Part shown: one piece after another, positions 1-64,000 of the stretch
Layout of the letters: each line of letters starts with the position of its first letter
How positions within the stretch are numbered: the first letter of the stretch is position 1
Assembly: GCF_001517935.1 (NCBI RefSeq)
Contig: NZ_LOQF01000006.1
Span: forward strand, 1-64,000
Origin: Sneathia sanguinegens
Lineage (GTDB): Bacteria; Fusobacteriota; Fusobacteriia; Fusobacteriales; Leptotrichiaceae
Direction: 5' to 3'
DNA length: 64,000 nt
Notes under the pieces: generated by a model
Seen by the model: the letters and a program-made list of their open reading frames with translations, nothing else
What the model was told of the DNA's origin: nothing
The model's database searches: none
Made by a program: the position numbers and the translations under genes

Positions 1-160
1 TTTTTTTTTTTTTTTTGTTAAAAATTTATTTTTTTAGCCTTAAAATCCTAAAAACACTAAGTTTGTTAGTATTTATTATAACAAGTGTTATATTTCCATA
101 TATGCTGAAACTATTGTAAATACTGCTATTTTCATTTTTTTAACTTTTTGTAAAATTAAA
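1..160. other. AT-rich intergenic stretch, no gene seen
   Basis: Begins with a run of T and is low-complexity A/T throughout. I find no open frame with a ribosome binding site and no convincing promoter pair. It lies downstream of the decayed adhesin on the minus strand. Confidence 0.5.
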
Positions 161-202
161 TAAAAAAAGTAGTTCTAAACTTTTTTAAGCCTAAAACTAC
201 TT
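161..202 (-). terminator. Intrinsic terminator after the decayed adhesin
   Basis: An 8-bp inverted repeat (AAGTAGTT at 167-174, AACTACTT at 195-202) is followed, reading the minus strand, by a run of seven T. It sits just beyond the stop at 217, so it was probably the adhesin gene terminator. Confidence 0.6.
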
Positions 203-216
203 ATTTAAAATAGAAT

Positions 217-870
217 TTATTTTTTTTGTTCCAATAATTTCATAAGCATTTCTTTGATTTCTTTATTCTCTTTTTCAAATAATGAAACTTTATCTTTTAA
301 ATTCTTTATTTCTGCATCTTGCTTTTCATTTATTTCTTCAAGCTCCTTAACATTTTGAGATTTTTCTCGATATTTCATTCTTGATTTCTTATCCCCAAGC
401 ATTACACCTAGCCCTACACCTTCAATATTTTTAACTTTTTCATCAACTTCGCCTTTGGTTATATAGTCGCCTTCCATTAACTGCTTCTTTTGAATCTTTT
501 GCTTCTACTTCTTCTCCACATAAAGTTCCTTTATGGAATTTACCATTTTTATCTTTTACAACCTTAATATTTCAATTGAGATCCAACTACAACATCCTTT
601 AAAGTTGAATTTATTTGACCTGCCACAACACCACTAATACCTTTATCTAAGAAATTAAATTTCTTTCCTATTTGTATTTCAGTGAATCTAGGATTTTCTT
701 TTTTGTTTTCCCTGTTGTATCTTGACTTACAAAAATTTCTACATTATCCGTTACATATCTGCCATTTTTTGCATCAACATTGCTAACTGTCTATTATCTA
801 CCTTTCTTCTAGTTATATCAAATGTTTCACCTAAATTGGCATCTTTACTTGTGTTATTATTAAAATATTT
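217..870 (-). pseudogene. Decayed YadA-type trimeric autotransporter adhesin
   Basis: Three-frame reading of the minus strand recovers ordered pieces of an adhesin. From about 865 downward one frame gives NLGETFDITRRKVDN, another SNVDAKNGRYVTDN, a third GVVAGQINSTLKDVVVGSQL (a typical trimeric-autotransporter stalk motif), a fourth AVNGRRLY (cf. the DAVNGSQLY neck motif). Finally an 86-codon open piece (217-477) carries GVGLGVMLG, the last anchor strand, plus a coiled-coil tail ending KENKEIKEMLMKLL. The tail closely matches the intact adhesin ending at 20240. At least four frame changes are needed, most of the beta-barrel is missing, and the 5' end with signal peptide is gone. The 86-codon frame could still be translated from its ATG, but it has no secretion signal. 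Confidence 0.85.
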
Positions 871-933
871 TCTTTACTTAAACATATTATTTACATTCTT
901 TATTTTACAATAATATATTGTTATTCATTCTCT

Positions 934-1413
934 TTAAAACAAAGTTAATATATACCCATCAAGAAGTGCAATAAAGAAGTACATAAGAACTGCTCTTTTG
1001 AATGCTTCAATATGTTTTTTTGGATTCTGATAAAGCTCTTTTTGTTGTATTTTCACTAACCTTATACGCTTTGTATTTCTCCACCATAATAAGTCAATAA
1101 TTACGAGGTCAAAAACATTTAAAATTTCTCCTAAAATTATTAGTTGTATAAAATTATATAAAAACTTTGTCTTACGAATGAAAAGACCTAAAAAGAAAAA
1201 TATTATGGTAAATATGAAAAAATTTAAAATCCATGTAGCAAATTTATCCTTTTTCTTAAATTTACCTTTATATTCTTCAATTAATTCTATTTGTCTTTGC
1301 ACCTCATCTGGATAAGATCCATAATTTTTTAAATTTTTCTCATCTGTTCCAGTTTTTAAAATACATAGTATAAAAAGAATGAAACAGGAAATAATAATTG
1401 CAAATAAAAGCAT
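934..1413 (-). CDS. Small multi-pass membrane protein of unknown function
   Basis: I do not recognise a family. The protein is about 159 residues. Hydrophobic segments lie near residues 1-20, 62-82, 87-108 and 140-157, separated by a charged region (about 22-60) rich in Lys and Glu and by a basic loop with WWRNTKRIR. It ends in a short hydrophobic helix. I chose the ATG at 1411-1413 rather than the GTG two codons earlier, because a GAAGG ribosome binding site lies seven bases before the ATG. It follows the ComEC-like gene on the same strand after a 48-base gap, and a TATAAT-like element lies at 1434-1439. Nothing in the sequence points to a substrate. Confidence 0.7.
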   Translation of the reverse strand: MLLFAIIISCFILFILCILKTGTDEKNLKNYGSYPDEVQRQIELIEEYKGKFKKKDKFATWILNFFIFTIIFFFLGLFIRKTKFLYNFIQLIILGEILNVFDLVIIDLLWWRNTKRIRLVKIQQKELYQNPKKHIEAFKRAVLMYFFIALLDGYILTLF

Positions 1414-1461
1414 ATGCACACCTTCTTTTTTATATTATACTTTATTATCCTATACATATCC

Positions 1462-2436
1462 TTAAAACTCAAGAGTAAAAAATTGTAATATTTTAAATAA
1501 AGAATAAAAAAACTCTTCTGTTAATTTAATTAGAATAAAGTTAGGAAATATTAATGTGAGTACCAAAAGATAAATTAAAATAGTAAACAAAGGAATTGCT
1601 ACGATATTAATAAGAAATGAAAAAACATATATCTTTTTAAAATATATCCAGGTAAAAGGCGTTAATATTAATTGTGTATAGAGATTTTTTAATAATAAAT
1701 TTTTTTCTTCTAAAAAGATTGTGCAAAAACTTGCAACATATGACAATACAAAACTAATTTCACCTATTTGGTAGGGATTATATAAAAAAGAGAATGCAAA
1801 AGATAGAAAATATGCTTTTTTTGTGGAAATACTTTCATAGCAAATTTTAGCAAGTATCAAAAAAAATAGCATTTGATATGCTCTTGAAATTGACGGCACA
1901 AAGCCAACAGTGAACACATATATTGTTAATATCACCAAACAAAAAATTTCTTTTATTCTAAAATCAAGAAAATACAATGCTCTTTGAGCGAAAGTATAAA
2001 TTAATGTGAAATGTAGACCCGATATGGCTAATAAATGGCTTAGACCTAACAGTCTAAACTTTATTTTTATATCCTTTTCTAAATAATATTTTTCATTTAA
2101 AAATATTGCTTTTGAAAATTTATAGATTTCTTTACTGAATATATTTTTTAATCTTTTATCCAAAAGTCTTCTAAATATATTAAATCTACTTTCTTTTATG
2201 GCAATTACTTCATTATCTTTGAAATAAAGGGTGTAGCTTCCTGCACCCTTTATCTCATATTCATTACTAAGTAATTGTTTTTTTATTAATAGCTTTCCAT
2301 TTATTTTTTTTACTATCATATTATTCCCATCTACATATACCCCTTTACTTACAATTTCTTCATTTCCTTTGTAGGTATTTAAGTATAGATATATGGGATA
2401 TATTAAAATAAATAGTAATAGAATTTTAACTTTCAT
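1462..2436 (-). CDS. Short ComEC/Rec2-type DNA uptake channel protein
   Basis: ComEC/Rec2 proteins form the inner-membrane channel for single-stranded DNA in natural transformation. The family signature LLAISGLHFTL is present near residue 134, followed by the SISRAYQM segment and roughly seven to nine hydrophobic helices, as in the Competence domain. An N-terminal soluble stretch (about residues 20-95) resembles the OB-like part. The protein is about 324 residues, against 600-800 for canonical ComEC, and has no C-terminal metallo-beta-lactamase domain. Similar short forms exist in several lineages. I chose the ATG at 2434-2436 over a TTG five codons upstream. The gene overlaps the end of the pilin-like gene by 11 bases, suggesting coupled translation. 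Linked pilin and the distant dprA (45018) support a transformation role. Confidence 0.8.
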   Translation of the reverse strand: MKVKILLLFILIYPIYLYLNTYKGNEEIVSKGVYVDGNNMIVKKINGKLLIKKQLLSNEYEIKGAGSYTLYFKDNEVIAIKESRFNIFRRLLDKRLKNIFSKEIYKFSKAIFLNEKYYLEKDIKIKFRLLGLSHLLAISGLHFTLIYTFAQRALYFLDFRIKEIFCLVILTIYVFTVGFVPSISRAYQMLFFLILAKICYESISTKKAYFLSFAFSFLYNPYQIGEISFVLSYVASFCTIFLEEKNLLLKNLYTQLILTPFTWIYFKKIYVFSFLINIVAIPLFTILIYLLVLTLIFPNFILIKLTEEFFYSLFKILQFFTLEF

Positions 2437-2866
2437 TTGATAATACTGCAATATTCAACCCATTGGTTGTATTATAGCTCAGTCTATCATAAATTTTTTT
2501 AGATTTTTTATCTTTGATTATTATTGTAAATCCTCTGTCAATATTCCCTTTTTTTGTTATTTTTCTTGTGAAATTATGCTCAACATTATTTGTTTCATAT
2601 ATGAATCTATCATCTAATTTTAAAGTATTTCCTATATATTCTATTTTATTATTATCCAAATTAAAAACAATTTCATACATTTTTTCATCTACATTAGATT
2701 TTTTTTGCAAATAGTTCATAGTATTAATTATTTTATTTTTTATATTATAGCTTCTTGCCCTATTAATACTACGGTTATAGTTTGTGATAATAAAAAAACT
2801 TGTTAAAGAAATAAGAGAAATTACAATTATAAGCTCAACCAAAGTAAAACCATAATTTTTCTTCAT
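2426..2866 (-). CDS. Type IV pilin-like / pseudopilin protein
   Basis: The N-terminus has a classic prepilin peptidase signal: a short basic leader, cleavage expected between Gly6 and Phe7, then TLVELIIVISLISL with Glu at mature position 5 and a hydrophobic helix to about residue 30. The remaining 115 residues are a soluble, charged region without recognisable motif. At 146 residues it is the size of a ComG-type or GspH-like minor pseudopilin. It sits 9 bases after the PFOR stop and overlaps the ComEC-like gene, which suggests a part in DNA uptake rather than motility. The ribosome binding site is merged with a G6 run (2871-2876) that follows the PFOR stop codon directly. No pilus ATPase or prepilin peptidase gene is in the window. 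Confidence 0.85.
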   Translation of the reverse strand: MKKNYGFTLVELIIVISLISLTSFFIITNYNRSINRARSYNIKNKIINTMNYLQKKSNVDEKMYEIVFNLDNNKIEYIGNTLKLDDRFIYETNNVEHNFTRKITKKGNIDRGFTIIIKDKKSKKIYDRLSYNTTNGLNIAVLSNES

Positions 2867-2875
2867 ACAGCCCCC

Positions 2876-5800
2876 CTAATAATCTAGTTTTGATAATCTT
2901 TCATAGTAGCCAAATCTTTTTATAGCATCCTTTTTATTAGCTTCCAAAATTTCTTCAGCTTCTTTCGGATCTTCATTAACTAGACGAACAAATCTATTTT
3001 CATTCATTAAAAATTCCCTGTATTTTTCAAAATTTGGTTTTTTGAAATCTATTTGTAGGGGGTTTTTACCCTTTTCAATTAAGCTCGGGTTAAATCTAAG
3101 TAGATTCCAATAACCAACTTCAACAGCTAATTTTTCTTCACTTTGACTAGATAAACCACCTTTTTGCCCATGTTCTATACAAGGACAATATGCTATTATT
3201 AATGATGGTCCATCATATTCATATGCTTCTTTAAAAGCCCTTATAGTTTGATTTTGATTAGCTCCCATAGCAACTTTTGCTACATAGACATTTTCATAAG
3301 TCATCATTAGTGCAGCCAAATCTTTTTTATTAGTTCTTTTACCTTTTGCTGCAAACTTCGCAATTCCACCCAAAGGTGTCGCCTTTGAAGCTTGACCACC
3401 TGTATTTGAATATACTTCTGTATCTAAAACTAATACATTAACATTTACTCCACTAGCTAACACATGATCTAAGCCTCCAAAACCAATATCATATGCCCAA
3501 CCATCACCTCCTATTATCCATATAGATTTTTTAAGCATATATTGCTTCAAATCATATATTTTTTGTAATAAGTCACTATTCATTCTTTCTTTTTCTAACA
3601 ATTCTCGAGCCTTATCAGCATTTTCATCAGTTTGATTTTCAATAAATTGTTCAAATGCTTCTATCAACTCTATACTAGCACTTTTTTCATTAATAACTTG
3701 AGATATATCTTGTAATAATTCTCTTCTTACAGCTTCACTTCCTTCAAATAGACCATAACCATATTCTGCATTATCTTCAAATAATGATGATGCCCATGCT
3801 GGTCCTCTTCCACATTCATTAGTTGTAAATGCTGTTGAAGGAGCTGAGGCACTATATATTGATGAACAACCGGTAGCATTAGCTACTACCATTCTATCTC
3901 CATATAACTGTGTTAAAAGTTTAATATATGGTGTTTCACCACAACCTGCACAAGCCCCTGAAAACTCAAATAAAGGTTTTGCAAATTGTGAACCTTTGAC
4001 CGAAGTCTTAGGTAATAGTTTATCCTTGTATTTAACTTTTTCATAAATATATCTTGCATTTTCTGCTGTACCATTCTCTATTTCTTCATTAGTTGGCTTC
4101 ATTACCAAGGCCTTTGTAGGGCAGATATCTACACAAGCTGTACAACCCGTACAATCTTCAGGAGATACTTGTATAACAAATCTATAATTTTCCATTCCTC
4201 TTCCTACAGGTTTTAAAGTTTGTATTACATTAGGTACTTTTTTCAATTCTTCATCATCTAGTAAAAATGGTCTAATTGTTGCATGCGGACAGACAAAAGA
4301 ACATTGATTACATTGTATACAAGCCTCAGGTATCCAATGTGGAACTTGACTTGCAATATTTCTTTTTTCTAATGCACTTGAACCTGGTAAAAAAGTACCA
4401 TCTTCAAAGCCTCTAAAAGCTGAAACTGGTATTTCTGAACCCTTAAGTGAATTTATCGGATTCATTAATTTTTGCATAAAAGTTGATAATTTCATCTCTT
4501 TCATAAGTAAATTTAAATTTTTCCAATTTTCATCTACCTTAACCTCAACTACCTTATCACCCAAGTCAATTGCTTCATAGTTTCTTTGTACAAATTCAAG
4601 ACCTTTTTTTGAATATACCTTGTCTGCATAAAATTTCATATATTTCTTTGCTTGTTCATAATCAATTATATTAATTAAATAGAAGAAAGCTGATTGCATT
4701 ATGGTATTTATTTTTGTTCCCATCTTCAATTCATATGATAATTTTGTTGCATTTATTATATATAGTCTAATCTTTTTTTCTGCTAATTTTTTCTTAAAAT
4801 CATCTGGTAATTTTTCAACTATACTTTCCTTGTTATATAGTGTATTTAATAGAAAAATTCCACCCTCCTTTATATTCTCTAGCAAGTCATATTTTGACAA
4901 ATATGCAAAACTTGAACAGCTTACAAAGTATGGTCTTTCAATTAAATATGGTGCATTAATTTCTTTTTTAGAAATTCTTAAATATGATCTAGTTAAGCCA
5001 CCCTCTTTTTTGGAATCGTATGAAAAAAAACCTTGAACATAATAGTCCGTATGTTCTCCTAATATCTTTATACTATTCTTATTAGCACTTACTGTACCAT
5101 CTGAACCTAAACCATAAAAAAGACATTCTATTTCTTTTTTTTCAAGATAAAATTCCTTATTTTCATTAAGAGATTTAAAGGTTACATCATCAATTATACC
5201 AATGGTAAAATCATTTTTAGATTCTTTTTGAAATAGATTTTCAAAAACACTAAGTATATGACTAGGACCTGTATTTTTTGATGATAAACCATATCTTCCA
5301 CCAACTATTTCAGGTTTTAATTCTGAATCATAAAAGGCATTTCTAATATCTAGATATAAAGGATCAGAAGCACCTGGTTCCTTGGTTCTATCAAGAACAG
5401 CTATTTTTTTAACTGTCTTTGGAACAACTGAAAATAGGTATTTTTTTGAAAATGGTCTATATAAGTGAACAGTAATAAGTCCTACTTTTTTCCCCTTTTC
5501 ATTTAAATAATCTACTACTTCTTTTATAGTTTGAGTAACTGAGCCCATTGCAATTATTATATACTCTGCATCTTCTGCCCCATAAAACATAAATGGCTTA
5601 TATTCTCTTCCAGTTACTTTTTTTATTTTCCCCATATATTCTGCTACAATATCGGGTAATTTTTCATAAAATAAATTTTGTGATTCTCTTGCTTGAAAGA
5701 AAATATCTTCAGTTTGTGATGTACCCCTTGTAACTGGTTTTTCAGGATTCAAACTTCTTTTTCTAAATTTTTTTAATTCTTCGTAATCAACTAATTTTTC

Positions 5801-6361
5801 TAAATCAGAATAGGATATTTCATTAATTTTTTGTATTTCATGTGAAGTTCTGAAACCATCAAAAAAGTGCATAAAAGGAATTCTACCCTTTATGGTTGAC
5901 AAATGTGCAACTGGTGCAATATCCATTATTTCTTGTACTGAACCACTCGCTAGAATTGCAAAACCTGTTGTCCTTGCACTATATACATCTTGATGATCGC
6001 AAAAGATTGATAAGGCATGAGTTGAAATGCTACGAGATGCTATATGAATAACACCCGGTAACAATTCTCCAGATATTTTAAACATGTTTGGAATTTTAAG
6101 TAATAACCCTTGCGATGCTGTAAATGTTGTTGCTAAAGCTCCTGATTGCAATGCACCATGTACAACAGCTGCTGCTCCTGCTTCTGATTGCATTTCAATT
6201 AATTTTACTGTTTGCCCAAAAATATTCTTCTTATTTTGTGAAGCCCATTCATCTATATATTCAGACATTGTAGATGAAGGAGTAATAGGATAAATAGCTG
6301 CAAGTTCTGTAAAAGCATATGCAATATATGCGGCGGCTTGATTACCGTCCATAGTTTTCAT
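2876..6361 (-). CDS. nifJ: Pyruvate:ferredoxin (flavodoxin) oxidoreductase
   Basis: Single-chain PFOR: pyruvate + CoA + oxidised ferredoxin to acetyl-CoA + CO2 + reduced ferredoxin, the oxygen-sensitive pyruvate-oxidising step of fermentative anaerobes, in the cytoplasm. Its 1161 residues match the family (about 1170-1190). In order: N-terminal pyrimidine-binding domain with the YPITPSS motif (residues 20-26), the CoA-binding and gamma regions, two ferredoxin-type 4Fe-4S motifs (CIQCNQCSFVCP near 680; CTGCTACVDICP near 735), the proximal cluster region starting CAGCGE near 803, and the TPP-binding GDGWAYDIGFGG near 952. The start ATG has a strong GAGGAG site. It is likely transcribed from the promoter at 6414-6442 together with the pilin and ComEC genes that follow closely. 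Confidence 0.98.
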   Translation of the reverse strand: MKTMDGNQAAAYIAYAFTELAAIYPITPSSTMSEYIDEWASQNKKNIFGQTVKLIEMQSEAGAAAVVHGALQSGALATTFTASQGLLLKIPNMFKISGELLPGVIHIASRSISTHALSIFCDHQDVYSARTTGFAILASGSVQEIMDIAPVAHLSTIKGRIPFMHFFDGFRTSHEIQKINEISYSDLEKLVDYEELKKFRKRSLNPEKPVTRGTSQTEDIFFQARESQNLFYEKLPDIVAEYMGKIKKVTGREYKPFMFYGAEDAEYIIIAMGSVTQTIKEVVDYLNEKGKKVGLITVHLYRPFSKKYLFSVVPKTVKKIAVLDRTKEPGASDPLYLDIRNAFYDSELKPEIVGGRYGLSSKNTGPSHILSVFENLFQKESKNDFTIGIIDDVTFKSLNENKEFYLEKKEIECLFYGLGSDGTVSANKNSIKILGEHTDYYVQGFFSYDSKKEGGLTRSYLRISKKEINAPYLIERPYFVSCSSFAYLSKYDLLENIKEGGIFLLNTLYNKESIVEKLPDDFKKKLAEKKIRLYIINATKLSYELKMGTKINTIMQSAFFYLINIIDYEQAKKYMKFYADKVYSKKGLEFVQRNYEAIDLGDKVVEVKVDENWKNLNLLMKEMKLSTFMQKLMNPINSLKGSEIPVSAFRGFEDGTFLPGSSALEKRNIASQVPHWIPEACIQCNQCSFVCPHATIRPFLLDDEELKKVPNVIQTLKPVGRGMENYRFVIQVSPEDCTGCTACVDICPTKALVMKPTNEEIENGTAENARYIYEKVKYKDKLLPKTSVKGSQFAKPLFEFSGACAGCGETPYIKLLTQLYGDRMVVANATGCSSIYSASAPSTAFTTNECGRGPAWASSLFEDNAEYGYGLFEGSEAVRRELLQDISQVINEKSASIELIEAFEQFIENQTDENADKARELLEKERMNSDLLQKIYDLKQYMLKKSIWIIGGDGWAYDIGFGGLDHVLASGVNVNVLVLDTEVYSNTGGQASKATPLGGIAKFAAKGKRTNKKDLAALMMTYENVYVAKVAMGANQNQTIRAFKEAYEYDGPSLIIAYCPCIEHGQKGGLSSQSEEKLAVEVGYWNLLRFNPSLIEKGKNPLQIDFKKPNFEKYREFLMNENRFVRLVNEDPKEAEEILEANKKDAIKRFGYYERLSKLDY

Positions 6362-6413
6362 TTATTTCTCCTCTCATACTAGGCAATTTTCTATATCGCA
6401 ATAGTCTTACTTA

Positions 6414-6442
6414 ATTATATCAATAATAAATTTAATTGTAAA
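6414..6442 (-). promoter_or_regulatory. Sigma-70-type promoter for PFOR
   Basis: On the minus strand TTTACA (6437-6442) is followed after 17 bases by a perfect TATAAT (6414-6419). The start codon is about 50 bases downstream. The -35 begins two bases beyond the stop of the ImmA-type gene, so PFOR is separated from that module. Confidence 0.75.
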
Positions 6443-6443
6443 G

Positions 6444-6848
6444 TTAGAAAAAACAACTTGAACTTATTGTATTTATTGTTTGATTTATTATTTTTGAAAT
6501 TTTTGTATTTGTAGATATATAGTTCTGTATACCTAAAAAGAATATAGAAAAAATATTAGCTTCTATTTCACATCTATCATTTCCTCTTATCCTGCTAAAG
6601 CACCTACTATCTATATCGTGCTTTAAAATGTGATATATTTCGTGACAGATAATAAAGTTTCTTTCTAATCCTCGAATTTTTTTATTTATAACTATAAAAT
6701 CTTTATTTCGTATTTTAATAGTATATGCTTCAAGTTCATTTATATATTCATCTTCTATTAAAATAATATCATTTTCATCTAGTAACTCTTCTATACTTGA
6801 ATACTCATTTTTGAGTTTCTTAGAATAACGAACTACTTCTTCTATCAT
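6444..6848 (-). CDS. ImmA/IrrE-type zinc metallopeptidase
   Basis: Residues near 67-80 read ICHEIYHILKHD, containing the zinc metalloprotease HExxH motif, followed by a Glu in the segment CEIEANIF that would supply the third zinc ligand. This is the layout of ImmA/IrrE anti-repressors, which cleave or inactivate the XRE repressor encoded beside them in ICEs and prophages. Length is 134 residues, typical for a stand-alone ImmA. The start ATG overlaps the stop of the XRE gene (ATGA), so the two are translationally coupled. No integrase, excisionase or phage structural gene is adjacent, so the pair is either domesticated or a leftover. Family call is firm; the partner and target are inferred from position. 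Confidence 0.88.
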   Translation of the reverse strand: MIEEVVRYSKKLKNEYSSIEELLDENDIILIEDEYINELEAYTIKIRNKDFIVINKKIRGLERNFIICHEIYHILKHDIDSRCFSRIRGNDRCEIEANIFSIFFLGIQNYISTNTKISKIINQTINTISSSCFF

Positions 6849-7228
6849 ATTTCATTATTATCCTTTAGCATTTTTATATATACCTTTGTTATAGATTTAC
6901 GAAGCATTTCTTTATTTTCTAAATTAGCTATATTTCCTTTAAAAAACATAATATTATTAGTTGATAATATTGTTTCTAATTCTTTATTTTGCTCTTCATT
7001 AAGCATACTTGTATCCACAAAGTCATAATCCTCTTCAAAGCCTAACAAATATTGAGGGCTTGTATTAAGTACATAGGCTATTTTTTCTAATTTATCACTA
7101 GGTATATTTATTAAATTTTTTTCATATTTAGATAGTGTTGACTTCTGTAAGCCAAGTTTTTCACCTAATTCTGCTAAGGTCATTTTCTTAGCCTTTCTTT
7201 TTTCTTTTATTCTATCTCCGACATTCAT
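6845..7228 (-). CDS. XRE-family (Cro/CI-like) repressor
   Basis: N-terminal helix-turn-helix: residues 4-60 include LAELGEKLGLQKSTLSKYE and a typical fourth helix, followed by YLLG near residue 61. The C-terminal half (residues 65-127) is acidic and helical, without a LexA/CI autoprotease domain, which fits removal by an ImmA-type partner instead. The gene is the first of a two-gene unit with the peptidase (4-base ATGA overlap). It has its own promoter (7245-7273) embedded in a 29-base direct repeat that probably binds this repressor. The start ATG follows a GTAGGTG site at the very beginning of the predicted transcript. Confidence 0.9.
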   Translation of the reverse strand: MNVGDRIKEKRKAKKMTLAELGEKLGLQKSTLSKYEKNLINIPSDKLEKIAYVLNTSPQYLLGFEEDYDFVDTSMLNEEQNKELETILSTNNIMFFKGNIANLENKEMLRKSITKVYIKMLKDNNEI

Positions 7229-7244
7229 AACATCACCTACTAAT

Positions 7245-7273
7245 ACTATATATTACTTTTTACTAAAAATCAA
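7245..7273 (-). promoter_or_regulatory. Promoter of the XRE-peptidase pair
   Basis: On the minus strand TTGATT (7268-7273), 17 bases, then TATAGT (7245-7250). Predicted initiation falls about 10 bases before the start codon, giving a very short leader. The -35 lies inside the repeat at 7265-7293, so the repressor could autoregulate. Confidence 0.65.
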
Positions 7274-7375
7274 CTTTTTTAATATAGTTTCTTAAAAGTA
7301 AACAAAAAAAAGCAAGATTCAATCTAGCTTTCTATTTCATTGTATTAAAAATCAACTTTTTTCAAAAAGTTTCTT
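7265..7375. repeat. Two-copy 29-base direct repeat, likely XRE operators
   Basis: AAAAATCAACTTTTTT plus a variable five-base segment plus GTTTCTT (after one A) occurs at 7265-7293 and again at 7347-7375, 82 bases apart. In the distal copy the GTTTCTT half-site is completed to a perfect palindrome (GTTTCTTGACAAGAAAC, 7369-7385). In the proximal copy the corresponding 17 bases (7287-7303) form an imperfect palindrome. Position at the XRE promoter makes them candidate operators. Confidence 0.55.
7304..7333 (-). terminator. Terminator of the mraZ-rsmH-ftsL operon
   Basis: Reading the minus strand, AAGC-T-AGAT, loop TGA, ATCT-T-GCTT forms a stem with one T-T mismatch, followed by eight T in total. 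It lies between the ftsL stop and the XRE promoter. Confidence 0.7.
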
Positions 7376-7402
7376 GACAAGAAACTTTTTATACTGTATA
7401 CT
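7364..7402 (+). promoter_or_regulatory. Perfect 27-bp palindrome overlapping an orphan promoter
   Basis: The palindrome spans 7364-7390 with 12-bp arms about the centre GAC. On the plus strand it contains TTGACA (7374-7379), followed after 17 bases by TATACT (7397-7402), an almost consensus promoter. Downstream on the plus strand there is no gene, only the antisense of ftsL. The same palindrome followed by T on the minus strand could instead act as a first terminator for ftsL. I favour an operator-promoter left behind by a lost divergent gene, but cannot exclude the terminator reading. Confidence 0.5.
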
Positions 7403-7425
7403 TTAAATATAGGACAATTATCAAC

Positions 7426-7755
7426 TTACTTAACATAATTAATAGTAGTATTATGAACAAAACCCATTGATTTTGCTTTTTGTTGGATTTCTCTAATATT
7501 AACTAAGTTTGCTTTCTTTTCTTCTAAACTAGAATTTTCTTTTTGTAAAGCGACTAATTGTTGTCTTAATACTTCATTATTTCTTGCACTTGCATATAGA
7601 CTTGCTGATGAAAAAATATTTATTGCAGCAAAAACTAATACCAATGAAACACAAGCACTTGGCATTGATAATACTGCTGAAATTATTCTACTTTTTGTAC
7701 TAACTTTTTTATTACCTATTACTCTACTATTTATACCTCTTTTTACTCTTTCCAT
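7426..7755 (-). CDS. ftsL: FtsL-like cell division protein
   Basis: A 109-residue bitopic protein: basic cytoplasmic N-terminus (residues 1-27), one membrane helix (about 30-53), then a coiled coil (55-92, NNEVLRQQLVALQKENSSLEEKK) and a short tail with the conserved-type ending around KSMGF. This is the shape of FtsL/DivIC-type septum proteins, which link FtsB and FtsQ in the divisome. Sequence conservation in the family is weak, so the call rests on topology and on position directly after mraZ and rsmH. I chose the ATG at 7753-7755 with an AAAGGA site nine bases upstream. The TTG six codons earlier would place that site inside the gene. The start lies four bases after the rsmH stop. Confidence 0.8.
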   Translation of the reverse strand: MERVKRGINSRVIGNKKVSTKSRIISAVLSMPSACVSLVLVFAAINIFSSASLYASARNNEVLRQQLVALQKENSSLEEKKANLVNIREIQQKAKSMGFVHNTTINYVK

Positions 7756-7759
7756 ATTT

Positions 7760-8674
7760 TTAAATCCTTTCAAATATTCTAAGTTGAGCTGAATGTGCTC
7801 TATTATTACTTTCTAATTCAGAATCGCTTGCTACTATGGCTTTTTTATTAATAATTTTTCCATATGATTTTTTTTTACACACACAAATTGGTATATCCTT
7901 AGGACAAGTACAAGGATTTTCATAATATCTGAATTTTTCCTTAACTATCTTATCTTCTAATGAATGAAATGTAATTATCAATAATCTTCCACCCTTATTA
8001 AGTAATTCTATAGCATCATCAATTGTTTTTTCTAGAACCTCTAGTTCATTATTAACATATATTCTAAGTGCTTGAAATGTTCTCTTAGCTGGATGTTTCT
8101 TCATTGACTTTCCTATTGCTCTTATAACCAATTCTGCTAATTGTGTAGTTGTTTTAATTTCATTTTCTTCTCTATACTTACAAATATATCTTGCTATTCT
8201 TCTAGCTTTCGGCTCTTGACCATATTTAAATATTATATTTGCTATTTCTTCTTCAGTAAATTTATTAACTATTTCATATGCTGTAAGTTCTTTTTCCTTA
8301 TTCATTCTCATATCAAGAAAGGCTTCCTTCTTATATGAAAATCCTCTGTCTATTTTATCTAATTGATTAGATGAAACACCTATATCCATTAAAATAGCAT
8401 CAACTTTATCATAGCCAGCCATATACAAAACATATTTTAAATTACTAAAATTATTCTTGAATATTTTAACTCTATCTGAATATTTTTCTAATCTTTTTGT
8501 TGAAAATTTAATAGCTTCATCATCCTGATCTATAGCAATCAACTTAGCTTTACTATTTTTAAGTATTCCTTCAGAATGACCACCACCACCTAAGGTACAG
8601 TCAACATATATGTTATACTCTGGTTTAATCATATTTTCAATAACTTCGTTATATAACACAGGTTTATGATACAT
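7760..8674 (-). CDS. rsmH: 16S rRNA m4C1402 methyltransferase RsmH (MraW)
   Basis: SAM-dependent N4-methylation of C1402 in the 16S rRNA decoding centre. The 304-residue protein starts MYHKPVLYNEVIENM as in the family. It has the SAM-binding motif VDCTLGGGGHS (near residues 23-33), LIAIDQDDEAI, the ILMDIGVSSNQLD motif, and the C-terminal ITFHSLEDKIVK followed by a Cys-rich stretch (CTCPKDIPICVCKK) and the terminal NNRAHSAQLRIFER. The ATG at 8672-8674 follows AGGAGG with four bases between. Longer readings into mraZ are rejected. It is the second gene of a mraZ-rsmH-ftsL unit; the rest of the usual dcw cluster (pbp, mur genes) does not follow. Confidence 0.97.
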   Translation of the reverse strand: MYHKPVLYNEVIENMIKPEYNIYVDCTLGGGGHSEGILKNSKAKLIAIDQDDEAIKFSTKRLEKYSDRVKIFKNNFSNLKYVLYMAGYDKVDAILMDIGVSSNQLDKIDRGFSYKKEAFLDMRMNKEKELTAYEIVNKFTEEEIANIIFKYGQEPKARRIARYICKYREENEIKTTTQLAELVIRAIGKSMKKHPAKRTFQALRIYVNNELEVLEKTIDDAIELLNKGGRLLIITFHSLEDKIVKEKFRYYENPCTCPKDIPICVCKKKSYGKIINKKAIVASDSELESNNRAHSAQLRIFERI

Positions 8675-8682
8675 TCTGCCTC

Positions 8683-9108
8683 CTAATCTTCTAAGCTTGC
8701 TGCTATTTCTACATAATTCAACACTGATTCTCCAAGATATACATTCCAAGTTTCAGTATCCCAAATTTCAATTCTATCATTTATACCTGTAACTGTAATT
8801 TCTTTTTTCATATTTGCATATTCCTTAAGTGCCTTTGGTATACTTATTCTTCCTTGCGAATCAAAAGTTAGCTCTGTAGCTGCTGATAAAAATATTCTCA
8901 AATAAGCTCTTTGTTTTGGATTTGTCATACTAAGTTTTGATAATTTTTTTATTTTTTCATTCCACACTTCTTCTGTAAATAAATCAATACATCTTTCCAA
9001 ACCTCTTGTGATAAAAAAAGTAGTTCCTTCTAGTTGATCTCTTAATTTTGACGGAAAAGTAATTCTTCCTTTACTATCAATTTTACAATTATATTCCCCT
9101 GAAAACAT
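8683..9108 (-). CDS. mraZ: Transcriptional regulator MraZ
   Basis: MraZ is a double AbrB-like (SpoVT-type) DNA-binding protein that forms rings and controls its own operon in the division and cell wall cluster. Both repeats are visible: CKIDSKGRITFPSKLRDQ near residues 8-25 and TFDSQGRISIPKALKEY near 82-98, each with the DxKGR-type loop. Length is 141 residues, as usual. I start at the ATG at 9106-9108 (MFSGEYNC, matching the family start) rather than seven codons earlier, because a GGTGAT site precedes it. Four tandem boxes for its own binding lie immediately upstream. Confidence 0.96.
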   Translation of the reverse strand: MFSGEYNCKIDSKGRITFPSKLRDQLEGTTFFITRGLERCIDLFTEEVWNEKIKKLSKLSMTNPKQRAYLRIFLSAATELTFDSQGRISIPKALKEYANMKKEITVTGINDRIEIWDTETWNVYLGESVLNYVEIAASLED

Positions 9109-9112
9109 AAAA

Positions 9113-9151
9113 TCACCACTTTTCGCCACTTTTTACCACTTTCTTCCACTT
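9113..9151 (-). promoter_or_regulatory. Four tandem MraZ boxes (autoregulatory operator)
   Basis: On the minus strand AAGTGG recurs four times with an exact 10-base period (CCACTT on the plus strand at 9116-9121, 9126-9131, 9136-9141 and 9146-9151). Characterised MraZ operators are tandem, helically phased boxes with a conserved GTGG core just before mraZ. The last box touches the ribosome binding site, so binding should block both initiation and escape. Confidence 0.88.
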
Positions 9152-9157
9152 ATTAAA

Positions 9158-9186
9158 GTTATACACCATTTTTTTTGAAAAATCAA
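9158..9186 (-). promoter_or_regulatory. Promoter of mraZ operon
   Basis: Minus-strand TTGATT (9181-9186), 17 bases, TATAAC (9158-9163). Predicted initiation is near 9151, so the MraZ boxes begin at about +1. Confidence 0.7.
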
Positions 9187-9207
9187 GCTTTTTTATTAGT
9201 TTTTTTA

Positions 9208-9242
9208 TAAAAAAAAAGAATTTTACTTTTTTGTAAAATTCT
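9208..9242 (-). terminator. Second intrinsic terminator after the WYL regulator
   Basis: Ten-base inverted repeat AGAATTTTAC / GTAAAATTCT (9217-9226 and 9233-9242) with a six-base loop, followed on the minus strand by a long T run. Confidence 0.6.
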
Positions 9243-9262
9243 CTATTTGAGTTATTTTAAAT

Positions 9263-9286
9263 AAAAAAGGACTCAAAGTCCCTTTT
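9263..9286 (-). terminator. Terminator overlapping the WYL regulator stop codon
   Basis: On the minus strand GGACT-TTG-AGTCC is followed by six T. The stop codon lies within the stem-loop. The flanking A run would allow function on the plus strand too, though nothing is transcribed toward it. Confidence 0.65.
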
Positions 9287-9986
9287 TGTTTAAAATAAGC
9301 TTCTTTTCATTAAATTTTATATTGTGTCTTCCCAATGTTTTCATTCTTCTTATCTTATTTATTTTATAACTTTTTTCTTCATTTTCTTGCATTAAGCCAT
9401 CTTCATTTTCTAGAAAACCAACTAATAATATTTCCTTATCAAATATTAGCATCGTTGGAATTATTACACTTATTTCATTATTATATTCAATTTTTAATTT
9501 ACTTTTTGTTCTAATAGCCTTATATATTTCTAATAATTTTTCTATATTTTTTACCTTATAATTATCTTCATCATATAGTTCATATTCTTCATCTAAAATA
9601 TTCTTTATTTCTCTTTTATCAAAATTTCCTGAACTATATTTCAAAATAGTATCATTTATTCTCAAAATATCTTTTTTACTAAATGCTCTACTTTCTATTA
9701 ATAATTTACAAATAATAACAGCTTCTGCTTCACTTAACTTGTTATCACTAATTTTTAATAGATAATAATTTTTTTCTTTATGATCATAAGCTATCGCATC
9801 AGTGAAATCTTCTTTTCTAATTCCTTTCGATAAATATTCCCTTATATCCTCTATATCTCGTTGGATACTTCTTTCATTAACTCCAATAGTTTTTGCAACA
9901 ACACTTTTTTTAATACTCTCACCATTTAATAATTTAGTGTATAATTCTAGGATTCTGTATATTTTATCTTTTTTAGAATCTGACAC
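9273..9986 (-). CDS. WYL-domain transcriptional regulator, shortened
   Basis: N-terminal winged helix of the DeoR/HTH_11 type (residues about 8-62, with VNERSIQRDIEDIREYL as recognition helix and wing), then a linker rich in Lys and Glu. The C-terminal region (about 145-225) has the beta-rich pattern of a WYL ligand-sensing domain. It is 237 residues, about 80 fewer than typical YafY-like proteins, apparently lacking the C-terminal WCX extension. The start is a GTG (9984-9986) with a strong GGAGGG site seven bases before it. The gene stands alone between two terminator-bounded units, and no obvious target operon is adjacent. Regulator class is fairly sure; the ligand is unknown. Confidence 0.78.
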   Translation of the reverse strand: MSDSKKDKIYRILELYTKLLNGESIKKSVVAKTIGVNERSIQRDIEDIREYLSKGIRKEDFTDAIAYDHKEKNYYLLKISDNKLSEAEAVIICKLLIESRAFSKKDILRINDTILKYSSGNFDKREIKNILDEEYELYDEDNYKVKNIEKLLEIYKAIRTKSKLKIEYNNEISVIIPTMLIFDKEILLVGFLENEDGLMQENEEKSYKINKIRRMKTLGRHNIKFNEKKLILNKKGL

Positions 9987-10194
9987 GCTCTTCCCTCCAT
10001 AACTTTATTTTAATAAACAAATCAATTTTATAATATATCTCTTAATTACTTCAATATAACTTTACATTTTAATTGAAAACTTTTTTTCGTAATTTGCCAC
10101 AGTAAATTATATATTGAAATAACTTTTTTAACTTATTTTTAAGAACTATCAAAAAAAGTCTGTAAATACTACCTTTTAACATATTACAAACTTT
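9987..10194. other. 208-base intergenic region without a gene
   Basis: AT-rich spacer between two minus-strand regulators. It should hold the promoter of the WYL regulator; TTGATT at 10020-10025 is a possible -35 but no good -10 sits at the right distance. No convincing terminator for the AraC-type gene is visible. Confidence 0.4.
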
Positions 10195-11397
10195 TCAAAC
10201 AAGTGAATTTTTAAATTCTGTTGGTGTTATATTTTTGTACTTTTTAAAATTATTATTAAATGTTTTTATATTATTATATCCTACCAAAAAGCATATATCT
10301 ATTATTGATTTATTTGTATTTAACAACAACTCACAAGACCTATTAATTCTTGTATAGTTCAAGAAAGAATTAAAATTTTTATCTACATAAAGTAAAAGTA
10401 ACTTATTTAATTTTATTTCATTTAAACCAAATAACTTTGATATATTCTGAACATCTAACTCTTTATTGTAATTATTTATTAAATAATCAATTATTTCAAA
10501 GGCAACATTTTTATCTTCTTTTGTTATGTTAAATAGCGATGTCTTATATATTTGCCTATACACTGCTGGTGTCATATTTTTCTTTAATTTCCAAATTTTT
10601 GTAATATGCGATCCATCTACAAAGCCGACAGTTTCTGCTATTTCATCTAAATTCAATTCTGTATAAAGTAACAATTCTTTAGTTTTTTGTAATCTAATTT
10701 TATATAATATTTCTTTAAAAGTTAAAGAAGAGAATTTATCTATATGTTCTCTTACCTCAGCTTCACTCATAAAAAATATCGTAGCAAGTTTCATAATACT
10801 TAATTTCTCACTAGAATGAGCATAAATATATTTTATAATAGTCTGACTAAGAGAAAGGCTTGTTTTTTGCTTTTTTGAATTTAAATTTCTTGTTATTTCT
10901 ATTAATAACTCTACTATTTTTATTACTACCTTTAATGTTGTAAGCTTATCCTTATCTTTATCTATATCTAATTCTAAAATACTTTCATCGCCTATTTCTT
11001 CTCTAATTTCAAGCATTATTTTTTTTACTTTATTTGCATACTCATAATTTAATTTACTAATATCATACTTATTAACAATATCAAATATTTTCATATCTGT
11101 ATTATTTATATTATTTAAAATATTTTTTAAATGTAATTTGTTATATGATAGTATAATATAATTCAAAGGTTTTTCTATATCAAAAATTTCTACTATACTG
11201 TAGGGACTAATAATTACAATTGTAGCTTTTTCAATTGAATATTCCCTATTATTTATTTTCATTTTTGCCTTACCTTCTATTATGTAAAGCAATTTATCAC
11301 TAATATACAAACACTCTTTATTATTTTCTAATATTCTAGCCTGTATGCTTATGCTTTTTTCTTCATTATATCTTGTAATACTATCACTACTATACAT
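10195..11397 (-). CDS. AraC-family regulator with two HTH domains
   Basis: Residues about 1-90 look like a cupin-type sensor domain (LYIIEGKAKMKINNREY is a typical beta segment). A first AraC DNA-binding domain spans about 183-285, with a recognisable second helix-turn-helix (LNLDEIAETVGFVDGSHITKIW and MTPAVYRQ). A second domain spans about 300-400, again with DICFLVGYNNIKTFNNNFKKY and the ITPTEFKN terminal motif. Normal AraC proteins have one such two-HTH domain, so this chain carries a tandem duplication, diverged between copies. It lies directly downstream of cstA on the same strand, separated by a terminator that overlaps its ribosome binding region. Control of cstA or of a carbon-starvation response is plausible but unproven. 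Confidence 0.85.
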   Translation of the reverse strand: MYSSDSITRYNEEKSISIQARILENNKECLYISDKLLYIIEGKAKMKINNREYSIEKATIVIISPYSIVEIFDIEKPLNYIILSYNKLHLKNILNNINNTDMKIFDIVNKYDISKLNYEYANKVKKIMLEIREEIGDESILELDIDKDKDKLTTLKVVIKIVELLIEITRNLNSKKQKTSLSLSQTIIKYIYAHSSEKLSIMKLATIFFMSEAEVREHIDKFSSLTFKEILYKIRLQKTKELLLYTELNLDEIAETVGFVDGSHITKIWKLKKNMTPAVYRQIYKTSLFNITKEDKNVAFEIIDYLINNYNKELDVQNISKLFGLNEIKLNKLLLLYVDKNFNSFLNYTRINRSCELLLNTNKSIIDICFLVGYNNIKTFNNNFKKYKNITPTEFKNSLV

Positions 11398-11410
11398 ACG
11401 ATAAACTCCT

Positions 11411-11445
11411 ATAAAAAACTGACCTCCTTCATAAAGGGGGTCAGT
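11411..11445 (-). terminator. Strong terminator after cstA
   Basis: Minus-strand stem ACTGACC (11439-11445 / 11418-11424), extended inward by CC/GG pairs around one mismatch, followed by six T. The T tract abuts the ribosome binding site of the AraC-type gene, so any read-through would feed that gene. Confidence 0.85.
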
Positions 11446-11453
11446 ACTTTTTA

Positions 11454-12950
11454 CTAATCTTCTATAAATTTGTTGTTTAAACTATATTCTGCTTTTTTCT
11501 TAAAGAACATTACTATACCTATAATTGTTATAATCAATGCTATAACAGCCCCTACAGTTAATATTGTAGTTTGGCTAGCTCCGCTAAAGAATCTTACAAA
11601 TCCTTCTGGTGCTATTATTATATATGTAATACAAACCATAGTCATAAATATTGCAGGTATAAATGTTATTAAATAATTTTTCTTTCTCTTCATTAACCAT
11701 ACTGATGATGACCATAGTCCTATCATTGCTAATGTTTGGTTAGACCATGCGAAATATCTCCAAATAATATTAAAATCTACTTGTGATAATATTGCACCTA
11801 TTACAAATAAAGGTATTGCTATTAAATATCTATTTTTAATAGATTTTTGATCTAATTTCAATATATCTGCTATAGCAAGTCTTGCACCTCTAAATGCTGT
11901 ATCTCCTGAAGTTATTGGTGCTGCAACTACTCCTAATACTGCCAATACTGAACCTACACTACCTAATGTTATTTTTGCAACCTTATTAACTACTACTGGT
12001 GCTTTACCTGCTGCAGCCAAACCTGTCAAATGTGCTGCTAATGAATGATCTGTACCACCAAATAAAGTTATTGCTGCTGCTGCCCATATTGTAGCTACAA
12101 TTCCTTCACCTATCATTGCTGCATAGAATACTTTACGACCATCTGCTTCTGTTTTTATACATCTTGCTATTATAGGTGATTGAGTAGCATGGAATCCACT
12201 TATAGCACCACAAGCAATAGAGATAAATAAGAATGGGAATAATGTAAATTTATGGTTATAATTAATTTGTTTAGCTAATTCAGTAATTTCTGGTGTATAA
12301 TATTTTCCAGTTAAATTCATATAAATTAATGAAACTGAAATACCAACTGCCATAAAGAATAATGCTAGTCCAAATAATGGATACAATCTTCCAATCAATT
12401 TATCAACTGGCAAAATAGTTGCTAAAATATAGTATAAGAATATTATTACTAAGAAAATATTAAATATTTTATTATCCATTTTTCCACAAATCAAAGTTGT
12501 TAATATTTGTGCTGGTGAAGTTAAAAATACAACTCCAACTAAAACCAATAGAATTATTGAAAAGACTCTCATTACTTGTCTTGCAAATTCTCCTAAGTTT
12601 TCACCAACAATTTCACCTACTGTTGCACCTTTGCTTCTAACAGATAACATACCACTGAAGAAATCATGCACTGCTCCTGCAAATATACATCCTAAAACTA
12701 TCCATACAAATGCCATTGGACCAAATGCTACTCCAGCTATTGCACCAAATATAGGTCCTGTTCCTACTACATTTAAAAATTGTATAAATAATGATTTAAA
12801 TGTTGATAATGGAACATAATCAACCCCATCAGGTTGTGAGATGGCAGGTGTTTTTCTTGAATTGTCAGAACCAAACACACTGTCTACATATTTTCCATAA
12901 AATATGTACCCTAATATTAGGATAACTAATGATAAAATAAATGTATACAT
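11454..12950 (-). CDS. cstA: CstA-family carbon starvation protein / peptide-pyruvate transporter
   Basis: CstA proteins are inner-membrane transporters induced by carbon starvation, implicated in uptake of peptides or pyruvate. The 498-residue chain has the family hallmarks: N-terminal GYIFYGKYVD, the DGVDYVP motif, FLNVVGTGPIFGAIAG, the HDFFSGMLSVRSKG loop and, further on, ACGAISGFHATQSP and SGDTAFRGARL. About 14 hydrophobic segments are visible. Length is that of the shorter form, without the C-terminal extension of Escherichia coli CstA (about 700). The start ATG has AGGAGGAG. A promoter candidate lies at 12987-13014. It ends at a strong terminator. No BtsS/BtsR-like two-component system is in the window. 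Confidence 0.95.
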   Translation of the reverse strand: MYTFILSLVILILGYIFYGKYVDSVFGSDNSRKTPAISQPDGVDYVPLSTFKSLFIQFLNVVGTGPIFGAIAGVAFGPMAFVWIVLGCIFAGAVHDFFSGMLSVRSKGATVGEIVGENLGEFARQVMRVFSIILLVLVGVVFLTSPAQILTTLICGKMDNKIFNIFLVIIFLYYILATILPVDKLIGRLYPLFGLALFFMAVGISVSLIYMNLTGKYYTPEITELAKQINYNHKFTLFPFLFISIACGAISGFHATQSPIIARCIKTEADGRKVFYAAMIGEGIVATIWAAAAITLFGGTDHSLAAHLTGLAAAGKAPVVVNKVAKITLGSVGSVLAVLGVVAAPITSGDTAFRGARLAIADILKLDQKSIKNRYLIAIPLFVIGAILSQVDFNIIWRYFAWSNQTLAMIGLWSSSVWLMKRKKNYLITFIPAIFMTMVCITYIIIAPEGFVRFFSGASQTTILTVGAVIALIITIIGIVMFFKKKAEYSLNNKFIED

Positions 12951-12986
12951 AACTCCTCCTAAGTTAATATATTATTCTATAACAAT

Positions 12987-13014
12987 ATTTTAACATGATT
13001 TTCACAATATGCAA
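12987..13014 (-). promoter_or_regulatory. Candidate cstA promoter
   Basis: Minus-strand TTGCAT (13009-13014), 16 bases, TAAAAT (12987-12992), about 35 bases before the start codon. Neither hexamer is ideal. Confidence 0.45.
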
Positions 13015-13030
13015 CTTTTTCAAATAAGCA

Positions 13031-13059
13031 TTATCAATTTTTTTAATTTATGATATAAT
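13031..13059 (+). promoter_or_regulatory. Promoter of the plus-strand miaB-rho operon
   Basis: TTATCA (13031-13036), 17 bases, perfect TATAAT (13054-13059). It initiates about 40 bases before the HMA-protein start and is divergent from the cstA promoter. Confidence 0.7.
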
Positions 13060-13108
13060 TAATATACATAAATTGTGTTGAACAAAATAATGAAAGGAAT
13101 AAAAAAAT

Positions 13109-13321
13109 ATGAAAAAAACTTTATTTTTATCTGGCATGACTTGTAATGACTGTGCTGATAAAATTTCTAAATATTTATTCAGTTTACCAGAAATTGAAGA
13201 TGTTATAGTCGATCTTGATACAAATCAAATTGAAATTGAATTAAATTCTGCAATATCTACAGATGTTTTAAAATCAGTAATAAAATCAGCTGGTCCTTTT
13301 ACTTTAATTGATATAAAATAG
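13109..13321 (+). CDS. Heavy-metal-associated (HMA) domain protein
   Basis: A 70-residue stand-alone HMA domain. It contains the metal-binding motif GMTCNDCADKI (CxxC at residues 11-14), then the beta-alpha-beta-beta pattern with VIVDLDTNQIEIEL. Such proteins resemble the copper chaperone CopZ, which binds Cu(I) in the cytosol and passes it to a P1B ATPase. No copper ATPase or CopY-type regulator lies nearby; it instead leads an operon of RNA-processing genes, so the partner cannot be named. The ATG follows GAAAGGA. Confidence 0.88.
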   Translation: MKKTLFLSGMTCNDCADKISKYLFSLPEIEDVIVDLDTNQIEIELNSAISTDVLKSVIKSAGPFTLIDIK

Positions 13322-13328
13322 GTGCAAT

Positions 13329-13934
13329 ATGTCATATTATGCTTATTATTTAATAAAAGAACAAAAAAGTGGTGTTGTTAACACCTGGGAAGAATGCAAA
13401 AATTTAACTACTAATAAAAAGAGTAGATATAAGAAATTTTCAACTCTTTCTTCTGCAAAAGAATGGATAAAAAATGGTTGTATTTATGAAAAAAAAGAAA
13501 ATATTTATCCAAGTCTTGACGAAAATGCAATATACTTTGATGCAGGAACTGGTCGTGGAATTGGTGTAGAAGTAAGAGTTACTAATATAAATAGGCAATC
13601 TATTTTGTCTAAAATTATTCCAGAAAATTTAATAAATAAATATGGTAATTATCAAGTTGCAAAAAATAGAACCAATAATTTTGGTGAATTAACTGGAGCT
13701 TTTTTTGCTTTAAAATTAGCACTAAAATATAATATAAAATTAATTTGTGGTGATAGTAAATTAGTTATAGATTATTGGATTAATTGTAGATATAATAAAG
13801 CAAACATTGATAGTGATACTATAGAATTAATTGAAAAAACTAATAAATTATATATTGAATATAAACTTAAAGGCGGAAAAATATCTAGAATTTCTGGAGA
13901 TATAAATCCTGCTGATTTAGGTTTTCATAAATAG
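13329..13934 (+). CDS. Ribonuclease H with viroplasmin-type N-terminal domain
   Basis: Two domains. Residues 3-50 (YAYYLIKEQKSGVV, TWEEC, FSTLSSAKEWI) match the viroplasmin/RNase HI N-terminal domain that binds RNA-DNA hybrids in many type 1 RNases H. Residues about 62-201 form an RNase H fold with YFDAGTGRG (first Asp, about 68), a Glu in NNFGELTGAF (about 119), Asp in CGDSKLV (about 141) and a final Asp in GDINPADLGFHK, the four acidic metal ligands. The enzyme removes RNA from hybrids such as R-loops and primers. It begins seven bases after the HMA gene. At 201 residues it is compact. The C-terminal part is divergent from textbook RnhA, but all catalytic acids seem present. Confidence 0.85.
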   Translation: MSYYAYYLIKEQKSGVVNTWEECKNLTTNKKSRYKKFSTLSSAKEWIKNGCIYEKKENIYPSLDENAIYFDAGTGRGIGVEVRVTNINRQSILSKIIPENLINKYGNYQVAKNRTNNFGELTGAFFALKLALKYNIKLICGDSKLVIDYWINCRYNKANIDSDTIELIEKTNKLYIEYKLKGGKISRISGDINPADLGFHK

Positions 13935-13943
13935 GAGTTGTCT

Positions 13944-15284
13944 ATGAGTATAAGAAAAGCACATATAATAACTTATGGTTGTCAAATGAACTATAATGAA
14001 AGTGCAAAAATGTCTAATATGTTACAAGATATAGGTTACGACATGGTTGAAGAAGCTGAAGATGCTGATTTAGTTTTAATAAATACTTGCACAGTTAGAG
14101 AAGGTGCTGCAAGTAAAGTATATAGTGAACTTGGTAGATTAAAAGAAATAAAAGAAAATAAAAATGACTTTATAATTGGTGTTACAGGTTGTCTAGCACA
14201 AGAAGAAAAAGAAAACTTTATAAAGCGTACACCCTATGTTGATTTAGTTATTGGAAATCAAAATATTGCAATGTTACCAGATTTAATTGATGGTATCGTA
14301 AAAAATGAAATAAATAATATTGTTATGGTCAATAACAAAGATGTATTACCTAAAAGAGTCGATGCTGACTTTGGAAATGATATCTCTGCTTCTATAGCAA
14401 TAAGCTATGGTTGCAATAATTATTGTACTTTTTGTATAGTTCCTCATGTTCGTGGTAGAGAAAGATCTGTTCCTTTAGATGAAATTTTAAGTGATGTTAG
14501 AAAATATACAAAAAAAGGATATAAGGAAATACTATTCTTAGGTCAAAATGTTAATTCTTATGGAAATGATTTAAGAAAAGATGAAAAAACTAGCTTTGCA
14601 AATCTACTAAGAGAAAGTGCAAATATTGAAGGTAATTTCTGGATAAAATATATATCTCCTCATCCAAAAGATTTTACAGATGATGTTATTAAAGTTATAA
14701 AAGAAAATCCAAAAATTTCAAGAATGCTACATTTACCTCTACAATCTGGTTCAAGTAAAATATTAAAAAAAATGAAAAGAGGTTACACTAAAGAACAATA
14801 TCTTGAATTAGCCTTTAAAATAAAAAAAGAAATACCTGATATTGCCTTAACTACAGATATTATAGTTGGTTTCCCTGGAGAAACCGATGAAGATTTTAAA
14901 GAAACTTTAGAAGTTGTTGAAAAAGTTGGCTTTGAAAATGCTTTTATGTTCATGTATTCTAAGCGTAAAAATACGCCAGCTAGTTCATATAAAAATCAAA
15001 TTAGTGATGAAATAAAAAATCAAAGACTAAAAACTCTTATGAATATGCAAGATAAAATTGCATATAATTTAAGCCAAAAATATATAGGTAAAGTTGTTAA
15101 AGTCCTTGTTGAAGGTGAAAGTAAAAAGAATAAAGATATGCTTTATGGACGAACATCTACACACAAAATTGTACTATTTCCAAAAGAAAATATGGATATT
15201 TTAAAAGGTCATTTTGTAAATGTAGAAATAACACATACCAATACTTGGACTTTATATGGAAATTTGAAAAAGAAGGTGAAATAG
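13944..15284 (+). CDS. miaB: tRNA-2-methylthio-N6-isopentenyladenosine synthase MiaB
   Basis: Radical-SAM methylthiotransferase adding the 2-methylthio group to i6A37 of tRNAs reading UNN codons. Three domains are visible: the UPF0004 domain with TYGCQMN and NTCTVREGA and GCLAQ supplying three Cys for the auxiliary 4Fe-4S cluster; the radical-SAM core with YGCNNYCTFCIVP (CxxxCxxC near residue 157) and HLPLQSGSS; and a C-terminal TRAM domain (about 375-440). The NESAKM segment after the first Cys matches MiaB better than MtaB or RimO. I start at the ATG at 13944 (AGGAG six bases upstream) rather than a TTG two codons earlier. The stop overlaps the rho start by one base. Confidence 0.95.
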   Translation: MSIRKAHIITYGCQMNYNESAKMSNMLQDIGYDMVEEAEDADLVLINTCTVREGAASKVYSELGRLKEIKENKNDFIIGVTGCLAQEEKENFIKRTPYVDLVIGNQNIAMLPDLIDGIVKNEINNIVMVNNKDVLPKRVDADFGNDISASIAISYGCNNYCTFCIVPHVRGRERSVPLDEILSDVRKYTKKGYKEILFLGQNVNSYGNDLRKDEKTSFANLLRESANIEGNFWIKYISPHPKDFTDDVIKVIKENPKISRMLHLPLQSGSSKILKKMKRGYTKEQYLELAFKIKKEIPDIALTTDIIVGFPGETDEDFKETLEVVEKVGFENAFMFMYSKRKNTPASSYKNQISDEIKNQRLKTLMNMQDKIAYNLSQKYIGKVVKVLVEGESKKNKDMLYGRTSTHKIVLFPKENMDILKGHFVNVEITHTNTWTLYGNLKKKVK

Positions 15285-16516
15285 TGGACGAATTATTAAA
15301 ATATAAAACAACTAAGCTTAGAGAAATTGCAAAAGAACATGGAATTGAAAATTACAAGTCTATGATAAGAGAAGACCTAATTAATAATATCTGTGTTCAA
15401 TTAGCAAAAGAAGAAGGAAAATTATATACTGTTGGAACACTTGATATAATGAATGATGGTTATGGTTTTTTAAGAAATACAGATCTTAATGCCGATGTTT
15501 ATGTTTCTATATCACAAATAAAAAAAATTGCCCTAAGACAAGGTGATGTTATTTGTGGTGAAATAAGAGTTCCTATAGGTACTGAAAAAAATTATGGTCT
15601 AATAAAAATTCAATTTATAAATAGTGATACTATTGATAAAGCTCTTAATAGACCTGTTTTTGATGAATTAATACCTGCTTATCCAAATGAAAAAATAAAA
15701 TTAGGCGAAGGTGAAATTTCATCAAGATTAATTGATCTTATTGCTCCTATAGGTAAAGGTCAAAGAGGACTTATAGTTGCTCCTCCAAAAGGAGGTAAAA
15801 CTGTGCTATTGACTACACTGGCAAATGATATTATAAAATATAATAAGGACATTGATGTTTGGATTCTTTTAATAGACGAAAGACCAGAAGAAGTTACCGA
15901 TATAAAAGAAAATGTCAAAGAAGCTGAAGTATATTCTGCAACTTTTGACGAAGATCCTAATATTCATATCAAAGTTACAGAAAAAGTATTAGAAGCTGCA
16001 AAATTAGAGGTTGAAAAGGGGAAAAATATTGTAATACTAATGGATAGTTTAACAAGACTTGCAAGATCATACAATATTGTTATTCCATCAAGTGGTAAAA
16101 TAATAAGTGGTGGTATAGATCCAAAAGCTTTATATATGCCAAAAAAATTCCTTGGAGCAGCTAGAAATATACGGAAAGGTGGTAGTCTTACAATAATTGC
16201 AACAGCTCTTATTGATACTGGTAGTCGTATGGACGAAGTCATATTTGAAGAATTCAAGGGAACTGCAAATATGGAAATAATTCTTGATAGAACTTTACAA
16301 CAATTACGCCTATTCCCTGCAATAGATATAATAAAAAGTGGTACTAGACGAGAAGATTTACTTTATGCAAAAAAAGAATTAGATCTTATTTGGGCTTTAA
16401 GAAGAAAATTAATGAAATGTAATGAAGCTGAAGCATTAAAATATTTACTTGATTTACTTAAACAATATAGCACAAATGCTGAACTAATTGATAATATAAA
16501 ATATGAATTAATGTAA
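15284..16516 (+). CDS. rho: Transcription termination factor Rho
   Basis: Hexameric RNA helicase that ends transcription. In order: N-terminal Rho-N helical domain (LREIAKEHGIENYKSMIREDLI), a cold-shock-like RNA-binding domain (GTLDIMNDGYGFLR, then ADVYVSISQIKK), and the RecA-type ATPase with Walker A APPKGGKT near residue 170, Walker B VILMDSLTRLAR and the R-loop/Q-loop region PKALYMPKKFLGAARNIR. I take the GTG at 15284-15286 as start: GAAGGTG lies just upstream and it overlaps the miaB stop (TAGTG). An in-frame ATG at 15245 lies inside miaB without a site. The 410-residue length is typical of Rho without an N-terminal insert. Confidence 0.97.
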   Translation: MDELLKYKTTKLREIAKEHGIENYKSMIREDLINNICVQLAKEEGKLYTVGTLDIMNDGYGFLRNTDLNADVYVSISQIKKIALRQGDVICGEIRVPIGTEKNYGLIKIQFINSDTIDKALNRPVFDELIPAYPNEKIKLGEGEISSRLIDLIAPIGKGQRGLIVAPPKGGKTVLLTTLANDIIKYNKDIDVWILLIDERPEEVTDIKENVKEAEVYSATFDEDPNIHIKVTEKVLEAAKLEVEKGKNIVILMDSLTRLARSYNIVIPSSGKIISGGIDPKALYMPKKFLGAARNIRKGGSLTIIATALIDTGSRMDEVIFEEFKGTANMEIILDRTLQQLRLFPAIDIIKSGTRREDLLYAKKELDLIWALRRKLMKCNEAEALKYLLDLLKQYSTNAELIDNIKYELM

Positions 16517-16526
16517 TGAGGTGTAT

Positions 16527-17684
16527 ATGAAAACATTTAAATATTTACTTATGCAGGCTCTATTTTTTGCCTGCTTTTGTGCTTTATTTGCTTTTGCAAA
16601 TCCTTTTTTAAGTTCAAAAAATTTTTCCATAACACAGATAGGTTTACTTATAACCTTATCTTCAATTTTTTCAGTTATTTCACAACCATATATTACTAAT
16701 TGTATAGAAAAGTATAAAAAATTCACAGTAAAAAAATCTATATTGTTATTGACATATTTAACAATATTGTCTTTATTGATAATACTTATTAGTAACAATA
16801 CTTTTATTTTATTTTTATGCTACGTAATAGCTTTAGGTTGTATTATGAGTATTCAAACTTTTATGTATCCCTTTATTTTCGAATACATTGATGAAGGATA
16901 TAAAGTTAATTTTGGTTTTGCAAGAGGTATGGGTTCTGTTACCTATGCAGTTGTTTCACTAACTTTAGGCTTTTTCTCAAAAAAAAGTTTGAATTTTCTA
17001 CCTGCTTTTTGCTTTATTACTTCATTTGCTCTATTACTTGTAGTGTACTCATTTAAAAATTTAGAAAATAAAACTATTTCTAATAATAATTTAGAAAATG
17101 AAACTACTTCTTTTAAAGAATTTTATAAGAAAAATAAAAGTTTTTGCTATATTCTTTTAGGCTGTACCTTATTATTCTACACACATTCTGCCTTGAATAC
17201 ATATTTAAAAAATATTATGGAATATATTAATTGTGGAACTTATGAAGTTGGTGTCTGCTATATGCTTTCATCAATAATTGAGTTTCCTGTAATGACTGCA
17301 GTACCCTATCTACATAAAAAATTCAGTTATAATTTCCTATTTGCTATATCAGCTATAGGTTTTACAACTAAATGTTTTTTTATCATGCTTGGAACTTTAT
17401 TTAAAAGTATTAGTATAATTTATTTTGCACAATTCTTTCAAATATTTGGTTTTGCCTTATACTTACCAGTATCACTTTATTACATATCTACAGTATTAGA
17501 TAAAAAAGATGTTACAAAGGCTCAAGCATATTTAGGAATTGGCATTACTTTAGGTGGAATTCTAGGAAATTATATCAGTGCATATATTTTCCAAAGTTTA
17601 TCTATATTTTACTTCTTAGCTTCTTGCTTTATAATTACATTTATAGGAACTTTATTTATCACAACTAATACTAAAAAAAGTTAA
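16527..17684 (+). CDS. Major facilitator superfamily transporter
   Basis: Twelve hydrophobic segments across about 385 residues, split by a charged loop near 175-205 (LENKTISNNNLENETTSFKEF), as in MFS permeases. The N-terminal pattern (NPFLSSKNFSITQIGLLITLSSIFSVISQPY) and the second-half motif resemble the LacY/HcaT-like subgroup of proton-coupled sugar or aromatic-acid symporters. The substrate cannot be deduced. The ATG at 16527 follows GAGGTG; the GTG at 16521 is part of that site. The gene is 10 bases after rho and just before another transporter, so the two probably extend the rho transcript. Confidence 0.85.
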   Translation: MKTFKYLLMQALFFACFCALFAFANPFLSSKNFSITQIGLLITLSSIFSVISQPYITNCIEKYKKFTVKKSILLLTYLTILSLLIILISNNTFILFLCYVIALGCIMSIQTFMYPFIFEYIDEGYKVNFGFARGMGSVTYAVVSLTLGFFSKKSLNFLPAFCFITSFALLLVVYSFKNLENKTISNNNLENETTSFKEFYKKNKSFCYILLGCTLLFYTHSALNTYLKNIMEYINCGTYEVGVCYMLSSIIEFPVMTAVPYLHKKFSYNFLFAISAIGFTTKCFFIMLGTLFKSISIIYFAQFFQIFGFALYLPVSLYYISTVLDKKDVTKAQAYLGIGITLGGILGNYISAYIFQSLSIFYFLASCFIITFIGTLFITTNTKKS

Positions 17685-17704
17685 TTTTGAAATGAGGTGT
17701 TATT

Positions 17705-18598
17705 TTGAACAAAAAATTTTTAGGTATATTTTTAGCAACAATTAGTTCTACTTTATGGGGAATCGGGGGCAATTTCACAGGATATATCTTTAAAAATTCA
17801 AATATTGACTATAGTTCATTAGTTTTTTTCAGAATGTTTATAGCTAGTATTATTTTCTTTATTCTAGGTTTTATAAAAGATGAACCAATTAAGGCTTTCG
17901 ATATGATAAATAACAAAAAACGCTTTATACAGCTTATTATTTACTCATTTTTCGGTATGCTTGGAGTACAATTACCATTTTATGCAACTATAAAATACAG
18001 TTCTGCTCCTTTTGCAACTCTAATGCAATTTGGTTCGCCTATATTAGTTATACTATATATTTGTTTTAAATATAGGAAAAAACCTCAACTAAATGAAATT
18101 ATTTGTACTTTTTTCATACTAATAGGTGTTTTCTTTGTAGTAACAAATGGAAAATTAAACAGTTTATCTGTCCAAGTTAATGCAATTTATTGGGGACTTA
18201 TTACAGCCTTTGGTTATGCCTTTTATATAGTCTATGCAAAAAATTTTTTCTCATGGCCTACTTCATTTTTAATGGCTTATGGTATGTTATTTGGTTCAAT
18301 TTTCATATTACCTATAACAAATTTTAAAATTTCAATTAGCTGTCTTAGTCATTCTAATATATTATTCTCATTTATTATGGTCTTGACTATAGGAACAGTT
18401 ATTCCTTTCTATTTATTAATAGAAAGTTCAAGATATATTAATCCTAAGCTTACTTGTATGCTTAGTGTAGCTGAACCTATTGTTTCTTTATTAGTTTCCA
18501 TAATATTTATGCATGAACATTTTGGTTTGTACCAATTTATTGGAATACTTATTATAATATTTTCAATATTTGTAGTTACATCTACTACAAAAGATTAA
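17705..18598 (+). CDS. EamA/DMT-family permease
   Basis: Ten predicted membrane helices arranged as two EamA repeats (residues about 5-145 and 155-293), with the recognisable start GIFLATISSTLWGIGGNFTGY and the second-repeat motif AEPIVSLLVSIIFMHEHFGLYQFIGILIII. Drug/metabolite transporters of this group often export amino acids or metabolites; the substrate is unknown. The start is a TTG (17705-17707) with GAGGTG five bases before it. The gene closes the plus-strand operon at a terminator. Confidence 0.9.
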   Translation: MNKKFLGIFLATISSTLWGIGGNFTGYIFKNSNIDYSSLVFFRMFIASIIFFILGFIKDEPIKAFDMINNKKRFIQLIIYSFFGMLGVQLPFYATIKYSSAPFATLMQFGSPILVILYICFKYRKKPQLNEIICTFFILIGVFFVVTNGKLNSLSVQVNAIYWGLITAFGYAFYIVYAKNFFSWPTSFLMAYGMLFGSIFILPITNFKISISCLSHSNILFSFIMVLTIGTVIPFYLLIESSRYINPKLTCMLSVAEPIVSLLVSIIFMHEHFGLYQFIGILIIIFSIFVVTSTTKD

Positions 18599-18604
18599 TA
18601 ATTT

Positions 18605-18645
18605 AGATTCTTACTTTATTAAGAAAGTTAAGAATCTTTTTTTTA
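18605..18645 (+). terminator. Terminator of the plus-strand operon
   Basis: AGATTCTTA (18605-18613) pairs with TAAGAATCT (18629-18637), followed by a run of T. It lies eight bases after the permease stop. Confidence 0.85.
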
Positions 18646-18682
18646 TTTCTTTATCCTCAAACTTTACAATTTTTTTCAAAAA

Positions 18683-18700
18683 TGCTAAGCTATATTAGCA
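18683..18700. promoter_or_regulatory. Short inverted repeat before the DUF1846 gene
   Basis: TGCTAA-GCTATA-TTAGCA forms an 18-bp palindrome-like element about 20 bases before the start codon. TTTACA at 18663-18668 could be a -35, with the -10 falling within the repeat (TAAGCT at 17 bases). A repressor site is possible; no regulator is adjacent. Confidence 0.35.
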
Positions 18701-18719
18701 AAGTAGAAGGAGAAAAAAA

Positions 18720-20195
18720 ATGAAAATTGGATTTGATCACGAAAAATATCTTACAGAACAATCTAAGTACATTTTGGAAAGAGTTAATGAGTACGACAAA
18801 CTTTATATTGAATTTGGAGGAAAATTATTTTCTGATTTACATGCAAAAAGGGTTTTACCTGGCTTTAAAAAAGATGCTAAAGTAGAACTTTTACATAAAC
18901 TTAAGGATAAATTAGAAGTTATTATCTGTGTTTATTCTGGAGATATTGAACGGAATAAATTAAGAGGTGACCTAGGTATCACTTATGATCTTGAAGTTTT
19001 ACGTATAATTGACGATTTACATGCAAATGATTTACAAGTTAATAGTGTCGTTATTACAAGATATACTGGACAACCCTCAGCAAAAATTTTTAAACAAAAA
19101 TTGGAAAGTCGTGGTATAAAAGTATATATCTTTGAACCAACTATGGGATATCCTAATGATATTGATGTTATCGTTAGTGAAGAAGGTTTTGGTCAAAGAC
19201 CATATATTAAAACTACAAAACCTATTGTAGTTGTTACTGCCCCAGGTCCTGGTTCAGGTAAATTAGCAACTTGTTTGGCACAACTATATAATGAACATAA
19301 ACATGGTGTTAATGTTGGATATGCTAAATTCGAAACTTTCCCAGTTTGGAATTTACCACTTAAACATCCTTTAAATATAGCTTATGAAGCAGCTACAGTT
19401 GACTTAAAAGATGTTAATATGATAGATACATTCCACTTGAATGCCTATGGAATAAATGCTGTTAATTACAATAGAGATATTGAAGCTTTCCCTATTTTAA
19501 AAAGAATAATTGAAAAAATAAAGGGTTATGCTATTTATAAGTCACCTACAGATATGGGTGTAAATAGACTTGCGACTGGTATCATTGACGATGAAGTAGT
19601 TAAAAAAGCTTCATGTGATGAAATTATTCGTAGAATGTTTAAAACTGCCTGTGAATATAAAAAGGGATATGTAGATCTTGATGTTTCAAATAGAGCAAAA
19701 ATGATAATGGAAGAACTTAATTTAAAAGAAACTGATAGACCTTGTGTAATTCCAGCAAGGGAAAAAGCTGAAAAATCTGGTTTCCCTTCAATGGCAATTG
19801 AATTAGATAATGGAAAAATAATTACAGGTAGAACTACTGAAATTATGGAAGCTGCAGCCTCTGCAATATTAAATGCAATAAAATATTTAGCAAATATTGA
19901 TGAAAATTTACATTTAATTGCTCCCGCTGTACTAACTCCTATTTTAAAATTAAAAAAGGAAAATCTAGCTTATGTAAATGCAATTTTAACTGTTGAAGAA
20001 GTCTTAATTGCTCTTTCAATTTCAGCTACTACTAATCCTAGTGCTGCTCTTGCATTACAAATGTTACCAAAATTAAAACATGCTCAAGCTCATTCAACAA
20101 CTATTTTACCAACTAAGCTAGAACAATTATTTACAAAACTTGAAATTGATGTAACAGCTGATCCTGTATTTGCTACAGATAAGCTATATTATTAA
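18720..20195 (+). CDS. DUF1846 family protein
   Basis: The start [22 protein letters not shown] and the overall 491-residue length match the DUF1846 family, found widely in Firmicutes and Fusobacteria. Structures exist, but a physiological role is not established to my knowledge. Visible features include [35 protein letters not shown] (a phosphate-binding-looking Gly-rich loop near residue 180) and a C-terminal half that is Ala- and Leu-rich and helical. I see no signal peptide or membrane helix, so it is cytosolic. It is a single-gene unit with its own AAGGAG site and a terminator shared with the converging adhesin gene. A nucleotide- or cofactor-dependent enzyme is possible but is inference. 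Confidence 0.9.
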
Positions 20196-20201
20196 TAAAA
20201 A

Positions 20202-20222
20202 ATGCCTTGCTTTGCAAGGCAT
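20202..20222. terminator. Bidirectional terminator between DUF1846 and adhesin
   Basis: ATGCCTTGC / GCAAGGCAT with a three-base loop, flanked by A run on one side and T run on the other, lies between two converging genes (stops at 20195 and 20240). Confidence 0.9.
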
Positions 20223-20239
20223 ATTTTTATGTCCGATAA

Positions 20240-22951
20240 TTATTTCTTAAGCAATTTCATAAGAAGTTCCTTAATCTCTTTATTTTCTTTTTTCAATGCT
20301 TCAATTTCTTTTTGTTGTACACTACTATCATAAATTTCCCCAAAAACAACTCCTATACCTAAACCAAGACCTAAGTTTCCTTTAGTATTTACAGTTCCAT
20401 TTAATCTATATGTTAATCTTCTATTCTTTGTTATACCACTCAAACCTATAGCTACAGCATGTTCTGAACCATAAGTACCATATGCTGCTGAAAGTCCTGC
20501 TGAACTTGATACATTTTGTGTTAAACTAGACATAGCCATACAATTAGCTATACCACTTAATGCCATATCTGTTTTCTTATCCATATTTTCAATTTGTTTT
20601 TTCATTTCTTTACTCATTTGAGCATCTTTACCATTTTCGCCTTTTAATGAATCTAGGAAATCAGATACTGTTAATTTATCTAAACTCTTACCATGTTTAT
20701 CTGCATATTCAACAGCTTTATCTGATGTTGCCCATATATCATAAGCACTCTTACCATTTTTTCCTGGTTTTCCTGGTTCTCCAGCTTTCAATTTAATTTT
20801 ATCTATTTCATCTTTTAATTGTTTAACATTTACTGCATCAGTATCGTCTTTACCTTCTGCAACAAATTTTATTTGTCTTTGAGTATTACTATTACCGATT
20901 GAAACTGCATTTGTTACTGGTGTACTACTATCTCCAAACACTATTGCATTATTAATACCATCTATTGTTACGTTACTTCCAAATACTAAGTTTTGATTAC
21001 CCTTAACCTTATTATTATATCCCATAACTTGATTCATTTCGCCTGTTACTTGTGATAATTGACCAATATTTGTATTATTTTTCCCTGTTGTTAATAAATC
21101 AACACCGAATGAAATACTATTTTCTCCAACTGTTTTAGTTCCTTTACCCATTGCTATTGCATTATCACCAACAGCTAAGGTATCAGTACCATAAGCTATA
21201 TTATCCTTTCCCAAATTTCTTAAATCATATAAGGTTAGAGCATCTTTTAGTGCCTTTAATCTTTCTTTATTTTCTTTTAATGTATTAGTCATTTGTTCTA
21301 TTTCAGCTTTTACTTGTTCATATTCCCTTGATAAAATTAAATCTTGTTCACTAGGATTTATTCCTTTAGCATTTCTCTCTGCTTGTTCATATTCAGATTT
21401 CATTCTATCTATTTTTTCTTGTCTTTCTTTTATAGCGTTCTTATTTACTCCTAAAGCTTGTTCTAATTCATTAGTTAATTTTTCTGTTGTTATCTTATTC
21501 TTATTTAAAACATCATCTATATTTTCTTTTCTCCATTCATTTATAAACTTATCACAAATTTTAGATAATAATTCACCGGTATTCTCTAATTCTTCACCAA
21601 ATAATTCCTTATACTTTGCTTTTATTACTTCTATATTCGTATCTAATTTTTGCTGTCTTTTATTTATGCATTCTCTTTTCTTATCTAGCCATGTAACATC
21701 ATGTGTTTGTTCATATTCCCATTGGTCATGTGTTATTTCATAATCTAAATCAACCAATTCAAATTTCATATCAGTTACCATATTGAATAAAATTGTAGAT
21801 TTTCCATTAGTTAAAGTGTCAAATTTACCAACAAATTCATTTCCAATTCTTTTATTAACATCATATATTTGATTTTTCCAATCATCTTTAGCACTCTTCC
21901 ATAGATCATAATCTGTTTGATTAGTTATATCTACATTAATATCTTTTACTGTTGTTACTGGTTTACCATTATACATATATTCTGAATTATTAACAATTCC
22001 AATTTCACCACTTATACTGTAATTGCCTAAATATCTATAATATGCATCACAATTCATTGCATTACTATAAGATAAAGTGTCATAACTAATTGGCATACTT
22101 TCATCATAAATACTCCTACAATATATAACTATATCTTTTAAATCTCTCTTTAAAAAATTTGCTTCAATTTTATTATATATATTATTTATTTTGCCATTTG
22201 GTAAATTAGTAGACCCATATATACAATTACTTAATATTTTATTCATTCTCAAATCACCAAGTGCCTTATAATAACTAGTTATATAGTCTTTATAGAACTC
22301 TTTACTTAAATTTAAGGTAGTACCTTGTTCTACCTTTTGTTTAAATTTCTCAGCTGTTTCATCTGATTCTCCTGAAGTTTCTATATTCCCTAATTCTCCT
22401 ATTCCGGTAAGTCTTGAATTTAAATCATCTATTTTAGCTTGATAGTTCTTGAAAAATTCTTCACTTCCGTCAACTTCTGTTTGCCAGGCATTTCTTAATC
22501 TTTCAGCTTCTCTTTCTGCATTAGCCTTCGCATTTCTTATTTGTTCTACTCTAATACCTGCTTGTATTACATCTTGTTCTCTTTTTTGTAAATCACTTAT
22601 CTTATTTGTGATTTCTACACCTTTCTTTTCTACTTCGCTTATTTCATTTAATTTTGCTTGATTTTCTTGTAGTTTTCTCTCTATATCTTCTTTACTTGTA
22701 TTATCACCACCTGTAGCTACAGCACCTTTTCCTGTTGCTATACCATTTTCACTTGTAGCAATACTTCCTTTTCCACGAGCTCTTGAATTATCTCCTATTT
22801 CTAATCCATGATCTTCTCCAATTATTGAGACATTTACATTATCTCCAAATACTGCAATACCTCCAGTAATCATGAATAAAATTATGATTGCCTTATTTAT
22901 TGCAATTTTTTTCTTAAAATTAGCCTTAATACTTTTTTCTAACTTATTCAT
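20240..22951 (-). CDS. YadA-type trimeric autotransporter adhesin (coiled-coil rich)
   Basis: Surface adhesin of the type Vc secretion class. Residues 1-37 form an extended signal peptide ([21 protein letters not shown]). Head-type repeats (IGEDHGLEIGDNSRARGKGS, about 40-80) precede coiled coil (88-160), a region without recognisable motif holding most aromatic residues (about 215-420), more coiled coil (430-590), a second YadA-like head (DNAIAMGKG, TVGENSISFG, about 600-690), the neck motif [11 protein letters not shown], a three-triplet collagen-like GEPGKPGKN, and the anchor (about 800-875). The chain ends with about 28 residues of coiled coil beyond the barrel, which is atypical. The ATG follows GGAGG. 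Promoter spacing includes a G5 run. A paralogue lies directly upstream, and a decayed one at 217-870. Confidence 0.93.
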   Translation of the reverse strand: MNKLEKSIKANFKKKIAINKAIIILFMITGGIAVFGDNVNVSIIGEDHGLEIGDNSRARGKGSIATSENGIATGKGAVATGGDNTSKEDIERKLQENQAKLNEISEVEKKGVEITNKISDLQKREQDVIQAGIRVEQIRNAKANAEREAERLRNAWQTEVDGSEEFFKNYQAKIDDLNSRLTGIGELGNIETSGESDETAEKFKQKVEQGTTLNLSKEFYKDYITSYYKALGDLRMNKILSNCIYGSTNLPNGKINNIYNKIEANFLKRDLKDIVIYCRSIYDESMPISYDTLSYSNAMNCDAYYRYLGNYSISGEIGIVNNSEYMYNGKPVTTVKDINVDITNQTDYDLWKSAKDDWKNQIYDVNKRIGNEFVGKFDTLTNGKSTILFNMVTDMKFELVDLDYEITHDQWEYEQTHDVTWLDKKRECINKRQQKLDTNIEVIKAKYKELFGEELENTGELLSKICDKFINEWRKENIDDVLNKNKITTEKLTNELEQALGVNKNAIKERQEKIDRMKSEYEQAERNAKGINPSEQDLILSREYEQVKAEIEQMTNTLKENKERLKALKDALTLYDLRNLGKDNIAYGTDTLAVGDNAIAMGKGTKTVGENSISFGVDLLTTGKNNTNIGQLSQVTGEMNQVMGYNNKVKGNQNLVFGSNVTIDGINNAIVFGDSSTPVTNAVSIGNSNTQRQIKFVAEGKDDTDAVNVKQLKDEIDKIKLKAGEPGKPGKNGKSAYDIWATSDKAVEYADKHGKSLDKLTVSDFLDSLKGENGKDAQMSKEMKKQIENMDKKTDMALSGIANCMAMSSLTQNVSSSAGLSAAYGTYGSEHAVAIGLSGITKNRRLTYRLNGTVNTKGNLGLGLGIGVVFGEIYDSSVQQKEIEALKKENKEIKELLMKLLKK

Positions 22952-22985
22952 TTTACCTCCAAATTATATTTCATATTTGCCAAGT

Positions 22986-23018
22986 ATTATACTACCCCCA
23001 CTTTGCATATTTTGTCAA
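22986..23018 (-). promoter_or_regulatory. Adhesin promoter with G5 run in the spacer
   Basis: Minus strand: TTGACA (23013-23018), then AAATATGCAAAGT, five G (22995-22999), then TAGTATAAT. TAGTAT is 18 bases and TATAAT 21 bases from the -35. The same arrangement with six G occurs before the paralogue, so spacer length differs between the two promoters. Confidence 0.75.
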
Positions 23019-23147
23019 CTATTTTTTTGCTATTTTTTTACATATTATATGAAATATAGTGTATTTATATTCAATTTTATTTTCAATTATTAACTTAAAT
23101 TAAACATTACATTTATATTGCCATATAAATATTTATTAACAAAAAAA

Positions 23148-23172
23148 ATGCACCTACTATAAATAGGTGCAT
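23148..23172 (-). terminator. Terminator of the collagen-like adhesin
   Basis: ATGCACCTA / TAGGTGCAT inverted repeat with a seven-base loop. On the minus strand it is followed by eight T. It lies six bases after the adhesin stop, separating it from the next adhesin's promoter. Confidence 0.9.
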
Positions 23173-23178
23173 CATTTC

Positions 23179-25995
23179 TTATCTTTTGACCATATTATTT
23201 AACAATATTTCTAATTTTTCATTTAATTCTTTAATTTGAGCAGATTGTTCTTCTAGTTTTTGCTTCATAGCATTTCTTTCTTTTTCAGATTGAATTAATT
23301 TTGCTTTTATTTCACTTGGTTTTTCAATTTCAAAGTCATGTTTTTCCCCAAGCATAACACCAATACCAGCACCTACTGCTAATGATCCCTTTGTATTAAC
23401 TGCTCCAGATAGTTTATACACTATTCTTCTATTATTATTTGTACCACTTATTCCAATAGCAAATGCACTTTGTCCTGCAAAATTACCCATCGCTGCTGTT
23501 ACCATATGATTATATTTTCCATAACTTGTTACTTGTGGCAAATTAGACATTGCTATTGCGTTTGCAACTCCACCTATAGCTAAATCTGCTTTTGAATTTG
23601 CTTTATTAATATCTGCTTTCATATTATTCATAGCTTCACCATTTTTAAACTTGTCTAAATAGTCCTTAACTTGACTATCAGTAACCAAAATATTTTTAGG
23701 CTTTTCTATATCTGCGCCATCTGATAATTTTTTAATTAAAGCTTCTTTTGATTTATCATCTAAATTAGAACCATCTAAATCCAATTTACCATTTAATTTT
23801 TCAAATAATTGGCTTCCATTTATGGCATCTGTTGAATCTTTTTCTATTTTTCCATTACCTATATTAGATAATACCATACTATTTTCTTCTGGTAACGCTT
23901 TAATAAATACATCTTTAGGATCTAAACCACCTGGTACTTCTGATCCATTCTTATCAATATATTTATTACCATTATATTTTGCATCTTTTAGCATTTCTTC
24001 AGTATAGAACTTATTATCTTTACCACGAATCAATCTAGAAGTAGAACTAACCTCTCCTTTTTTATAATATGCAAAAGTACTATCACCTTTACCACCTGCA
24101 CTTAGTGTAATAGAATGTCCATCTTCAAATTCTATTATTGTATTACCCAAAGCATCTTCAGTAGTTGATTTTATTTTGGCATCTTTACCTGGATCTCCTT
24201 TATCACCTTTAGGTCCTGCTTCTCCTTTTTCACCAGGTTGTCCTTGTGGTCCTGCTGGTCCTGTTTCTCCTTTTTGTCCTTGTGGTCCTGTTGGTCCTAC
24301 TGGTCCTTGTGGACCTTGTTGACCTGTATCACCTTTAGGTCCTGGTTCTCCTTTTTCACCAGGTTGTCCTTGTGGTCCTGTTGGTCCTTGATCACCTTTT
24401 GGTCCTACAGGTCCTGGTTCCCCTTTTGCACCAGGTTGTCCTTGTGGTCCTGTTTCTCCTTTTTTACCAGGTTCTCCTTGTGGTCCTTGTGGCCCTGTTG
24501 GTCCTTTATCACCTTTTGGTCCTACAGGTCCTGGTTCCCCTTTTGCACCAGGTTGTCCTTGTGGTCCTGTTGGTCCTGCAGGTCCTGTTTCTCCTTTTTT
24601 ACCAGGTTCTCCTTGAGGTCCTTGTTGACCTGGATCTCCTTTATCACCTTTTGGTCCTACAGGTCCTGTTTCTCCTTTTTCACCAGGTTGTCCTTGAGGT
24701 CCTTGTGGTCCTGTTGGTCCTGCAGGTCCTGGTTCTCCTTTTTTACCAGGTTCTCCTTGTGGTCCTTGTGGCCCTGTTGGTCCTTGATCACCTTTTGGTC
24801 CTACAGGTCCTGGTTCCCCTTTTGCACCAGGTTGTCCTTGAGGTCCTTGTGGTCCTGCAGGTCCTGCTTCTCCTTTTTCTCCTCTGTCTCCTTTAGCTCC
24901 CTTATTAATTGTCACTTCATTTCCATCACTAAATTTTATTATTGTATTTTTATTTTCATCTTCCTTAGTACTTATTATTTTTACAGATTTACCATCTACT
25001 CCATCTTTTCCTTTTTCTCCTCGTTCACCTTTAGCTCCTTGTTTTCCTTCTAGTCCTCTTTCTCCTTTATCTCCTTTAGGTCCTTTTAATGAAGCTAAAA
25101 ATTCTTTTTTAGTTTCTTCGTTATCAGGTTTATTCTTATTTTCTGTCAAATTCTTCCAAATATAGTAAGGTGATGCCTTCTTTAATTGTGCTACATTTAC
25201 TGCATCTGTATCATCTGTACCTTCTTTAACAAATTTTATTTGTCTTTCATGTTTTTCAGAACCAATTGATACTGCATTTGTTATTGGTGTACTACTATCT
25301 CCGAATACTATTGCATTATTAACTCCATTTATTGTTATATTACTACCTAAAACAATATTTTTTTCTACATTATTATCTTCTGTACCTATCTTATTATTTA
25401 CACCAAATGATATATTTTCATTTCCATATACCTTATTTTTATTACCATGCACTTGATTTGAATCACCATATACTTCATTTTCATTACCTATTGAGTAAGT
25501 TCCATCTCCTTTTGAAAATGACTTATCTCCTATTGTAAAGGTATTGTCTCCTAATGTTGTTGTTTCGTTCCCTATAGTGTAGCTATTATTACCACCTTTT
25601 GGAACTGTACCTAATAGTTCATTTTCTTTCTTTGTTATTTCTAATTCCTTTTCAGAAATTTTAATTCTTAATTTTGCTTGTTCTTCTGTATCACTTGAAT
25701 TTCTTAATTTATCTTCTAGTACTTTTTTTTCATCATTTAATTTTTTTAATTCTTTAAGAATATCCTTTATTTGTTGTGCATTATCTTTATCTTTACTTCC
25801 AACTATTGAATTATCACCTAGTACATATCCATTTTTTGCAAAACTATTTTCACCTATTGCATTTCTTTTGATAATATAGTCCCCTTGTGCGGACATTGAA
25901 AAACTTCCAGTAATCATAAATAAAATTATGAGTGCTTTGTTTATTGAAATTTTTTTCTTTAAATTCGTCTTAATACATTTTTCTAATTTTTTCAT
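23179..25995 (-). CDS. Trimeric autotransporter with collagen-like shaft
   Basis: About 938 residues. Extended signal peptide ([21 protein letters not shown]), short coiled coil (about 75-130), YadA-like head repeats ([22 protein letters not shown], about 140-235), neck motif [11 protein letters not shown], a YYIW-FLASLKG module, then 11 G-X-Y triplets (from about 304), a 27-residue spacer, and 80 uninterrupted G-X-Y triplets (about 365-604). A diverged copy of the spacer ([18 protein letters not shown]), stalk with DAINGSQLF, the YadA anchor and a roughly 50-residue coiled-coil tail follow. Since the anchor trimerises, a collagen triple helix is structurally consistent. I chose the ATG at 25993-25995 (GGAGG five bases before) over the in-frame TTG at 26007, which overlaps that site. 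Confidence 0.95.
24183..24901 (-). repeat. Collagen-encoding repeat tract
   Basis: DNA encoding 80 consecutive G-X-Y triplets, visibly richer in G+C than its surroundings because of Gly and Pro codons. Long near-identical segments recur: 24391-24452 matches 24508-24569 over about 62 bases, and about 54 bases recur from 24787. Units are built from [19 protein letters not shown]-type and [11 protein letters not shown]-type blocks. Copy number could change in frame by recombination or slippage, altering shaft length. Confidence 0.9.
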
Positions 25996-26028
25996 TTTTT
26001 CCTCCAAATTATATAGTTTTATTTCTAT

Positions 26029-26060
26029 CTTATACTACCCCCCACCGCATATTTTGTCAA
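26029..26060 (-). promoter_or_regulatory. Collagen-adhesin promoter with G6 run in the spacer
   Basis: Minus strand: TTGACA (26055-26060), AAATATGCGGT, six G (26038-26043), then TAGTATAAG. TAGTAT is exactly 17 bases from the -35. The first 14 bases match the other adhesin's promoter. Confidence 0.75.
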
Positions 26061-26264
26061 TGTTTTTTTTCATAATTTTAAATTTTTTTTAATTTTTTGG
26101 TGCAGAAAAAAATATATATGACTTTTTTTGATTATTTGATTAAAATTTTTTTACACTTATTAATATACAGTTTATACTACATCGTAATAAATTTATTTAC
26201 AATTTGTCATGTTTAGTTTGTGATTATTGTAAAAAATTAAAAATTCTTTATTTTTTAATAAAAA
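26061..26264. other. Non-coding AT-rich spacer upstream of the adhesin promoter
   Basis: About 200 bases of extreme A/T with runs of T and A. No gene, no repeat with matches elsewhere in the window. It may act as an upstream AT-rich element for the adhesin promoter, but I see no specific site. Confidence 0.4.
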
Positions 26265-26285
26265 AATAGAGAACTCGTCTCTATT
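26265..26285 (-). terminator. Terminator of the LCP-HAD unit
   Basis: AATAGAGA / TCTCTATT stem with a five-base loop followed on the minus strand by seven T; it begins just past the HAD gene stop. Confidence 0.85.
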
Positions 26286-26289
26286 TCTT

Positions 26290-27090
26290 TTATATAATAA
26301 ATTTATCTATTACATCCTTTAAAATATGTTCATCATTCGTAACCGAAGTATAAGTACAAAGCTTCTTTATATCTTCATTTGCATTAGCAGCCGCAACTGA
26401 TAAGCCTGATATTTCTAACATCTCTTTATCGTTATATGAATCACCACAAGTTATTAAATATTTTAGGTCTATATTCAACTTTTCACATAACTTTTTAATA
26501 GCTGTTCCTTTATTTACATTAATATCGCAAATTTCCAAAAAATGTGGATCGGATATTGACATAAAATACTTATCTTTTCTTTCTTTTTTTAATTTTTCCA
26601 AACATTCTCGTATTTTTACTGGTTCTGCAACAAACATACACTTTATTGTCTTTGTATAATCTAATTCATCTAAAGATTGTATAACCTTTATTGGAAAATT
26701 TGTATATCTTGCTTCTATTCTAGCAAATTCATCATCATATTTTGCTAAAATAGTTCCACCATTATATGTTAAAACATTTACACCATATTCTTCTGCTTTT
26801 TCAAATAAATATCTAATATCATTTTCTTTTAAGCCTAATGAAAACACTGTTTCTCTAGTTTTACAATCTATAATTTGACCACCATTAAAACCAATTAAAT
26901 AGCTTTCATATTCAGCTAATTTTAATTCTTTTTCAAATATTTTCATAGCTGCAATAGGTCTTCCACTTGCAAGTACAATTTTGCACCCTTTTTCTTGAGC
27001 CTTTATTATTGCCTCCCTATTTTCATTAGATATCAAATTTCTACTATTAAGTAGAGTCCCATCCATATCTGTAGCTATTATTTTATACAT
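26290..27090 (-). CDS. Cof-type HAD-IIB phosphatase
   Basis: Haloacid dehalogenase superfamily hydrolase of the Cof subfamily, which dephosphorylates sugar phosphates, pyridoxal phosphate and similar small metabolites in the cytoplasm. Motif I DMDGTLL (nucleophile Asp near residue 8), motif II LASGRP near 40, a C2B cap (about 85-185), and the late motifs KGTAIKKL and CGDSYNDKEML with the metal-binding Asp pair are all present in the 266-residue chain. The ATG at 27088-27090 follows GGAGG five bases upstream; an ATG four codons earlier overlaps the site and is rejected. It follows the LCP gene on one transcript. The substrate cannot be predicted. Confidence 0.93.
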   Translation of the reverse strand: MYKIIATDMDGTLLNSRNLISNENREAIIKAQEKGCKIVLASGRPIAAMKIFEKELKLAEYESYLIGFNGGQIIDCKTRETVFSLGLKENDIRYLFEKAEEYGVNVLTYNGGTILAKYDDEFARIEARYTNFPIKVIQSLDELDYTKTIKCMFVAEPVKIRECLEKLKKERKDKYFMSISDPHFLEICDINVNKGTAIKKLCEKLNIDLKYLITCGDSYNDKEMLEISGLSVAAANANEDIKKLCTYTSVTNDEHILKDVIDKFII

Positions 27091-27101
27091 TAAAACCTCC
27101 A

Positions 27102-27869
27102 TTAAAAATATATTTTAAAATTATCCCGTATTTCTTGTATGCTTTCTTCACTTGGAACGAAGTAATAGATTCCATTTTTTCTCATTGAACTTCCCTTAAC
27201 TTCATATTGCTTTATATTTATTAAACCTAACAAAGAAGGAATTATTTTTAGTGGATTATATGACAAATTCATATGTGTTTTTGAATAAGCTAATATTTCT
27301 GGAACTTTTTTAATTCCACTAGGACTAACCATCTTATATATTATGCTTTTCATAAGTTGTCTTTGTCTTTCTCCTCTTTTAAAATCACTATCTGTTTTTC
27401 TATGTCTTGCATATGCCAAGGCTTGTTCACCTTTAACAGTATATTTTTGACCTTTTATAAATTTAAAGCCATCTTGAACAAAGGTATGATTAGAGACTAT
27501 ATCTACTCCATCTAGAATATTTGTAATATTTACAATGTCTTCAAACTTGAATATTACATTGTAGTTAATCTTTGTATTCAAAAATGTTTCAATTGTTTCC
27601 ATACTTTCATCAGTACCACCTATAGCAAAGGCATGTGTTATTTTATCATACTTATCTTTACCATATATTTCAACATATGAATCTCTAGGTATAGATACCA
27701 TCTTTATAGTTCCCATATATGGCATAACCTTAACCAAAATTATACCATCTGTTCTTGACCCCTTCAAATTTTCACTTCTTGTGTCACTACCTAGTATTAA
27801 AATATTGTATGGTAAAAGTGCCCAACCTAAACAAAGTACTAATATTAACAATAATATCTTCTTTTTCAA
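27102..27869 (-). CDS. LytR-CpsA-Psr (LCP) family protein
   Basis: LCP proteins are membrane-anchored, extracytoplasmic enzymes that transfer polyprenyl-linked glycopolymers onto peptidoglycan. Residues 1-22 form the signal anchor. The catalytic core shows LILGSDTR (near 26), RTDGIILVKV, MVSIPRDSYVEI with the conserved Arg-Asp, KITHAFAIGG, and the later ALAYARHRKTDSDFKRGERQRQL motif with several conserved Arg. At 255 residues it is the minimal LCP length. The start is TTG (27867-27869) with GAGGTG eight bases before it. In a bacterium with an outer membrane its acceptor polymer is uncertain; no capsule or wall-polymer gene is adjacent. Confidence 0.93.
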   Translation of the reverse strand: MKKKILLLILVLCLGWALLPYNILILGSDTRSENLKGSRTDGIILVKVMPYMGTIKMVSIPRDSYVEIYGKDKYDKITHAFAIGGTDESMETIETFLNTKINYNVIFKFEDIVNITNILDGVDIVSNHTFVQDGFKFIKGQKYTVKGEQALAYARHRKTDSDFKRGERQRQLMKSIIYKMVSPSGIKKVPEILAYSKTHMNLSYNPLKIIPSLLGLINIKQYEVKGSSMRKNGIYYFVPSEESIQEIRDNFKIYF

Positions 27870-27928
27870 AAATGCCCACCTCGATTTGATATATTATTTA
27901 TTTTACAACTTATAGAATATTTTTTCAA

Positions 27929-27956
27929 GCAAAAAGGAAGCTTTCACTTCCCTTGC
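27929..27956 (-). terminator. Terminator of the sugar ABC operon
   Basis: Minus-strand GGAAG-TGAAAG-CTTCC followed by five T, with outer GCAA/TTGC pairing. It begins just after the stop at 27962. Confidence 0.85.
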
Positions 27957-27961
27957 ATTAT

Positions 27962-28774
27962 TTATTTTACTGAACCTTGTGTAACTCCTTTAATAATATG
28001 CTTTTGTGCAATGATATAGAAAACTATAACTGGTATTATCGCCAAAGTTAAACCTGCCAAGGCTAAATGCCATTGCTTTGTATATTCTCCAAAAAAGAAA
28101 AACATTCTAAGTGGTATAGTTTGTTTCCCATCTTGATTTACTACAAGTGATGGTAATAAATAGTCATTCCATATCCAAATAGTATTCAAAATCGCAACTG
28201 TTACTGTTATTGGTTTAAGTATTGGAAATATTACATACCAAAATACTTGAAATCTATTACAACCGTCTATAATAGCAGCCTCATCTAAAGATTGTGGTAA
28301 AGCACTAATACTTCCATGATATAGAAAGATAGATAGGCTTGAACCAAATCCTAGATACATAAATATTAAACCAACTCTATTTAACATATGTGCCTTACCA
28401 AAAATTGAAATTAATGGTATCATAACTGCTTGAAACGGTATAAGCATAGCAGAAACAAATATAAAGAATATTATTTTACTTACCTTTGATTTTACCCTTG
28501 CCAAGGCATAAGCTGCCATTGATGAAAAGACAATAATAACTACTATACTAAATACTGTAATTAAAATTGAATTAAAGAAAGTTTTTAAAAATCTCAAATT
28601 ATTCGCTGCTTGGATATAGTTTGTAAAATTTAAACTTTTTGGCATATTTATTGGAGAAACAAATATTTCTTTCTTAGTCTTAAATGAATTAACTATCATC
28701 AAATAAAATGGTACCAACCATAGCAAACAAAGCATGCTTCCTATAAGAGATAAAACTATTTTACCTTTTTTCAT
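27962..28774 (-). CDS. Carbohydrate ABC transporter permease (MalG-type)
   Basis: CUT1-family inner-membrane permease, second of the pair. Six membrane helices across 270 residues. The cytoplasmic EAA loop reads EAAIIDGCNRFQVFWYVIFPILKP (about residues 170-193), where the ATPase docks. The N-terminus (WLVPFYLMIVNSFKTKKEIF) and PKSLNFTNY region are typical of MalG/LacG proteins. Its ATG overlaps the stop of the other permease by one base (TAATG), with GGGAGG ahead, so expression is coupled. The operon lacks an ATPase gene; a shared MsmK/MalK-type ATPase elsewhere must energise it. The sugar is not predictable from the permease. Confidence 0.95.
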   Translation of the reverse strand: MKKGKIVLSLIGSMLCLLWLVPFYLMIVNSFKTKKEIFVSPINMPKSLNFTNYIQAANNLRFLKTFFNSILITVFSIVVIIVFSSMAAYALARVKSKVSKIIFFIFVSAMLIPFQAVMIPLISIFGKAHMLNRVGLIFMYLGFGSSLSIFLYHGSISALPQSLDEAAIIDGCNRFQVFWYVIFPILKPITVTVAILNTIWIWNDYLLPSLVVNQDGKQTIPLRMFFFFGEYTKQWHLALAGLTLAIIPVIVFYIIAQKHIIKGVTQGSVK

Positions 28775-29646
28775 TATAGCTCAACCTCCCTTTTCTTATT
28801 ATAATAAACTTGTATCAAAGAAATTGTAGCAACAACTATGAAGAATAAAATAGCCTTACTTTGTGCATAAGCCATCTTATTATCAGAAAATGCTGTATTA
28901 TATATATTCATAGCTATCATTTGTGTTGATTTAAATGGTGCTCCACCTGTTAGTGATAAATTTTGATCATATAATTTAAATGAATTTGACAAAGTCAAAA
29001 ACATACTAACAGTAAAAGCAGGTGCAACTAATGGAAATATTATATTCCACAAAATTTGAAATGGATTAGCTCCATCAATTTTAGCTGCTTCAATTAATTC
29101 TTGTGGGACTCCTTCCAAATAGGCTATATATATTATCATAATATAACCTGACATTTGCCAAGTAGTTAGTATAATTAATCCCCAAAATCCTGTATTAGTA
29201 GTAGAAAGCCAACCTTTTAATGCTTCAAAGCCTATTGCTTCACCTATAGCATTAAAACTTTCTAAAAATACGAATTGCCATATAAATCCTAAGATTAAAC
29301 CACCTATTAAATTAGGCATAAAAAATATAGTCCTAAATAGTGTTTTTCCTTTTATTTCTTGAGTAACTAATAAGGCTAATGTTAAACCTGTTATATTAAT
29401 TATTATAACTGAAGCTATAACAAATTTAACTGTAAAAAATATAGAATTTCTAAAATCAATATCCGATAATATTTTTACATAATTTGAAAATCCTTTGAAT
29501 ACTGGTGTTCCTATTCCATTCCAATTTGTAAATGAGTAATATATTCCATAAAATAGTGGCACTACTATAACAAATAAAAATGCTAAAAGAATAGGAGACA
29601 AAAATAACCAAAAAAACAAATCTTTAACCTTTTTTGACTTTCTCAT
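28774..29646 (-). CDS. Carbohydrate ABC transporter permease (MalF-type)
   Basis: First permease of the CUT1 system, 290 residues with six helices and no large periplasmic insert, like MsmF or UgpA. It shows the N-terminal FLSPILLAFLFVIVVPLFYGIYYSFTNW signature and an EAA loop EAAKIDGANPFQILWNIIFPLVAP (about 205-228). It pairs with the downstream permease to form the channel. An AGGAGG site lies before the ATG, 19 bases after the binding-protein stop. Confidence 0.95.
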   Translation of the reverse strand: MRKSKKVKDLFFWLFLSPILLAFLFVIVVPLFYGIYYSFTNWNGIGTPVFKGFSNYVKILSDIDFRNSIFFTVKFVIASVIIINITGLTLALLVTQEIKGKTLFRTIFFMPNLIGGLILGFIWQFVFLESFNAIGEAIGFEALKGWLSTTNTGFWGLIILTTWQMSGYIMIIYIAYLEGVPQELIEAAKIDGANPFQILWNIIFPLVAPAFTVSMFLTLSNSFKLYDQNLSLTGGAPFKSTQMIAMNIYNTAFSDNKMAYAQSKAILFFIVVATISLIQVYYNKKREVEL

Positions 29647-29665
29647 TTTTACCTCCTAAATTCTA

Positions 29666-30937
29666 TTATCTATCTTTTTGCCACGCATCTTTTGTAGTCT
29701 TTATTAAATCATCCCAACTTGTTTGATTACTTAAGTATTTTTGTATTTCAGCACCTAGTACATTCATACCCCATCCTGATGGATATCCCATAAATACCCA
29801 ATTAATAGTATTTCCTTCTGTTGAATATTTATAAATATCTTTTGCTAGAGGATCTGTAATCTTTGCCGCATCATAACCAGTATAAGCTGGTATAAATTTA
29901 AATTGATTCAATACATAATCTTTACCTTTTTCAGATGTATATAGCCAGTCTAAAAATTCTACAGCAGCTTTCTTAGTTGCTTCATCCTTATCTTTGTTAA
30001 TAGCCCAATACATTGGTACTCCTACTGGTAATTTTCCTTCTTCAACACCTTCAACAGGTATAGGTATCAAACCAATATTCTTTGCTAATTCAGGATCTAT
30101 TTGTTCAATTGAACCTAATGCCCAGTTACCTTGTTGTATCATAGCAACTTTACCTGTAGAGAATAATTTTTCAACTTGTTGTGAATAATCCAAACTTACA
30201 GTTGGTTGAACTGAATTTTTACTTTGTAAATCTACTATATCTTTAAATTGTTTAGCATATTTAAATTCTACTGTTTTAGCTTCGAATGTTTTCTTAATAT
30301 CTCCATTAAATTCTGGTGATAAGAATACATTTGATAAATGTAAACCTGTAACCCAAGTTTCTTTAGCAGGGAAAGCAAATACTGCTTGTAAACCTAATTC
30401 AGCTTTCTTTTGGTTTAAAGTATCAACTGCTTCTACTAATTTTGCATAAGTTTTAATTTCTTCTGGATTAATACCTGCTTTTTCAAAAATAGCCTTGTTA
30501 TATATAAATCCATAACCTTCTTGATTATAAGGTAATCCATAAACTTTTCCGTCAACTGTAACTCCGTCTAAAGTTTTAGGTAAAGCTTTTTTAGAAATTT
30601 CTGTATTAGTCAAATCTTCTAATTTAGCTTGATAATCACTAACATCTTGTGGTCCACCAACATTAAATATAGCTGGTTCATTACCTGATGAAAATCTTGT
30701 CTTTAAAGCTGCTCCATAATCGTCTCCACCACCAACAGTTGTAACATTAATTTGTACATTTGGATGTTCTTTCATATATTCCTGAGCCACTTCGGTAAAT
30801 TTGTCTTTAAATTCTACCTTGAATTGAAATATATCAATAGAGACTTTTTTATCAGAAGTTGCTTCCTTATTACCACAGCTAATAAATAAAGTCATAAAAA
30901 TTGATATTAGTAAAGATAAATTTAAAAATTTTTTCAT
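29666..30937 (-). CDS. Sugar-binding lipoprotein of an ABC transporter
   Basis: Extracytoplasmic solute-binding protein, family 1. Lipoprotein signal with lipobox LFISC (Cys near residue 21), then a linker GNKEATSDKK and the two-lobed fold: early IDIFQFKVEFKDKFTEVAQEY, the central GKVYGLPYNQEGYGFIYNKAIFEKAGI hinge and substrate region, and later GKVAMIQQGNWALGSIEQ. At 423 residues it matches maltose-, raffinose- or glycerol-3-phosphate-type binders; the ligand is unclear. First gene of the transporter operon, with AAGGAGG before the ATG and a LacI-type operator just downstream of the promoter. As lipidation precedes Sec-exported anchoring, it should face the periplasm. Confidence 0.95.
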   Translation of the reverse strand: MKKFLNLSLLISIFMTLFISCGNKEATSDKKVSIDIFQFKVEFKDKFTEVAQEYMKEHPNVQINVTTVGGGDDYGAALKTRFSSGNEPAIFNVGGPQDVSDYQAKLEDLTNTEISKKALPKTLDGVTVDGKVYGLPYNQEGYGFIYNKAIFEKAGINPEEIKTYAKLVEAVDTLNQKKAELGLQAVFAFPAKETWVTGLHLSNVFLSPEFNGDIKKTFEAKTVEFKYAKQFKDIVDLQSKNSVQPTVSLDYSQQVEKLFSTGKVAMIQQGNWALGSIEQIDPELAKNIGLIPIPVEGVEEGKLPVGVPMYWAINKDKDEATKKAAVEFLDWLYTSEKGKDYVLNQFKFIPAYTGYDAAKITDPLAKDIYKYSTEGNTINWVFMGYPSGWGMNVLGAEIQKYLSNQTSWDDLIKTTKDAWQKDR

Positions 30938-30961
30938 AGTTTATCTTCCTCCTTGATTATT

Positions 30962-31014
30962 TGCAATCGCTTGCATTGACTAATAAATTATACTTTGAAT
31001 TTAATAGTTGTCAA
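30962..31014 (-). promoter_or_regulatory. Promoter and LacI/CcpA-type operator of the sugar operon
   Basis: Minus-strand TTGACA (31009-31014), 16 bases, TATAAT (30987-30992), both perfect. Just downstream of the predicted start sits TGCAATCGCTTGCA (30962-30975), a near-palindrome with the central CG typical of LacI-family operators and close to the catabolite-response-element consensus. A bound repressor would block promoter clearance. No LacI-family gene lies in the window. Confidence 0.85.
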
Positions 31015-31026
31015 GGGGACTACTAA

Positions 31027-31269
31027 TTATTTTAATATTTTTCCTTTTTTATCTATAATAACTTTAAATTCTCCATACTTTGTTGGATTAAAAAAAATCC
31101 ATTTCCCATTTTGTATATAAAAACCTACATTTTTATCCTCTATTCTTTGTCCATATTTCTCTAATAAATATTTTTTATTTATTTCATAAGCTTGAGATCT
31201 AGTAATATATTTTACATTTGAACAAGCTATTAATAATAATAGAGAAAAAATAAAAGCTATTTTTGGCAT
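31027..31269 (-). CDS. Small lipoprotein of unknown function
   Basis: An 80-residue protein with a lipoprotein signal: hydrophobic FIFSLLLLIA and lipobox Cys at residue 16. The mature part (about 64 residues) contains a helix-like SQAYEINKKYLLEKYGQR, then beta-like NGKWIFFNPTKYGEFKVIIDKKGKIL. This helix-plus-sheet order resembles small NTF2- or PepSY-like modules but the similarity is too weak to name. It starts inside the end of nrnA (13-base overlap), so it is translationally coupled and likely last in that operon. Confidence 0.72.
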   Translation of the reverse strand: MPKIAFIFSLLLLIACSNVKYITRSQAYEINKKYLLEKYGQRIEDKNVGFYIQNGKWIFFNPTKYGEFKVIIDKKGKILK

Positions 31270-32186
31270 TTCAAAATCTCCTTAGTTTTTTGTATGATTT
31301 CATCCAATTTTTTCTTTGTTTTAAAGCCTGAAGCTAATTTATGACCACCGCCATCAAATTGAGCTGCAATATAGTTAACATCTGCTGATTTGGATCTAAA
31401 ACTTCCCTTTATTTCATCCCCATCTTGTTGCATAAACAAGGATACTTTAACTTCTTCTAAACCTAACATATATTCTGAAGCTCCATTAGTTTCATTTCTT
31501 GTATAAATATCATTTTCTCCAAGATAGTAATACATAAATCCTAATTCTTTATCAAAAGTAGCTTCTAGCACACTTTTTGAAAAAAGTTCTGCCTTTTTTA
31601 AACTCTTTGAAAAAAGTATTCTATAAATATTTGATAAATCTATTCCTGTATTTGCAATTTCACTAGCTACCATAAAAGTATGAGCAGTAACATTATTATG
31701 TTTAAAATTACCTGTATCATTTATTATACCCAAATAAATGTATGTTGCAATTTCCTTTGTTAATTTAATTGAAAATATGTCCAAAAATTTGTATGTTAGT
31801 TCTGATGCTGATGATATATCTTCTACATAATTAAGATCAAAATATTTAGTATTACTTATATGATGATCAATAGCTATTGTTTTCTTACTAAGCTTTATAT
31901 ATTTTTCATCTATAGCTAATCTTTCCTTATTAGCCACATCAAGTGAGATTAATAAGTCAATTTCTCCATCTATTTCCTTATATATTTTAGGTAAATATGG
32001 TAATTTTTCCACATAATTAGGTAAGTCATCATTTATACAAACTTTAACATTTTTTGAACTATCAAAACTTTCTATCATATATTTAAAAGCTACTGTTGCT
32101 CCAATACAATCACCATCTGGATTGATATGACCTACCAAAACTATATTCTTTGCTTTTTTTATTTCTTCTTTTATTTTATTTAACAT
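31257..32186 (-). CDS. nrnA: DHH/DHHA1 phosphoesterase, NrnA-type nanoRNase/pAp phosphatase
   Basis: Degrades short oligoribonucleotides and dephosphorylates 3'-phosphoadenosine 5'-phosphate. The 309-residue chain has the DHH-domain motifs VGHINPDGDCIGA (about 20-32), LISLDVANKER and IDHHISNTKYF, giving the Mn2+-binding His/Asp set, and the C-terminal DHHA1 motif GGGHKLASGFK. I take the ATG at 32184-32186, with AAGGAAG eight bases upstream; the GTG three codons earlier overlaps the site. It sits between the M50 protease and the small lipoprotein, with overlaps or near overlaps on both sides. Confidence 0.92.
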   Translation of the reverse strand: MLNKIKEEIKKAKNIVLVGHINPDGDCIGATVAFKYMIESFDSSKNVKVCINDDLPNYVEKLPYLPKIYKEIDGEIDLLISLDVANKERLAIDEKYIKLSKKTIAIDHHISNTKYFDLNYVEDISSASELTYKFLDIFSIKLTKEIATYIYLGIINDTGNFKHNNVTAHTFMVASEIANTGIDLSNIYRILFSKSLKKAELFSKSVLEATFDKELGFMYYYLGENDIYTRNETNGASEYMLGLEEVKVSLFMQQDGDEIKGSFRSKSADVNYIAAQFDGGGHKLASGFKTKKKLDEIIQKTKEILKCQK

Positions 32187-32199
32187 TTCTTTCACTTCC

Positions 32200-32865
32200 T
32201 TATAATCTTGAAATATCTTGAACTAATACAAATATAGTCAAAAAAACTAATATAAGAAATCCTGCAACATATATTCTTTCTTCTATTTTTTTAGAAATTT
32301 TAAGCCCCAGCATTTTTAATAAGTTTAAATATATTCTACTTCCATCTAAACCAGGTATAGGTAATAAATTAACTATTGCAAGATTTATACTAATTAATAA
32401 TACTAGATAAAGACTTCCTCTAAAAACACCTAAAATATTAGTAGCCCTTCCAACTGCACTATATATACCAACGGGTCCAGATAGATCTTTCAAACTTATA
32501 TGCAAAAATGCTGAAAGTATTTTTGAAATAATAAATACCAATTCAACTAAAGCTTTAAATATATTTAATTTTGTAAAATATATTAAAACTATATAAGCTA
32601 ATAATATATTCATAAAAATTCCCGCAAACATTATTATTATCTGTTTGTATCTTTCAATGCTTTCTAAAGATTCTTCATCTAATTTTACATAACCACCCAA
32701 AGGCAAAAGTCTTATTGAAAACTTTTTATATCCAAATATCTTAGGTCCCATTCCAATAGAAAACTCCAAAACCTTTGCTTTGAAATAAATAGAAGTTATA
32801 TAATGACCAAATTCATGAATTATTACAACAAGACTCAATATTAATATTGTTAAAAAAATTTTCAT
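32200..32865 (-). CDS. M50 (site-2) membrane metalloprotease lacking PDZ
   Basis: Intramembrane zinc protease of the RseP/SpoIVFB class. The active-site motif HEFGH is at residues 18-22 within the first helix, and the second metal-ligand motif [13 protein letters not shown] is near 170. The [12 protein letters not shown] segment typical of RseP also appears. The protein has about 221 residues with four or five helices, while RseP and its relatives have 350-450 with one or two PDZ domains between the motifs. Here the intervening region is only about 100 hydrophobic residues, so no PDZ is present. It could cleave an anti-sigma factor or clear signal peptides. Its start overlaps the regulator gene stop by four bases. 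Confidence 0.88.
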
Positions 32866-33458
32866 TTAATTCCTTTCAAAAATTGCTCTATTATCAAACT
32901 ATTATTGGTATAAATAGCAACTTCATGCAAAGCATTTAATTTTGCTATTAATATTTTTTTCTTATCTACTAAACAAACAAATTGATCTACATCATTTTCA
33001 TTTATATATCTAATGTCCTTATCAACTGTTGGCATATTCTTAATGTAGCCTGAAATAAGTATGCTTTCCTTTGAATCTTGTATCATTTCTTCAAGCTTAT
33101 ACCTAATATTAGTTAATCCATCAATATTATACACCATTTCATATTTCTTTTTATCATATATTTTATCAAAATCTTCTGCCAAAGTATCTAATATTTCTAT
33201 ATATTTTCTCTTTATCATATTTACTAAATCTTCAGGAAATATCGGATTATAGTTTTTATACTCTTTTTCCGTTGGAATAATATATACTATCCCTCTTTCA
33301 TTTAAATTTTCTAAGGCAGTATACACACTACTTCTTGGTAATTTAAGTAACTTCGATAATTGTGTACCATTTTGCCCACTTTTTTCTAGCAAAGCTAAAT
33401 AAACCTTTGCTTCAACTTCATTAAAGCCTACAGCTTTTAATTTATCTTCTAATTTCAT
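32862..33458 (-). CDS. TrmB-type transcriptional regulator
   Basis: The N-terminal winged helix (residues about 1-70: [22 protein letters not shown] then [19 protein letters not shown]) matches TrmB, a family first known for sugar-responsive control. A helical linker ([18 protein letters not shown]) is followed by a C-terminal domain (about 105-198) with ESILISGY, similar to the phospholipase-D-like effector domain but short. I start at the ATG at 33456-33458: it forms an ATGA overlap with the MATE gene stop and has AAAGG before it. A longer reading has no site. Control of the MATE pump or the CUT1 operon is possible, unproven. Confidence 0.85.
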
Positions 33459-34768
33459 ATTGCCTTTCTTATCCATTTCTTACTAAAATATCTTTTTAAA
33501 CAAGGATATAGCTTAAATAAATCATCTATTCTTGCAAAAATATATACCCAATATACTGAAAGATTTAAAATATCTACTGCCAAATATGTTAGTGGTAAAC
33601 CTACTAACCAAACTAGTAATATTTCAACTAACATTGAAAACATTACATCTCCTCCTGCACGAAGCATGCCTGATAAATAGAACATACTATATGAATATAG
33701 AACTGTTACTACTGATTGCGATAGTATCAATCTCTTTGTTATCATTGTTAATTCATTCTCTAATTTCATAAGATTTATTGCAAAAGGTGCTATTAAATTA
33801 AGTAATATTATTACCACAACCATTACATAAGTGAATAATTTTAAACAATCTTTTGAAAAATTATATACCACAATTTTATCGCTTTTACCAATTTCATTCC
33901 CTATTATTATAGCACTTGCATTTGTCAAACCTATGAATAGTGTAAATAATAGACCATTAATACCTACTACTATTTGTATAGCTGAAAAAGCTTGAGTTCC
34001 CATTCTACCCAAAAGCATTACTTTAATTGTATCAGCAAATACCCATAAGACTTCATGAATAAAAGTTAGTGCTGAAATAGATAACAATTTTTTTATAAAA
34101 TTCAAATCTATATATTTTATCTCTTTAAAACGAGGTATAATAGGTATTTTTCTATATAATAAAATTAAATATAGATATATAGTCGTTGAAAATCTAGCTA
34201 TTAAAGTAGCAGTTGCTGCTCCTGCCACACCATATCTGGGTATTAATATTAAATTTAAAAATACATTAATAAATAAGGCAGCTATTGATGAATATAAAGA
34301 ATACTTAGGTTTATTAATTGCCCTTAATTGCATTGCAAAAGAAAAGGCTATTGAAAATAAAGGAAAAGTATATATCGATATTTTCAAATATTGAATTGAA
34401 TAATTTATAACCTGTGCATCTTTTGTATAAAACCTTATTATCCCCTCGGGATCTTGTAATATCATAAACATAAAAGGCAATGACATAAATAAACCTAAAA
34501 TAATAGTTAATGACATTATCTTTCTTAAACTAAAATAATCTTTTATTCCATAATACTGAGCTGATAACACATTGGCTCCACTAAGTAAGCCAAATACTGA
34601 ACAGGAAAAAATAAAAAAGATCTGATTTGCTATTCCCAAAGCACTTATTGCGGCTGTACCTATTTTACCTATCATAAAAATATCAACAAAATTAATTAAA
34701 CTAAAAATCATATTTTCAAAGGCAACTGGTATAGCTATTATTAAAATTCTTTTGTATATACTTTTCAT
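33455..34768 (-). CDS. MATE-family efflux transporter
   Basis: Twelve-helix multidrug/toxic-compound exporter driven by Na+ or H+. About 437 residues with the family pattern: FENMIFSLINFVDIFMIGKIGTAAISALGIANQIFFI at the start, then LRAINKPKYSLYSS in the middle and AGLLRAGGD-like SGMLRAGGDVMFSM near residue 380, which marks NorM/DinF-like proteins. The ATG at 34766-34768 lies one base beyond the nuclease stop, with AAAGGG upstream. Substrates cannot be inferred. The neighbouring TrmB-type regulator, overlapping by four bases, is a natural candidate to control it. Confidence 0.93.
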   Translation of the reverse strand: MKSIYKRILIIAIPVAFENMIFSLINFVDIFMIGKIGTAAISALGIANQIFFIFSCSVFGLLSGANVLSAQYYGIKDYFSLRKIMSLTIILGLFMSLPFMFMILQDPEGIIRFYTKDAQVINYSIQYLKISIYTFPLFSIAFSFAMQLRAINKPKYSLYSSIAALFINVFLNLILIPRYGVAGAATATLIARFSTTIYLYLILLYRKIPIIPRFKEIKYIDLNFIKKLLSISALTFIHEVLWVFADTIKVMLLGRMGTQAFSAIQIVVGINGLLFTLFIGLTNASAIIIGNEIGKSDKIVVYNFSKDCLKLFTYVMVVVIILLNLIAPFAINLMKLENELTMITKRLILSQSVVTVLYSYSMFYLSGMLRAGGDVMFSMLVEILLVWLVGLPLTYLAVDILNLSVYWVYIFARIDDLFKLYPCLKRYFSKKWIRKAI

Positions 34769-34769
34769 A

Positions 34770-35564
34770 TCAATCCCTTTCATTTTCCAATTCTATAAAT
34801 ATTAACAAATGATCCGATATATATTTTCTAATTTTTTCATAATTATTCATTGTAAAATTATATACACCATATCTATTTGTAAAAGCTTTTAACTTAGAAA
34901 TATTTATAAAAATATTATCATAAGAACTAGCCAAACCTTTTTTAGATAATGTAGTCTTATCTTCTATAGGATTTATTATATTTTCTAAGTTATATTTTCT
35001 TTTTAATCTATTAAATGCTTTATCATTTGCAGGTAAATTAAAATCTCCTAATAAAATTATATCATCTTGCTTAGTCTTATTGTAAAAATAATTATAAACA
35101 TCTATATATTTTGTAGCCTCATAGACTCTTTCACTTTCATTTTTACCAAAAATTGAATGTACTGGTATTAAAAGCATATCTAATTTATTTGTTTTAACAT
35201 AAAAAGCTGAAGGTTCACGAATGAAATCATTATTTTTATCATTATAAACCCCTATATTTTCTATTTTATCAACTACATTTTTTTTATATAAAATAGCATA
35301 ATGTTCTTTATATTTTTTACTTCCTACCGGCTTTGATATTATATAGGAATAATTATTTAAATGTTTTAATAGCTTATCTAGACCATCCGTATTCATAACT
35401 TCTTCTAAGGCTATAATATCAAATTTTGAAACAATTTTCGCTAAAGATACATAGTCCTTTTTTGATTCTCCTAATCTTTCTACATTAAAAGAAGCTAATG
35501 TTATTCTTTTTGAAAAACATATACATTCAAAAAATATTGCAATAATTATTATTAATTTTTTCAT
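34770..35564 (-). CDS. Secreted endonuclease/exonuclease/phosphatase-fold protein
   Basis: DNase I-like fold. An N-terminal signal peptide (MKKLIIIIAIFFECICFS) is followed by ITLASFNVERLG (metal-site Asn), IIALEEVMN (Glu ligand), LLIPVHSI with the His of the active site, DIILLGDFNLPANDKAF (Asp-x-Asn), and a C-terminal SDHLLIF with the Asp-His pair. All catalytic residues of a Mg2+-dependent nuclease or phosphodiesterase are thus present. At 264 residues it matches secreted bacterial DNases. It may supply nucleotides or act on DNA near the surface. The ATG at 35562-35564 follows AAAAGG; a GTG two codons earlier is less likely. It is the first gene of the operon ending at 31027. Confidence 0.88.
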   Translation of the reverse strand: MKKLIIIIAIFFECICFSKRITLASFNVERLGESKKDYVSLAKIVSKFDIIALEEVMNTDGLDKLLKHLNNYSYIISKPVGSKKYKEHYAILYKKNVVDKIENIGVYNDKNNDFIREPSAFYVKTNKLDMLLIPVHSIFGKNESERVYEATKYIDVYNYFYNKTKQDDIILLGDFNLPANDKAFNRLKRKYNLENIINPIEDKTTLSKKGLASSYDNIFINISKLKAFTNRYGVYNFTMNNYEKIRKYISDHLLIFIELENERD

Positions 35565-35581
35565 TCTCACCTTTTCCTCTT

Positions 35582-35587
35582 ATTATA
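35582..35587 (-). promoter_or_regulatory. Candidate -10 element of the nuclease-MATE operon
   Basis: A perfect TATAAT on the minus strand, 18 bases before the start codon, directly after the efp terminator. I see no good -35 at 16-18 bases, so the element may depend on other contacts. Confidence 0.4.
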
Positions 35588-35592
35588 CAAAA

Positions 35593-35612
35593 AACTGCAA
35601 GCTAGTGCAGTT
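35593..35612 (-). terminator. Terminator of the asnS-efp operon
   Basis: AACTGCA / TGCAGTT inverted repeat with a six-base loop and T run on the minus strand, 24 bases past the efp stop. Confidence 0.85.
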
Positions 35613-35635
35613 TTTCATTAAATCATTAATATTTT

Positions 35636-36208
35636 TTAATTTGCTCTTTCTATATATTCACCAGTTCTTGTATCTATTTTTATTTTATCTCCTATTTTAC
35701 AGAATAGAGGTACTTGTAATTGGTAACCTGTATTAATTGTTGCAGGTTTAGTTGCTCTACCTATAGTATCTCCTTTTAGACCTGGTTCTGTATAAGTTAT
35801 TTCTCTTATTACAGTATTTGGTAATTCAACTCCTACTGGTGTTCCTTCATACATTAAAACTTGTATTACCATTTCTTCAACTAGATAATTAACTGCATCT
35901 CCAAGGTCTTCTTCTCTCATGCTTATTTGTTCAAAATTTTCTTGATTCATAAAATTATATTCATGATCCATAGCATATAAGAATTGCATTTGATATCTAT
36001 CTAACATAATATCATCCATAATTTCTGTTGTTAAAACAATAATTTCTTGTGTTTTTCCACTAATTAAATCTCTAATTTTAAATTTCATTTCAGCAGCTCT
36101 TTGTCTTTTACCTGATGTTGATTGGTGTCTTTCTGCCTTTAGTATAATGTAAGGTACTCCATCCTTTTTATAAGTACTTCCTTGTCTTAATTCCATTGCT
36201 GGTTTCAT
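35636..36208 (-). CDS. efp: Elongation factor P
   Basis: Relieves ribosome stalling at polyproline stretches. Three OB-like domains in 190 residues, starting MKPAMELRQGSTYKKDGVPYIILKAERHQSTSGK and ending with the C-terminal KPATINTGYQLQVPLFCKIGDKIKIDTRTGEYIERAN. The loop that carries the modified residue in other species (usually Lys34 in SGKG or Arg32) reads HQSTSGKRQR here. The polyproline role is notable because this window also encodes a Pro-rich collagen adhesin, although its pattern GPx does not by itself form PPP stretches. AGGAGG precedes the ATG. Last gene of the long operon. Confidence 0.97.
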   Translation of the reverse strand: MKPAMELRQGSTYKKDGVPYIILKAERHQSTSGKRQRAAEMKFKIRDLISGKTQEIIVLTTEIMDDIMLDRYQMQFLYAMDHEYNFMNQENFEQISMREEDLGDAVNYLVEEMVIQVLMYEGTPVGVELPNTVIREITYTEPGLKGDTIGRATKPATINTGYQLQVPLFCKIGDKIKIDTRTGEYIERAN

Positions 36209-36217
36209 ATATTCCTC

Positions 36218-36835
36218 CTAATTTATTTCATATGTTACAGTAACTGTAACACTGACTATTTTATCATTTTTAATTATTTTATCTTGTTTAATTTTAATCA
36301 AAGAACCTAAACTTTTCTTATTTTCCTTAACTAGAATATAGGCTTTCTTTTTTGCATCCTTAATAGCTTGATTAATTAAATCATTTTCATCTACATCAGC
36401 ATAAACCTCTTGTATATCATTTAATTCTACATCCTTGTACTGAACACTAATTTTGTTAACTTCTTCTCTAATCTTTTTTATGTCTTCAAGCTTATCTGAA
36501 TGGAAAATATAATTACAAGTTAATTCATAACCTTGTGGTGAAAGTGCTTCTAAGTCTACATCTTCTTTTGTATATTTATAGTCTATATTTGCAGATATTC
36601 TATCTTCTTTTTCATAAAGTGCATTATATACCGAGCTAACATCTTTGGCCTTTGACTTTATAGACATAACAAAATTATATTCTTCAACAGGTCTATCAAC
36701 TTGTGCATAACCTTTTACTATCACAACTTGATTCTTTTTATTCAATTTATCTATAGTATTTGAAAATATTGCAACTGAGATTATAGCTCCAAAAGCTAAT
36801 ATAATCGCAATAACTATGTCATACATTTTTTTCAT
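36218..36835 (-). CDS. SIMPL-domain (DUF541) membrane-anchored protein
   Basis: One N-terminal membrane helix (residues 6-27, MYDIVIAIILAFGAIISVAIFS) is followed by a SIMPL/DUF541 domain of about 175 residues. The start VVIVKGYAQVDRPVEEYNFVMSIKSKAKDVSSVYNAL and the end KAYILVKENKKSLGSLIKIKQD match the family's kinked beta-sheet and repeated helix pattern. Members face the periplasm or exterior and a general function is not settled (stress resistance and channel-like assembly have been reported). It lies between efp and a metallohydrolase in the housekeeping operon. Confidence 0.88.
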   Translation of the reverse strand: MKKMYDIVIAIILAFGAIISVAIFSNTIDKLNKKNQVVIVKGYAQVDRPVEEYNFVMSIKSKAKDVSSVYNALYEKEDRISANIDYKYTKEDVDLEALSPQGYELTCNYIFHSDKLEDIKKIREEVNKISVQYKDVELNDIQEVYADVDENDLINQAIKDAKKKAYILVKENKKSLGSLIKIKQDKIIKNDKIVSVTVTVTYEIN

Positions 36836-36846
36836 AAAATATCCCC

Positions 36847-37464
36847 TTAATAATATGTTCCGTAATAATTCAAATATTCTTCTCCAATAGTTGTACTTTC
36901 TCCATGCCCAGGATATACTACTATATTTTCATTTAATTTGAAAAGTCTATTAAGACTATCTCTCATTTGTCTTGAATCACCAGTAGGAAAATCAACTCTT
37001 CCTATTGCCATTTTAAATAGGGTATCTCCAGTAAAAATACAATTTTCTTCTTCTGCATAATAGCAAACACTACCTGAAGTATGTCCCGGTGTATGTAAAG
37101 CTACAAAATTAAATAATTTCATTCCTTCAGTTACTTCAATTATTTTAGCAGACTTATCTAAACTATACTCTTTTCCATCGATAAGTGCTGATAAAGATAA
37201 ATTAAAATCAAATAATTTTTCTTTATCTTCTTTTCCTATATAAATAGGAACAGAATATTTTTTTAATATTTTATTTAAGCTTGCTATATGATCATAATGC
37301 CCATGTGTTATTAATATTGCTTGCAATTTTAAAGCATTCTTTTCAATATATTCCAAAACTTCTTCAACATCCCCACCAGGGTCTATCATAATACAATCTT
37401 TATCATAGCTTAATAAATAGACATTTTCAGAAAGTAAATTACTTACAAAGCGTTTTATTTCCAT
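36847..37464 (-). CDS. Metallo-beta-lactamase-fold hydrolase, glyoxalase II-like
   Basis: A 205-residue single-domain MBL-fold hydrolase. The binuclear metal motif THGHYDHI (HxHxDH) is near residues 52-59, with metal ligands HTPGHTSGSVCYY (near 121), FTGDTLFKMAIGRVDFPTGD (near 143) and the terminal VYPGHGESTTIGEE. This set is typical of YcbL/GloB-like type II thioesterase relatives that hydrolyse S-acyl glutathione or related thioesters. The lack of the C-terminal helical domain of classical GloB argues for the YcbL type. Substrate not established. Confidence 0.9.
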   Translation of the reverse strand: MEIKRFVSNLLSENVYLLSYDKDCIMIDPGGDVEEVLEYIEKNALKLQAILITHGHYDHIASLNKILKKYSVPIYIGKEDKEKLFDFNLSLSALIDGKEYSLDKSAKIIEVTEGMKLFNFVALHTPGHTSGSVCYYAEEENCIFTGDTLFKMAIGRVDFPTGDSRQMRDSLNRLFKLNENIVVYPGHGESTTIGEEYLNYYGTYY

Positions 37465-37477
37465 AAATCTCCCTTCA

Positions 37478-38299
37478 TTATTTATTAATATTTACATCTA
37501 ACTTATTATATGGAATTTCAATATTTTCTTTATCAAAAACTTCTTTTAACTTTTCATATAAATAATATTTTGCTTCATTATATTTTCCATATTTTACATA
37601 TACTTTTATATCAAAGTCTATAGAAGAAGCTCCCAAATTAGTTAAGCCTATTATTGGTTCTTCACTTAATTCAAATAAATTTTCTCCAGATATTATTATA
37701 TCTTTTATTATTTTTTTTACTTGTTTTATATTTGAGTTATACCCAACTCCTATTTGTAAATCTAATCTTCTAATTTTATTTGTATTTATATTTTTAATTT
37801 CATTATTTATTAGATTCCCATTAGGTATTATTACATATTCATTTTGAGCTGTCAAAATAGTTGTATAAAAAATTTCAATTTTTTTCACTATACCCACATA
37901 GTTTTTAAATTCTACTAAATCACCAACTTTAAATGGTTTGAAGGATAATAAAATTACACCTCCACAAACATTACTTATAGTTTCTTTGAATGCAAACCCT
38001 AATATTAAACCTAAGGCTCCTATTAAAGTAAATATTCCATTCAAATTAATTCCAAGTAATTGTAATATCACGACTATAAGTACTAATTTAATAATAATCT
38101 TCGTTAAAGAATTAAAAAAAGTAAAAACTGCCTTTTCTGAAAAAAGTTTTTCATTAATTTTTTTTATAATTTTATAAATTAAATTTTCTATCTTCTTAAA
38201 AAATACCAAAATAATTAAGGCAAAAATTATTTTTTCTATATTTGAACTAGCATAGGTACCGAATTGTTTATAATTAAAATATTTTAAAAGCTCATTCAT
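37478..38299 (-). CDS. MscS-family mechanosensitive channel
   Basis: Small-conductance channel that releases solutes on osmotic downshock. Three N-terminal helices; the pore-lining TM3 (about residues 85-115) reads LIGALGLILGFAFKETISNVCGGVILLSFKPF, matching the MscS glycine/alanine-packed pore, followed by GDLVEFKNYVGIVKKI and the beta domain (NEYVIIPNGNLINNEIKN), then the alpha-beta C-terminal domain to 273. Length is close to Escherichia coli MscS (286). AAAGGG lies before the ATG. Confidence 0.96.
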   Translation of the reverse strand: MNELLKYFNYKQFGTYASSNIEKIIFALIILVFFKKIENLIYKIIKKINEKLFSEKAVFTFFNSLTKIIIKLVLIVVILQLLGINLNGIFTLIGALGLILGFAFKETISNVCGGVILLSFKPFKVGDLVEFKNYVGIVKKIEIFYTTILTAQNEYVIIPNGNLINNEIKNINTNKIRRLDLQIGVGYNSNIKQVKKIIKDIIISGENLFELSEEPIIGLTNLGASSIDFDIKVYVKYGKYNEAKYYLYEKLKEVFDKENIEIPYNKLDVNINK

Positions 38300-38313
38300 A
38301 CTTACCCTTTCTT

Positions 38314-39417
38314 CTATACATTGAATCTAAAGAACATAACATCACCATCATTTACTATATATTCTTTACCTTCCAATCTCATTGCAGCATTAACTTTCGC
38401 TCCTTGCCACCCCTTATATTCCATAAATTTTTCAAAATCTACTACTTCAGCTCTAATGAAACCTTTTTGTATATCTGTATGAATTTCTCCTGCAGCATTT
38501 TGAGCATTTGTTCCTTTTTTTATAGTCCAAGCTCTTACTTCCTTTTCTCCAGCTGTAAAGAAAGTAATTAAACCTAGTAATTCATAACCCTTAGATATTA
38601 ATCTATTAAGACTAGGTTCTTTAATACCTAAAGATTCTATAAATTCTTGTCTTAATTCTTCATCTTCTATTTCTATCAATTCAGATTCAACCTTTGCTGA
38701 AAATACTACAGCATCACTTTTATTTTTCTTTGCATATTCTTTAACTACTTTCACGTATTTATTAGAATCTGGATCTGCTAAATCTTCTTCTGAAACATTT
38801 AGTGCATACATAATAGGCTTCATTGTTAGAAGTTGATATTGTTTTATAAGTTCTAATTCATCTTCAGTAAAATCTAAACTAATTAACAATTTACCTTCTT
38901 CTAGATTTTTTTTGCATCTTTCTAATACATCAACTAAAGCCTTTGTTTCTTTATTTCCACCTCTTAGTAATTTTAAATTCTTAGTTAAATTTCTTTCTAT
39001 AGTTTCCAAGTCTGAAAATATTAATTCATAATTTATAATTTCTATATCTCTTATTGGATCTATACTTCCCTCTACATGTATTATATCATTATTTTCAAAA
39101 CATCTAACTACTTGGCATATGGCTTGAGTATTTCTAATATTGCTTAAAAATTGATTTCCTAAACCTTCTCCTTTTGATGCCCCTTTTACTAAACCTGCAA
39201 TATCTACAAATTCAACTGTTGCATTTACTACTGATTTTGGATTGATTAAATTAACTAAGTCATTCATTCTTTTATCTGGCACTGCAACAGTTCCAACATT
39301 TGGTTCTATTGTTGCAAATGGATAATTTGCAGCTAGTGCATTTTGTGTTTTTGTAATTGCGTTAAATAATGTTGATTTTCCAACATTAGGTAAACCTACA
39401 ATCCCTATTGCTATCAT
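38314..39417 (-). CDS. ychF: YchF/OLA1-family ATP/GTP-binding protein
   Basis: Universally conserved P-loop ATPase of the Obg-HflX superfamily that associates with ribosomes and redox stress responses. GLPNVGKSTLFNAIT (P-loop, residues 7-21), then YPFATIEPNVG switch segment, DIAGLVKGASKGEGLGNQF, the coiled-coil insertion (about 120-200), and the C-terminal TGS domain (from about 283: FFTAGEKEVRAWTIKKGTNAQNAAGEIH). The final VNDGDVMFFRFNV is the family ending. Length 367, as usual. The ATG forms an ATGA overlap with the stop of the preceding gene. Confidence 0.97.
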   Translation of the reverse strand: MIAIGIVGLPNVGKSTLFNAITKTQNALAANYPFATIEPNVGTVAVPDKRMNDLVNLINPKSVVNATVEFVDIAGLVKGASKGEGLGNQFLSNIRNTQAICQVVRCFENNDIIHVEGSIDPIRDIEIINYELIFSDLETIERNLTKNLKLLRGGNKETKALVDVLERCKKNLEEGKLLISLDFTEDELELIKQYQLLTMKPIMYALNVSEEDLADPDSNKYVKVVKEYAKKNKSDAVVFSAKVESELIEIEDEELRQEFIESLGIKEPSLNRLISKGYELLGLITFFTAGEKEVRAWTIKKGTNAQNAAGEIHTDIQKGFIRAEVVDFEKFMEYKGWQGAKVNAAMRLEGKEYIVNDGDVMFFRFNV

Positions 39418-39950
39418 TTTGTTATCCCCTTCAATACATCTACTATTTTTTGTTTTTCTATTTTTTTCAAATTCTTTATTTTGTACATATCATACATAGG
39501 TACTATTTTCATACCCTTCAATTCATAGATATTTCCTATACTTTGAGAAATATCTACAAGCAATTTATTCTCTTCTCTTTTTTTTGTATAATATTTATAT
39601 ATATAATTAAATATTTCTTCTCCAATACAAATAATATAATCTGGATCAACCAAATATATCTCTTTTAATAAATATTTCATGCTTTCTTTTCTAACACTAT
39701 CTTCTATCAAATTAGGAATATAATATTTAACAAGCAAAGTATAATAACAGTCTTTAATATCTATACCTACATATTCAAATATTGTTTTTAAAACATCATA
39801 TTCCTTACCAACTCTTATTTGTCTTACATCATTCATTTCTTTAGTTGGATGATCAAATAGTATCAGTATTTTTGCATTTTTATTACCTTCTCCAAATAAG
39901 GGCACATTCTGTGCATATATCTTTATATCTGTTTCTAATTCTTCCCACAT
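39414..39950 (-). CDS. Uracil-DNA-glycosylase-superfamily protein without catalytic motifs
   Basis: The N-terminal layout MWEELETDIKIYAQNVPLFGEGNKNAKILIL mirrors family 4 UDG (helical lead, then FGEGN-A-ILFVGEAPG). Yet motif A GEAPG is replaced by FDHPTKE, the GRPFVG loop by RQIRVGKEYD, and motif B HPS by PMYDMYK. The N-terminal Cys pair for the 4Fe-4S cluster is absent as well. Central elements survive: YYTLLVKYYIP at the position of the -NVVKCRPP strand, and DPDYIICIGEEIF like the PKVIVALGxxA strand. I therefore read it as a fold-level homologue that cannot be a normal glycosylase. Overlaps YchF (ATGA). The 178-residue chain starts with AGTAGGAAAT before the ATG. Confidence 0.65.
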   Translation of the reverse strand: MWEELETDIKIYAQNVPLFGEGNKNAKILILFDHPTKEMNDVRQIRVGKEYDVLKTIFEYVGIDIKDCYYTLLVKYYIPNLIEDSVRKESMKYLLKEIYLVDPDYIICIGEEIFNYIYKYYTKKREENKLLVDISQSIGNIYELKGMKIVPMYDMYKIKNLKKIEKQKIVDVLKGITK

Positions 39951-39955
39951 ATTTC

Positions 39956-40723
39956 CTACTTTTTAAGTTCAAATAGCTTAGTTGCTACCTGACTTGTTAT
40001 ATTAATTTCTATTCTTTTATCTATCTTGTCCTTTAATGTATTATATGCCAATTCTTCAGTATTATTATCAGAACTTAAATGAAGCAAAAATATTTTTTTT
40101 AAAATATTATTTGATATAGAAGACAAAAACTTTGTAGCTTCTTCATTAGAAATATGACCAACATTACTTTTAACTCTATTTTTTAATGTCCAAATATATG
40201 AACCATTCAATAGCATATCCAAATCATAATTACTTTCAAATGCTATAAAATCACTATCTAAACAAGCTTGTCTAACTATATTCGTTATTTTACCTATATC
40301 TGTAACATAGGCTAATTTCTTGTTAGCATGGTTAAAAGTATAGCCCAAATTATGTGCTGAATCATGCATAACATCAAAATTTTCAATTAAAATATTATCT
40401 AAGAATACTCGTCTATCCTCTAAAATTCTTATATTTTCCATATCTAATTTAAGTACTTTTTTTTGAATTTGTTTTAGTGAATCTTTATGTATATATATTG
40501 GTATATCAAATTTTCTTGATATAGTTCCAACGGCTTTCATATGATCACCATGATCATGGGTTATAAATATGGCATCTATTTGTTCTAATTCCCTATCTAT
40601 AGTTGCCAATTTTTCTCTTATTTTTTTCACACTATAACCAACATCTACCAAAAATTTTTTTCCACCGATTTCAATATAACTACAATTCCCTGCACTTCCA
40701 CTACCTAACACTGATAATTTCAA
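39956..40723 (-). CDS. YycJ/WalJ-type MBL-fold hydrolase
   Basis: MBL-fold protein of 255 residues starting MKLSVLGSGSAGNCSYIEIGGKKFLVDVG. The metal motif THDHGDHMKAV is near residues 54-64, followed by MHDSAHNLGYTF, and ITDIG-like YVTDIGKIT. The late FESNYD and HISNEEATKFL motifs match YycJ/WalJ, which in Gram-positive bacteria is linked to the WalKR system and to DNA double-strand break repair exonuclease activity. No WalKR genes lie near. The start is a TTG at 40721-40723; the overlap with a small membrane peptide upstream may help initiation. Confidence 0.88.
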   Translation of the reverse strand: MKLSVLGSGSAGNCSYIEIGGKKFLVDVGYSVKKIREKLATIDRELEQIDAIFITHDHGDHMKAVGTISRKFDIPIYIHKDSLKQIQKKVLKLDMENIRILEDRRVFLDNILIENFDVMHDSAHNLGYTFNHANKKLAYVTDIGKITNIVRQACLDSDFIAFESNYDLDMLLNGSYIWTLKNRVKSNVGHISNEEATKFLSSISNNILKKIFLLHLSSDNNTEELAYNTLKDKIDKRIEINITSQVATKLFELKK

Positions 40724-40811
40724 CTTTTTTCATTTCCTTTTCAATCACATTTATTGATATATTATACATTAAAGCTACTAGAAATATAAAAAATATTATT
40801 TTTTTTATCAT
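40701..40811 (-). CDS. Putative 36-residue single-pass membrane peptide
   Basis: A short open frame begins with an ATG overlapping the yqeH stop (ATGA, 40808-40811) and ends with TAG inside the first codons of the YycJ-type gene. The predicted peptide has a basic start (MIKK), one hydrophobic helix (IIFFIFLVALMYNI) and a charged tail (EKEMKKVEIISVR). The coupled start and the otherwise unexplained 84-base gap between the two genes are the main support. I know no family for it. It could equally be an untranslated spacer with chance coding; alternatively it may ensure translation of the downstream TTG-start gene. Confidence 0.45.
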   Translation of the reverse strand: MIKKIIFFIFLVALMYNISINVIEKEMKKVEIISVR

Positions 40812-41926
40812 AAAATATCATCTTGCCTTTTATTAGCAAATTTCATACTTTCCCTAACACAGATACCTAATTTTTTGGGATATGTTATATCTAACTCTAA
40901 TCTAGCATCAGTTTCTAAAAAACCTAAACCTTGTATATCCAAACTATCTATTTTTGTTAAACTTATACTCTCAGTTACAAATTCTTGTTCCAAATATTTT
41001 TTTCTTTCTTCCTTAGTAAAAAAATCAAAAAAATCTCCTTCAAGCAAAGTTTTAATTTTTTTCTCATTTGATACATGTATTTGTACATTTTTAGAACAAA
41101 GCACCCTGATTTTTGCCTTATTTTTTACCTTTAAATAGAGCAAACTATCAAAGAATAAAATTTGGTTTTCATTTATAGTTAAATTAGTTTCTTTCAATTT
41201 TTTATTTGGCATTAGTAAAACTGCCTTAGCTGGATCTACTAATTCTGTAAGTCTATTCTCTGGGACTATACCCGGAGTATCAATAAAGGTAATTTTAATA
41301 TCTTTATATTTTATGGTTGTACTAATATTTTTTTTAGTCGTTCCTGAATATTTAGATGTAGTTAGTCTGTCACTTCCTATTAATCTGTTTAAAACACTAG
41401 ACTTTCCTACATTTGATGCACCTATAACACAAATTTTAAGCTCTTTTTTTGAACTCAAACTTTTTATTTTATGTAATATTCCCTTTATACCTTCATTTTT
41501 TTTAGATGAAACAAAGCAAAAACTTTGAGGGAATATATTATTTTCAATAATTTTTCTTCTAAACCAAGCAGATATTTCTACCAAGCTATAGTATTTTTCT
41601 AATAAGTCTATTTTATTTAAAACAACTATACTTTCTTTACTTTCCAAAAGGTCTAAAATTTCATGTTGCATAGAAGCTTCTATATCTGTAGCATCAAAAA
41701 TTGCAAGAATATAGTCTGCTTTTTTTATACTTTCCTTTACTATTCTAACATATTCTTGCTTATCACTCAATTCCTTAGGCACTTCTCCATAATTTTTAAG
41801 TCTAAAACACTGTCTACAAATTAAATTATCTCCTAATAAAAGCTTTTCAAAAGGGATATAAGCTTTTTTATTTTTATCTTCACTTTGTAAAACTTCTCCA
41901 CAACCTTTACAAATTTTTTTAATCAT
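40808..41926 (-). CDS. yqeH: Ribosome biogenesis GTPase YqeH-like
   Basis: Circularly permuted GTPase for 30S assembly. An N-terminal zinc finger (CKGCGEVL and CRQCFRLKNYGE) is followed by the permuted motifs: G4 NKIDLLEKY near residue 100, G5-like SSKKNEGI, G1 GASNVGKSSVLNRL near 173, G2/switch STTKKNISTT and G3 DTPGIVP near 213. The C-terminal domain (about 260-370) contains a TRAP-like beta segment. Length of 372 matches Bacillus YqeH. Starts within the end of the recombinase gene (8-base overlap), with GAAGGAG ahead. Confidence 0.95.
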   Translation of the reverse strand: MIKKICKGCGEVLQSEDKNKKAYIPFEKLLLGDNLICRQCFRLKNYGEVPKELSDKQEYVRIVKESIKKADYILAIFDATDIEASMQHEILDLLESKESIVVLNKIDLLEKYYSLVEISAWFRRKIIENNIFPQSFCFVSSKKNEGIKGILHKIKSLSSKKELKICVIGASNVGKSSVLNRLIGSDRLTTSKYSGTTKKNISTTIKYKDIKITFIDTPGIVPENRLTELVDPAKAVLLMPNKKLKETNLTINENQILFFDSLLYLKVKNKAKIRVLCSKNVQIHVSNEKKIKTLLEGDFFDFFTKEERKKYLEQEFVTESISLTKIDSLDIQGLGFLETDARLELDITYPKKLGICVRESMKFANKRQDDIL

Positions 41927-42827
41927 CTTTTTCTCCTTCTTTTGAAAATGGTCTTGTCTTCAAGTACATATCTCTTAATGCTTTCTTGCTAATATGTGTA
42001 TAAAATTGTGTTGTAGCTATAGTACTATGCCCTAATAATTCTTGAACATATCTAATATCTACGCCACTATTAAGTAATTCTGTAGCAAAAGTATGTCTAA
42101 ATACATGAGGTGTTAATTCCTTATTTATTCCACTTTTTTTTGCATAATTCTCTATAAGTCGTCTAAGAGATCTAGTAGTCAACCTACCACCTCTTGCATT
42201 TGCAAAAACTATATTTTTATCATATATCATCTTATCTTTTTTAGCCTGTATGTATTCAAGTAAATATTTTTTTGCAGTATTACTGAAAAAGGTAATTCTT
42301 TCCTTGTCCCCTTTACCAATAACCTTCAATTCTCTTTTTTCCATATCTATCATATATTCAGATAATTCTAGCAATTCTGCTGATCTTAAACCACTTGAGT
42401 ATAAGATTTCAACTATTGCTCTATCACGAAGCCCCAATATATTACTTGTATCTATACAAGCTCTAAGTTTGCTTATATCTTCTTTTTGTAAAAAATTAGG
42501 CAATTTATTTTCAAATTTTGGTGTATTAACATAAACTGCCTTATTTTCTTTAATAATATCATTTTTCACCAAATAATCAAAAAAACTTCTTATTGCTGAA
42601 ATTTTTCTATTGATACTTCTTTTAGAAGATTTACAACTAATACTTAAATAGGCAACAAAAGATCTCAAAGTTATTATTTCAACCTTTGAGAAATCATGTA
42701 TATTTTCATTTTCTTCTAAATACTCTATTAGTTGTCTTATATCATTTCTATATGATCTTATGGTATTATAGCTTTTTCCTAAAATTACTTCATTATAGTA
42801 CAAATAATCTTCTAAATTTTTTCTCAT
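41919..42827 (-). CDS. Tyrosine recombinase XerC/XerD-like
   Basis: Site-specific recombinase probably resolving chromosome dimers at dif with FtsK. N-terminal SAM-like core-binding domain (about 1-90: YNEVILGKSYNTIRSYRNDI) and C-terminal catalytic domain with Arg in SSGLRSAELLEL (about 149), Lys in GKGDKERITFF, HVFRHTFATELLNSGVDIRYVQELLGHS (His-Arg-His region near 243-270) and the nucleophile Tyr in TTQFYTH (about 279). All five catalytic positions are present. About 302 residues. I use the ATG at 42825-42827, overlapping the topA stop by one base (TGATG). Linkage to topA, dprA and yqeH is a housekeeping arrangement; it is not next to phage genes, so an integrase role is unlikely. Confidence 0.92.
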   Translation of the reverse strand: MRKNLEDYLYYNEVILGKSYNTIRSYRNDIRQLIEYLEENENIHDFSKVEIITLRSFVAYLSISCKSSKRSINRKISAIRSFFDYLVKNDIIKENKAVYVNTPKFENKLPNFLQKEDISKLRACIDTSNILGLRDRAIVEILYSSGLRSAELLELSEYMIDMEKRELKVIGKGDKERITFFSNTAKKYLLEYIQAKKDKMIYDKNIVFANARGGRLTTRSLRRLIENYAKKSGINKELTPHVFRHTFATELLNSGVDIRYVQELLGHSTIATTQFYTHISKKALRDMYLKTRPFSKEGEKDD

Positions 42828-45043
42828 CACTTACTCTTTTTTATATTTTTAATATTTTTACATTCAGGATAACCACTACAAGCTAAGAATTTTCCGAATC
42901 TTCCTTTTTTTATAATAAAAGGCTTAGAACATTTTTCACAAAGTCCTGCTTGCTTAATTAATCTTTCATTTTCTTCTTTTTCTTTTAAAATATATTGTGA
43001 AATATGCAAAAGTCCATCTTCTACTTTAATTTCACCTTTTTTTAATTTTGATCTAATTAAAGGACTTAATGTTAATCTCTTTTTATCTTCTGCATAGTTT
43101 TCACTTTCAAGATAGGCTCCAAATCTTCCAAGCTTTTGATAGAATTTAACTCCATCTTCTTCATAATCTGTTAAAGTCCCTTTTTTCTCTTCAATAAGCT
43201 TTTCAACTTTTTCCTTTACTTTTACATAGCCCTGTTTTATTTCTTCTTTAGGTACTTCAATTCCCTTAAGAGATATTTTTTCCTCTTCATTTGTTTCACT
43301 GATCAAATATTTTCCATATATTCCAGTTTTTAATAGCATTGGTTTTTTAGAACTATCTAATACATCTGTTAAAACTTTTAATTCCTTTAATTTACTAATA
43401 TCTTTTTCATATTTATCTATATCTTTTTCCAAAGAATTATAGTATTCTTTCAAAATTTTATGCCATTCTTTTTTACCATCAGCAATTTCATCTAATTCAT
43501 TTTCCATATTAGCTGTAAATTTTATATTCATAATATTTTTAAAATGTTCTTCTAATTCTTCTTTTACATCATAACCTAAATTTGTAGGCACTAATTTTTT
43601 ATCCTCTAATATTACATACTCTCTTGTTAAAAGAGTATCTATTATACTTGCATATGTTGATGGTCTTCCTATACCTTCTGTTTCTAATTTCTTTATAATA
43701 GTTGCTTCTGTATATCTTGCTGGAGCTTTCGTAATTCCATCTTTTGTCAAAATCTTATCTATTTCTAATTTATCATTTTCTTTAATATCTGGTAAATCTT
43801 GAGTTATTATATCTTCTTGTGATTTTTGATATTTATAATATCCATCAAATGTTATTTTATTAACTGTACCTGAAAATTCTAAATTAGCTTCATTAGCTAT
43901 TATATGTAATTGATCATATTTCACAGCAGCTATTTGTGAAGTTATAAATCTACGCCAAATAAGGTTATATAACTTATTTTGATCTTTAGATAAGTAGCCT
44001 GATATTTTATCAGGTTCTAATTTCATATATGACGGTCTTATACCTTCATGTGCATCTTGAGCATTTTTATCTTTTGAAAAATACTTTCCTACGTATTCCT
44101 TACCCAAATTTTGCTCTATGTATTTTGCTGCTTGTTCTTGTGCTTCTTTTGAAACTCTAGTTGAGTCTGTTCTCATATAAGTAATTAAACCCTTAGTTTG
44201 CCCTGCTATTTCTAAACCTTCATATAATTGTTGAGCAATTCTCATTGTTTTAGATGCAGAAAAACCTAAATATGAGGCTGCTAATTGTTGCATTGTACTT
44301 GTTTTAAAAACTAAAGGTGGTCTTTGTGTTTTCTTTTTGATATCTACTTTTGTAGCTAAAATATATTCTGGCAACTTCAATTCAAAAGTTTCATCAAATA
44401 TCTTATCAACTTTTTCTCCATCAATTTTACTAAGTTTCAATTCTATATTATTTTTCAGTAAAACACTAAACTCTCTGTATTTTTTAGGTACAAAAGATTT
44501 TATTTCATCTTCTAAATCACATATTATTTTTAAAGTAACTGATTGAACTCTTCCAGCACTAGCATTTCTATTAATAGTTTTCCAAAGTAGGGGACTTATC
44601 TTATATCCCACTATTCTATCAAGCAATCTTCTTGTTTGTTGTGCATCTACCAAATTAATATCTATTTCTCTAGGTTTTTTTATAGCATTTTTTATAGCTG
44701 TAGCTGTTATTTCATTAAATACTATTCTTTTCATTTTTTCTGGCAATTTTATATAGTTGGATATATGCCAAGCTATTGCTTCTCCTTCTCTATCCAAATC
44801 GGAAGCAAGATATACTATATCTGAACTCTTTGCCTTAGTTTTTAATTTCTTTAAAAGTTCACCTTTACCTTTTATTGTTTTATACTTAGGTATAAATCCA
44901 TTTTCTATGTCTATTCCTAATGTTGATTTTGGTAAATCTACTACATGTCCATAAGAAGCTTGAACTTCATAATTCTTTCCTAATATTTTTTCAATAGTCT
45001 TTGCTTTAGATGGTGATTCAACTATTACCAAAAATTTTTTCAC
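42827..45043 (-). CDS. topA: DNA topoisomerase I
   Basis: Type IA topoisomerase relaxing negative supercoils. TOPRIM domain at the start (FLVIVESPSKAKTIEKIL, then YLASDLDREGEAIAWHI with the acidic triad), QQTRRLLDRIVGYKISPLLW, the active-site region GLITYMRTDSTRVS (Tyr near 300), and EGIRPS. The C-terminal part has one four-Cys zinc ribbon (CEKCSKPFIIKKGRFGKFLACSGYPEC) instead of three, which makes it a 738-residue short form. The start is a GTG (45041-45043) with GGAGGG in front; a longer reading into dprA is rejected. It overlaps the 3' end of dprA by 26 bases. Confidence 0.96.
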   Translation of the reverse strand: MKKFLVIVESPSKAKTIEKILGKNYEVQASYGHVVDLPKSTLGIDIENGFIPKYKTIKGKGELLKKLKTKAKSSDIVYLASDLDREGEAIAWHISNYIKLPEKMKRIVFNEITATAIKNAIKKPREIDINLVDAQQTRRLLDRIVGYKISPLLWKTINRNASAGRVQSVTLKIICDLEDEIKSFVPKKYREFSVLLKNNIELKLSKIDGEKVDKIFDETFELKLPEYILATKVDIKKKTQRPPLVFKTSTMQQLAASYLGFSASKTMRIAQQLYEGLEIAGQTKGLITYMRTDSTRVSKEAQEQAAKYIEQNLGKEYVGKYFSKDKNAQDAHEGIRPSYMKLEPDKISGYLSKDQNKLYNLIWRRFITSQIAAVKYDQLHIIANEANLEFSGTVNKITFDGYYKYQKSQEDIITQDLPDIKENDKLEIDKILTKDGITKAPARYTEATIIKKLETEGIGRPSTYASIIDTLLTREYVILEDKKLVPTNLGYDVKEELEEHFKNIMNIKFTANMENELDEIADGKKEWHKILKEYYNSLEKDIDKYEKDISKLKELKVLTDVLDSSKKPMLLKTGIYGKYLISETNEEEKISLKGIEVPKEEIKQGYVKVKEKVEKLIEEKKGTLTDYEEDGVKFYQKLGRFGAYLESENYAEDKKRLTLSPLIRSKLKKGEIKVEDGLLHISQYILKEKEENERLIKQAGLCEKCSKPFIIKKGRFGKFLACSGYPECKNIKNIKKSK

Positions 45044-45863
45044 TTTTTTCCCTCCAGCAATATTCATATGCAATATCACTTGCATTTAAAACTAATTTAG
45101 CCTCATTTTTCATTATTAAATTATTACAACCTTCGAAAGATTTATCAAAAATACTACCCGGACTTGCATATATTTCTTTATTATATAAACCTGCAAGCTT
45201 TGCTGTAATTAATGAACCTCCTGATTTATATGACTGTGGTATATATACCAAATTAGAAATAGCTGCAATTATTCTATTTCTAATAACAAAATTATACTTC
45301 TGTAAGACTTCTCCTTTTCTAAATTCAGAAATTAAAGTCCCTCTTCTTTCAATTTCATCTTTTAATTTTTTATTTTCTAAAGGATAACAATCATAAATAC
45401 TTGTGGGCAATACTGCAATAGTATGTATATTATTTTCTAATGAAGCTTTATGAGCAATAGTATCAATTCCCTTTGCCAAGCCACTAATTATACTTATATT
45501 TTCATATTTAGAAAGCCCCTTTATTATATGCCTACAAGTTTTTTCACCTAAATTAGTATATTTTCTTGTTCCTACTACAGCTACTCGCCAATTAGCAGGT
45601 AATTTTTTCCCTTTTAAGAATAAAAATGTAGGAAAATCTTCAATTTGCCTAAGAAAGTCTGGATATTCATCATCATAATATGAAATAATTCGTAAATCCT
45701 TATCGCTATTTTCATATTCTCTACATTTTTCTATTTTTCTTTTTATTTCATCATTTAATTTATCAAAGTTATTATATACACTTTCTATTGTAGTGTATGT
45801 TTTCATTAATTTTCTTATTTGTGAATTTTTCAATTCTGTGTTTAATAAACACGACCAATCCAT
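45018..45863 (-). CDS. dprA: DNA processing protein DprA (Smf)
   Basis: Loads RecA on incoming single-stranded DNA during transformation. The Rossmann-like core shows VAVVGTRKYTNLGEK (near residue 88), ISIISGLAKGIDTIAHKASLENN, IAVLPTSIYDCYPLENKKL, SEFRKGEVLQKYNFVIRNRIIAAIS and PQSYKSGGSLITAKLAG, ending in PGSIFDKSFEGCNNLI. It has 281 residues, without the C-terminal winged helix of longer DprA. AAAGGAG precedes the ATG. Together with the ComEC-like protein and pseudopilin elsewhere in the window it argues for natural competence; dprA-topA-xer linkage is common. Confidence 0.95.
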   Translation of the reverse strand: MDWSCLLNTELKNSQIRKLMKTYTTIESVYNNFDKLNDEIKRKIEKCREYENSDKDLRIISYYDDEYPDFLRQIEDFPTFLFLKGKKLPANWRVAVVGTRKYTNLGEKTCRHIIKGLSKYENISIISGLAKGIDTIAHKASLENNIHTIAVLPTSIYDCYPLENKKLKDEIERRGTLISEFRKGEVLQKYNFVIRNRIIAAISNLVYIPQSYKSGGSLITAKLAGLYNKEIYASPGSIFDKSFEGCNNLIMKNEAKLVLNASDIAYEYCWREKSEKIFGNS

Positions 45864-45873
45864 AGCACTCCTT

Positions 45874-46602
45874 TTAAATTGAGCTTAAAACATGGATATC
45901 TTCTTGTATTCTTCTTGAATTATCATAATTTGCGTATGTTTTTAAGTATTTCAAGGCTTGAGAAAATTTACCTTTTCCCTTATATGCCATTGCTAAACCT
46001 AAATATGACTTTGCATGTGATGAATTAACATTCAAAATATTGTTATATAGCTTAATTGCTTGATCATATCTTCCTATCATTCTAGCTGTTGTTGCTGCTA
46101 AATATATATTTTTTATATTTCTACTTCTATCTCTTAATGCCAAATTCATTGCATGTTCATATAGACCTTCCTTGATATATAGCATAGCTAATGAATGAAT
46201 TGCTTCTGAATTACCCGTTGAAACAACTTGTTGTTCATATTTCTTATATTTTTCAAATTTTGCAGCATCAGCTACATGTTCTGCTGGTAAGCCCGGTAAA
46301 GTTCCAGAATCCTTAGTAGTTAATTCATCATTCTCTTGTACTTCTACATCTGAGGCCCCTAAATTATTTAAAACATCTGCTGATGTATTCTTAATTTTTT
46401 CCTTTATTTCATTCACAACTGCTTCTATTGCTTTTTTATCATCATCTGAAATAGCCTTTTTCATAGCTTCTTTACTTTTTGATAAAGCTCCATTGTAGTC
46501 TTTATTTTGTAAATCCTTATCTATATTTTGTAAATCAGTAATTATATCTGCAAATACTATTGATGCAAGACTTATTAGCAAAACTACTATAGATTTTTTC
46601 AT
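45874..46602 (-). CDS. Secreted tetratricopeptide-repeat protein
   Basis: N-terminal signal peptide (MKKSIVVLLISLASIVFA) and a 242-residue chain. Residues about 22-70 are a helical, Lys/Asp-rich segment; after a short low-complexity region (NELTTKDSGTLPGLPAEH) at least three TPR units follow from about 125: GNSEAIHSLAMLYIKEGLYEHAMNLAL, IYLAATTARMIGRYDQAIKLYNNIL and SYLGLAMAYKGKGKFSQALKYLKTYA. TPRs build protein-protein scaffolds, so a periplasmic adaptor role is likely, with partner unknown. AGGAGG lies before the ATG. It is the second gene after asnS. Confidence 0.85.
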   Translation of the reverse strand: MKKSIVVLLISLASIVFADIITDLQNIDKDLQNKDYNGALSKSKEAMKKAISDDDKKAIEAVVNEIKEKIKNTSADVLNNLGASDVEVQENDELTTKDSGTLPGLPAEHVADAAKFEKYKKYEQQVVSTGNSEAIHSLAMLYIKEGLYEHAMNLALRDRSRNIKNIYLAATTARMIGRYDQAIKLYNNILNVNSSHAKSYLGLAMAYKGKGKFSQALKYLKTYANYDNSRRIQEDIHVLSSI

Positions 46603-46610
46603 AGTCCCTC

Positions 46611-47978
46611 CTAATATTCAAGAGATTTTGTTGTTCTTGGAAATGGCAATACATCTCTTATATTTTCAATACCTGTTACATACATTAACATTCTTTCAAA
46701 TCCTAAACCAAAACCTGAATGTGGAACTGAACCATATTTTCTTAATTCAAGATACCATTCATAATTATCCATATTCAACCCTTTTTGCTTTATAACTTCC
46801 ATTAATTTATCATAGTCATCTTCTCTTTGACTACCACCAACTATTTCTCCTATACCTGGTGCAAGTAAATCAACGGCTCTAACTGTCTTTTTATCTTCAT
46901 TTAATTTCATATAAAATGCTTTAATATCTTTTGGATAGTCTGTAACAAAGACTGGTTTTTTGAATATTTTTTCTGCCAAATATCTTTCATGTTCTGTTTT
47001 AAGATCCATTCCCCATTCTACAGGAATTTCAAATTTTTGTTTAGAATCTTTTAATAATTTTATAGCTTCTGTATATGTTACTCTTGCAAAACCACTTTCT
47101 ACTATGTTAGTTAACTTATCTATAAGTCCTTTTTGAATAAATGAATTAAAAAATTCCATTTCTTCTTTTGCATTAGTTAATACATATTGAATTATATACT
47201 TTATCATATCTTCTATAATATCTAAAGTAACATTCAAATCTGCAAAAGCTATTTCAGGTTCTATCATCCAAAATTCTGCAGCATGTTTTTTTGTATTTGA
47301 TTCTTCTGCTCTAAATGTTGGTCCAAAAGTATATGTATTTTTAAAAGCTGTTGCAAAAGCCTCAACATGTAATTGCCCTGTTACTGTAAGATATGCAGGT
47401 TTTGCAAAAAAATCTTCCTTATAGTCTACCTTCTTTAAATTATTCAAATTTAATGTAGTTACTTGAAACATTTCTCCTGCACCTTCAGCATCTGTACCTG
47501 TTATTAAAGGTGTTTGAACATAAACAAAGTTTCTTTCTTGGAAAAATTTATGTATTGCATAAGATAAAAGTGATCTAACTCTAAATACAGCATTAAATGT
47601 ATTAGTTCTAGGTCTTAGATGAGCAATAGTTCTTAAAAATTCAACACTATGTCTTTTATTTTGTAAAGGATATTTTTCATCGCAAGCATTATATACACTA
47701 ATCTTATTTGCCTTTATTTCATAATCTTGACCACTACCTATTGATTTTACAACTGTTCCTTCTACTTTAATTGATGAATATACATTTAATTTTGCAATTT
47801 CAGAAAAATTATCTAATGTTTCATCATACACTACTTGTATACCTTTAAAATTAGTCCCATCATTAAATTCAATAAAACCAAAATTCTTTTGATCTCTATT
47901 TTTCTTTATCCAACCAGATAATTCTACATTTTTGTCTAAGTACTTATCTATCTCTTTTAAAAGTAATCTTAATTCCAT
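46611..47978 (-). CDS. asnS: Asparaginyl-tRNA synthetase
   Basis: Class IIb aminoacyl-tRNA synthetase. An OB-fold anticodon-binding domain (about 15-100: [25 protein letters not shown]) precedes the catalytic core with motif 1 near 110-150 ([15 protein letters not shown]), motif 2 [26 protein letters not shown] (about 205-230) and motif 3 [16 protein letters not shown] (about 415-430). The motif 2 sequence and absence of an aspartyl-type insertion point to AsnRS. I start at the ATG at 47976-47978 (GAGGAG six bases before), not at an ATG six codons earlier, which overlaps the site. First gene of the operon. Confidence 0.95.
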
Positions 47979-48009
47979 ATCTATCTCCTCATTCATCTTC
48001 TTAAAATTG

Positions 48010-48038
48010 ATTATAGCATATTTTGAAATTTCCTACAA
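48010..48038 (-). promoter_or_regulatory. Promoter of the asnS operon
   Basis: Minus-strand TTGTAG (48033-48038), 17 bases, TATAAT (48010-48015) preceded by TGC, an extended -10. It initiates about 25 bases before the asnS start. The operon appears to run unbroken to efp. Confidence 0.75.
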
Positions 48039-48041
48039 TAA

Positions 48042-48070
48042 AAAGCCTCTAGGTTTAACCTAAAGGCTTT
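48042..48070 (-). terminator. Terminator of the Mg2+ ATPase operon
   Basis: AAAGCCTCTAGGT / ACCTAAAGGCTTT inverted repeat with one mismatch and a three-base loop, then five T on the minus strand (with one A break after). It starts four bases past the stop at 48074. Confidence 0.85.
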
Positions 48071-48073
48071 ATG

Positions 48074-50773
48074 CTATAGTAATCTATTATAGTGTTTGAA
48101 ATATTCCTTTTTTACTATTGTAGCTAATATCATGTAGATAATAATACAAGGTATTAAATATAGGAAATAATTAAGAGGTAAATCAATAAATCCTAGATAT
48201 TTACCAATTTCTGTAAAAGGAATAATTGTTAATAAAATAATTCCTGATAAAGTTAGTGTTGTAACTGGGAAAGAAGCCCTGCTTTGTATAAATGGTATTT
48301 TTATTGTTCTTATCATATGTATTACAAGACTTTGACTCCACATTGATTCAACAAACCAACCTGTTTGAAATAAAGCTATATAGCCTAATTTCATCATATT
48401 TAACTGTGTTCCTTGATAAACCTTTGCTAAATTGTGGAATAAAACTCCATGTGATATTACAAGTGGACAAAGTATAAAATACATAAATATATAGGTAGTA
48501 ATATCAAATATTGAACTTATAGGCCCTATCCATAACATAAAACTTTTAATAGATCCTGCTTCCCATTGACAAGGTTTATCAAGCAAATCATCATCTACAT
48601 TATCCCAAGGTATAGCTGTACATGACAAATCGTAAATTAAATTTAATATTATTAAATGTAAACTTTCCATTGGTAAAAATGGCAACATTGCTGATGCAAC
48701 TAATACAGATAACATATTACCAAAATTAGATGAAGCTGTAATTTTTATATACTTTATCATATTAGCATATGTTTTTCTTCCCTCAAGAATACCTTTTTCC
48801 AATACTCTCAAATCTTTTTCTAGTAATATTATATCTGCTGATTCTTTTGCAATATCTACTGCTGTATCAACTGATATTCCAATATCAGCCGCTTTCATAG
48901 CTGCAGCATCATTTATACCATCTCCTAAAAAGCCAACAACATGTCCATTTTCTCTTAACATACTAACTATTCTTGTCTTTTGTTCAGGGCTTAATTTTGC
49001 AAATACATCAGCTACTTCAACAGCAATTTTAAGTCTTTTATCATCCATTTGTTCAATTTCGCTACCCAAAAACATATTATTTATTTTTAAACCAACTTGT
49101 TTACAAACTGTTCTTGTAACAAGGTCATTATCTCCAGTCAAAACTTTTGTAGAAACCCCATGTTTTTTCAAAGCTTTTATTGCAGATTCTGTTGATTCCT
49201 TTGGTGGATCTAAAAATGCAAGATATCCAATTAATACCATATCAACTTCTTCAGTTAGTTTTCCTCTTTTTTTCTTTGCTAAAGCCAAAACACGAAAACC
49301 CTTTTCATTTAATTTATTTACTATATTTAATATTTTTTCTTTTAATTGTTCTGTAACTTCTTTAACTTCTTTATTATCTTCTACATATTTACAAATTGAT
49401 AACATTTCTTCTACGGCACCTTTAGTAACCATTTTAATTGTTCCAGTTTTCTTATTTTTTACTACAGTAGATAGTCTTCTTCTTTTAAAATCAAAGGGAA
49501 TTTCATCTATTTTTTCATAATTTTCAGACAAATCTTCTAAATTTTTATCCAAATTTTCTAATTCTTCAGTTTTTTTAATTATAGCTAAATCCATAAGATT
49601 TTTATAACCTGTTTGAAAGTAGCTATTTAAATATGCGTATCTTAGTACTCTAACATCATCTAAGCCATTTACATTGTAATAATATTGCAAAACAACCTTA
49701 TCCTGTGTTATAGTTCCTGTTTTATCAGTACATAAAATATCTATAGCTCCAAAATTTTGTATAGAATTTATATTTTTAACTATAGTATTTTTTTTGCTCA
49801 TAGATACAGCCCCTTTTGCAAGACTTGTTGTAACTATCATAGGTAACATTTCAGGTGTCAAACCGACAGCTATTGAAATTCCAAATAAAAAGGCAGATAT
49901 CCAATCTCCTTTAGTTATACCATTTATAATAAACACTAAAGGAACCATAAGTAACATAAATTTAATTAATAGCCAACTTACAGAGTTTACACCTTTTGTG
50001 AAGTTTGTTTCTACAGCTTCCTTTGCTACTGCACTTGCCATAGTACCAAATAAAGTATTATCTCCTACATTAATAACAACTGCAGTTGCTGATCCTGAAA
50101 TAACATTTGTTCCCATAAAAGCAATATTTGAATATTCCATTATACTCTTGGTTTCTTTATTAGTTTCTGAAATTTTTTCTATAGGTTCACTTTCCCCTGT
50201 TATGCTCGCCTGATTAATAAATAAGTCCTTAGCTTCTAATAATCTTAGATCTGCAGGTATCATATCTCCAGCTGACAAATGCACTATATCTCCAACTACC
50301 AATTCATCAAGTGGTATTTCTACCTTATTTTGTTCCTTTCTTGTTACTGTACAAGTAGTTGTAATCATAGATAATAACTTTTCAGCGGCATTCCCACTTC
50401 TTGATTCTTGTATAAATCTAAGCGTTCCTGATATTATTATAAGTATAATAATTATACTAACAGTATAGTAATTAAGATCTTGTTTATTACTTCCAAATAA
50501 ATTAAAATATGGAAATATTATATCAGTCATACTTGATACAAAGGCTATACATAATAGTATTGCTGTGAATGGATTAATAAAGGCTTCCAAAACTCTTTTT
50601 ACAACAGATTTTTTCTTTTCTTTTGTTACCTTGTTAATTCCATTTAAATTTCTACTTTTTTCTACACCCTCTTGTGTTAAACCAGCAAGCACTGTTTTTA
50701 GGCTATTTAATGTTTCAATTATTGAGTGTGTTGCACAAAAATGTACTCTTTCACTATTAGTCTTCTTTTCCAT
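48074..50773 (-). CDS. mgtA: Mg2+-importing P-type ATPase (MgtA/MgtB family)
   Basis: P3B-type ATPase for Mg2+ influx across the inner membrane. N-terminal cytosolic part (1-65), ten helices, the actuator motif ITGESEPIE (near 192), the phosphorylation site CTDKTGTIT (Asp near 348), nucleotide-domain segment VTKGAVEEM, hinge [29 protein letters not shown], and the C-terminal [38 protein letters not shown] typical of MgtA/MgtB. At 899 residues it is full length. Its ribosome site is a run AAAAGGGGGGAT. It has its own promoter candidate, downstream of a receiver-less regulator and a second pump. Confidence 0.95.
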
Positions 50774-50793
50774 CTTTATCCCCCCTTTTTTCT

Positions 50794-50822
50794 ATTACAC
50801 TATTATTGTACAAAAAAAGCAA
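50794..50822 (-). promoter_or_regulatory. Candidate promoter of the full-length mgtA gene
   Basis: Minus strand TTGCTT (50817-50822), 17 bases, TGTAAT (50794-50799), about 20 bases before the start codon. The -35 coincides with the base of the upstream terminator stem. No long leader is present, so a classic Mg2+-sensing leader RNA is unlikely. Confidence 0.5.
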
Positions 50823-50849
50823 GAAATAAAGTATGGCTAAATTCTTGCT
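50818..50849 (-). terminator. Terminator after the winged-helix gene
   Basis: AGCAAGAA / TTCTTGCT (50818-50825 and 50842-50849) with a 16-base loop followed by a T run on the minus strand. Confidence 0.6.
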
Positions 50850-50855
50850 ATTTTC

Positions 50856-51323
50856 TTACTTTTCATTAAATTTGTAGCCTATCCCCCAAATAGTTAAAAT
50901 ATATTCAGGGTTATCTGGATTATCTTCTATTTTCTTTCTTATTTTTCGTATAAATGCCATTATATTACTATCATCCATTAAATAATCTTCATCCCAAACT
51001 GCTGTATATATTTGTTCTTTTGTAAAAACTTCTCCTCTATTTTTAGCTAGGAATAATAGTATGTCAAATTCCTTAGGTGTCAAAAATATTTCTTTATCTT
51101 TTTTTAATATTTTTCTTGCAATAGGATAAATGAATAAATCATGTATTTTAATTACACCATTATTCTTTTTTTCACCATCTTTTTTTTCAATAACCAACAT
51201 TTGTACATCTTCATTTAATAAGTCTTTTAAAGCTTCTATTAATGTATTCGTATTTTTACATTCTTGAATTATTTTTTCTATAGTTAGACTATCTAATATT
51301 AAATGTTCTATACTTTTTTTCAT
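50856..51323 (-). CDS. OmpR/PhoB-type winged-helix regulator lacking a receiver domain
   Basis: Residues about 58-155 are a clear OmpR/PhoB-type winged helix (IFLTPKEFDILLFLAKNRGEVFTKEQIYTAVW, then DSNIMAFIRKIRKKIEDNPDNPEYILTIWGIGYKF). The first 55 residues are not a receiver: they are short, helical, and lack the Asp phosphorylation pocket. At 155 residues this is a stand-alone DNA-binding half of a response regulator, with no sensor kinase nearby. It starts 8 bases after the stop of the second Mg2+ pump, with AGGAGG. Genome position between two pumps suggests control of Mg2+ uptake. Its signal and partner are unknown. Confidence 0.88.
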   Translation of the reverse strand: MKKSIEHLILDSLTIEKIIQECKNTNTLIEALKDLLNEDVQMLVIEKKDGEKKNNGVIKIHDLFIYPIARKILKKDKEIFLTPKEFDILLFLAKNRGEVFTKEQIYTAVWDEDYLMDDSNIMAFIRKIRKKIEDNPDNPEYILTIWGIGYKFNEK

Positions 51324-51331
51324 AAGTCCTC

Positions 51332-53698
51332 CTATAATAGCTTCTTATATTTTCTTACATAAAAGATTTTAAATATGGTTATTAAAATCATATATGATAA
51401 AACAATTACTGCCAAGAAAATATAGTAAATAAGTGGTAATGTTGTAAATCCTATTAGATTTCCTAAAGGACTTATAGTTAATAAACTTAGTAATATTAAC
51501 CCACTTATAGTTGTAAACATTGCTAATTTTGATGGCTTACTTTGAATAAATGGTATTTTTTCTGTTCTTAAAAGATGAAGTATTAAAACTTGAGTCCATA
51601 ATGTTTCTAAAAACCACCCTGTTTGACAAATACTTACAATTTGTTTATAATCAGATCCTGCCACACTTGGTGCTAATATTTTGTATAAGAAGAAAAAAGT
51701 TATTATATCAAATATCAAACTTAAAGGCCCAAAATATATCATAAATCTTTCTAAAGTTTTACCTGACCATTCTAGTGGTCTTTTTATTAGTTCTTTATCT
51801 ACATTATCCCAAGGTAAAATTAAACATAAAATATCATATAATGTATTAACTAAAAGAATTTGTACAGAAGTTATAGGATAAAATGGTAAAAATATACTAG
51901 CACAAACTATAGCACAAATATTTCCAAAATTAGATGATGCTGTTATCTTAATATATTTAACCATATTTACAAAGGCTTTTCTTCCTTCTATTATGCTATC
52001 TTCTAATATATTTAAATCTTTTTTTAATAAAACAATATCAGCACTATCTTTTAGAGCAGTTACTGCATTATCAACAGATATACTTACATTTGCCTTCAAT
52101 TGAGCTGGTAAATCATTCATACCATCTCCTAAAAATCCTACAAAATGTCCATTTTTTTGTAAAATTTCTACTATTTTTGCCTTATGTTTAGGACTTAATT
52201 CTACAAAAATATTAGTGGCTTCTATTGTAGTATATACATCATCACCCTCTAACTTATCTATCTGTTCGCCGGTTAGTACCTTATTACATTTTATACCTAT
52301 TCTTTTACAGACTGCTAAAGTTGTTCCCTTATTATCACCAGTTAATATTCTAATATCTATATTTAAATTATTTAATTTTGATATAGAGCTAATAGCACTG
52401 CTCTTTGGTGCATCAAAGAAAGAAATATATCCTAATAATATGTAATCATCATTATCATCTATATATGATTTTTTAGTTTTTTTATAGCAAATCGCTAGAA
52501 CTTTCATTCCTTCTTCAGTCATTTCATCTACTATACTTTTTACACTTTCTTGCTTATTATCTTCAATTTTAATTACTTTTCCTCTATATTCTATATATGA
52601 GCATTTTTTTAATATTTCCTTATATGCTCCCTTTAGTATTATTAAATCATTTACCTGAACACTAGCATATTTTTTTTCATTATTAAAGGGTATTTCATCA
52701 ATTTTATTATACTCATTAACTAAATTTTTAAAATATTCATTTTCATAATTTAAAATTGCCCTATCCAAATGATTTTTTGCACCTGTATGATAATAGCTAT
52801 TTATATATGCAAAATCTAGTACTTTTTGTGATTCATTACCTAAAACATCTAAGTAATACTCTAGTATAACTTCATCTTTTGTTAAAGTCCCAGTTTTATC
52901 TACACACAATACATCTACACTCCCTAGAGCCTGCATTGCATTTATATTTTTAACTATAGTTTTTTTCTTATACAAGCTACTACTTGCCTTCGCTAAACAT
53001 GCAGATATTACCATAGGAAGTAATTCTGGTGTTAGTCCTATAGCTACCGATAAAGAAAATACAAATGCTTTTAGCCAAAGTCCCTTAGTTATACCTAAAA
53101 TAAGGAATACAATGGGAAGTAATATTGCCATAAATTTTACTAATACTATAGAAATTGATTTTGCACCCTCATCGAAGCGTCTTTTTTTCACAACATTATT
53201 AATAGCTAAATTACCATATACTGTAGATTTTCCTAAGGCTATAACCTCTCCTAGTGCCTTACCTCCAACTACATTAGTCCCAAAAAAAGCCAAGGCCGTA
53301 GCCTTTTTTTCTACTATTCCACTTTCACCAGTTATAACGGACTGAGACACAAAAAAGTCTGATGTCTTCAATAATTTTACATCAGCAGGTATTCTTTCTC
53401 CTGCTTCTAATAGGATTTTATCACCCAATTTTAATTGGTCTGAACTTATTTCTATAATTTTATCATCTTTTAATATTTTAACCTTTGTATTAACTAATTT
53501 TAATAATTTATCTACTATTATTTTTGCCCTTATTTCTTGAGTAAAATGTATTAACCCGCTTAATAATATTACTAAGAATAAGAAAATTTTTTGTGTTAAT
53601 GATGAAAGTAGAGCCAAACAAAAAAGTATAGTTGAAAATGGAGTTACAAAAGATCTGAAAATATATGATGAAAGCCTTTTATTTACATTTTTTTTCAT
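51332..53698 (-). CDS. Second Mg2+ P-type ATPase, shortened N-terminus
   Basis: Paralogue of the downstream pump; both align over the actuator (ITGESGIVEKK), phosphorylation site CVDKTGTLTKDE (Asp near 265), LTGDNKGTT, GDGMNDLPAQLKANVSISVD and the C-terminal ILPWDNVDKELIKRPLEWSGKTLERFMIYFGPLSLIFDI. It lacks the roughly 60-residue cytosolic lead, beginning near the first membrane helix, and several loops are shorter: 788 versus 899 residues. In place of the DAAAM found in its paralogue (and typical of P3 pumps) it has DLPAQ. Mg2+ specificity is therefore less sure than for the full-length protein. It follows folA after 2 bases; GGAG precedes the ATG. Confidence 0.9.
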   Translation of the reverse strand: MKKNVNKRLSSYIFRSFVTPFSTILFCLALLSSLTQKIFLFLVILLSGLIHFTQEIRAKIIVDKLLKLVNTKVKILKDDKIIEISSDQLKLGDKILLEAGERIPADVKLLKTSDFFVSQSVITGESGIVEKKATALAFFGTNVVGGKALGEVIALGKSTVYGNLAINNVVKKRRFDEGAKSISIVLVKFMAILLPIVFLILGITKGLWLKAFVFSLSVAIGLTPELLPMVISACLAKASSSLYKKKTIVKNINAMQALGSVDVLCVDKTGTLTKDEVILEYYLDVLGNESQKVLDFAYINSYYHTGAKNHLDRAILNYENEYFKNLVNEYNKIDEIPFNNEKKYASVQVNDLIILKGAYKEILKKCSYIEYRGKVIKIEDNKQESVKSIVDEMTEEGMKVLAICYKKTKKSYIDDNDDYILLGYISFFDAPKSSAISSISKLNNLNIDIRILTGDNKGTTLAVCKRIGIKCNKVLTGEQIDKLEGDDVYTTIEATNIFVELSPKHKAKIVEILQKNGHFVGFLGDGMNDLPAQLKANVSISVDNAVTALKDSADIVLLKKDLNILEDSIIEGRKAFVNMVKYIKITASSNFGNICAIVCASIFLPFYPITSVQILLVNTLYDILCLILPWDNVDKELIKRPLEWSGKTLERFMIYFGPLSLIFDIITFFFLYKILAPSVAGSDYKQIVSICQTGWFLETLWTQVLILHLLRTEKIPFIQSKPSKLAMFTTISGLILLSLLTISPLGNLIGFTTLPLIYYIFLAVIVLSYMILITIFKIFYVRKYKKLL

Positions 53699-53700
53699 AA

Positions 53701-54153
53701 TTACTCCATTTTTTCATATACTCTATATTCAAAGCCTTCTTTAGCTTCACTATACTTTAATTTAAAACTTTTTTCAAAAGCTGGAAAAAAAGTATCTGCA
53801 TCTTTAAATTCTTTATCAATATAACTTATATGTAACTCAGTTACATATTTAAGAGTTTGTTCATAAATACTTTGACCTCCAATAATATATGCATCATTAT
53901 TTTCCTTCAAGCATTTTTCTAAATTATTATATACTTCTACACCATCAATATTTAAAACCTTATCACAAAGTACAATATTTTTTCTATTTGGTAAAGGTCT
54001 TCCTATACTTAAATAGGTATTATATCCCATAATAACCGTTGAATTTTTTGTTAAATTTTTAAAATGTTTTAAATCTTCCGGCAAATGCCATAGTAGTTTA
54101 TTATCTTTTCCTATTTCTCTATTTTTACCTATTGCCACTATTATTTTAAGCAT
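53701..54153 (-). CDS. folA: Dihydrofolate reductase
   Basis: NADPH-dependent reduction of dihydrofolate. The 150-residue chain starts MLKIIVAIGKNREIGKDNKLLWHLPEDLKHFKNLT, giving the Trp and catalytic Glu of the LPEDL segment, followed by TVIMGYNTYLSIGRPLPNRKNIVL (NADPH-binding) and DAYIIGGQSIYEQTL. All family motifs are in place; the length is short but complete. The ATG overlaps the end of the chromate-transporter half by eight bases. I see no thyA in the neighbourhood, the usual partner. Confidence 0.96.
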   Translation of the reverse strand: MLKIIVAIGKNREIGKDNKLLWHLPEDLKHFKNLTKNSTVIMGYNTYLSIGRPLPNRKNIVLCDKVLNIDGVEVYNNLEKCLKENNDAYIIGGQSIYEQTLKYVTELHISYIDKEFKDADTFFPAFEKSFKLKYSEAKEGFEYRVYEKME

Positions 54154-54679
54154 GTATCAACACTCCTAAAAATCCTATAATTCCTGAAACTATTATTAAT
54201 TTTATTAAATCTACACCCTTATAATACAAAATCAACCCTAGTGTAAATACTCCTATACTAATATAATTCACATTAGCCATAACAACTGATTTTACAAGAT
54301 CTATACTTGTTACTGCAATCAAAGCAACTATTGTTATAGATATACCATTTAGCATATATTTTATATATTTATTATCTGTACCTATCAATTTTAAAAATAT
54401 AGTTAATATTATTATTTGTGGTGTTACAACACCTAAAGTTGCTATGATAGCTCCTGGTAATTTTGCTATGGTAATACCTACAAAGGTTGCTGAATTAATA
54501 GCTATAGGTCCTGGTGTCATTTGTGAAATTGATACTATATCTAGCATTGTTTTTGCATTTATCCATGCATATTTATCTACTATAAATTCTTGTATTAATG
54601 GAAGAGCTGCATAACCACCTCCGAAAGCAAATAAGCCTATTTCAAAAAAAACAAAATATAGTTGTAGATATATTAACAT
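54146..54679 (-). CDS. Chromate transporter half-protein (CHR family), second
   Basis: One CHR domain of 177 residues: FFEIGLFAFGGGYAALPLIQEF at the start with the FGGGYAALPLI signature, then SQMTPGPIAINSATFVG, six hydrophobic segments. Short CHR proteins work as pairs, and the adjacent gene encodes the other half (stop and start overlap by 7 bases). In Bacillus such pairs export chromate; in anaerobic hosts the natural substrate may be sulfate-like or unknown. Confidence 0.9.
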   Translation of the reverse strand: MLIYLQLYFVFFEIGLFAFGGGYAALPLIQEFIVDKYAWINAKTMLDIVSISQMTPGPIAINSATFVGITIAKLPGAIIATLGVVTPQIIILTIFLKLIGTDNKYIKYMLNGISITIVALIAVTSIDLVKSVVMANVNYISIGVFTLGLILYYKGVDLIKLIIVSGIIGFLGVLIHA

Positions 54680-55224
54680 CTTCTAATCCCTTCTATTAAA
54701 CCAATTACTGCTGATATTATCAGAAGTATTGCTAATTTAATCTTAAAAAAATAGCTTGCTATAAACATTATTATCAAAAGTGGTATAAATTTATATTCTA
54801 TTTTTTTTATCATTTTTATTACTGTAATTACAAGTATAGCACTAACCATAGCACCTACTGCCTGAAGTATAGCTTTAATATATATGTTAGTTATGAAGCT
54901 ATGATAGGCTATAGAAATCACAGAAATAATTACAAGGCAAGGTAAAACAGAAGCTAATACTGCTATAATACCTCCTAATATGCCTCTTAATTTATATCCT
55001 ACTAAATATGAAGTAGATATGGCTAAGGCTCCTGGAACACTAGCTGATAAAGATACACAACTCATCATATCTTCTTCACTCATTACTTTTAAATTTTCTA
55101 CAAATTCTTGTTTTATAATTGGAACTATGGTGTAACCTCCACCAAAGGTAAAGGTATTTATCTTAAGTAGGCTTATAAATATCTTCCCTAATGAAATCTT
55201 ATTGACCTGTGTTAATTTTTTCAA
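54673..55224 (-). CDS. Chromate transporter half-protein (CHR family), first
   Basis: A 183-residue CHR domain with KINTFTFGGGYTIVPIIKQEF and SASVPGALAISTSYLVG, matching the partner encoded next. Opposite membrane orientation of the two halves is expected for paired short CHR proteins. The only canonical start is a TTG at 55222-55224, 26 bases inside rmuC. An unusual ATT or ATA start closer to the conserved core cannot be excluded, because no clear ribosome site supports the TTG. Confidence 0.88.
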   Translation of the reverse strand: MKKLTQVNKISLGKIFISLLKINTFTFGGGYTIVPIIKQEFVENLKVMSEEDMMSCVSLSASVPGALAISTSYLVGYKLRGILGGIIAVLASVLPCLVIISVISIAYHSFITNIYIKAILQAVGAMVSAILVITVIKMIKKIEYKFIPLLIIMFIASYFFKIKLAILLIISAVIGLIEGIRRC

Positions 55225-56527
55225 ATTTATCTCCTATTTTTTTACTTGTTATACTTATTTCCTTTATATCTTTTTCAATTTTTGAAAAATCTTTTAATAA
55301 TTCATCCCAACGCTTCTTATATCTTTCAAAATCTGGTGCTAATTTTTTTAAATCTTGGTATAAATTTTCTGCATTTTCACTTTTTTCTATATGTATCACC
55401 GACAATTGTATAGTTGTTGCTATAGCCATAAGTGTTGTTGGTCCTGCTATCCATACCTTATTATCATATGATAAATTTATTATTTCTGGACAACTTGACA
55501 AAATGTATATATATACTGCCTCTGAAGGTATAAACATAATTGCTTGTTTCAAACCTTGAGTAACAACATATTTTATAGATATATCTTTTATATGTTTTTT
55601 CACATCATCTATAAAATCTTTTTTTGCATCTTGACCTTCTTGTATACGATTAAAATTTTCTAATGGAAATTTTGAATCTATAGGTAGTAAACCTAAGGGT
55701 TCTTTAGAAAAGATAATTGCATCTACTATCTTTTTTTCTTTCATTTCATATTGCAAATCATACAATTTTCCTTTTTCACCAAAGATATTAAATAAAATTT
55801 GTGAAAGCTGTACTTCTCCAAAATTACCTCTTAATTTTTTATCTGTTAAGACTCTTTGTAAGTCTAGTATATTTTGTGATAACTTATCTATATTTTTTTG
55901 TGCTTCATCAATTTTAGATAAACGTTCCAAAACTGAAGCAAAGGTTTCATTTGATTTTTTAAAGCCTTCTTTCAAACTTTCTTCTAATTTTAAACTAACT
56001 ATTTCTTTAAAATTATTTATACTATCCTTAGTATTTTTATCTAATTTGTTGCTTTGTTCTAATTTATCTTCAACTTTTTTTAGAAGCAAATCAATATTTT
56101 TATAAATTTCATTTTTTATTTCTTCCTTAAAAGTTACTATATTTTTTGAATTAATATCCATTTTTTCTATATTTTTACTTATTAATTCATCAATATTTTT
56201 ATGCATAGCTTCTTTAAAATTAGACATATTCTTCACTATATCAAGCCCTATAGTATTTGAATCTTTTAATTTTTCTTCTAATTTTTTTGTTAAATTATCC
56301 ATATTATTATCTATAGTTTCTCTCGCATTGTCCTTGAATATATTAAGCTCTTCCATAATCTCTTTTTTATTATCAAAAAGATTTTTAATTAGACCTTCCT
56401 TCATTTCATTATTTTTATCTACTATTTTTTCAGTTATTTCATATTTTAAGTTTTTATTTCTACTAAGATATATTAAATATGCTAAAAGAATAATTATTAT
56501 TCCAAGCATAAGACTAATTATTAACAT
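55199..56527 (-). CDS. rmuC: RmuC family DNA recombination protein
   Basis: RmuC proteins limit inversions and recombination at repeats; members have an N-terminal membrane helix, long coiled coil and a PD-(D/E)XK-type nuclease-like domain. Here residues 2-22 (IISLMLGIIIILLAYLIYLSR) form the helix, about 30-220 coiled coil, and the C-terminal domain (about 225-400) includes LRGNFGEVQLSQIL, DAIIFS, PIDSKFPLENF and AIMFIPSEAVYIYI. Length 442 is standard. AAGGAG stands before the ATG. It overlaps the yihY 3' end by 14 bases. Its repeat-related role is of interest here given the repetitive adhesin genes. Confidence 0.93.
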   Translation of the reverse strand: MLIISLMLGIIIILLAYLIYLSRNKNLKYEITEKIVDKNNEMKEGLIKNLFDNKKEIMEELNIFKDNARETIDNNMDNLTKKLEEKLKDSNTIGLDIVKNMSNFKEAMHKNIDELISKNIEKMDINSKNIVTFKEEIKNEIYKNIDLLLKKVEDKLEQSNKLDKNTKDSINNFKEIVSLKLEESLKEGFKKSNETFASVLERLSKIDEAQKNIDKLSQNILDLQRVLTDKKLRGNFGEVQLSQILFNIFGEKGKLYDLQYEMKEKKIVDAIIFSKEPLGLLPIDSKFPLENFNRIQEGQDAKKDFIDDVKKHIKDISIKYVVTQGLKQAIMFIPSEAVYIYILSSCPEIINLSYDNKVWIAGPTTLMAIATTIQLSVIHIEKSENAENLYQDLKKLAPDFERYKKRWDELLKDFSKIEKDIKEISITSKKIGDKFEKINTGQ

Positions 56528-57686
56528 CTTTCTCCTTCCATATATCTTTTATTAAGGTATCAATTGGATATTTATGATAAAGTTGGATATTTGTAAGAGT
56601 TTTAGAATCTTTTTTTTCAAATTTTTCTAACACATCTTTTATACATATATTTTCAGGATTAATATTTACCTGATAATATATTGTTCTTTTTTCTAATTTT
56701 ACTAAATAGCCCATACTTTCTAAGCAATTAAGTGTTTGTAAAATTAATTGCATATTTATATCTAACTTTTTACTTATTTCTTTAACAGAATAAGGATTCT
56801 TATTTTCAAAAAATCTATTAACTATCAAAGCATATACTTGGATACAAAGACTTTTTTTGCTTAATATATTTATCTTATTTTCAAAACTGAAAGAATCACT
56901 ATCTAAAATATATGTCAACTGTACACCTGTTAAAATTATTATCCACAAATATCTAACCCAAACTAGAAATAAGGGAACAAAAGCTAAACTTCCATATATT
57001 GCATTATACTTTGATATACTTTTTTGTATAAAACTATAGAAATTATTTATGAATAATAAAGTAAGTATCACAATAGCTGCAGAAATAAAGGCATTTTTTA
57101 TGCTAACATAGGTATTTGGTACTGCATAATAAATAAAGGTAAGGATAAGAACCATAAATAAAATTTTTAATATGTTCATTATAACTATAGTTAATCTTCC
57201 AACATAACTAATAGACGATAATAATTCTAATATTTTATCATTTGTTCCTATGATTAGTAATAGAAATATTGGAATAACAAAAATTATTGCTATATAATTT
57301 ATAATCCTTCTTGATAAATTTCTATTTGTCTTTACTTGCCAAATCATATTTATTGATTGTTCTAGTATCATAAGAAGATTTATAACAGACCAAATTATAA
57401 CAACCAATCCAACTACAGACAAAATATTAGAATTAAGAGATTTTATCAACCTCTGAGCAACTAGAAAAATATAATTCAATTGAACTTCTGAACTCGGTAT
57501 ATATTCTCTAATTTTTCCTATTAATATTACATCAAGACCAAAACCCTTTGATAAACCTAATATAATAGCCATCAAGGGGAAAATTGATAAAAAAGAGACA
57601 TAGGTCAGATTAGTAGCTAAATCACCTATTCTAGTACTTATAAAATTCCTAGCCAAACTTTTTAAAATCTTTTTTAATTTATTCAT
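56514..57686 (-). CDS. YihY/BrkB-family membrane protein with C-terminal winged helix
   Basis: Six hydrophobic segments in residues 20-270 with family features: TYVSFLSIFPLMAIILGLSKGFG, the VVGLVVIIWSVINLLMILEQSINMIW helix, and NAIYGSLAFVPLFLVWVRYLWIIILTGVQLTYI. The last 120 residues form a soluble domain with PYSVKEISKKLDINMQLILQTLNCLESMGYLVK, which is a winged helix-turn-helix pattern (about 298-345). Such tails occur in several YihY proteins. Function of the family is not settled. The ATG overlaps the thiI stop by eight bases and lacks a nearby site, so translation is probably coupled. Confidence 0.88.
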   Translation of the reverse strand: MNKLKKILKSLARNFISTRIGDLATNLTYVSFLSIFPLMAIILGLSKGFGLDVILIGKIREYIPSSEVQLNYIFLVAQRLIKSLNSNILSVVGLVVIIWSVINLLMILEQSINMIWQVKTNRNLSRRIINYIAIIFVIPIFLLLIIGTNDKILELLSSISYVGRLTIVIMNILKILFMVLILTFIYYAVPNTYVSIKNAFISAAIVILTLLFINNFYSFIQKSISKYNAIYGSLAFVPLFLVWVRYLWIIILTGVQLTYILDSDSFSFENKINILSKKSLCIQVYALIVNRFFENKNPYSVKEISKKLDINMQLILQTLNCLESMGYLVKLEKRTIYYQVNINPENICIKDVLEKFEKKDSKTLTNIQLYHKYPIDTLIKDIWKEKDVNN

Positions 57687-58872
57687 TTTTTATTATAACC
57701 ATTTCCTTTTCGTTATAAATTTCTTCCATTATTTCAGAATAGTTCGGTATCTTTTCTTCTTCTTTTATTACATCTTCTAATTTAGGCTTAGTTACTGGAT
57801 GCTTTGGTGCAAACATACTGCATGAATCTTCATAAGGTTCTATTGATTTTTCATAGGTACCTATTTCCCTAGCCATATCCATAATTTCAATTTTATCTTT
57901 TCCTATTAGAGGTCTAAATACTGGTAAATTTACACTACTATTTGTACAAGTTAAACCTTGAACTGTTTGTGAAGCGACTTGACCCAAACTTTCTCCTGTA
58001 ACAAGAGCTAAATATTCTTCATCTTTTGCTAGACGTTCAGCTAATTTCATCATACATCTTCTTGTTAGTATAGTCGTATAATCAACATTAGTATATTTTT
58101 TTATTGCTTCTTGCATTTTCAATATATTAATTTTAAAAAGAGCACTAGCTCCATTATATGCAGTCAATATTTTAACTAATTCTTCAATTTTATCTAAAGC
58201 TTTTTGTGAAGTAAAGGGAAAACTATGAAAAGTAACATAGGCTAATTTAAGTCCTCTTTTTTCCATTAAAAATGATGCAACTGGACTATCTATTCCTCCT
58301 GATATTAAACTTAAGCCTTTTCCAGCACTTGCTAGTGGCATACCTCCATAAGATTTTCTTTTTTCAGTATAAATATATGTATTTTTTCTAATATCTATAT
58401 AAATAAGTGCATCTGGTTCCTTCATTTTGACATCTGTAAATTTTGAATTAATCAAAACATAGGCTCCAACTTCTTTTGCAAAGTCTAAAGAATTAATTTC
58501 AAATTGCTTATTTGCCCTATTAACCTCTATTTTGAAATTTCTTGCACCTTTTTCATAAAGTTCATTAGCAAAAATTAAAACTTGCTTCATTATTTCTTCA
58601 GCATCTGTTTCAACTTTTTTACAAAGAAATATACTATTTATTCCAAAAATATTTTTTATAGCCTTTAATACTTCTTCTGCATGATTTTCTTCAAATTTTA
58701 TAAAAACCTTTGACATATCGTTAAGTAATTCTGTTTTAAAATTTAAAGTAGCTAGCTTATTTTTCAATCTTTTCTTTATATTTCTTTCAAATGTTCCTCT
58801 ATTTTTACCTTTTAATACCAATTCTCCATAGCCTAAACCTAAGCTATCAATCTTCGTAATATCTATGTTCAT
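57679..58872 (-). CDS. thiI: tRNA 4-thiouridine synthetase ThiI
   Basis: Uses sulfur from a cysteine desulfurase to make s4U8 in tRNA, and in some bacteria feeds thiamine thiazole synthesis. Ferredoxin-like N-terminal domain (start DSLGLGYGELVLKGKNRGTFERN), THUMP domain (about 65-165), then the PP-loop SLISGGIDSPVASFLMEKRG near 180-198 and CTNSSVNLPVFRPLIGKDKIEIMDMAREIGTYE. The conserved Cys in DSCSMFAPKHPVTKP is present, but the C-terminal rhodanese domain is absent, as in many anaerobes. About 397 residues. Overlaps the preceding gene by 26 bases. GAAAGG lies ahead. Confidence 0.95.
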   Translation of the reverse strand: MNIDITKIDSLGLGYGELVLKGKNRGTFERNIKKRLKNKLATLNFKTELLNDMSKVFIKFEENHAEEVLKAIKNIFGINSIFLCKKVETDAEEIMKQVLIFANELYEKGARNFKIEVNRANKQFEINSLDFAKEVGAYVLINSKFTDVKMKEPDALIYIDIRKNTYIYTEKRKSYGGMPLASAGKGLSLISGGIDSPVASFLMEKRGLKLAYVTFHSFPFTSQKALDKIEELVKILTAYNGASALFKINILKMQEAIKKYTNVDYTTILTRRCMMKLAERLAKDEEYLALVTGESLGQVASQTVQGLTCTNSSVNLPVFRPLIGKDKIEIMDMAREIGTYEKSIEPYEDSCSMFAPKHPVTKPKLEDVIKEEEKIPNYSEIMEEIYNEKEMVIIKNE

Positions 58873-59206
58873 CTTTTAACCTTTCTATAAATTCTTTTGT
58901 TAAATGTTTTTTATACTTTCTTTTCATTAATTTGATATATATATAGTCTACACAAGGCTTTTGCATAGCTATTATAGCTATAATTATAGCTATACCTAAC
59001 CCCAAGCTAACTGTTTCATAAGGTAATCTAATTAAAAAATGATACATAAGATATATAACAAAAACTAAAAATATCGTATATATCACAAGAGCTAATCTTA
59101 AGATTTTACTTCTGACTTTCCTTACTTTTTTTAAAGTATCTTCATCAATATATCTATGTTTTAATTCTTCTATTGAAACATAGTATTCTAATTCATACTC
59201 ATTCAT
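58847..59206 (-). CDS. Small two-helix membrane protein of unknown function
   Basis: A 119-residue protein with charged cytosolic start (MNEYELEYYVSIEELKHRYIDEDTLKKVRKVRSK), two hydrophobic helices (about 34-54, 58-78) and a basic tail (KLMKRKYKKHLTKEFIERLKDE). I do not recognise a family. It is the first gene of the long unit that continues through thiI, and overlaps thiI by 26 bases. AGGAGTGG precedes the ATG. Confidence 0.72.
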   Translation of the reverse strand: MNEYELEYYVSIEELKHRYIDEDTLKKVRKVRSKILRLALVIYTIFLVFVIYLMYHFLIRLPYETVSLGLGIAIIIAIIAMQKPCVDYIYIKLMKRKYKKHLTKEFIERLKDEHRYYED

Positions 59207-59226
59207 AATACCACTCCTTCTATTAG

Positions 59227-59232
59227 ATTATA
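59227..59232 (-). promoter_or_regulatory. Extended -10 element upstream of the thiI operon
   Basis: TGCTATAAT on the minus strand (TATAAT at 59227-59232), the same extended form as before asnS. The -35 region lies inside the preceding terminator and is not recognisable. Confidence 0.45.
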
Positions 59233-59247
59233 GCACAAATAAAAAAT

Positions 59248-59276
59248 AAATAGCTAGAGTATAAATCTAGCTATTT
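59248..59276 (-). terminator. Terminator of the UreI-like gene
   Basis: Perfect 11-base stem AAATAGCTAGA / TCTAGCTATTT (59248-59258 and 59266-59276) with a seven-base loop; AT-rich tail with T run on the minus strand. Confidence 0.85.
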
Positions 59277-59288
59277 ATCAAATTATTT

Positions 59289-59795
59289 TTACCATTGCCA
59301 TAAACCTAATAAAATTAATAAACCTGGCAACCAACCTGTTAATATTCCTTCAATTAAAGCTACATATGAAGAAAATTTTCCTAAATTCTTTTTTAAACTA
59401 CATTCTACAAAGCCTAAGAACCAGAAAAATGCCCATGCTATCCATATTAAAAATGCATATAAATTAGCTCTGTCTAAATATGAAGCTATTAAAGCATTTA
59501 TACATACAAATAAACAAAAGTATCCAAAAGGTCTTAATTCCAATGAAAATATTGTATTTGCAAATAAAAAGAAATATGTTATTGCGAATAGAAAACCTAT
59601 TGCTGGTCCAAAGAATGATGTACTTTCTGCTCCTTTTGTGATTAATAATACCGCAGATACTACATTAAAGAAAAATATTATACAACCACAAATTAAATTC
59701 AAAACAGCTGTTGCTTTTTTATCAAAGCCTATTATTCCTGCCAAACCATTATTGATTAAAACTAATCCTACATAAATTAAAATCAATCCAAACAT
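59289..59795 (-). CDS. AmiS/UreI-family channel protein
   Basis: Six hydrophobic segments in 168 residues, start MFGLILIYVGLVLINNGLAGIIGFDKKATAVLN and end GLLILLGLWQW, with GYFCLF and WIAWAFFWFLGF near the fifth helix: pattern of the AmiS/UreI family of acid-activated urea or short-chain amide channels. No urease, amidase or nickel genes exist in the window. Its own promoter (59832-59837 TATAAT) and terminator make it a single-gene unit. Urea or amide conduction is the family expectation; the real substrate is unknown. Confidence 0.85.
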   Translation of the reverse strand: MFGLILIYVGLVLINNGLAGIIGFDKKATAVLNLICGCIIFFFNVVSAVLLITKGAESTSFFGPAIGFLFAITYFFLFANTIFSLELRPFGYFCLFVCINALIASYLDRANLYAFLIWIAWAFFWFLGFVECSLKKNLGKFSSYVALIEGILTGWLPGLLILLGLWQW

Positions 59796-59831
59796 TGTGC
59801 CTCCTTTATTGTGAATATTATTTCATTTGGT

Positions 59832-59837
59832 ATTATA
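59832..59837 (-). promoter_or_regulatory. -10 element of the UreI-like gene
   Basis: Perfect TATAAT on the minus strand, about 40 bases before the start codon. A weak TTATAA lies 16 bases farther upstream. Confidence 0.5.
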
Positions 59838-59865
59838 TCATAAATATGTAGAATTATAAATTAAA

Positions 59866-59885
59866 AATGAGCATTTCTGCTCATT
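59866..59885 (-). terminator. Terminator overlapping the EIIB-protein stop
   Basis: AATGAGCA / TGCTCATT with a four-base loop; TTTTT-like tail on the minus strand. It closes the plsY-to-EIIB operon. Confidence 0.8.
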
Positions 59886-60367
59886 TATTTTTTTAATTTT
59901 TTCATTTCTTCTGCTATAAATTGAACTTCAGGTCCCATTATAACTTGAACAGAACTTTTATCCACTACTATAGTATCTATTGCTCCTGCTTGTTTTAATA
60001 TTATTTTATTTACTTTTGATGAATCTTGTAATTCCATTCTAAGTCTAGTTATACAATTATCAATTGTAACTATATTTTCTTTTCCACCTAAACCTTCTAT
60101 AACTTGTTTTGCTACTTCTGCATAATTTTTCATTACTTCTTCATTTTCTTTTTCTTCTTCTGGTGAACTACTTACTAATCTATTTACAAAGAAATACTCA
60201 AGAATGAAATAAATTACTAATACAACTATGAAAACTACAACTCTATAAGTTGTATTTTCTATTTTTGTACCTATAAGGTACCCTATTGCCATTAATACTA
60301 TAGTATTAATTAATAATACACTTAAAATATTTGAAAATCCACATTTTTTCATAGGACACTTATTCAT
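59885..60367 (-). CDS. Membrane-anchored PTS EIIB (glucose-type) domain protein
   Basis: Two hydrophobic helices (residues about 12-33 and 42-62), then an acidic linker and a PTS EIIB domain of the glucose/N-acetylglucosamine class (about 78-158). The phosphorylation motif is TIDNCITRLRMEL with Cys105, and GAIDTIVVDKSSVQVIMGPEVQFIAEEM follows, as in EIIB-Glc. No EIIC domain, no EIIA and no neighbouring sugar permease exist. Normal EIIBC chains have ten helices of EIIC before EIIB, so this is a two-helix stub with an intact phosphorylatable domain. It is the last gene of the dnaN operon (28 bases after dnaN), with AAGGAG. Confidence 0.88.
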   Translation of the reverse strand: MNKCPMKKCGFSNILSVLLINTIVLMAIGYLIGTKIENTTYRVVVFIVVLVIYFILEYFFVNRLVSSSPEEEKENEEVMKNYAEVAKQVIEGLGGKENIVTIDNCITRLRMELQDSSKVNKIILKQAGAIDTIVVDKSSVQVIMGPEVQFIAEEMKKLKK

Positions 60368-60395
60368 TATATACTCCTTTCACCTAATAATACCA

Positions 60396-61514
60396 TTAAA
60401 TTTTCAATGGCATTGTTAAATAAACATTATTATTCTTATTGTCATCTTCCTTGAATAAAACTGCTGATATTTCATCTGACATATCTATTTCTAATATTTC
60501 AGAATTTTTTACAGTAGCAAGATATTCAAGTATAAATTTAACATTTAAATATATTTTTATATCTGGGCAATCCTTAATTATATTTAATTCTGAGCTCCCA
60601 TTTCCAAATTCTCCATAACCAGATATTTTTAACTTATTTTCAGTAAATAGAAATTCTGCGACATCTTTTCTTTCTTTCTTATCTCTTACAAAAATTAAAA
60701 CTTTTGATAAGGCTGTGTATAAATCTGTTTTATTAACCTTTATTTTCTTTTCAACCCTTACATTATCTAGTATAGCAATATAATCAGGAAATTGCAATTC
60801 TACAACCTTAGAAATAACTTCTATATCATCTAATTTGAATAATACCTTAGTACCTTCTGATCTAAAAATTACTTCATTTAATTCACTTTCTCTAAATATT
60901 TTAAGTAAGGCTTGTGTTAATTTTAAAGGTACACTAACACTTACATTTTCATTTGTATTATTTTCTTCAATTTCAATTTCCCTATACATCAATCTATACG
61001 AATCAGTTGCAACTAATTTTAAAGTCTTATCTTCTACTTCAAATTTCAAACAATTGATTTTTGCTTTTTCTTGATCTGTTGTAGCTGCAAATTGTGTTTT
61101 TTCAATATTTTCTAATAAAAGTTTCTTATCTACAATATATTCAACACCATTTATTACATCTAATTCAGGTATCTCATCAATTTCAATTAAACTATAATTT
61201 GAAATACTATCTGGAGTAACAATTTTTATTTGATTATTTTCTTCTTTTATTTCGACTTTTTCATCTATTACTTTACGAAGATATTCTTCAACTAGTCTAT
61301 GTTTTATTACTATTTTACCTTCATTTATTATTTCTGCATCACAATAACATTTTATAAATAAATGATAACCCATAGCTCTGAACTCAAGTTTATCTTCCTT
61401 TGTTTCTATATAAATACCTACCCTTGAGTTATCTATTCTTTCATCTAAAATAGCATTTTCTACTATTCTAATTGCTCTTAAAAAGTCTTTTGTTTTAACT
61501 TTAATATCAAACAT
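60396..61514 (-). CDS. dnaN: DNA polymerase III beta sliding clamp
   Basis: Homodimeric clamp giving processivity to DNA polymerase III. Three structural repeats in 372 residues: the start MFDIKVKTKDFLRAIRIVENAIL, middle LLLENIEKTQFAATTDQEKAKINCLKFEVEDKTLKLVATDSYRL, and LQFPDYIAIL. The C-terminus VYLTMPLKI fits the clamp's MPxR/L ending. Unusually, dnaN sits here among sigma factor, gpsA and plsY genes rather than beside dnaA. GGGGTAAAT lies before the ATG; it starts two bases after the sigma factor stop. Confidence 0.94.
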   Translation of the reverse strand: MFDIKVKTKDFLRAIRIVENAILDERIDNSRVGIYIETKEDKLEFRAMGYHLFIKCYCDAEIINEGKIVIKHRLVEEYLRKVIDEKVEIKEENNQIKIVTPDSISNYSLIEIDEIPELDVINGVEYIVDKKLLLENIEKTQFAATTDQEKAKINCLKFEVEDKTLKLVATDSYRLMYREIEIEENNTNENVSVSVPLKLTQALLKIFRESELNEVIFRSEGTKVLFKLDDIEVISKVVELQFPDYIAILDNVRVEKKIKVNKTDLYTALSKVLIFVRDKKERKDVAEFLFTENKLKISGYGEFGNGSSELNIIKDCPDIKIYLNVKFILEYLATVKNSEILEIDMSDEISAVLFKEDDNKNNNVYLTMPLKI

Positions 61515-61516
61515 AT

Positions 61517-62344
61517 TTACCCCTTCATTTTATTTTTTTCATCAAAATGATTTTTTAACTTTGCTATTGCTTTTTTTTCAATTTGTCTAACACGTTCTCT
61601 AGTTATATTCAACAATTCACCAATTTCTTTCAATGTGTGAATTTTAGTATTATATAAACCATATCTTAATTTAAGTATTTCTTTTTCTCTATCAGTTAAA
61701 GAACTATCAAGTAATTCTTTCATTTCATTTAATTGTTCTTCTTTAATTATATCCTCTTCCACATTAGCTTCTTCACCTATTACATCTTCCAAATAAATAT
61801 TATCTCCAATAGTTTCACTAAAAGAAACTATATCTTGAAACTCATTAATAAGTAATACTACCTTACCCGGTTTAATATTCATTTTTTCTGCAATATAATC
61901 TATAGGTGGATTTTCGCCATGTTCATAGACATATTCATTAATTAATTTATTAACCTTTGATAATTGTTCATGCTTATATGATGGTATTCTAATATCTCTA
62001 CCTATGTTAATAATAGATTTTTTTATTGCTTGTCTTATCCACCAAACTGCATATGTACTAAATCTATGACCTTTTGTACTATCGAACTTTTCTATTGCCT
62101 TTAATAAACCTATATTTCCTTCACTTATTAAATCAATTAAAGGAAGTCCATTACCTAATGATTTTTTCGCTACTGAAATAACTAATCTTAAATTAGCTAA
62201 AACTAATTTGTTCTTTGCTTCTTCATCATTTTCTTCCTTAATTTTTCTTAAAAGTTCAAATTCCTCTTCCTTATTCAATAGTTGATATTCTCTTAAATCT
62301 GATAAATATAATGAAATTAGATTCATTTCATTTTGCTCTTCCAT
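61517..62344 (-). CDS. Sigma-70 family RNA polymerase sigma factor, short
   Basis: Regions 1.2 to 4 in 275 residues: [20 protein letters not shown] (1.2), [61 protein letters not shown] (2.1-2.4), [16 protein letters not shown] (3.0), a compact region 3, and region 4 [16 protein letters not shown] plus [14 protein letters not shown]. Region 1.1 and the non-conserved insertion of primary RpoD are missing, so it looks like a group 2 (RpoS/HrdA-type) factor, or a minimal primary factor. Its -10 contact helix matches vegetative sigma, consistent with the TATAAT promoters seen throughout. The ribosome site TAGGGGG overlaps the gpsA stop. Confidence 0.88.
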
Positions 62345-62352
62345 ACATCCCC

Positions 62353-63345
62353 CTAAAATTCAGATCTTAGATTTCTATTCATAAATAATTCAGTAATAGT
62401 TTTTGTTGATTGTTTGTTATACAATATATTATATAACTCAGTAAAAATAGGTGTTCTTAAATTATTTTTTTCTATTATTTCTTTTAAAGCCTTTATTGTA
62501 GTTGCTCCTTCAGATACCATTTTCATTTCATGAACTACCTCTTCTACTGTTCTACCACGACCTATTTGCTCACCAAGATATCTATTTCTACTATGTTGAC
62601 TTGTACAAGTAACTACCAAGTCTCCAAAACCTGTTAAGCCCATAAAAGTTTTAAAATCTGCTTTATAAAACTTACCTATTATTATCATTTCACCTAGACC
62701 TCTTGTCATAAGAGCTGCCTTTGTATTATCACCATAGCCTAAACCATCTGAAATACCTGCTGCTATTGCTATACAATTCTTAAGTGCTCCTGCTAATTCT
62801 GCTCCTATAACATCTGTACCTGTATATACTCTTAAATAAGTAGTATTAAAAACTTCTTGAACTTTTTTGGCAACTTCCTCATTTTCAGATACTGAAAGTA
62901 TAGCTGATGGTATTTGTTTTGCAACTTCTTCAGCATGAGTAGGACCTGCTAAATGCACATACTCATATTCAAAATCTTTTAATTCTTCTGCTACAATTTC
63001 TGAAATTCTTTTCAAAGTCCCAATTTCAAGTCCTTTTGCAACATTTACAATAATCTTTTTATTTGAAAATTTTTTAAATTTCTTTAGCATATTTCTAAGA
63101 TATTGTGTCGGTGTTGCAAGTAAAATAATATCCACTTTTTCTATAACTTCATTAAATTCTTCAACTATTTTAATATTAGTTGGTAAAATATGTCCCTTTA
63201 AAAAGGTTGTATTTTCCCTTTTTTCCTTTAATATTTTTCTATATTCTTCATTATGTTCATAAAGATAACAAGTGTATCCTTTTTTTGCTAATAGAATGGT
63301 TAAAGCTGTACCCCAACTTCCTCCACCTAATGTTAAAATATTCAT
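62353..63345 (-). CDS. gpsA: Glycerol-3-phosphate dehydrogenase [NAD(P)+]
   Basis: Makes sn-glycerol-3-phosphate from dihydroxyacetone phosphate for phospholipids. N-terminal Rossmann motif [18 protein letters not shown] (residues 5-22), [86 protein letters not shown] with the catalytic Lys, and the substrate motif [29 protein letters not shown]. Length 330 as expected. It follows plsY by 8 bases; both act in the same lipid pathway. AAGGAG before the ATG. Confidence 0.97.
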
Positions 63346-63353
63346 ATAACTCC

Positions 63354-63938
63354 TTATTTATCAAAAAATTTTGCTTCTTTTTTATTTATTAAATTTTTAA
63401 TATTTGATTTATGCTTATATATCACAAAAAGCCCTATTATTATTGAAAAAATAATTTCAGGTGTTGTTCCTTTAAATAGATATACTGCAACTGACAAGCA
63501 TAAAGCACTAACCATAGATGCTATTGATACATATCCAGTTAAAAATACTATAGCAAAAAACACAACCAATAATGCTAATATAGAATAAGGTGAAATAATT
63601 AAAAAAATTCCGACTGTCGTTGCTACAGCCTTTCCACCTTTAAATTTTAAAAATATTGAATATGAATGCCCTATAATAGCACAAATAGCAGCATAGATTC
63701 CTAAATTGGCTCCCATCTTATATCCTATATAAGTTGGTATTGCTCCTTTTAGTACATCTAACACAAGTGTCATAAATCCATATTTATATCCCAAAACCCT
63801 TGCTGCATTAGTTGCACCTACATTACCACTTCCTTGTTGTCTTATATCAATATTTTTAAACACCTTACCTATCCAAAAAGCATTTGGTATACTTCCTATT
63901 AAATAAGAAAATATTAATAAGCATATTACTTTTATCAT
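63354..63938 (-). CDS. plsY: Acyl-phosphate:glycerol-3-phosphate acyltransferase PlsY
   Basis: Integral-membrane enzyme adding the first acyl chain to glycerol-3-phosphate from acyl phosphate. The three family motifs are visible: SYLIGSIPNAFWIGKV near residues 11-26, QQGSGNVGATNAARVLGYKYG near 34-54, and GHSYSIFLKFKGGKAVATTVG near 92-112. About seven hydrophobic segments, 194 residues. It is the first gene of the unit that continues into gpsA, whose product supplies the substrate. GAGGAAAAG lies before the ATG. Confidence 0.96.
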   Translation of the reverse strand: MIKVICLLIFSYLIGSIPNAFWIGKVFKNIDIRQQGSGNVGATNAARVLGYKYGFMTLVLDVLKGAIPTYIGYKMGANLGIYAAICAIIGHSYSIFLKFKGGKAVATTVGIFLIISPYSILALLVVFFAIVFLTGYVSIASMVSALCLSVAVYLFKGTTPEIIFSIIIGLFVIYKHKSNIKNLINKKEAKFFDK

Positions 63939-63977
63939 CTTTTCCTCTTTCTGTTTGAAAATATCTCATTTGTTTTT

Positions 63978-63983
63978 ATTATA
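63978..63983 (-). promoter_or_regulatory. -10 element of the plsY operon
   Basis: Perfect TATAAT on the minus strand, about 40 bases before the plsY start. A -35 at normal spacing would fall beyond the end of the window, so the promoter is only partly seen. Confidence 0.5.
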
Positions 63984-64000
63984 TATGATTTCATTTAAAA

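Follow-up and report, generated by a model that had tools for sequence, protein, structure and literature searches.

The window analysed here, a 64-kb stretch of DNA with a G+C content of 27%, contains an adhesin gene on the minus strand (23179-25995) encoding a protein of 938 aa that starts at an ATG at 25995 and is preceded by a GGAGG Shine-Dalgarno sequence (26001-26005). Pfam searches of the protein returned Collagen (PF01391, E=1e-44), YadA_stalk (1e-10, in two stretches) and YadA_anchor (4e-9). The source genome (G000) is a 1.29 Mb draft in 32 contigs, and only one of its 15 YadA-anchor genes carries a collagen run. On the plus strand, two ORFs (24238-25053 and 24372-24896) only shadow the collagen repeat in antisense. 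The neighbouring gene, also on the minus strand (20240..22951), encodes a paralogous trimeric autotransporter of 903 aa, the head of which carries a largely charged insertion of several hundred residues. Upstream of the 938-aa reading frame lies a promoter-like site (26032..26060, minus strand; consensus match only), consisting of TTGACA and TAGTAT separated by 17 nt with a G6 tract in the spacer, and a near copy with an 18 nt spacer and a G5 tract is found upstream of the paralogue (22989-23018, minus strand). Common to this adjacent pair of adhesin genes is thus a promoter-like element, TTGACAAAATATGC...GGGGG(G)TAGTATA (G6/17 nt, G5/18 nt), which occurs at two sites in the whole source genome, both upstream of these genes, and at none in the congener G001 (1.33 Mb, single contig). 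As judged from the sequence, the G tract could permit tuning of the promoter by slippage; the tracts are short.

All features of the 938-aa protein described below are encoded on the minus strand. The N-terminal leader or signal region (aa 1-36; 25888..25995) has a long basic n-region, and no Pfam match to ESPR (PF13018) was obtained for the protein at E<1. AlphaFold2 was run on monomers with four-sequence alignments (mean pLDDT 59 and 56), and these models give no judgement on the collagen runs. Near the start of the head, a helical hairpin insert was predicted (aa 69-130; 25606..25791) with a pLDDT of mostly 82-92, lower at its ends. A YadA-like β-roll head was assigned to aa 133-255 (25231..25599) because of its β-roll repeat pattern, a predicted ladder of paired strands and phmmer matches to the YadA head 1p9h (E=1.5e-8, query 138-274) and to other solved heads of trimeric autotransporters. 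The Pfam YadA_head model (PF05658) did not match the protein, and a Foldseek search of solved structures with the model of the N-terminal half returned nothing significant, probably since an isolated protomer of a trimeric β-roll, modelled from a four-row alignment, makes a poor query. The head is followed by a first neck of the YadA_stalk family (PF05662; aa 256-274, 25174..25230) that includes the motif DAVNVAQLK.

At the other end of the protein, a lower stalk (aa 636-817; 23545..24090) contains the second neck, matched by YadA_stalk, and a predicted helix leading into the barrel (aa 786-817). The YadA/Hia-type outer-membrane anchor (PF03895; aa 818-881, 23353..23544) has four predicted strands, and its model matched the Hia translocator in Foldseek searches (3emo, 1.9e-8; 2gr7, 7e-8; 2gr8, 3e-7, with a TM score of 0.88 on the target); the C-terminal model, with a mean pLDDT of 56, also matched AtaA (2.5e-5). 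A preliminary description of this DNA, made from the sequence alone, had claimed a complete trimeric autotransporter frame with an anchor of an obligately trimeric class. The frame is borne out by PF05662, PF03895 and the phmmer match to 1p9h, the ESPR and YadA_head models being without a match, and the class of the anchor by the structural match to Hia 2gr8. Trimerisation of the 938-aa protein would be expected from its anchor family. The anchor is followed by a C-terminal coiled extension (aa 882-938; 23182..23352) with a predicted helix at aa 893-937 that is presumably periplasmic. In the other trimeric autotransporter genes of the source genome that were scored (L069, L173-L181), 35-71 aa extend beyond the anchor, and most of the Pasteurellaceae relatives retrieved have ~2 aa after the barrel, against 57 aa here. 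In trimeric autotransporters of Veillonella an additional C-terminal domain follows the anchor, with the same noted for Fusobacteria (PMC7549365), and the passages on these proteins mention no collagen shaft; the coil resembles these extensions and was dropped as a candidate novelty. Neither the coil nor the two joint modules around the collagen described below had been part of the preliminary description.

Between the two necks lie two collagen runs, the first of 11 Gly-X-Y triplets without interruption (aa 305-337; 24985..25083) and the second of 80 uninterrupted triplets (aa 366-605; 24181..24900), exactly the counts given beforehand. In run 2 glycine occupies its position in 80 of 80 triplets, encoded by varied codons (56 GGA, 19 GGT and 5 GGG). 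Since glycine is constant while its codon and the X and Y residues vary, the pattern is kept at the protein level. Proline accounts for 45% of X and 20% of Y positions in this run, and 20 KGE/KGD pairs occur in its 80 triplets, in agreement with the earlier proposal that the composition would stabilise a triple helix. Run 1 is charged, with proline in only one of its 11 triplets, and by its sequence may be only marginally stable. The collagen triple helix rises 0.286 nm per residue, which gives run 2 a length of ~69 nm if it is triple-helical.

Alternatively, the Gly-X-Y region could be an extended disordered linker, in which three chains run side by side without forming a stable triple helix at body temperature. 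The lack of hydroxyproline is consistent with such a linker, as is a rough triple-helix propensity estimated from host-guest tables, which before bonuses for charge pairs comes to only ~37 in run 2 and ~33 in run 1. A linker would not, however, be expected to pass through 80 triplets without a single glycine error or to hold 20 KGE/KGD pairs, and the collagen here has trimeric clamps at both sides. Moreover, hydroxyproline-free relatives from bacteria and phage are triple-helical, and EPclA, a phage collagen that likewise lacks hydroxyproline, forms trimers with a melting temperature of 42 °C (PMC3368898). A disordered linker is therefore considered unlikely, and, to judge from their sequence, a collagen triple helix is the most likely fold of the 91 Gly-X-Y triplets.

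Where the Gly-X-Y runs begin and end, two kinds of joint module directly adjoin them. Module A (aa 275-304; 25084..25173), defined by sequence and AlphaFold2, is predicted to be helical and has the pattern S.Y.IW...FL.SLKG. Module B, for which three short β strands are predicted, is present in two copies, one between the runs (aa 338-365; 24901..24984; pLDDT ~85) and one after run 2 (aa 606-635; 24091..24180; pLDDT ~77). No Pfam family covered either module in the 938-aa protein, and sequence searches of solved structures gave none for A or B, the best E values (~0.1 and 0.02) being judged chance. In the paralogue encoded at 20240-22951, module A follows only four Gly-X-Y triplets, which is a minimal form of the same cassette. 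In G001, a separate trimeric autotransporter of 597 aa (L191) carries module A three times, joined by short Gly-X-Y stretches, and lacks a long collagen run.

Profile and sequence searches found modules next to Gly-X-Y in other proteins as well. A surface protein of Streptococcus oralis (L054) has matches beside Gly-X-Y runs many times over, a Fusobacteriota protein (L018/L068) has them next to a run of 60 triplets, and among Pasteurellaceae proteins module A (L149, L154, L164) or module B (L052, L152, L156) lies beside the collagen. When viral contigs were searched, the C-terminal part as query found no match, and the head-to-collagen joint recovered phage collagen proteins, one with a module-B-like segment (L182). 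From their sequence and position, modules A and B may couple the three-fold neck to the staggered collagen helix. A wider proposal is that bacterial surface collagens of unrelated phyla are mounted by these same two modules, acting as trimeric couplings that pass the chains from a symmetric neck or a coiled coil into the staggered helix, and that in this lineage such a cassette was swapped into the stalk slot of an adhesin that has its head in common with a sister species, leaving the shaft to evolve separately from the head. This proposal is put forward tentatively and is rather less likely than otherwise.

A further alternative is that the gene encodes a tail fibre of phage origin or is what remains of a prophage, a reading to which the many PHROG tail-fibre families matching the collagen part and the module-B-like segment of L182 would lend themselves. 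The PHROG matches, however, fall mainly within the repeat, where composition alone gives matches. The leader, the YadA head and the outer-membrane anchor are of bacterial type, and the flanking genes tested encode a DUF1846 protein, a HAD hydrolase, a LytR-CpsA-Psr protein, an EamA protein and a sugar ABC transporter. With the anchor and the neighbouring genes set against the PHROG matches, a phage origin was rejected as extremely improbable.

The history of the gene was approached by comparison with G001, which is of the same genus and had no collagen match. The G001 gene L066 is 85.8% and then 83.0% identical in DNA sequence from 4 nt before the ATG to nt 813 of the CDS, at the end of the neck; at the protein level, aa 1-205 are 74% identical to the product of a G001 gene. 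Beyond nt 813 similarity resumes only at the anchor (67%), and the stalk of L066 is built from a different, non-collagen repeat. Since a closely similar leader, head and neck stand on a non-collagen stalk in G001, collagen occupies the stalk slot and the shaft is an exchangeable part. Neighbouring housekeeping regions are only 70-73% identical between the two genomes, and synteny with G001 was not found, pieces of the flanks mapping at 747 and 511 kb and the head at 1046 kb. On these sequence identities the head looks to have been exchanged between species. The promoter and leader resemble those of the adjacent paralogue (20240-22951), and the closest counterparts of the C-terminal part lie in other genes. 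Because its parts are similar to different genes, the gene is a mosaic, as is usual among trimeric autotransporters.

The gene could alternatively be a product of faulty assembly, with the head and anchor of different genes joined through repeats, or with the repeat collapsed in length. The source genome is a draft in which no 16S gene was detected, necks are alike among the paralogues, and repeats of 135-144 bp are present. Against this, the frame is unbroken over 2.8 kb, the genome has one Pfam collagen locus and so no second copy to join, and the similarity among paralogue necks is only ~83% over ~180 bp. The same architecture also occurs in other genomes, including G070, which is a single contig. 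An artefact is accordingly regarded as very improbable and the gene as a genuine one, with the exact number of triplets uncertain.

Relatives were sought among 98 Fusobacteriota and 140 Pasteurellaceae genomes, in which collagen matches were found in 15 and 96, respectively. A run together with an anchor was confirmed in at least five of the 98 Fusobacteriota (G000, G013, G038, G039 and G070), and the 80-triplet run is the longest in this sample. Among 20 Pasteurellaceae regions hand-picked for strong matches, mostly in long ORFs, 16 combined a Gly-X-Y run of up to 623 triplets with an anchor in the same ORF; the family search proposed earlier for other YadA-anchor proteins with such runs was thus productive in both groups. 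Pasteurella atlantica has a run of 272 triplets (L047), and the paper on its genome includes, with a model based on Hia, a ‘putative collagen triple helix repeat protein’ (PMC8226905). The longest run belongs to a YadA-anchor ORF of 2651 aa (L163, from the Pasteurellaceae genome G128), in which 623 uninterrupted triplets begin shortly past the neck and would span ~530 nm if triple-helical. Two giant trimeric autotransporters of 4700 and 5330 aa in G013 (L068, L115) continue for ~150-170 aa beyond the anchor and contain a number of short Gly-X-Y runs. The Pasteurellaceae relatives are like the 938-aa protein in that a single ORF spans head, neck, collagen (16 to 623 triplets in their case) and anchor, and some also have module A (L149, L154, L164) or B (L152, L156) beside the collagen. 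They differ in Y-position proline, which is absent or lower in the runs scored (0-0.19, against 0.20 in run 2).

The closest described proteins are the VtaA of Haemophilus parasuis, collagen-bearing trimeric autotransporters that were reported in 2009 by Pina et al., as cited in PMC6755704. In strain Nagasaki 13 of 13 VtaA have collagen domains ahead of the anchor (PMC6211672). Like the 938-aa protein, VtaA are single chains with a YadA head and stalk, collagen repeats and, at the C terminus, a YadA anchor (PMC6211672, PMC6755704); compared by published descriptions, VtaA have an ESPR leader, whereas none was detected in the 938-aa protein. The protein is of VtaA-like architecture and, because PF13018 gave no match at E<1, is not filed as a VtaA orthologue. 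The streptococcal Scl1/Scl2 and Legionella Lcl also use hydroxyproline-free collagen for surface display, with other anchors and trimerisation domains and no YadA head or barrel, and the Scl/Lcl NCBIfam models scored below their cut-offs on the repeat (226/325, 210/400 and 159/500 bits). The contrast with Scl drawn in the preliminary description was right as to the trimerisation domain, but VtaA are the fair comparison. In the E. coli prophage proteins EPclA/B, non-collagenous domains likewise hold a trimeric stalk of hydroxyproline-free collagen together (Tm 42 °C; PMC3368898); they differ in having phage fibre domains at the ends and in not being autotransporters. The Burkholderia ‘collagen-like adhesins’ (PMC10224339) were set aside as a different group with another domain. 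The earlier opinion that collagen shafts have been little described for this class is not supported, since VtaA have been studied experimentally (PMC6755704, PMC6211672) and the architecture is also found in Pasteurella atlantica, many Pasteurellaceae and at least four other Fusobacteriota species. Collagen-bearing trimeric autotransporters are an already known kind, with examples from Pasteurellaceae of pigs and fish among others, to which the Fusobacteriota protein adds a member; a search of the open-access literature found no report of a collagen shaft in adhesins of Sneathia or Fusobacteriota.

Taken together, the features of the protein make a trimeric autotransporter adhesin with a collagen shaft a well supported assignment at the sequence level, and the whole reading, a type Vc trimeric adhesin bearing a YadA-like head on a collagen shaft that serves as its stalk, is held with high confidence. 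Three identical chains would form a 12-stranded outer-membrane barrel through which the passenger would be exported. By analogy with the export of other trimeric autotransporters, the barrel-proximal part of the passenger would emerge and trimerise first and folding would probably zip from the C to the N terminus, as it does in animal procollagen and unlike Scl, in which the trimerisation domain is N-terminal. The anchor, necks and joint modules would clamp the three chains on either side of the collagen. The β-roll head would then be kept off the membrane by a shaft of ~70 nm, formed mainly by the 91 Gly-X-Y triplets.

The shaft would act mainly as a stalk of variable length, and the protein would presumably adhere to a ligand. 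It is also conceivable that the Gly-X-Y region is the active part, mimicking or binding host collagen or collagen receptors, and that the head is secondary. In E. coli, the collagen region of VtaA2 adds to the attachment to collagen. Without this region VtaA2 is still produced and attaches less to collagen, whereas attachment to mucin, to fibronectin and to plastic is not lowered (PMC6755704). By analogy with VtaA2, direct binding of host collagen by the shaft is possible. Mammalian fibrillar collagens are, in addition, the best solved-structure matches of the run, though such compositional likeness is expected for any collagen. However, head and collagen part company in G001, where a closely similar head occurs without collagen, and GER triplets occur in the protein only as GDKGER and GAKGER, neither of which is known as an integrin motif. 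An active collagen region with a secondary head is thus rather doubtful, and the collagen is preferred as a stalk.

The 938-aa protein extends a known and thinly studied class, the collagen-bearing trimeric autotransporters, to the Fusobacteriota. The natural pair formed by two species of one genus, in which nearly the same head stands on a collagen or a non-collagen stalk, could serve to separate the roles of shaft and head. If the organism is a Sneathia, with which its genome size and base composition, the 15 YadA anchors and the 1.33 Mb of the congener would agree, the protein would face the host mucosa.

Follow-up and report, generated by a model that had tools for sequence, protein, structure and literature searches.

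In the window (the whole stretch of 64,000 nucleotides that was analysed), a reverse-strand open reading frame of 160 codons encodes two predicted membrane helices followed by a complete EIIB domain of the glucose family of the PTS (Table 1). It is the last of five closely spaced genes, plsY, gpsA, a sigma factor gene, dnaN and the EIIB gene, which are separated, in this order, by 8, 8, 2 and 28 bases. Against NCBIfam, dnaN and PlsY scored above equivalog cut-offs, gpsA above two subfamily cut-offs, and the sigma factor only above the general sigma-70 cut-off. The Shine-Dalgarno-like sequence AAAGGAG is found at 60374-60380, 6 bases 5' of the ATG of the EIIB gene, and a terminator-like hairpin ends the group; five such sites were present in the 5.2 kb scanned, with 0.6 expected. 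Promoter-like sites were not above shuffles (39 versus 39.5), and no promoter was placed. An earlier note on this DNA had described the EIIB gene as cotranscribed with the other four; the tight operon layout stands, and cotranscription is what we infer from it. An AmiS/UreI family channel (PF02293, 132.5 bits) is encoded at 59289-59795, right after the terminator of the EIIB gene.

The genome of the window (G000) is taken here to be that of Sneathia sanguinegens, G001 that of S. vaginalis and G007 that of a Caviibacter; the groups g5 and g4 are presumably Streptobacillus and Oceanivirga, and the name S. amnii probably refers to the species of G001.

Table 1. Positions of the features discussed in the text (window coordinates unless a contig or locus is named)
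Feature	Position	Strand	Basis or remark
Two-helix EIIB gene	59885..60367	(-)	ORF and RBS; PF00367 61.3 bits; a 106-domain EIIB profile gives 107 bits
First predicted membrane helix, residues 10-33	60269..60340	(-)	AlphaFold model and hydropathy
Second predicted membrane helix, residues 39-66	60170..60253	(-)	EIIC-tail profile 11.2 bits; AlphaFold model
EIIB domain, residues 80-158	59894..60130	(-)	Pfam; fold match to EIIBGlc structures 3bp3, 1o2f, 3bp8
Cys105 codon, expected phosphorylation site	60053..60055	(-)	Aligns with CITRLR in EIIBGlc chains
Terminator-like hairpin ending the operon	59865..59886	(-)	Begins at the EIIB stop codon
dnaN, upstream neighbour	60396..61514	(-)	TIGR00663 163.5 bits, above cut-off; synteny in G001 and G007
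Sigma-70 factor, gpsA, plsY (rest of the operon)	61517..63938	(-)	ORFs and NCBIfam
ScrA-like EIIC without EIIB	G000:C16:9081-10073 = L054:9081-10073; G001 L143:8390-9394		330 aa; 334 aa
Split sucrose/MurP-type permeases	L267:5254-6708; L268:6213-7669		Adjacent EIIB and EIIC genes
Tandem EIIBs of g5	L044:8838-9338; L045:9162-9662; L046:8368-8868; L047:8688-9182		

The Pfam profile PTS_EIIB (PF00367; cut-off 27) matches residues 87-120. Cys105 lies within DNCITRLR, the C-x-T-R-x-R motif is present and every residue of CITRLR is intact, as the earlier note had claimed. The cysteine of glucose-family EIIBs is the phosphorylation site, and transfer to glucose requires Arg424 and Arg426 in E. coli IICBGlc. 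The AlphaFold model of the protein (alignment of 42 sequences, mean pLDDT 80.7, pTM 0.53) predicts the two helices, followed by a loose linker and, at residues 82-159 (pLDDT >90), the EIIB fold. Foldseek placed the EIIB domain model on the EIIBGlc structures 3bp3, 1o2f and 3bp8 (E 5e-8 to 4e-7), with an rmsd of 0.9-1.2 across 75-76 columns, and phmmer with the EIIB protein matched chains of the same three structures. The nearest NCBIfam models are those of whole EIICBs, NagE (TIGR01998) being the top one with 88.3 bits against a cut-off of 553.2. Since EIIC is missing and the score is below the cut-off, the protein is, as judged from its sequence, a relict of the NagE-type EIICB family and not a member of it.

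Origin of the gene

The loss of the transport domain claimed in the earlier note was borne out. When 13 proteins containing EIIC were compared with the entire 64-kb window by tblastn, the only match at E<0.01 was the EIIB domain of the gene itself. Thus, no EIIC was found beside the gene or elsewhere in the window, nor a degenerate EIIC nearby, which had been named beforehand as an observation that would speak against the proposal. The same had been said of an overlooked EIIC frame; such a frame 5' of the gene was considered and rejected, since the start codon follows dnaN after only 28 bases, which leave no room for it. Alternatively, a full EIICB could be present in the organism, its EIIC part having been lost in the assembly, which is a draft of 32 contigs, and G007 does carry a full EIICB at the equivalent place. 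However, G001, assembled as a single 1.33-Mb contig, also lacks EIIC here, its EIIB gene beginning 2 bases past the end of dnaN; the 28-base gap and the good RBS are consistent with a genuine start codon, and no EIIC interior was found in frame by tblastn. An assembly artefact is therefore highly improbable.

In G007, which belongs to another genus of the family, plsY, gpsA, the sigma factor gene and dnaN are followed by an EIICB of 497 aa and then by a tandem EIIB of 154 aa with two domains. This EIICB reaches 622.7 bits, above the NagE equivalog cut-off of 553.2 (TIGR01998, GlcNAc permease). In the congener G001, the sole other genome of the genus among the matches listed in the search of relatives, dnaN is followed by a soluble 187-aa tandem of two EIIB domains, devoid of membrane helices. 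Identity to the EIIB domain of the window is 66 and 61% for the two G001 domains and 56% for that of the G007 EIICB. An EIIB gene after dnaN was observed solely in G000, G001 and G007 (26 of 30 dnaN loci returned, 36 genomes searched), in a survey in which 2 of the 26 loci stop at a contig end, ORFs running off the fetched flank are unlisted and the EIIB of G007 is visible only in a longer stretch.

In a tree of 106 EIIB domains, for which every fourth of the at least 80 loci from a scan with an EIIB alignment was sampled, the window domain clusters with the two G001 domains (97/97). This clade is nested in another (97/84), to which the domain of the G007 EIICB and stand-alone EIIBs from G007, G004/G013 and g5 also belong; the alignment has 79 columns only and 31 of the 103 inner branches are open, so the branching order within the clade is unsure. 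Because G007 holds a full NagE-type EIICB at this place and the tree groups both EIIBs, the gene is most likely a permease remnant. It very probably represents the EIIB end of a NagE-type EIICB that once lay downstream of dnaN, from which almost all of EIIC was deleted while the last helix was kept as an anchor.

Hydropathy indicates two hydrophobic helices, at residues 14-32 and 43-61. Residues 1-78, compared with a profile of EIIC tails, ranked second of 148 membrane hairpins (that of the window and 147 controls), behind a true EIICB tail (65.0 bits) and ahead of the hairpin of an EIIC without EIIB (8.1 bits); the gap between 11.2 and 8.1 bits is modest, and the 130 tails from which the profile was made perhaps include the top-scoring control. 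The alignment spans residues 32-76, which comprise the second helix and the linker. This gives moderate support to the view that the second helix probably corresponds to the final EIIC helix of the ancestral EIICB. As a source of the first helix, the genome's own proteins gave only weak matches to residues 1-80 (best E 0.02 by phmmer and 0.11 by blastp).

PTS inventory and stand-alone EIIB domains

The 1.29-Mb genome was inventoried from pieces that together leave only about 3 kb uncovered. It contains five glucose-type EIIB domains, four of them in EIICB or EIIBC fusions and the fifth in the window gene, and five glucose-family EIICs, four fused to EIIB and one of 330 aa without EIIB; a fused fructose-type protein of 625 aa is also present (Pfam; typed by reading). 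The EIIB-less EIIC is encoded on a contig other than that of the window, and the two genes are unlinked. Its best model is the sucrose permease (271.8 bits, cut-off 559.3), of which only the EIIC part is covered. The counterpart in G001 is 49.5% identical and has similar downstream genes (a small protein gene and murA, by ORF reading); GLHH and GITEP are retained in both species, and no EIIB was found near the ScrA-like EIIC in either genome. All other EIICs of G001 have a fused or adjacent EIIB (for the fused fructose-type one, size is the only criterion). Each of the two genomes of the genus therefore contains precisely one EIIC devoid of EIIB and one glucose-type EIIB gene devoid of EIIC. 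A stand-alone Crr (EIIA) is present in 10 of the 10 genomes searched.

A search of 60 relatives with the EIIC yielded four further matches close to full length, encoded by open frames of 384-407 aa; short fragments (147 aa in G024, 182 and 110 aa in G035) were left out of this comparison. In G030 and G031, a ScrA/MurP-type EIIC is directly adjoined by a separate EIIB gene, and in G057 and G059 the EIIC has its own EIIB in frame. Judging by the G030 and G031 pairs, the ScrA-type EIICs without fused EIIB that can be checked have an EIIB next door, except in Sneathia.

Between G000 and G001, the EIIB domain (80 codons, compared with domain 2 of G001) shows dN 0.21 and dS 0.94 (dN/dS ~0.23); plsY has 0.20 and 1.00, dnaN 0.13 and 1.25. 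The EIIB-less EIIC evolves fast, with dN 0.42 and dS 1.18 (dN/dS ~0.36). All these figures come from NG86 only, and a dS of about 1 is close to saturation. From these substitution rates, both EIIB and EIIB-less EIIC look as if kept by selection, EIIC more loosely and EIIB about like plsY.

The two-helix EIIB form itself, which the earlier note had proposed to look for in related bacteria, does not appear among the matches listed for 60 relatives, and a scan of contigs with the window protein found none; related stand-alone forms do occur. The scan with the EIIB alignment returned at least 80 loci, with titles mostly of Clostridia, and nearly all of these EIIBs are part of EIICB ORFs, which span ~470-540 aa except for one of 623 aa. 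Shorter ORFs are those of L225 (304 aa), L234 (426 aa) and L255 (149 aa, starting 51 bases from the contig end), and in 6 of the loci a motif search found no EIIB ORF.

Among ten small genomes, a chosen set that includes G000 and G001, one or more stand-alone EIIBs occur in nine, and in seven of these nine no glucose-family EIIC without EIIB was recognised. The typing left out low-scoring EIIC matches (G004 C75, G005 C10, G018 C2), and EIICs of 430-455 aa were called cellobiose type by size, their neighbours being read in G001, G013 and part of G004. Eleven stand-alone proteins, comprising 18 EIIB domains, keep the cysteine in 18/18, the first motif arginine in 14/18 and the second in 18/18; in the tandem EIIBs of G007 and G013 the first arginine is replaced by lysine. 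These EIIBs are mostly two-domain proteins in whose sequences no membrane helices were seen (G001, G007, G013, G004 and g5). Three free EIIB domains (L141:8959-9435 and L048:8379-8645) and a Crr are encoded in G013, whose sole EIIC match is of cellobiose type with its own EIIB. The tandem EIIB of G013 lies near an HPr gene and has two almost identical repeats. In all four g5 genomes read, the genes for a class II fructose-bisphosphate aldolase and a ROK glucokinase flank that for a soluble tandem EIIB of 164-166 aa.

Since seven of the eight other chosen small-genome relatives have free EIIBs and no recognised EIIB-less EIIC, the former do not need the latter, and the free EIIBs of the wider group point to some non-transport role. 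It is conceivable, though we would offer it only tentatively, that in this branch of the family free EIIBs (single, tandem or membrane-tethered) form a class of their own of phosphate relays or sensors, outside permeases. Examples would be the window gene, the tandem of G001 and that of g5 beside the ROK glucokinase. The latter neighbour is suggestive because Mlc, a known target of EIIB, is by profile a ROK protein as well. A literature search found no description of stand-alone, orphan or tandem glucose-type EIIBs, and nothing relevant on NagE2/NagF or on the IIBGlc arginines.

Possible functions of the tethered EIIB

The reading that we favour, on grounds of gene content and with a probability of about 0.45, is that the EIIB may act in trans for the ScrA-like EIIC of the same genome. 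EI and HPr would hand phosphate to the free EIIA (Crr), Crr would phosphorylate Cys105 of the tethered EIIB, and the EIIB would in turn phosphorylate the sugar bound by the separate EIIC. In this way, parts remaining from two different permeases would together form one split PTS permease with its genes at two loci. This pairing is favoured because in both genomes of the genus one EIIB and one EIIC are left over: a two-protein permease calls for an EIIC without EIIB, and there is one in G000 and one in G001. Also in its favour are the EIIB neighbours of the comparable EIICs in G030 and G031, the retention of GLHH and GITEP, the purifying selection on the EIIB and the presence of Crr throughout the genomes searched. 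Of the two activities suggested in the earlier note, donation of phosphate to a separate partner is hence the preferred one, and it now has a candidate partner.

Several facts argue against the pairing. The EIIB is of NagE type and the EIIC of ScrA type, that is, of different subfamilies, their genes are unlinked, and the EIIC evolves fast; moreover, seven of eight relatives keep stand-alone EIIBs without such an EIIC, as described above. In B. subtilis PtsG, splitting EIIBA from EIIC allowed background growth only, even with the TkmA tether (PMC6148471). S. amnii does not ferment sucrose (PMC3535699). A genome that lost one EIIC and the EIIB of another permease, and kept the leftovers, offers a natural experiment on whether subunits from different subfamilies can cooperate in trans.

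A membrane anchor would suit a split permease or a sensor alike. The sensor function, also raised in the earlier note, is possible and less supported, and we consider it doubtful. The EIIB, phosphorylated or not, would bind or phosphorylate a transcription regulator and report PTS flux without any transport partner. As a precedent, a study reportedly bears in its title the membrane sequestration of MtlR by MtlA-EIIB. The predicted model of the window protein is similar to the EIIB seen in complex with Mlc in 3bp8, and free EIIBs without a matching EIIC in g4, g5 and G007 suggest a non-transport role in the family. Dephosphorylated EIICBGlc sequesters Mlc (PMC3901232), and EIIBMtl, non-functional as a cytoplasmic protein, regained activity on fusion to the membrane part of TkmA (PMC6148471). 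The genome encodes two ROK proteins, L311:3536-4714 (392 aa) and L287:17270-18397 (375 aa), one with a winged-helix domain, which are possible candidates for EIIB-controlled repressors. PRD regulators are present too (3 domain matches in 2 proteins), but both adjoin PTS genes of their own, and their control by the EIIB is less likely. The sensor function is also weakened by the absence of the anchor in the congener G001, whose tandem EIIB is soluble, by the full retention of the CITRLR residues, and by the surroundings of the gene, in which the sigma factor of the operon is the only regulator gene.

Rather unlikely, in our opinion, is that the gene is a decaying remnant, in which an in-frame deletion joined the last EIIC helix to EIIB and left a functionless product on its way out of a shrinking genome. 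The genome of 1.29 Mb would be in accordance with this, as would the unlike architectures of the two congeners. The genomes of two Sneathia species measure 1.25-1.35 Mb (PMC13393775), and in S. amnii most PTS systems are reported as incomplete (PMC3535699). The layout is nearly identical in E. coli GlvB, and the E. coli homologues of aglA/aglB are termed cryptic or nonfunctional truncated (PMC5309279); we infer that these homologues are the glv genes. However, the frame and the motif residues are intact, the gene has an RBS and a terminator, the dN/dS of EIIB between the species is close to that of plsY, and in G001 the EIIB has been duplicated rather than lost. Were the free EIIBs regulators, this would bear on the puzzle of the mostly incomplete-looking PTS of Sneathia (PMC3535699).

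Comparison with known systems

Glucose-family PTS permeases are normally fused EIICB or EIIBC proteins. With the NagE-type EIICBs (TIGR01998), such as that of G007, the window protein shares the EIIB domain, the subfamily, the place after dnaN and probably the last EIIC helix; however, these are proteins of ~490 aa, whereas the window protein has 160 aa and no EIIC transport domain. The stand-alone EIIBs of G001, G007, G013, G004 and g5 are likewise of the glucose family and without EIIC, that of G001 at the same locus, but they mostly have two domains and no helices were seen in them, while the window protein has one domain and two helices. The ScrA or MurP-type pairs of G030 and G031 also consist of EIIB and EIIC as two proteins, although these are products of adjacent genes of one system and their EIIB has no anchor.

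The TkmA-EIIBMtl of B. subtilis (PMC6148471) is also a membrane anchor joined to EIIB without EIIC; however, it was engineered and belongs to the mannitol family. An EIIB-like protein of Enterococcus has no phosphorylated residue (PMC10773906) and is thus of another kind than the EIIB of the window.

The closest parallel is GlvB of E. coli K-12 (161 aa, NC_000913 3861987-3862472), which is built like the window protein, with a helix of the EIIC end, a linker and EIIB. GlvB has one predicted helix instead of two, and the EIIB sequences are distant. In addition, its partner EIIC (GlvC) is encoded by the next gene, while in the window there is no EIIC and the candidate lies on another contig, so the window gene lacks the neighbouring partner of the GlvB type. 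The layout itself was already known from GlvB.
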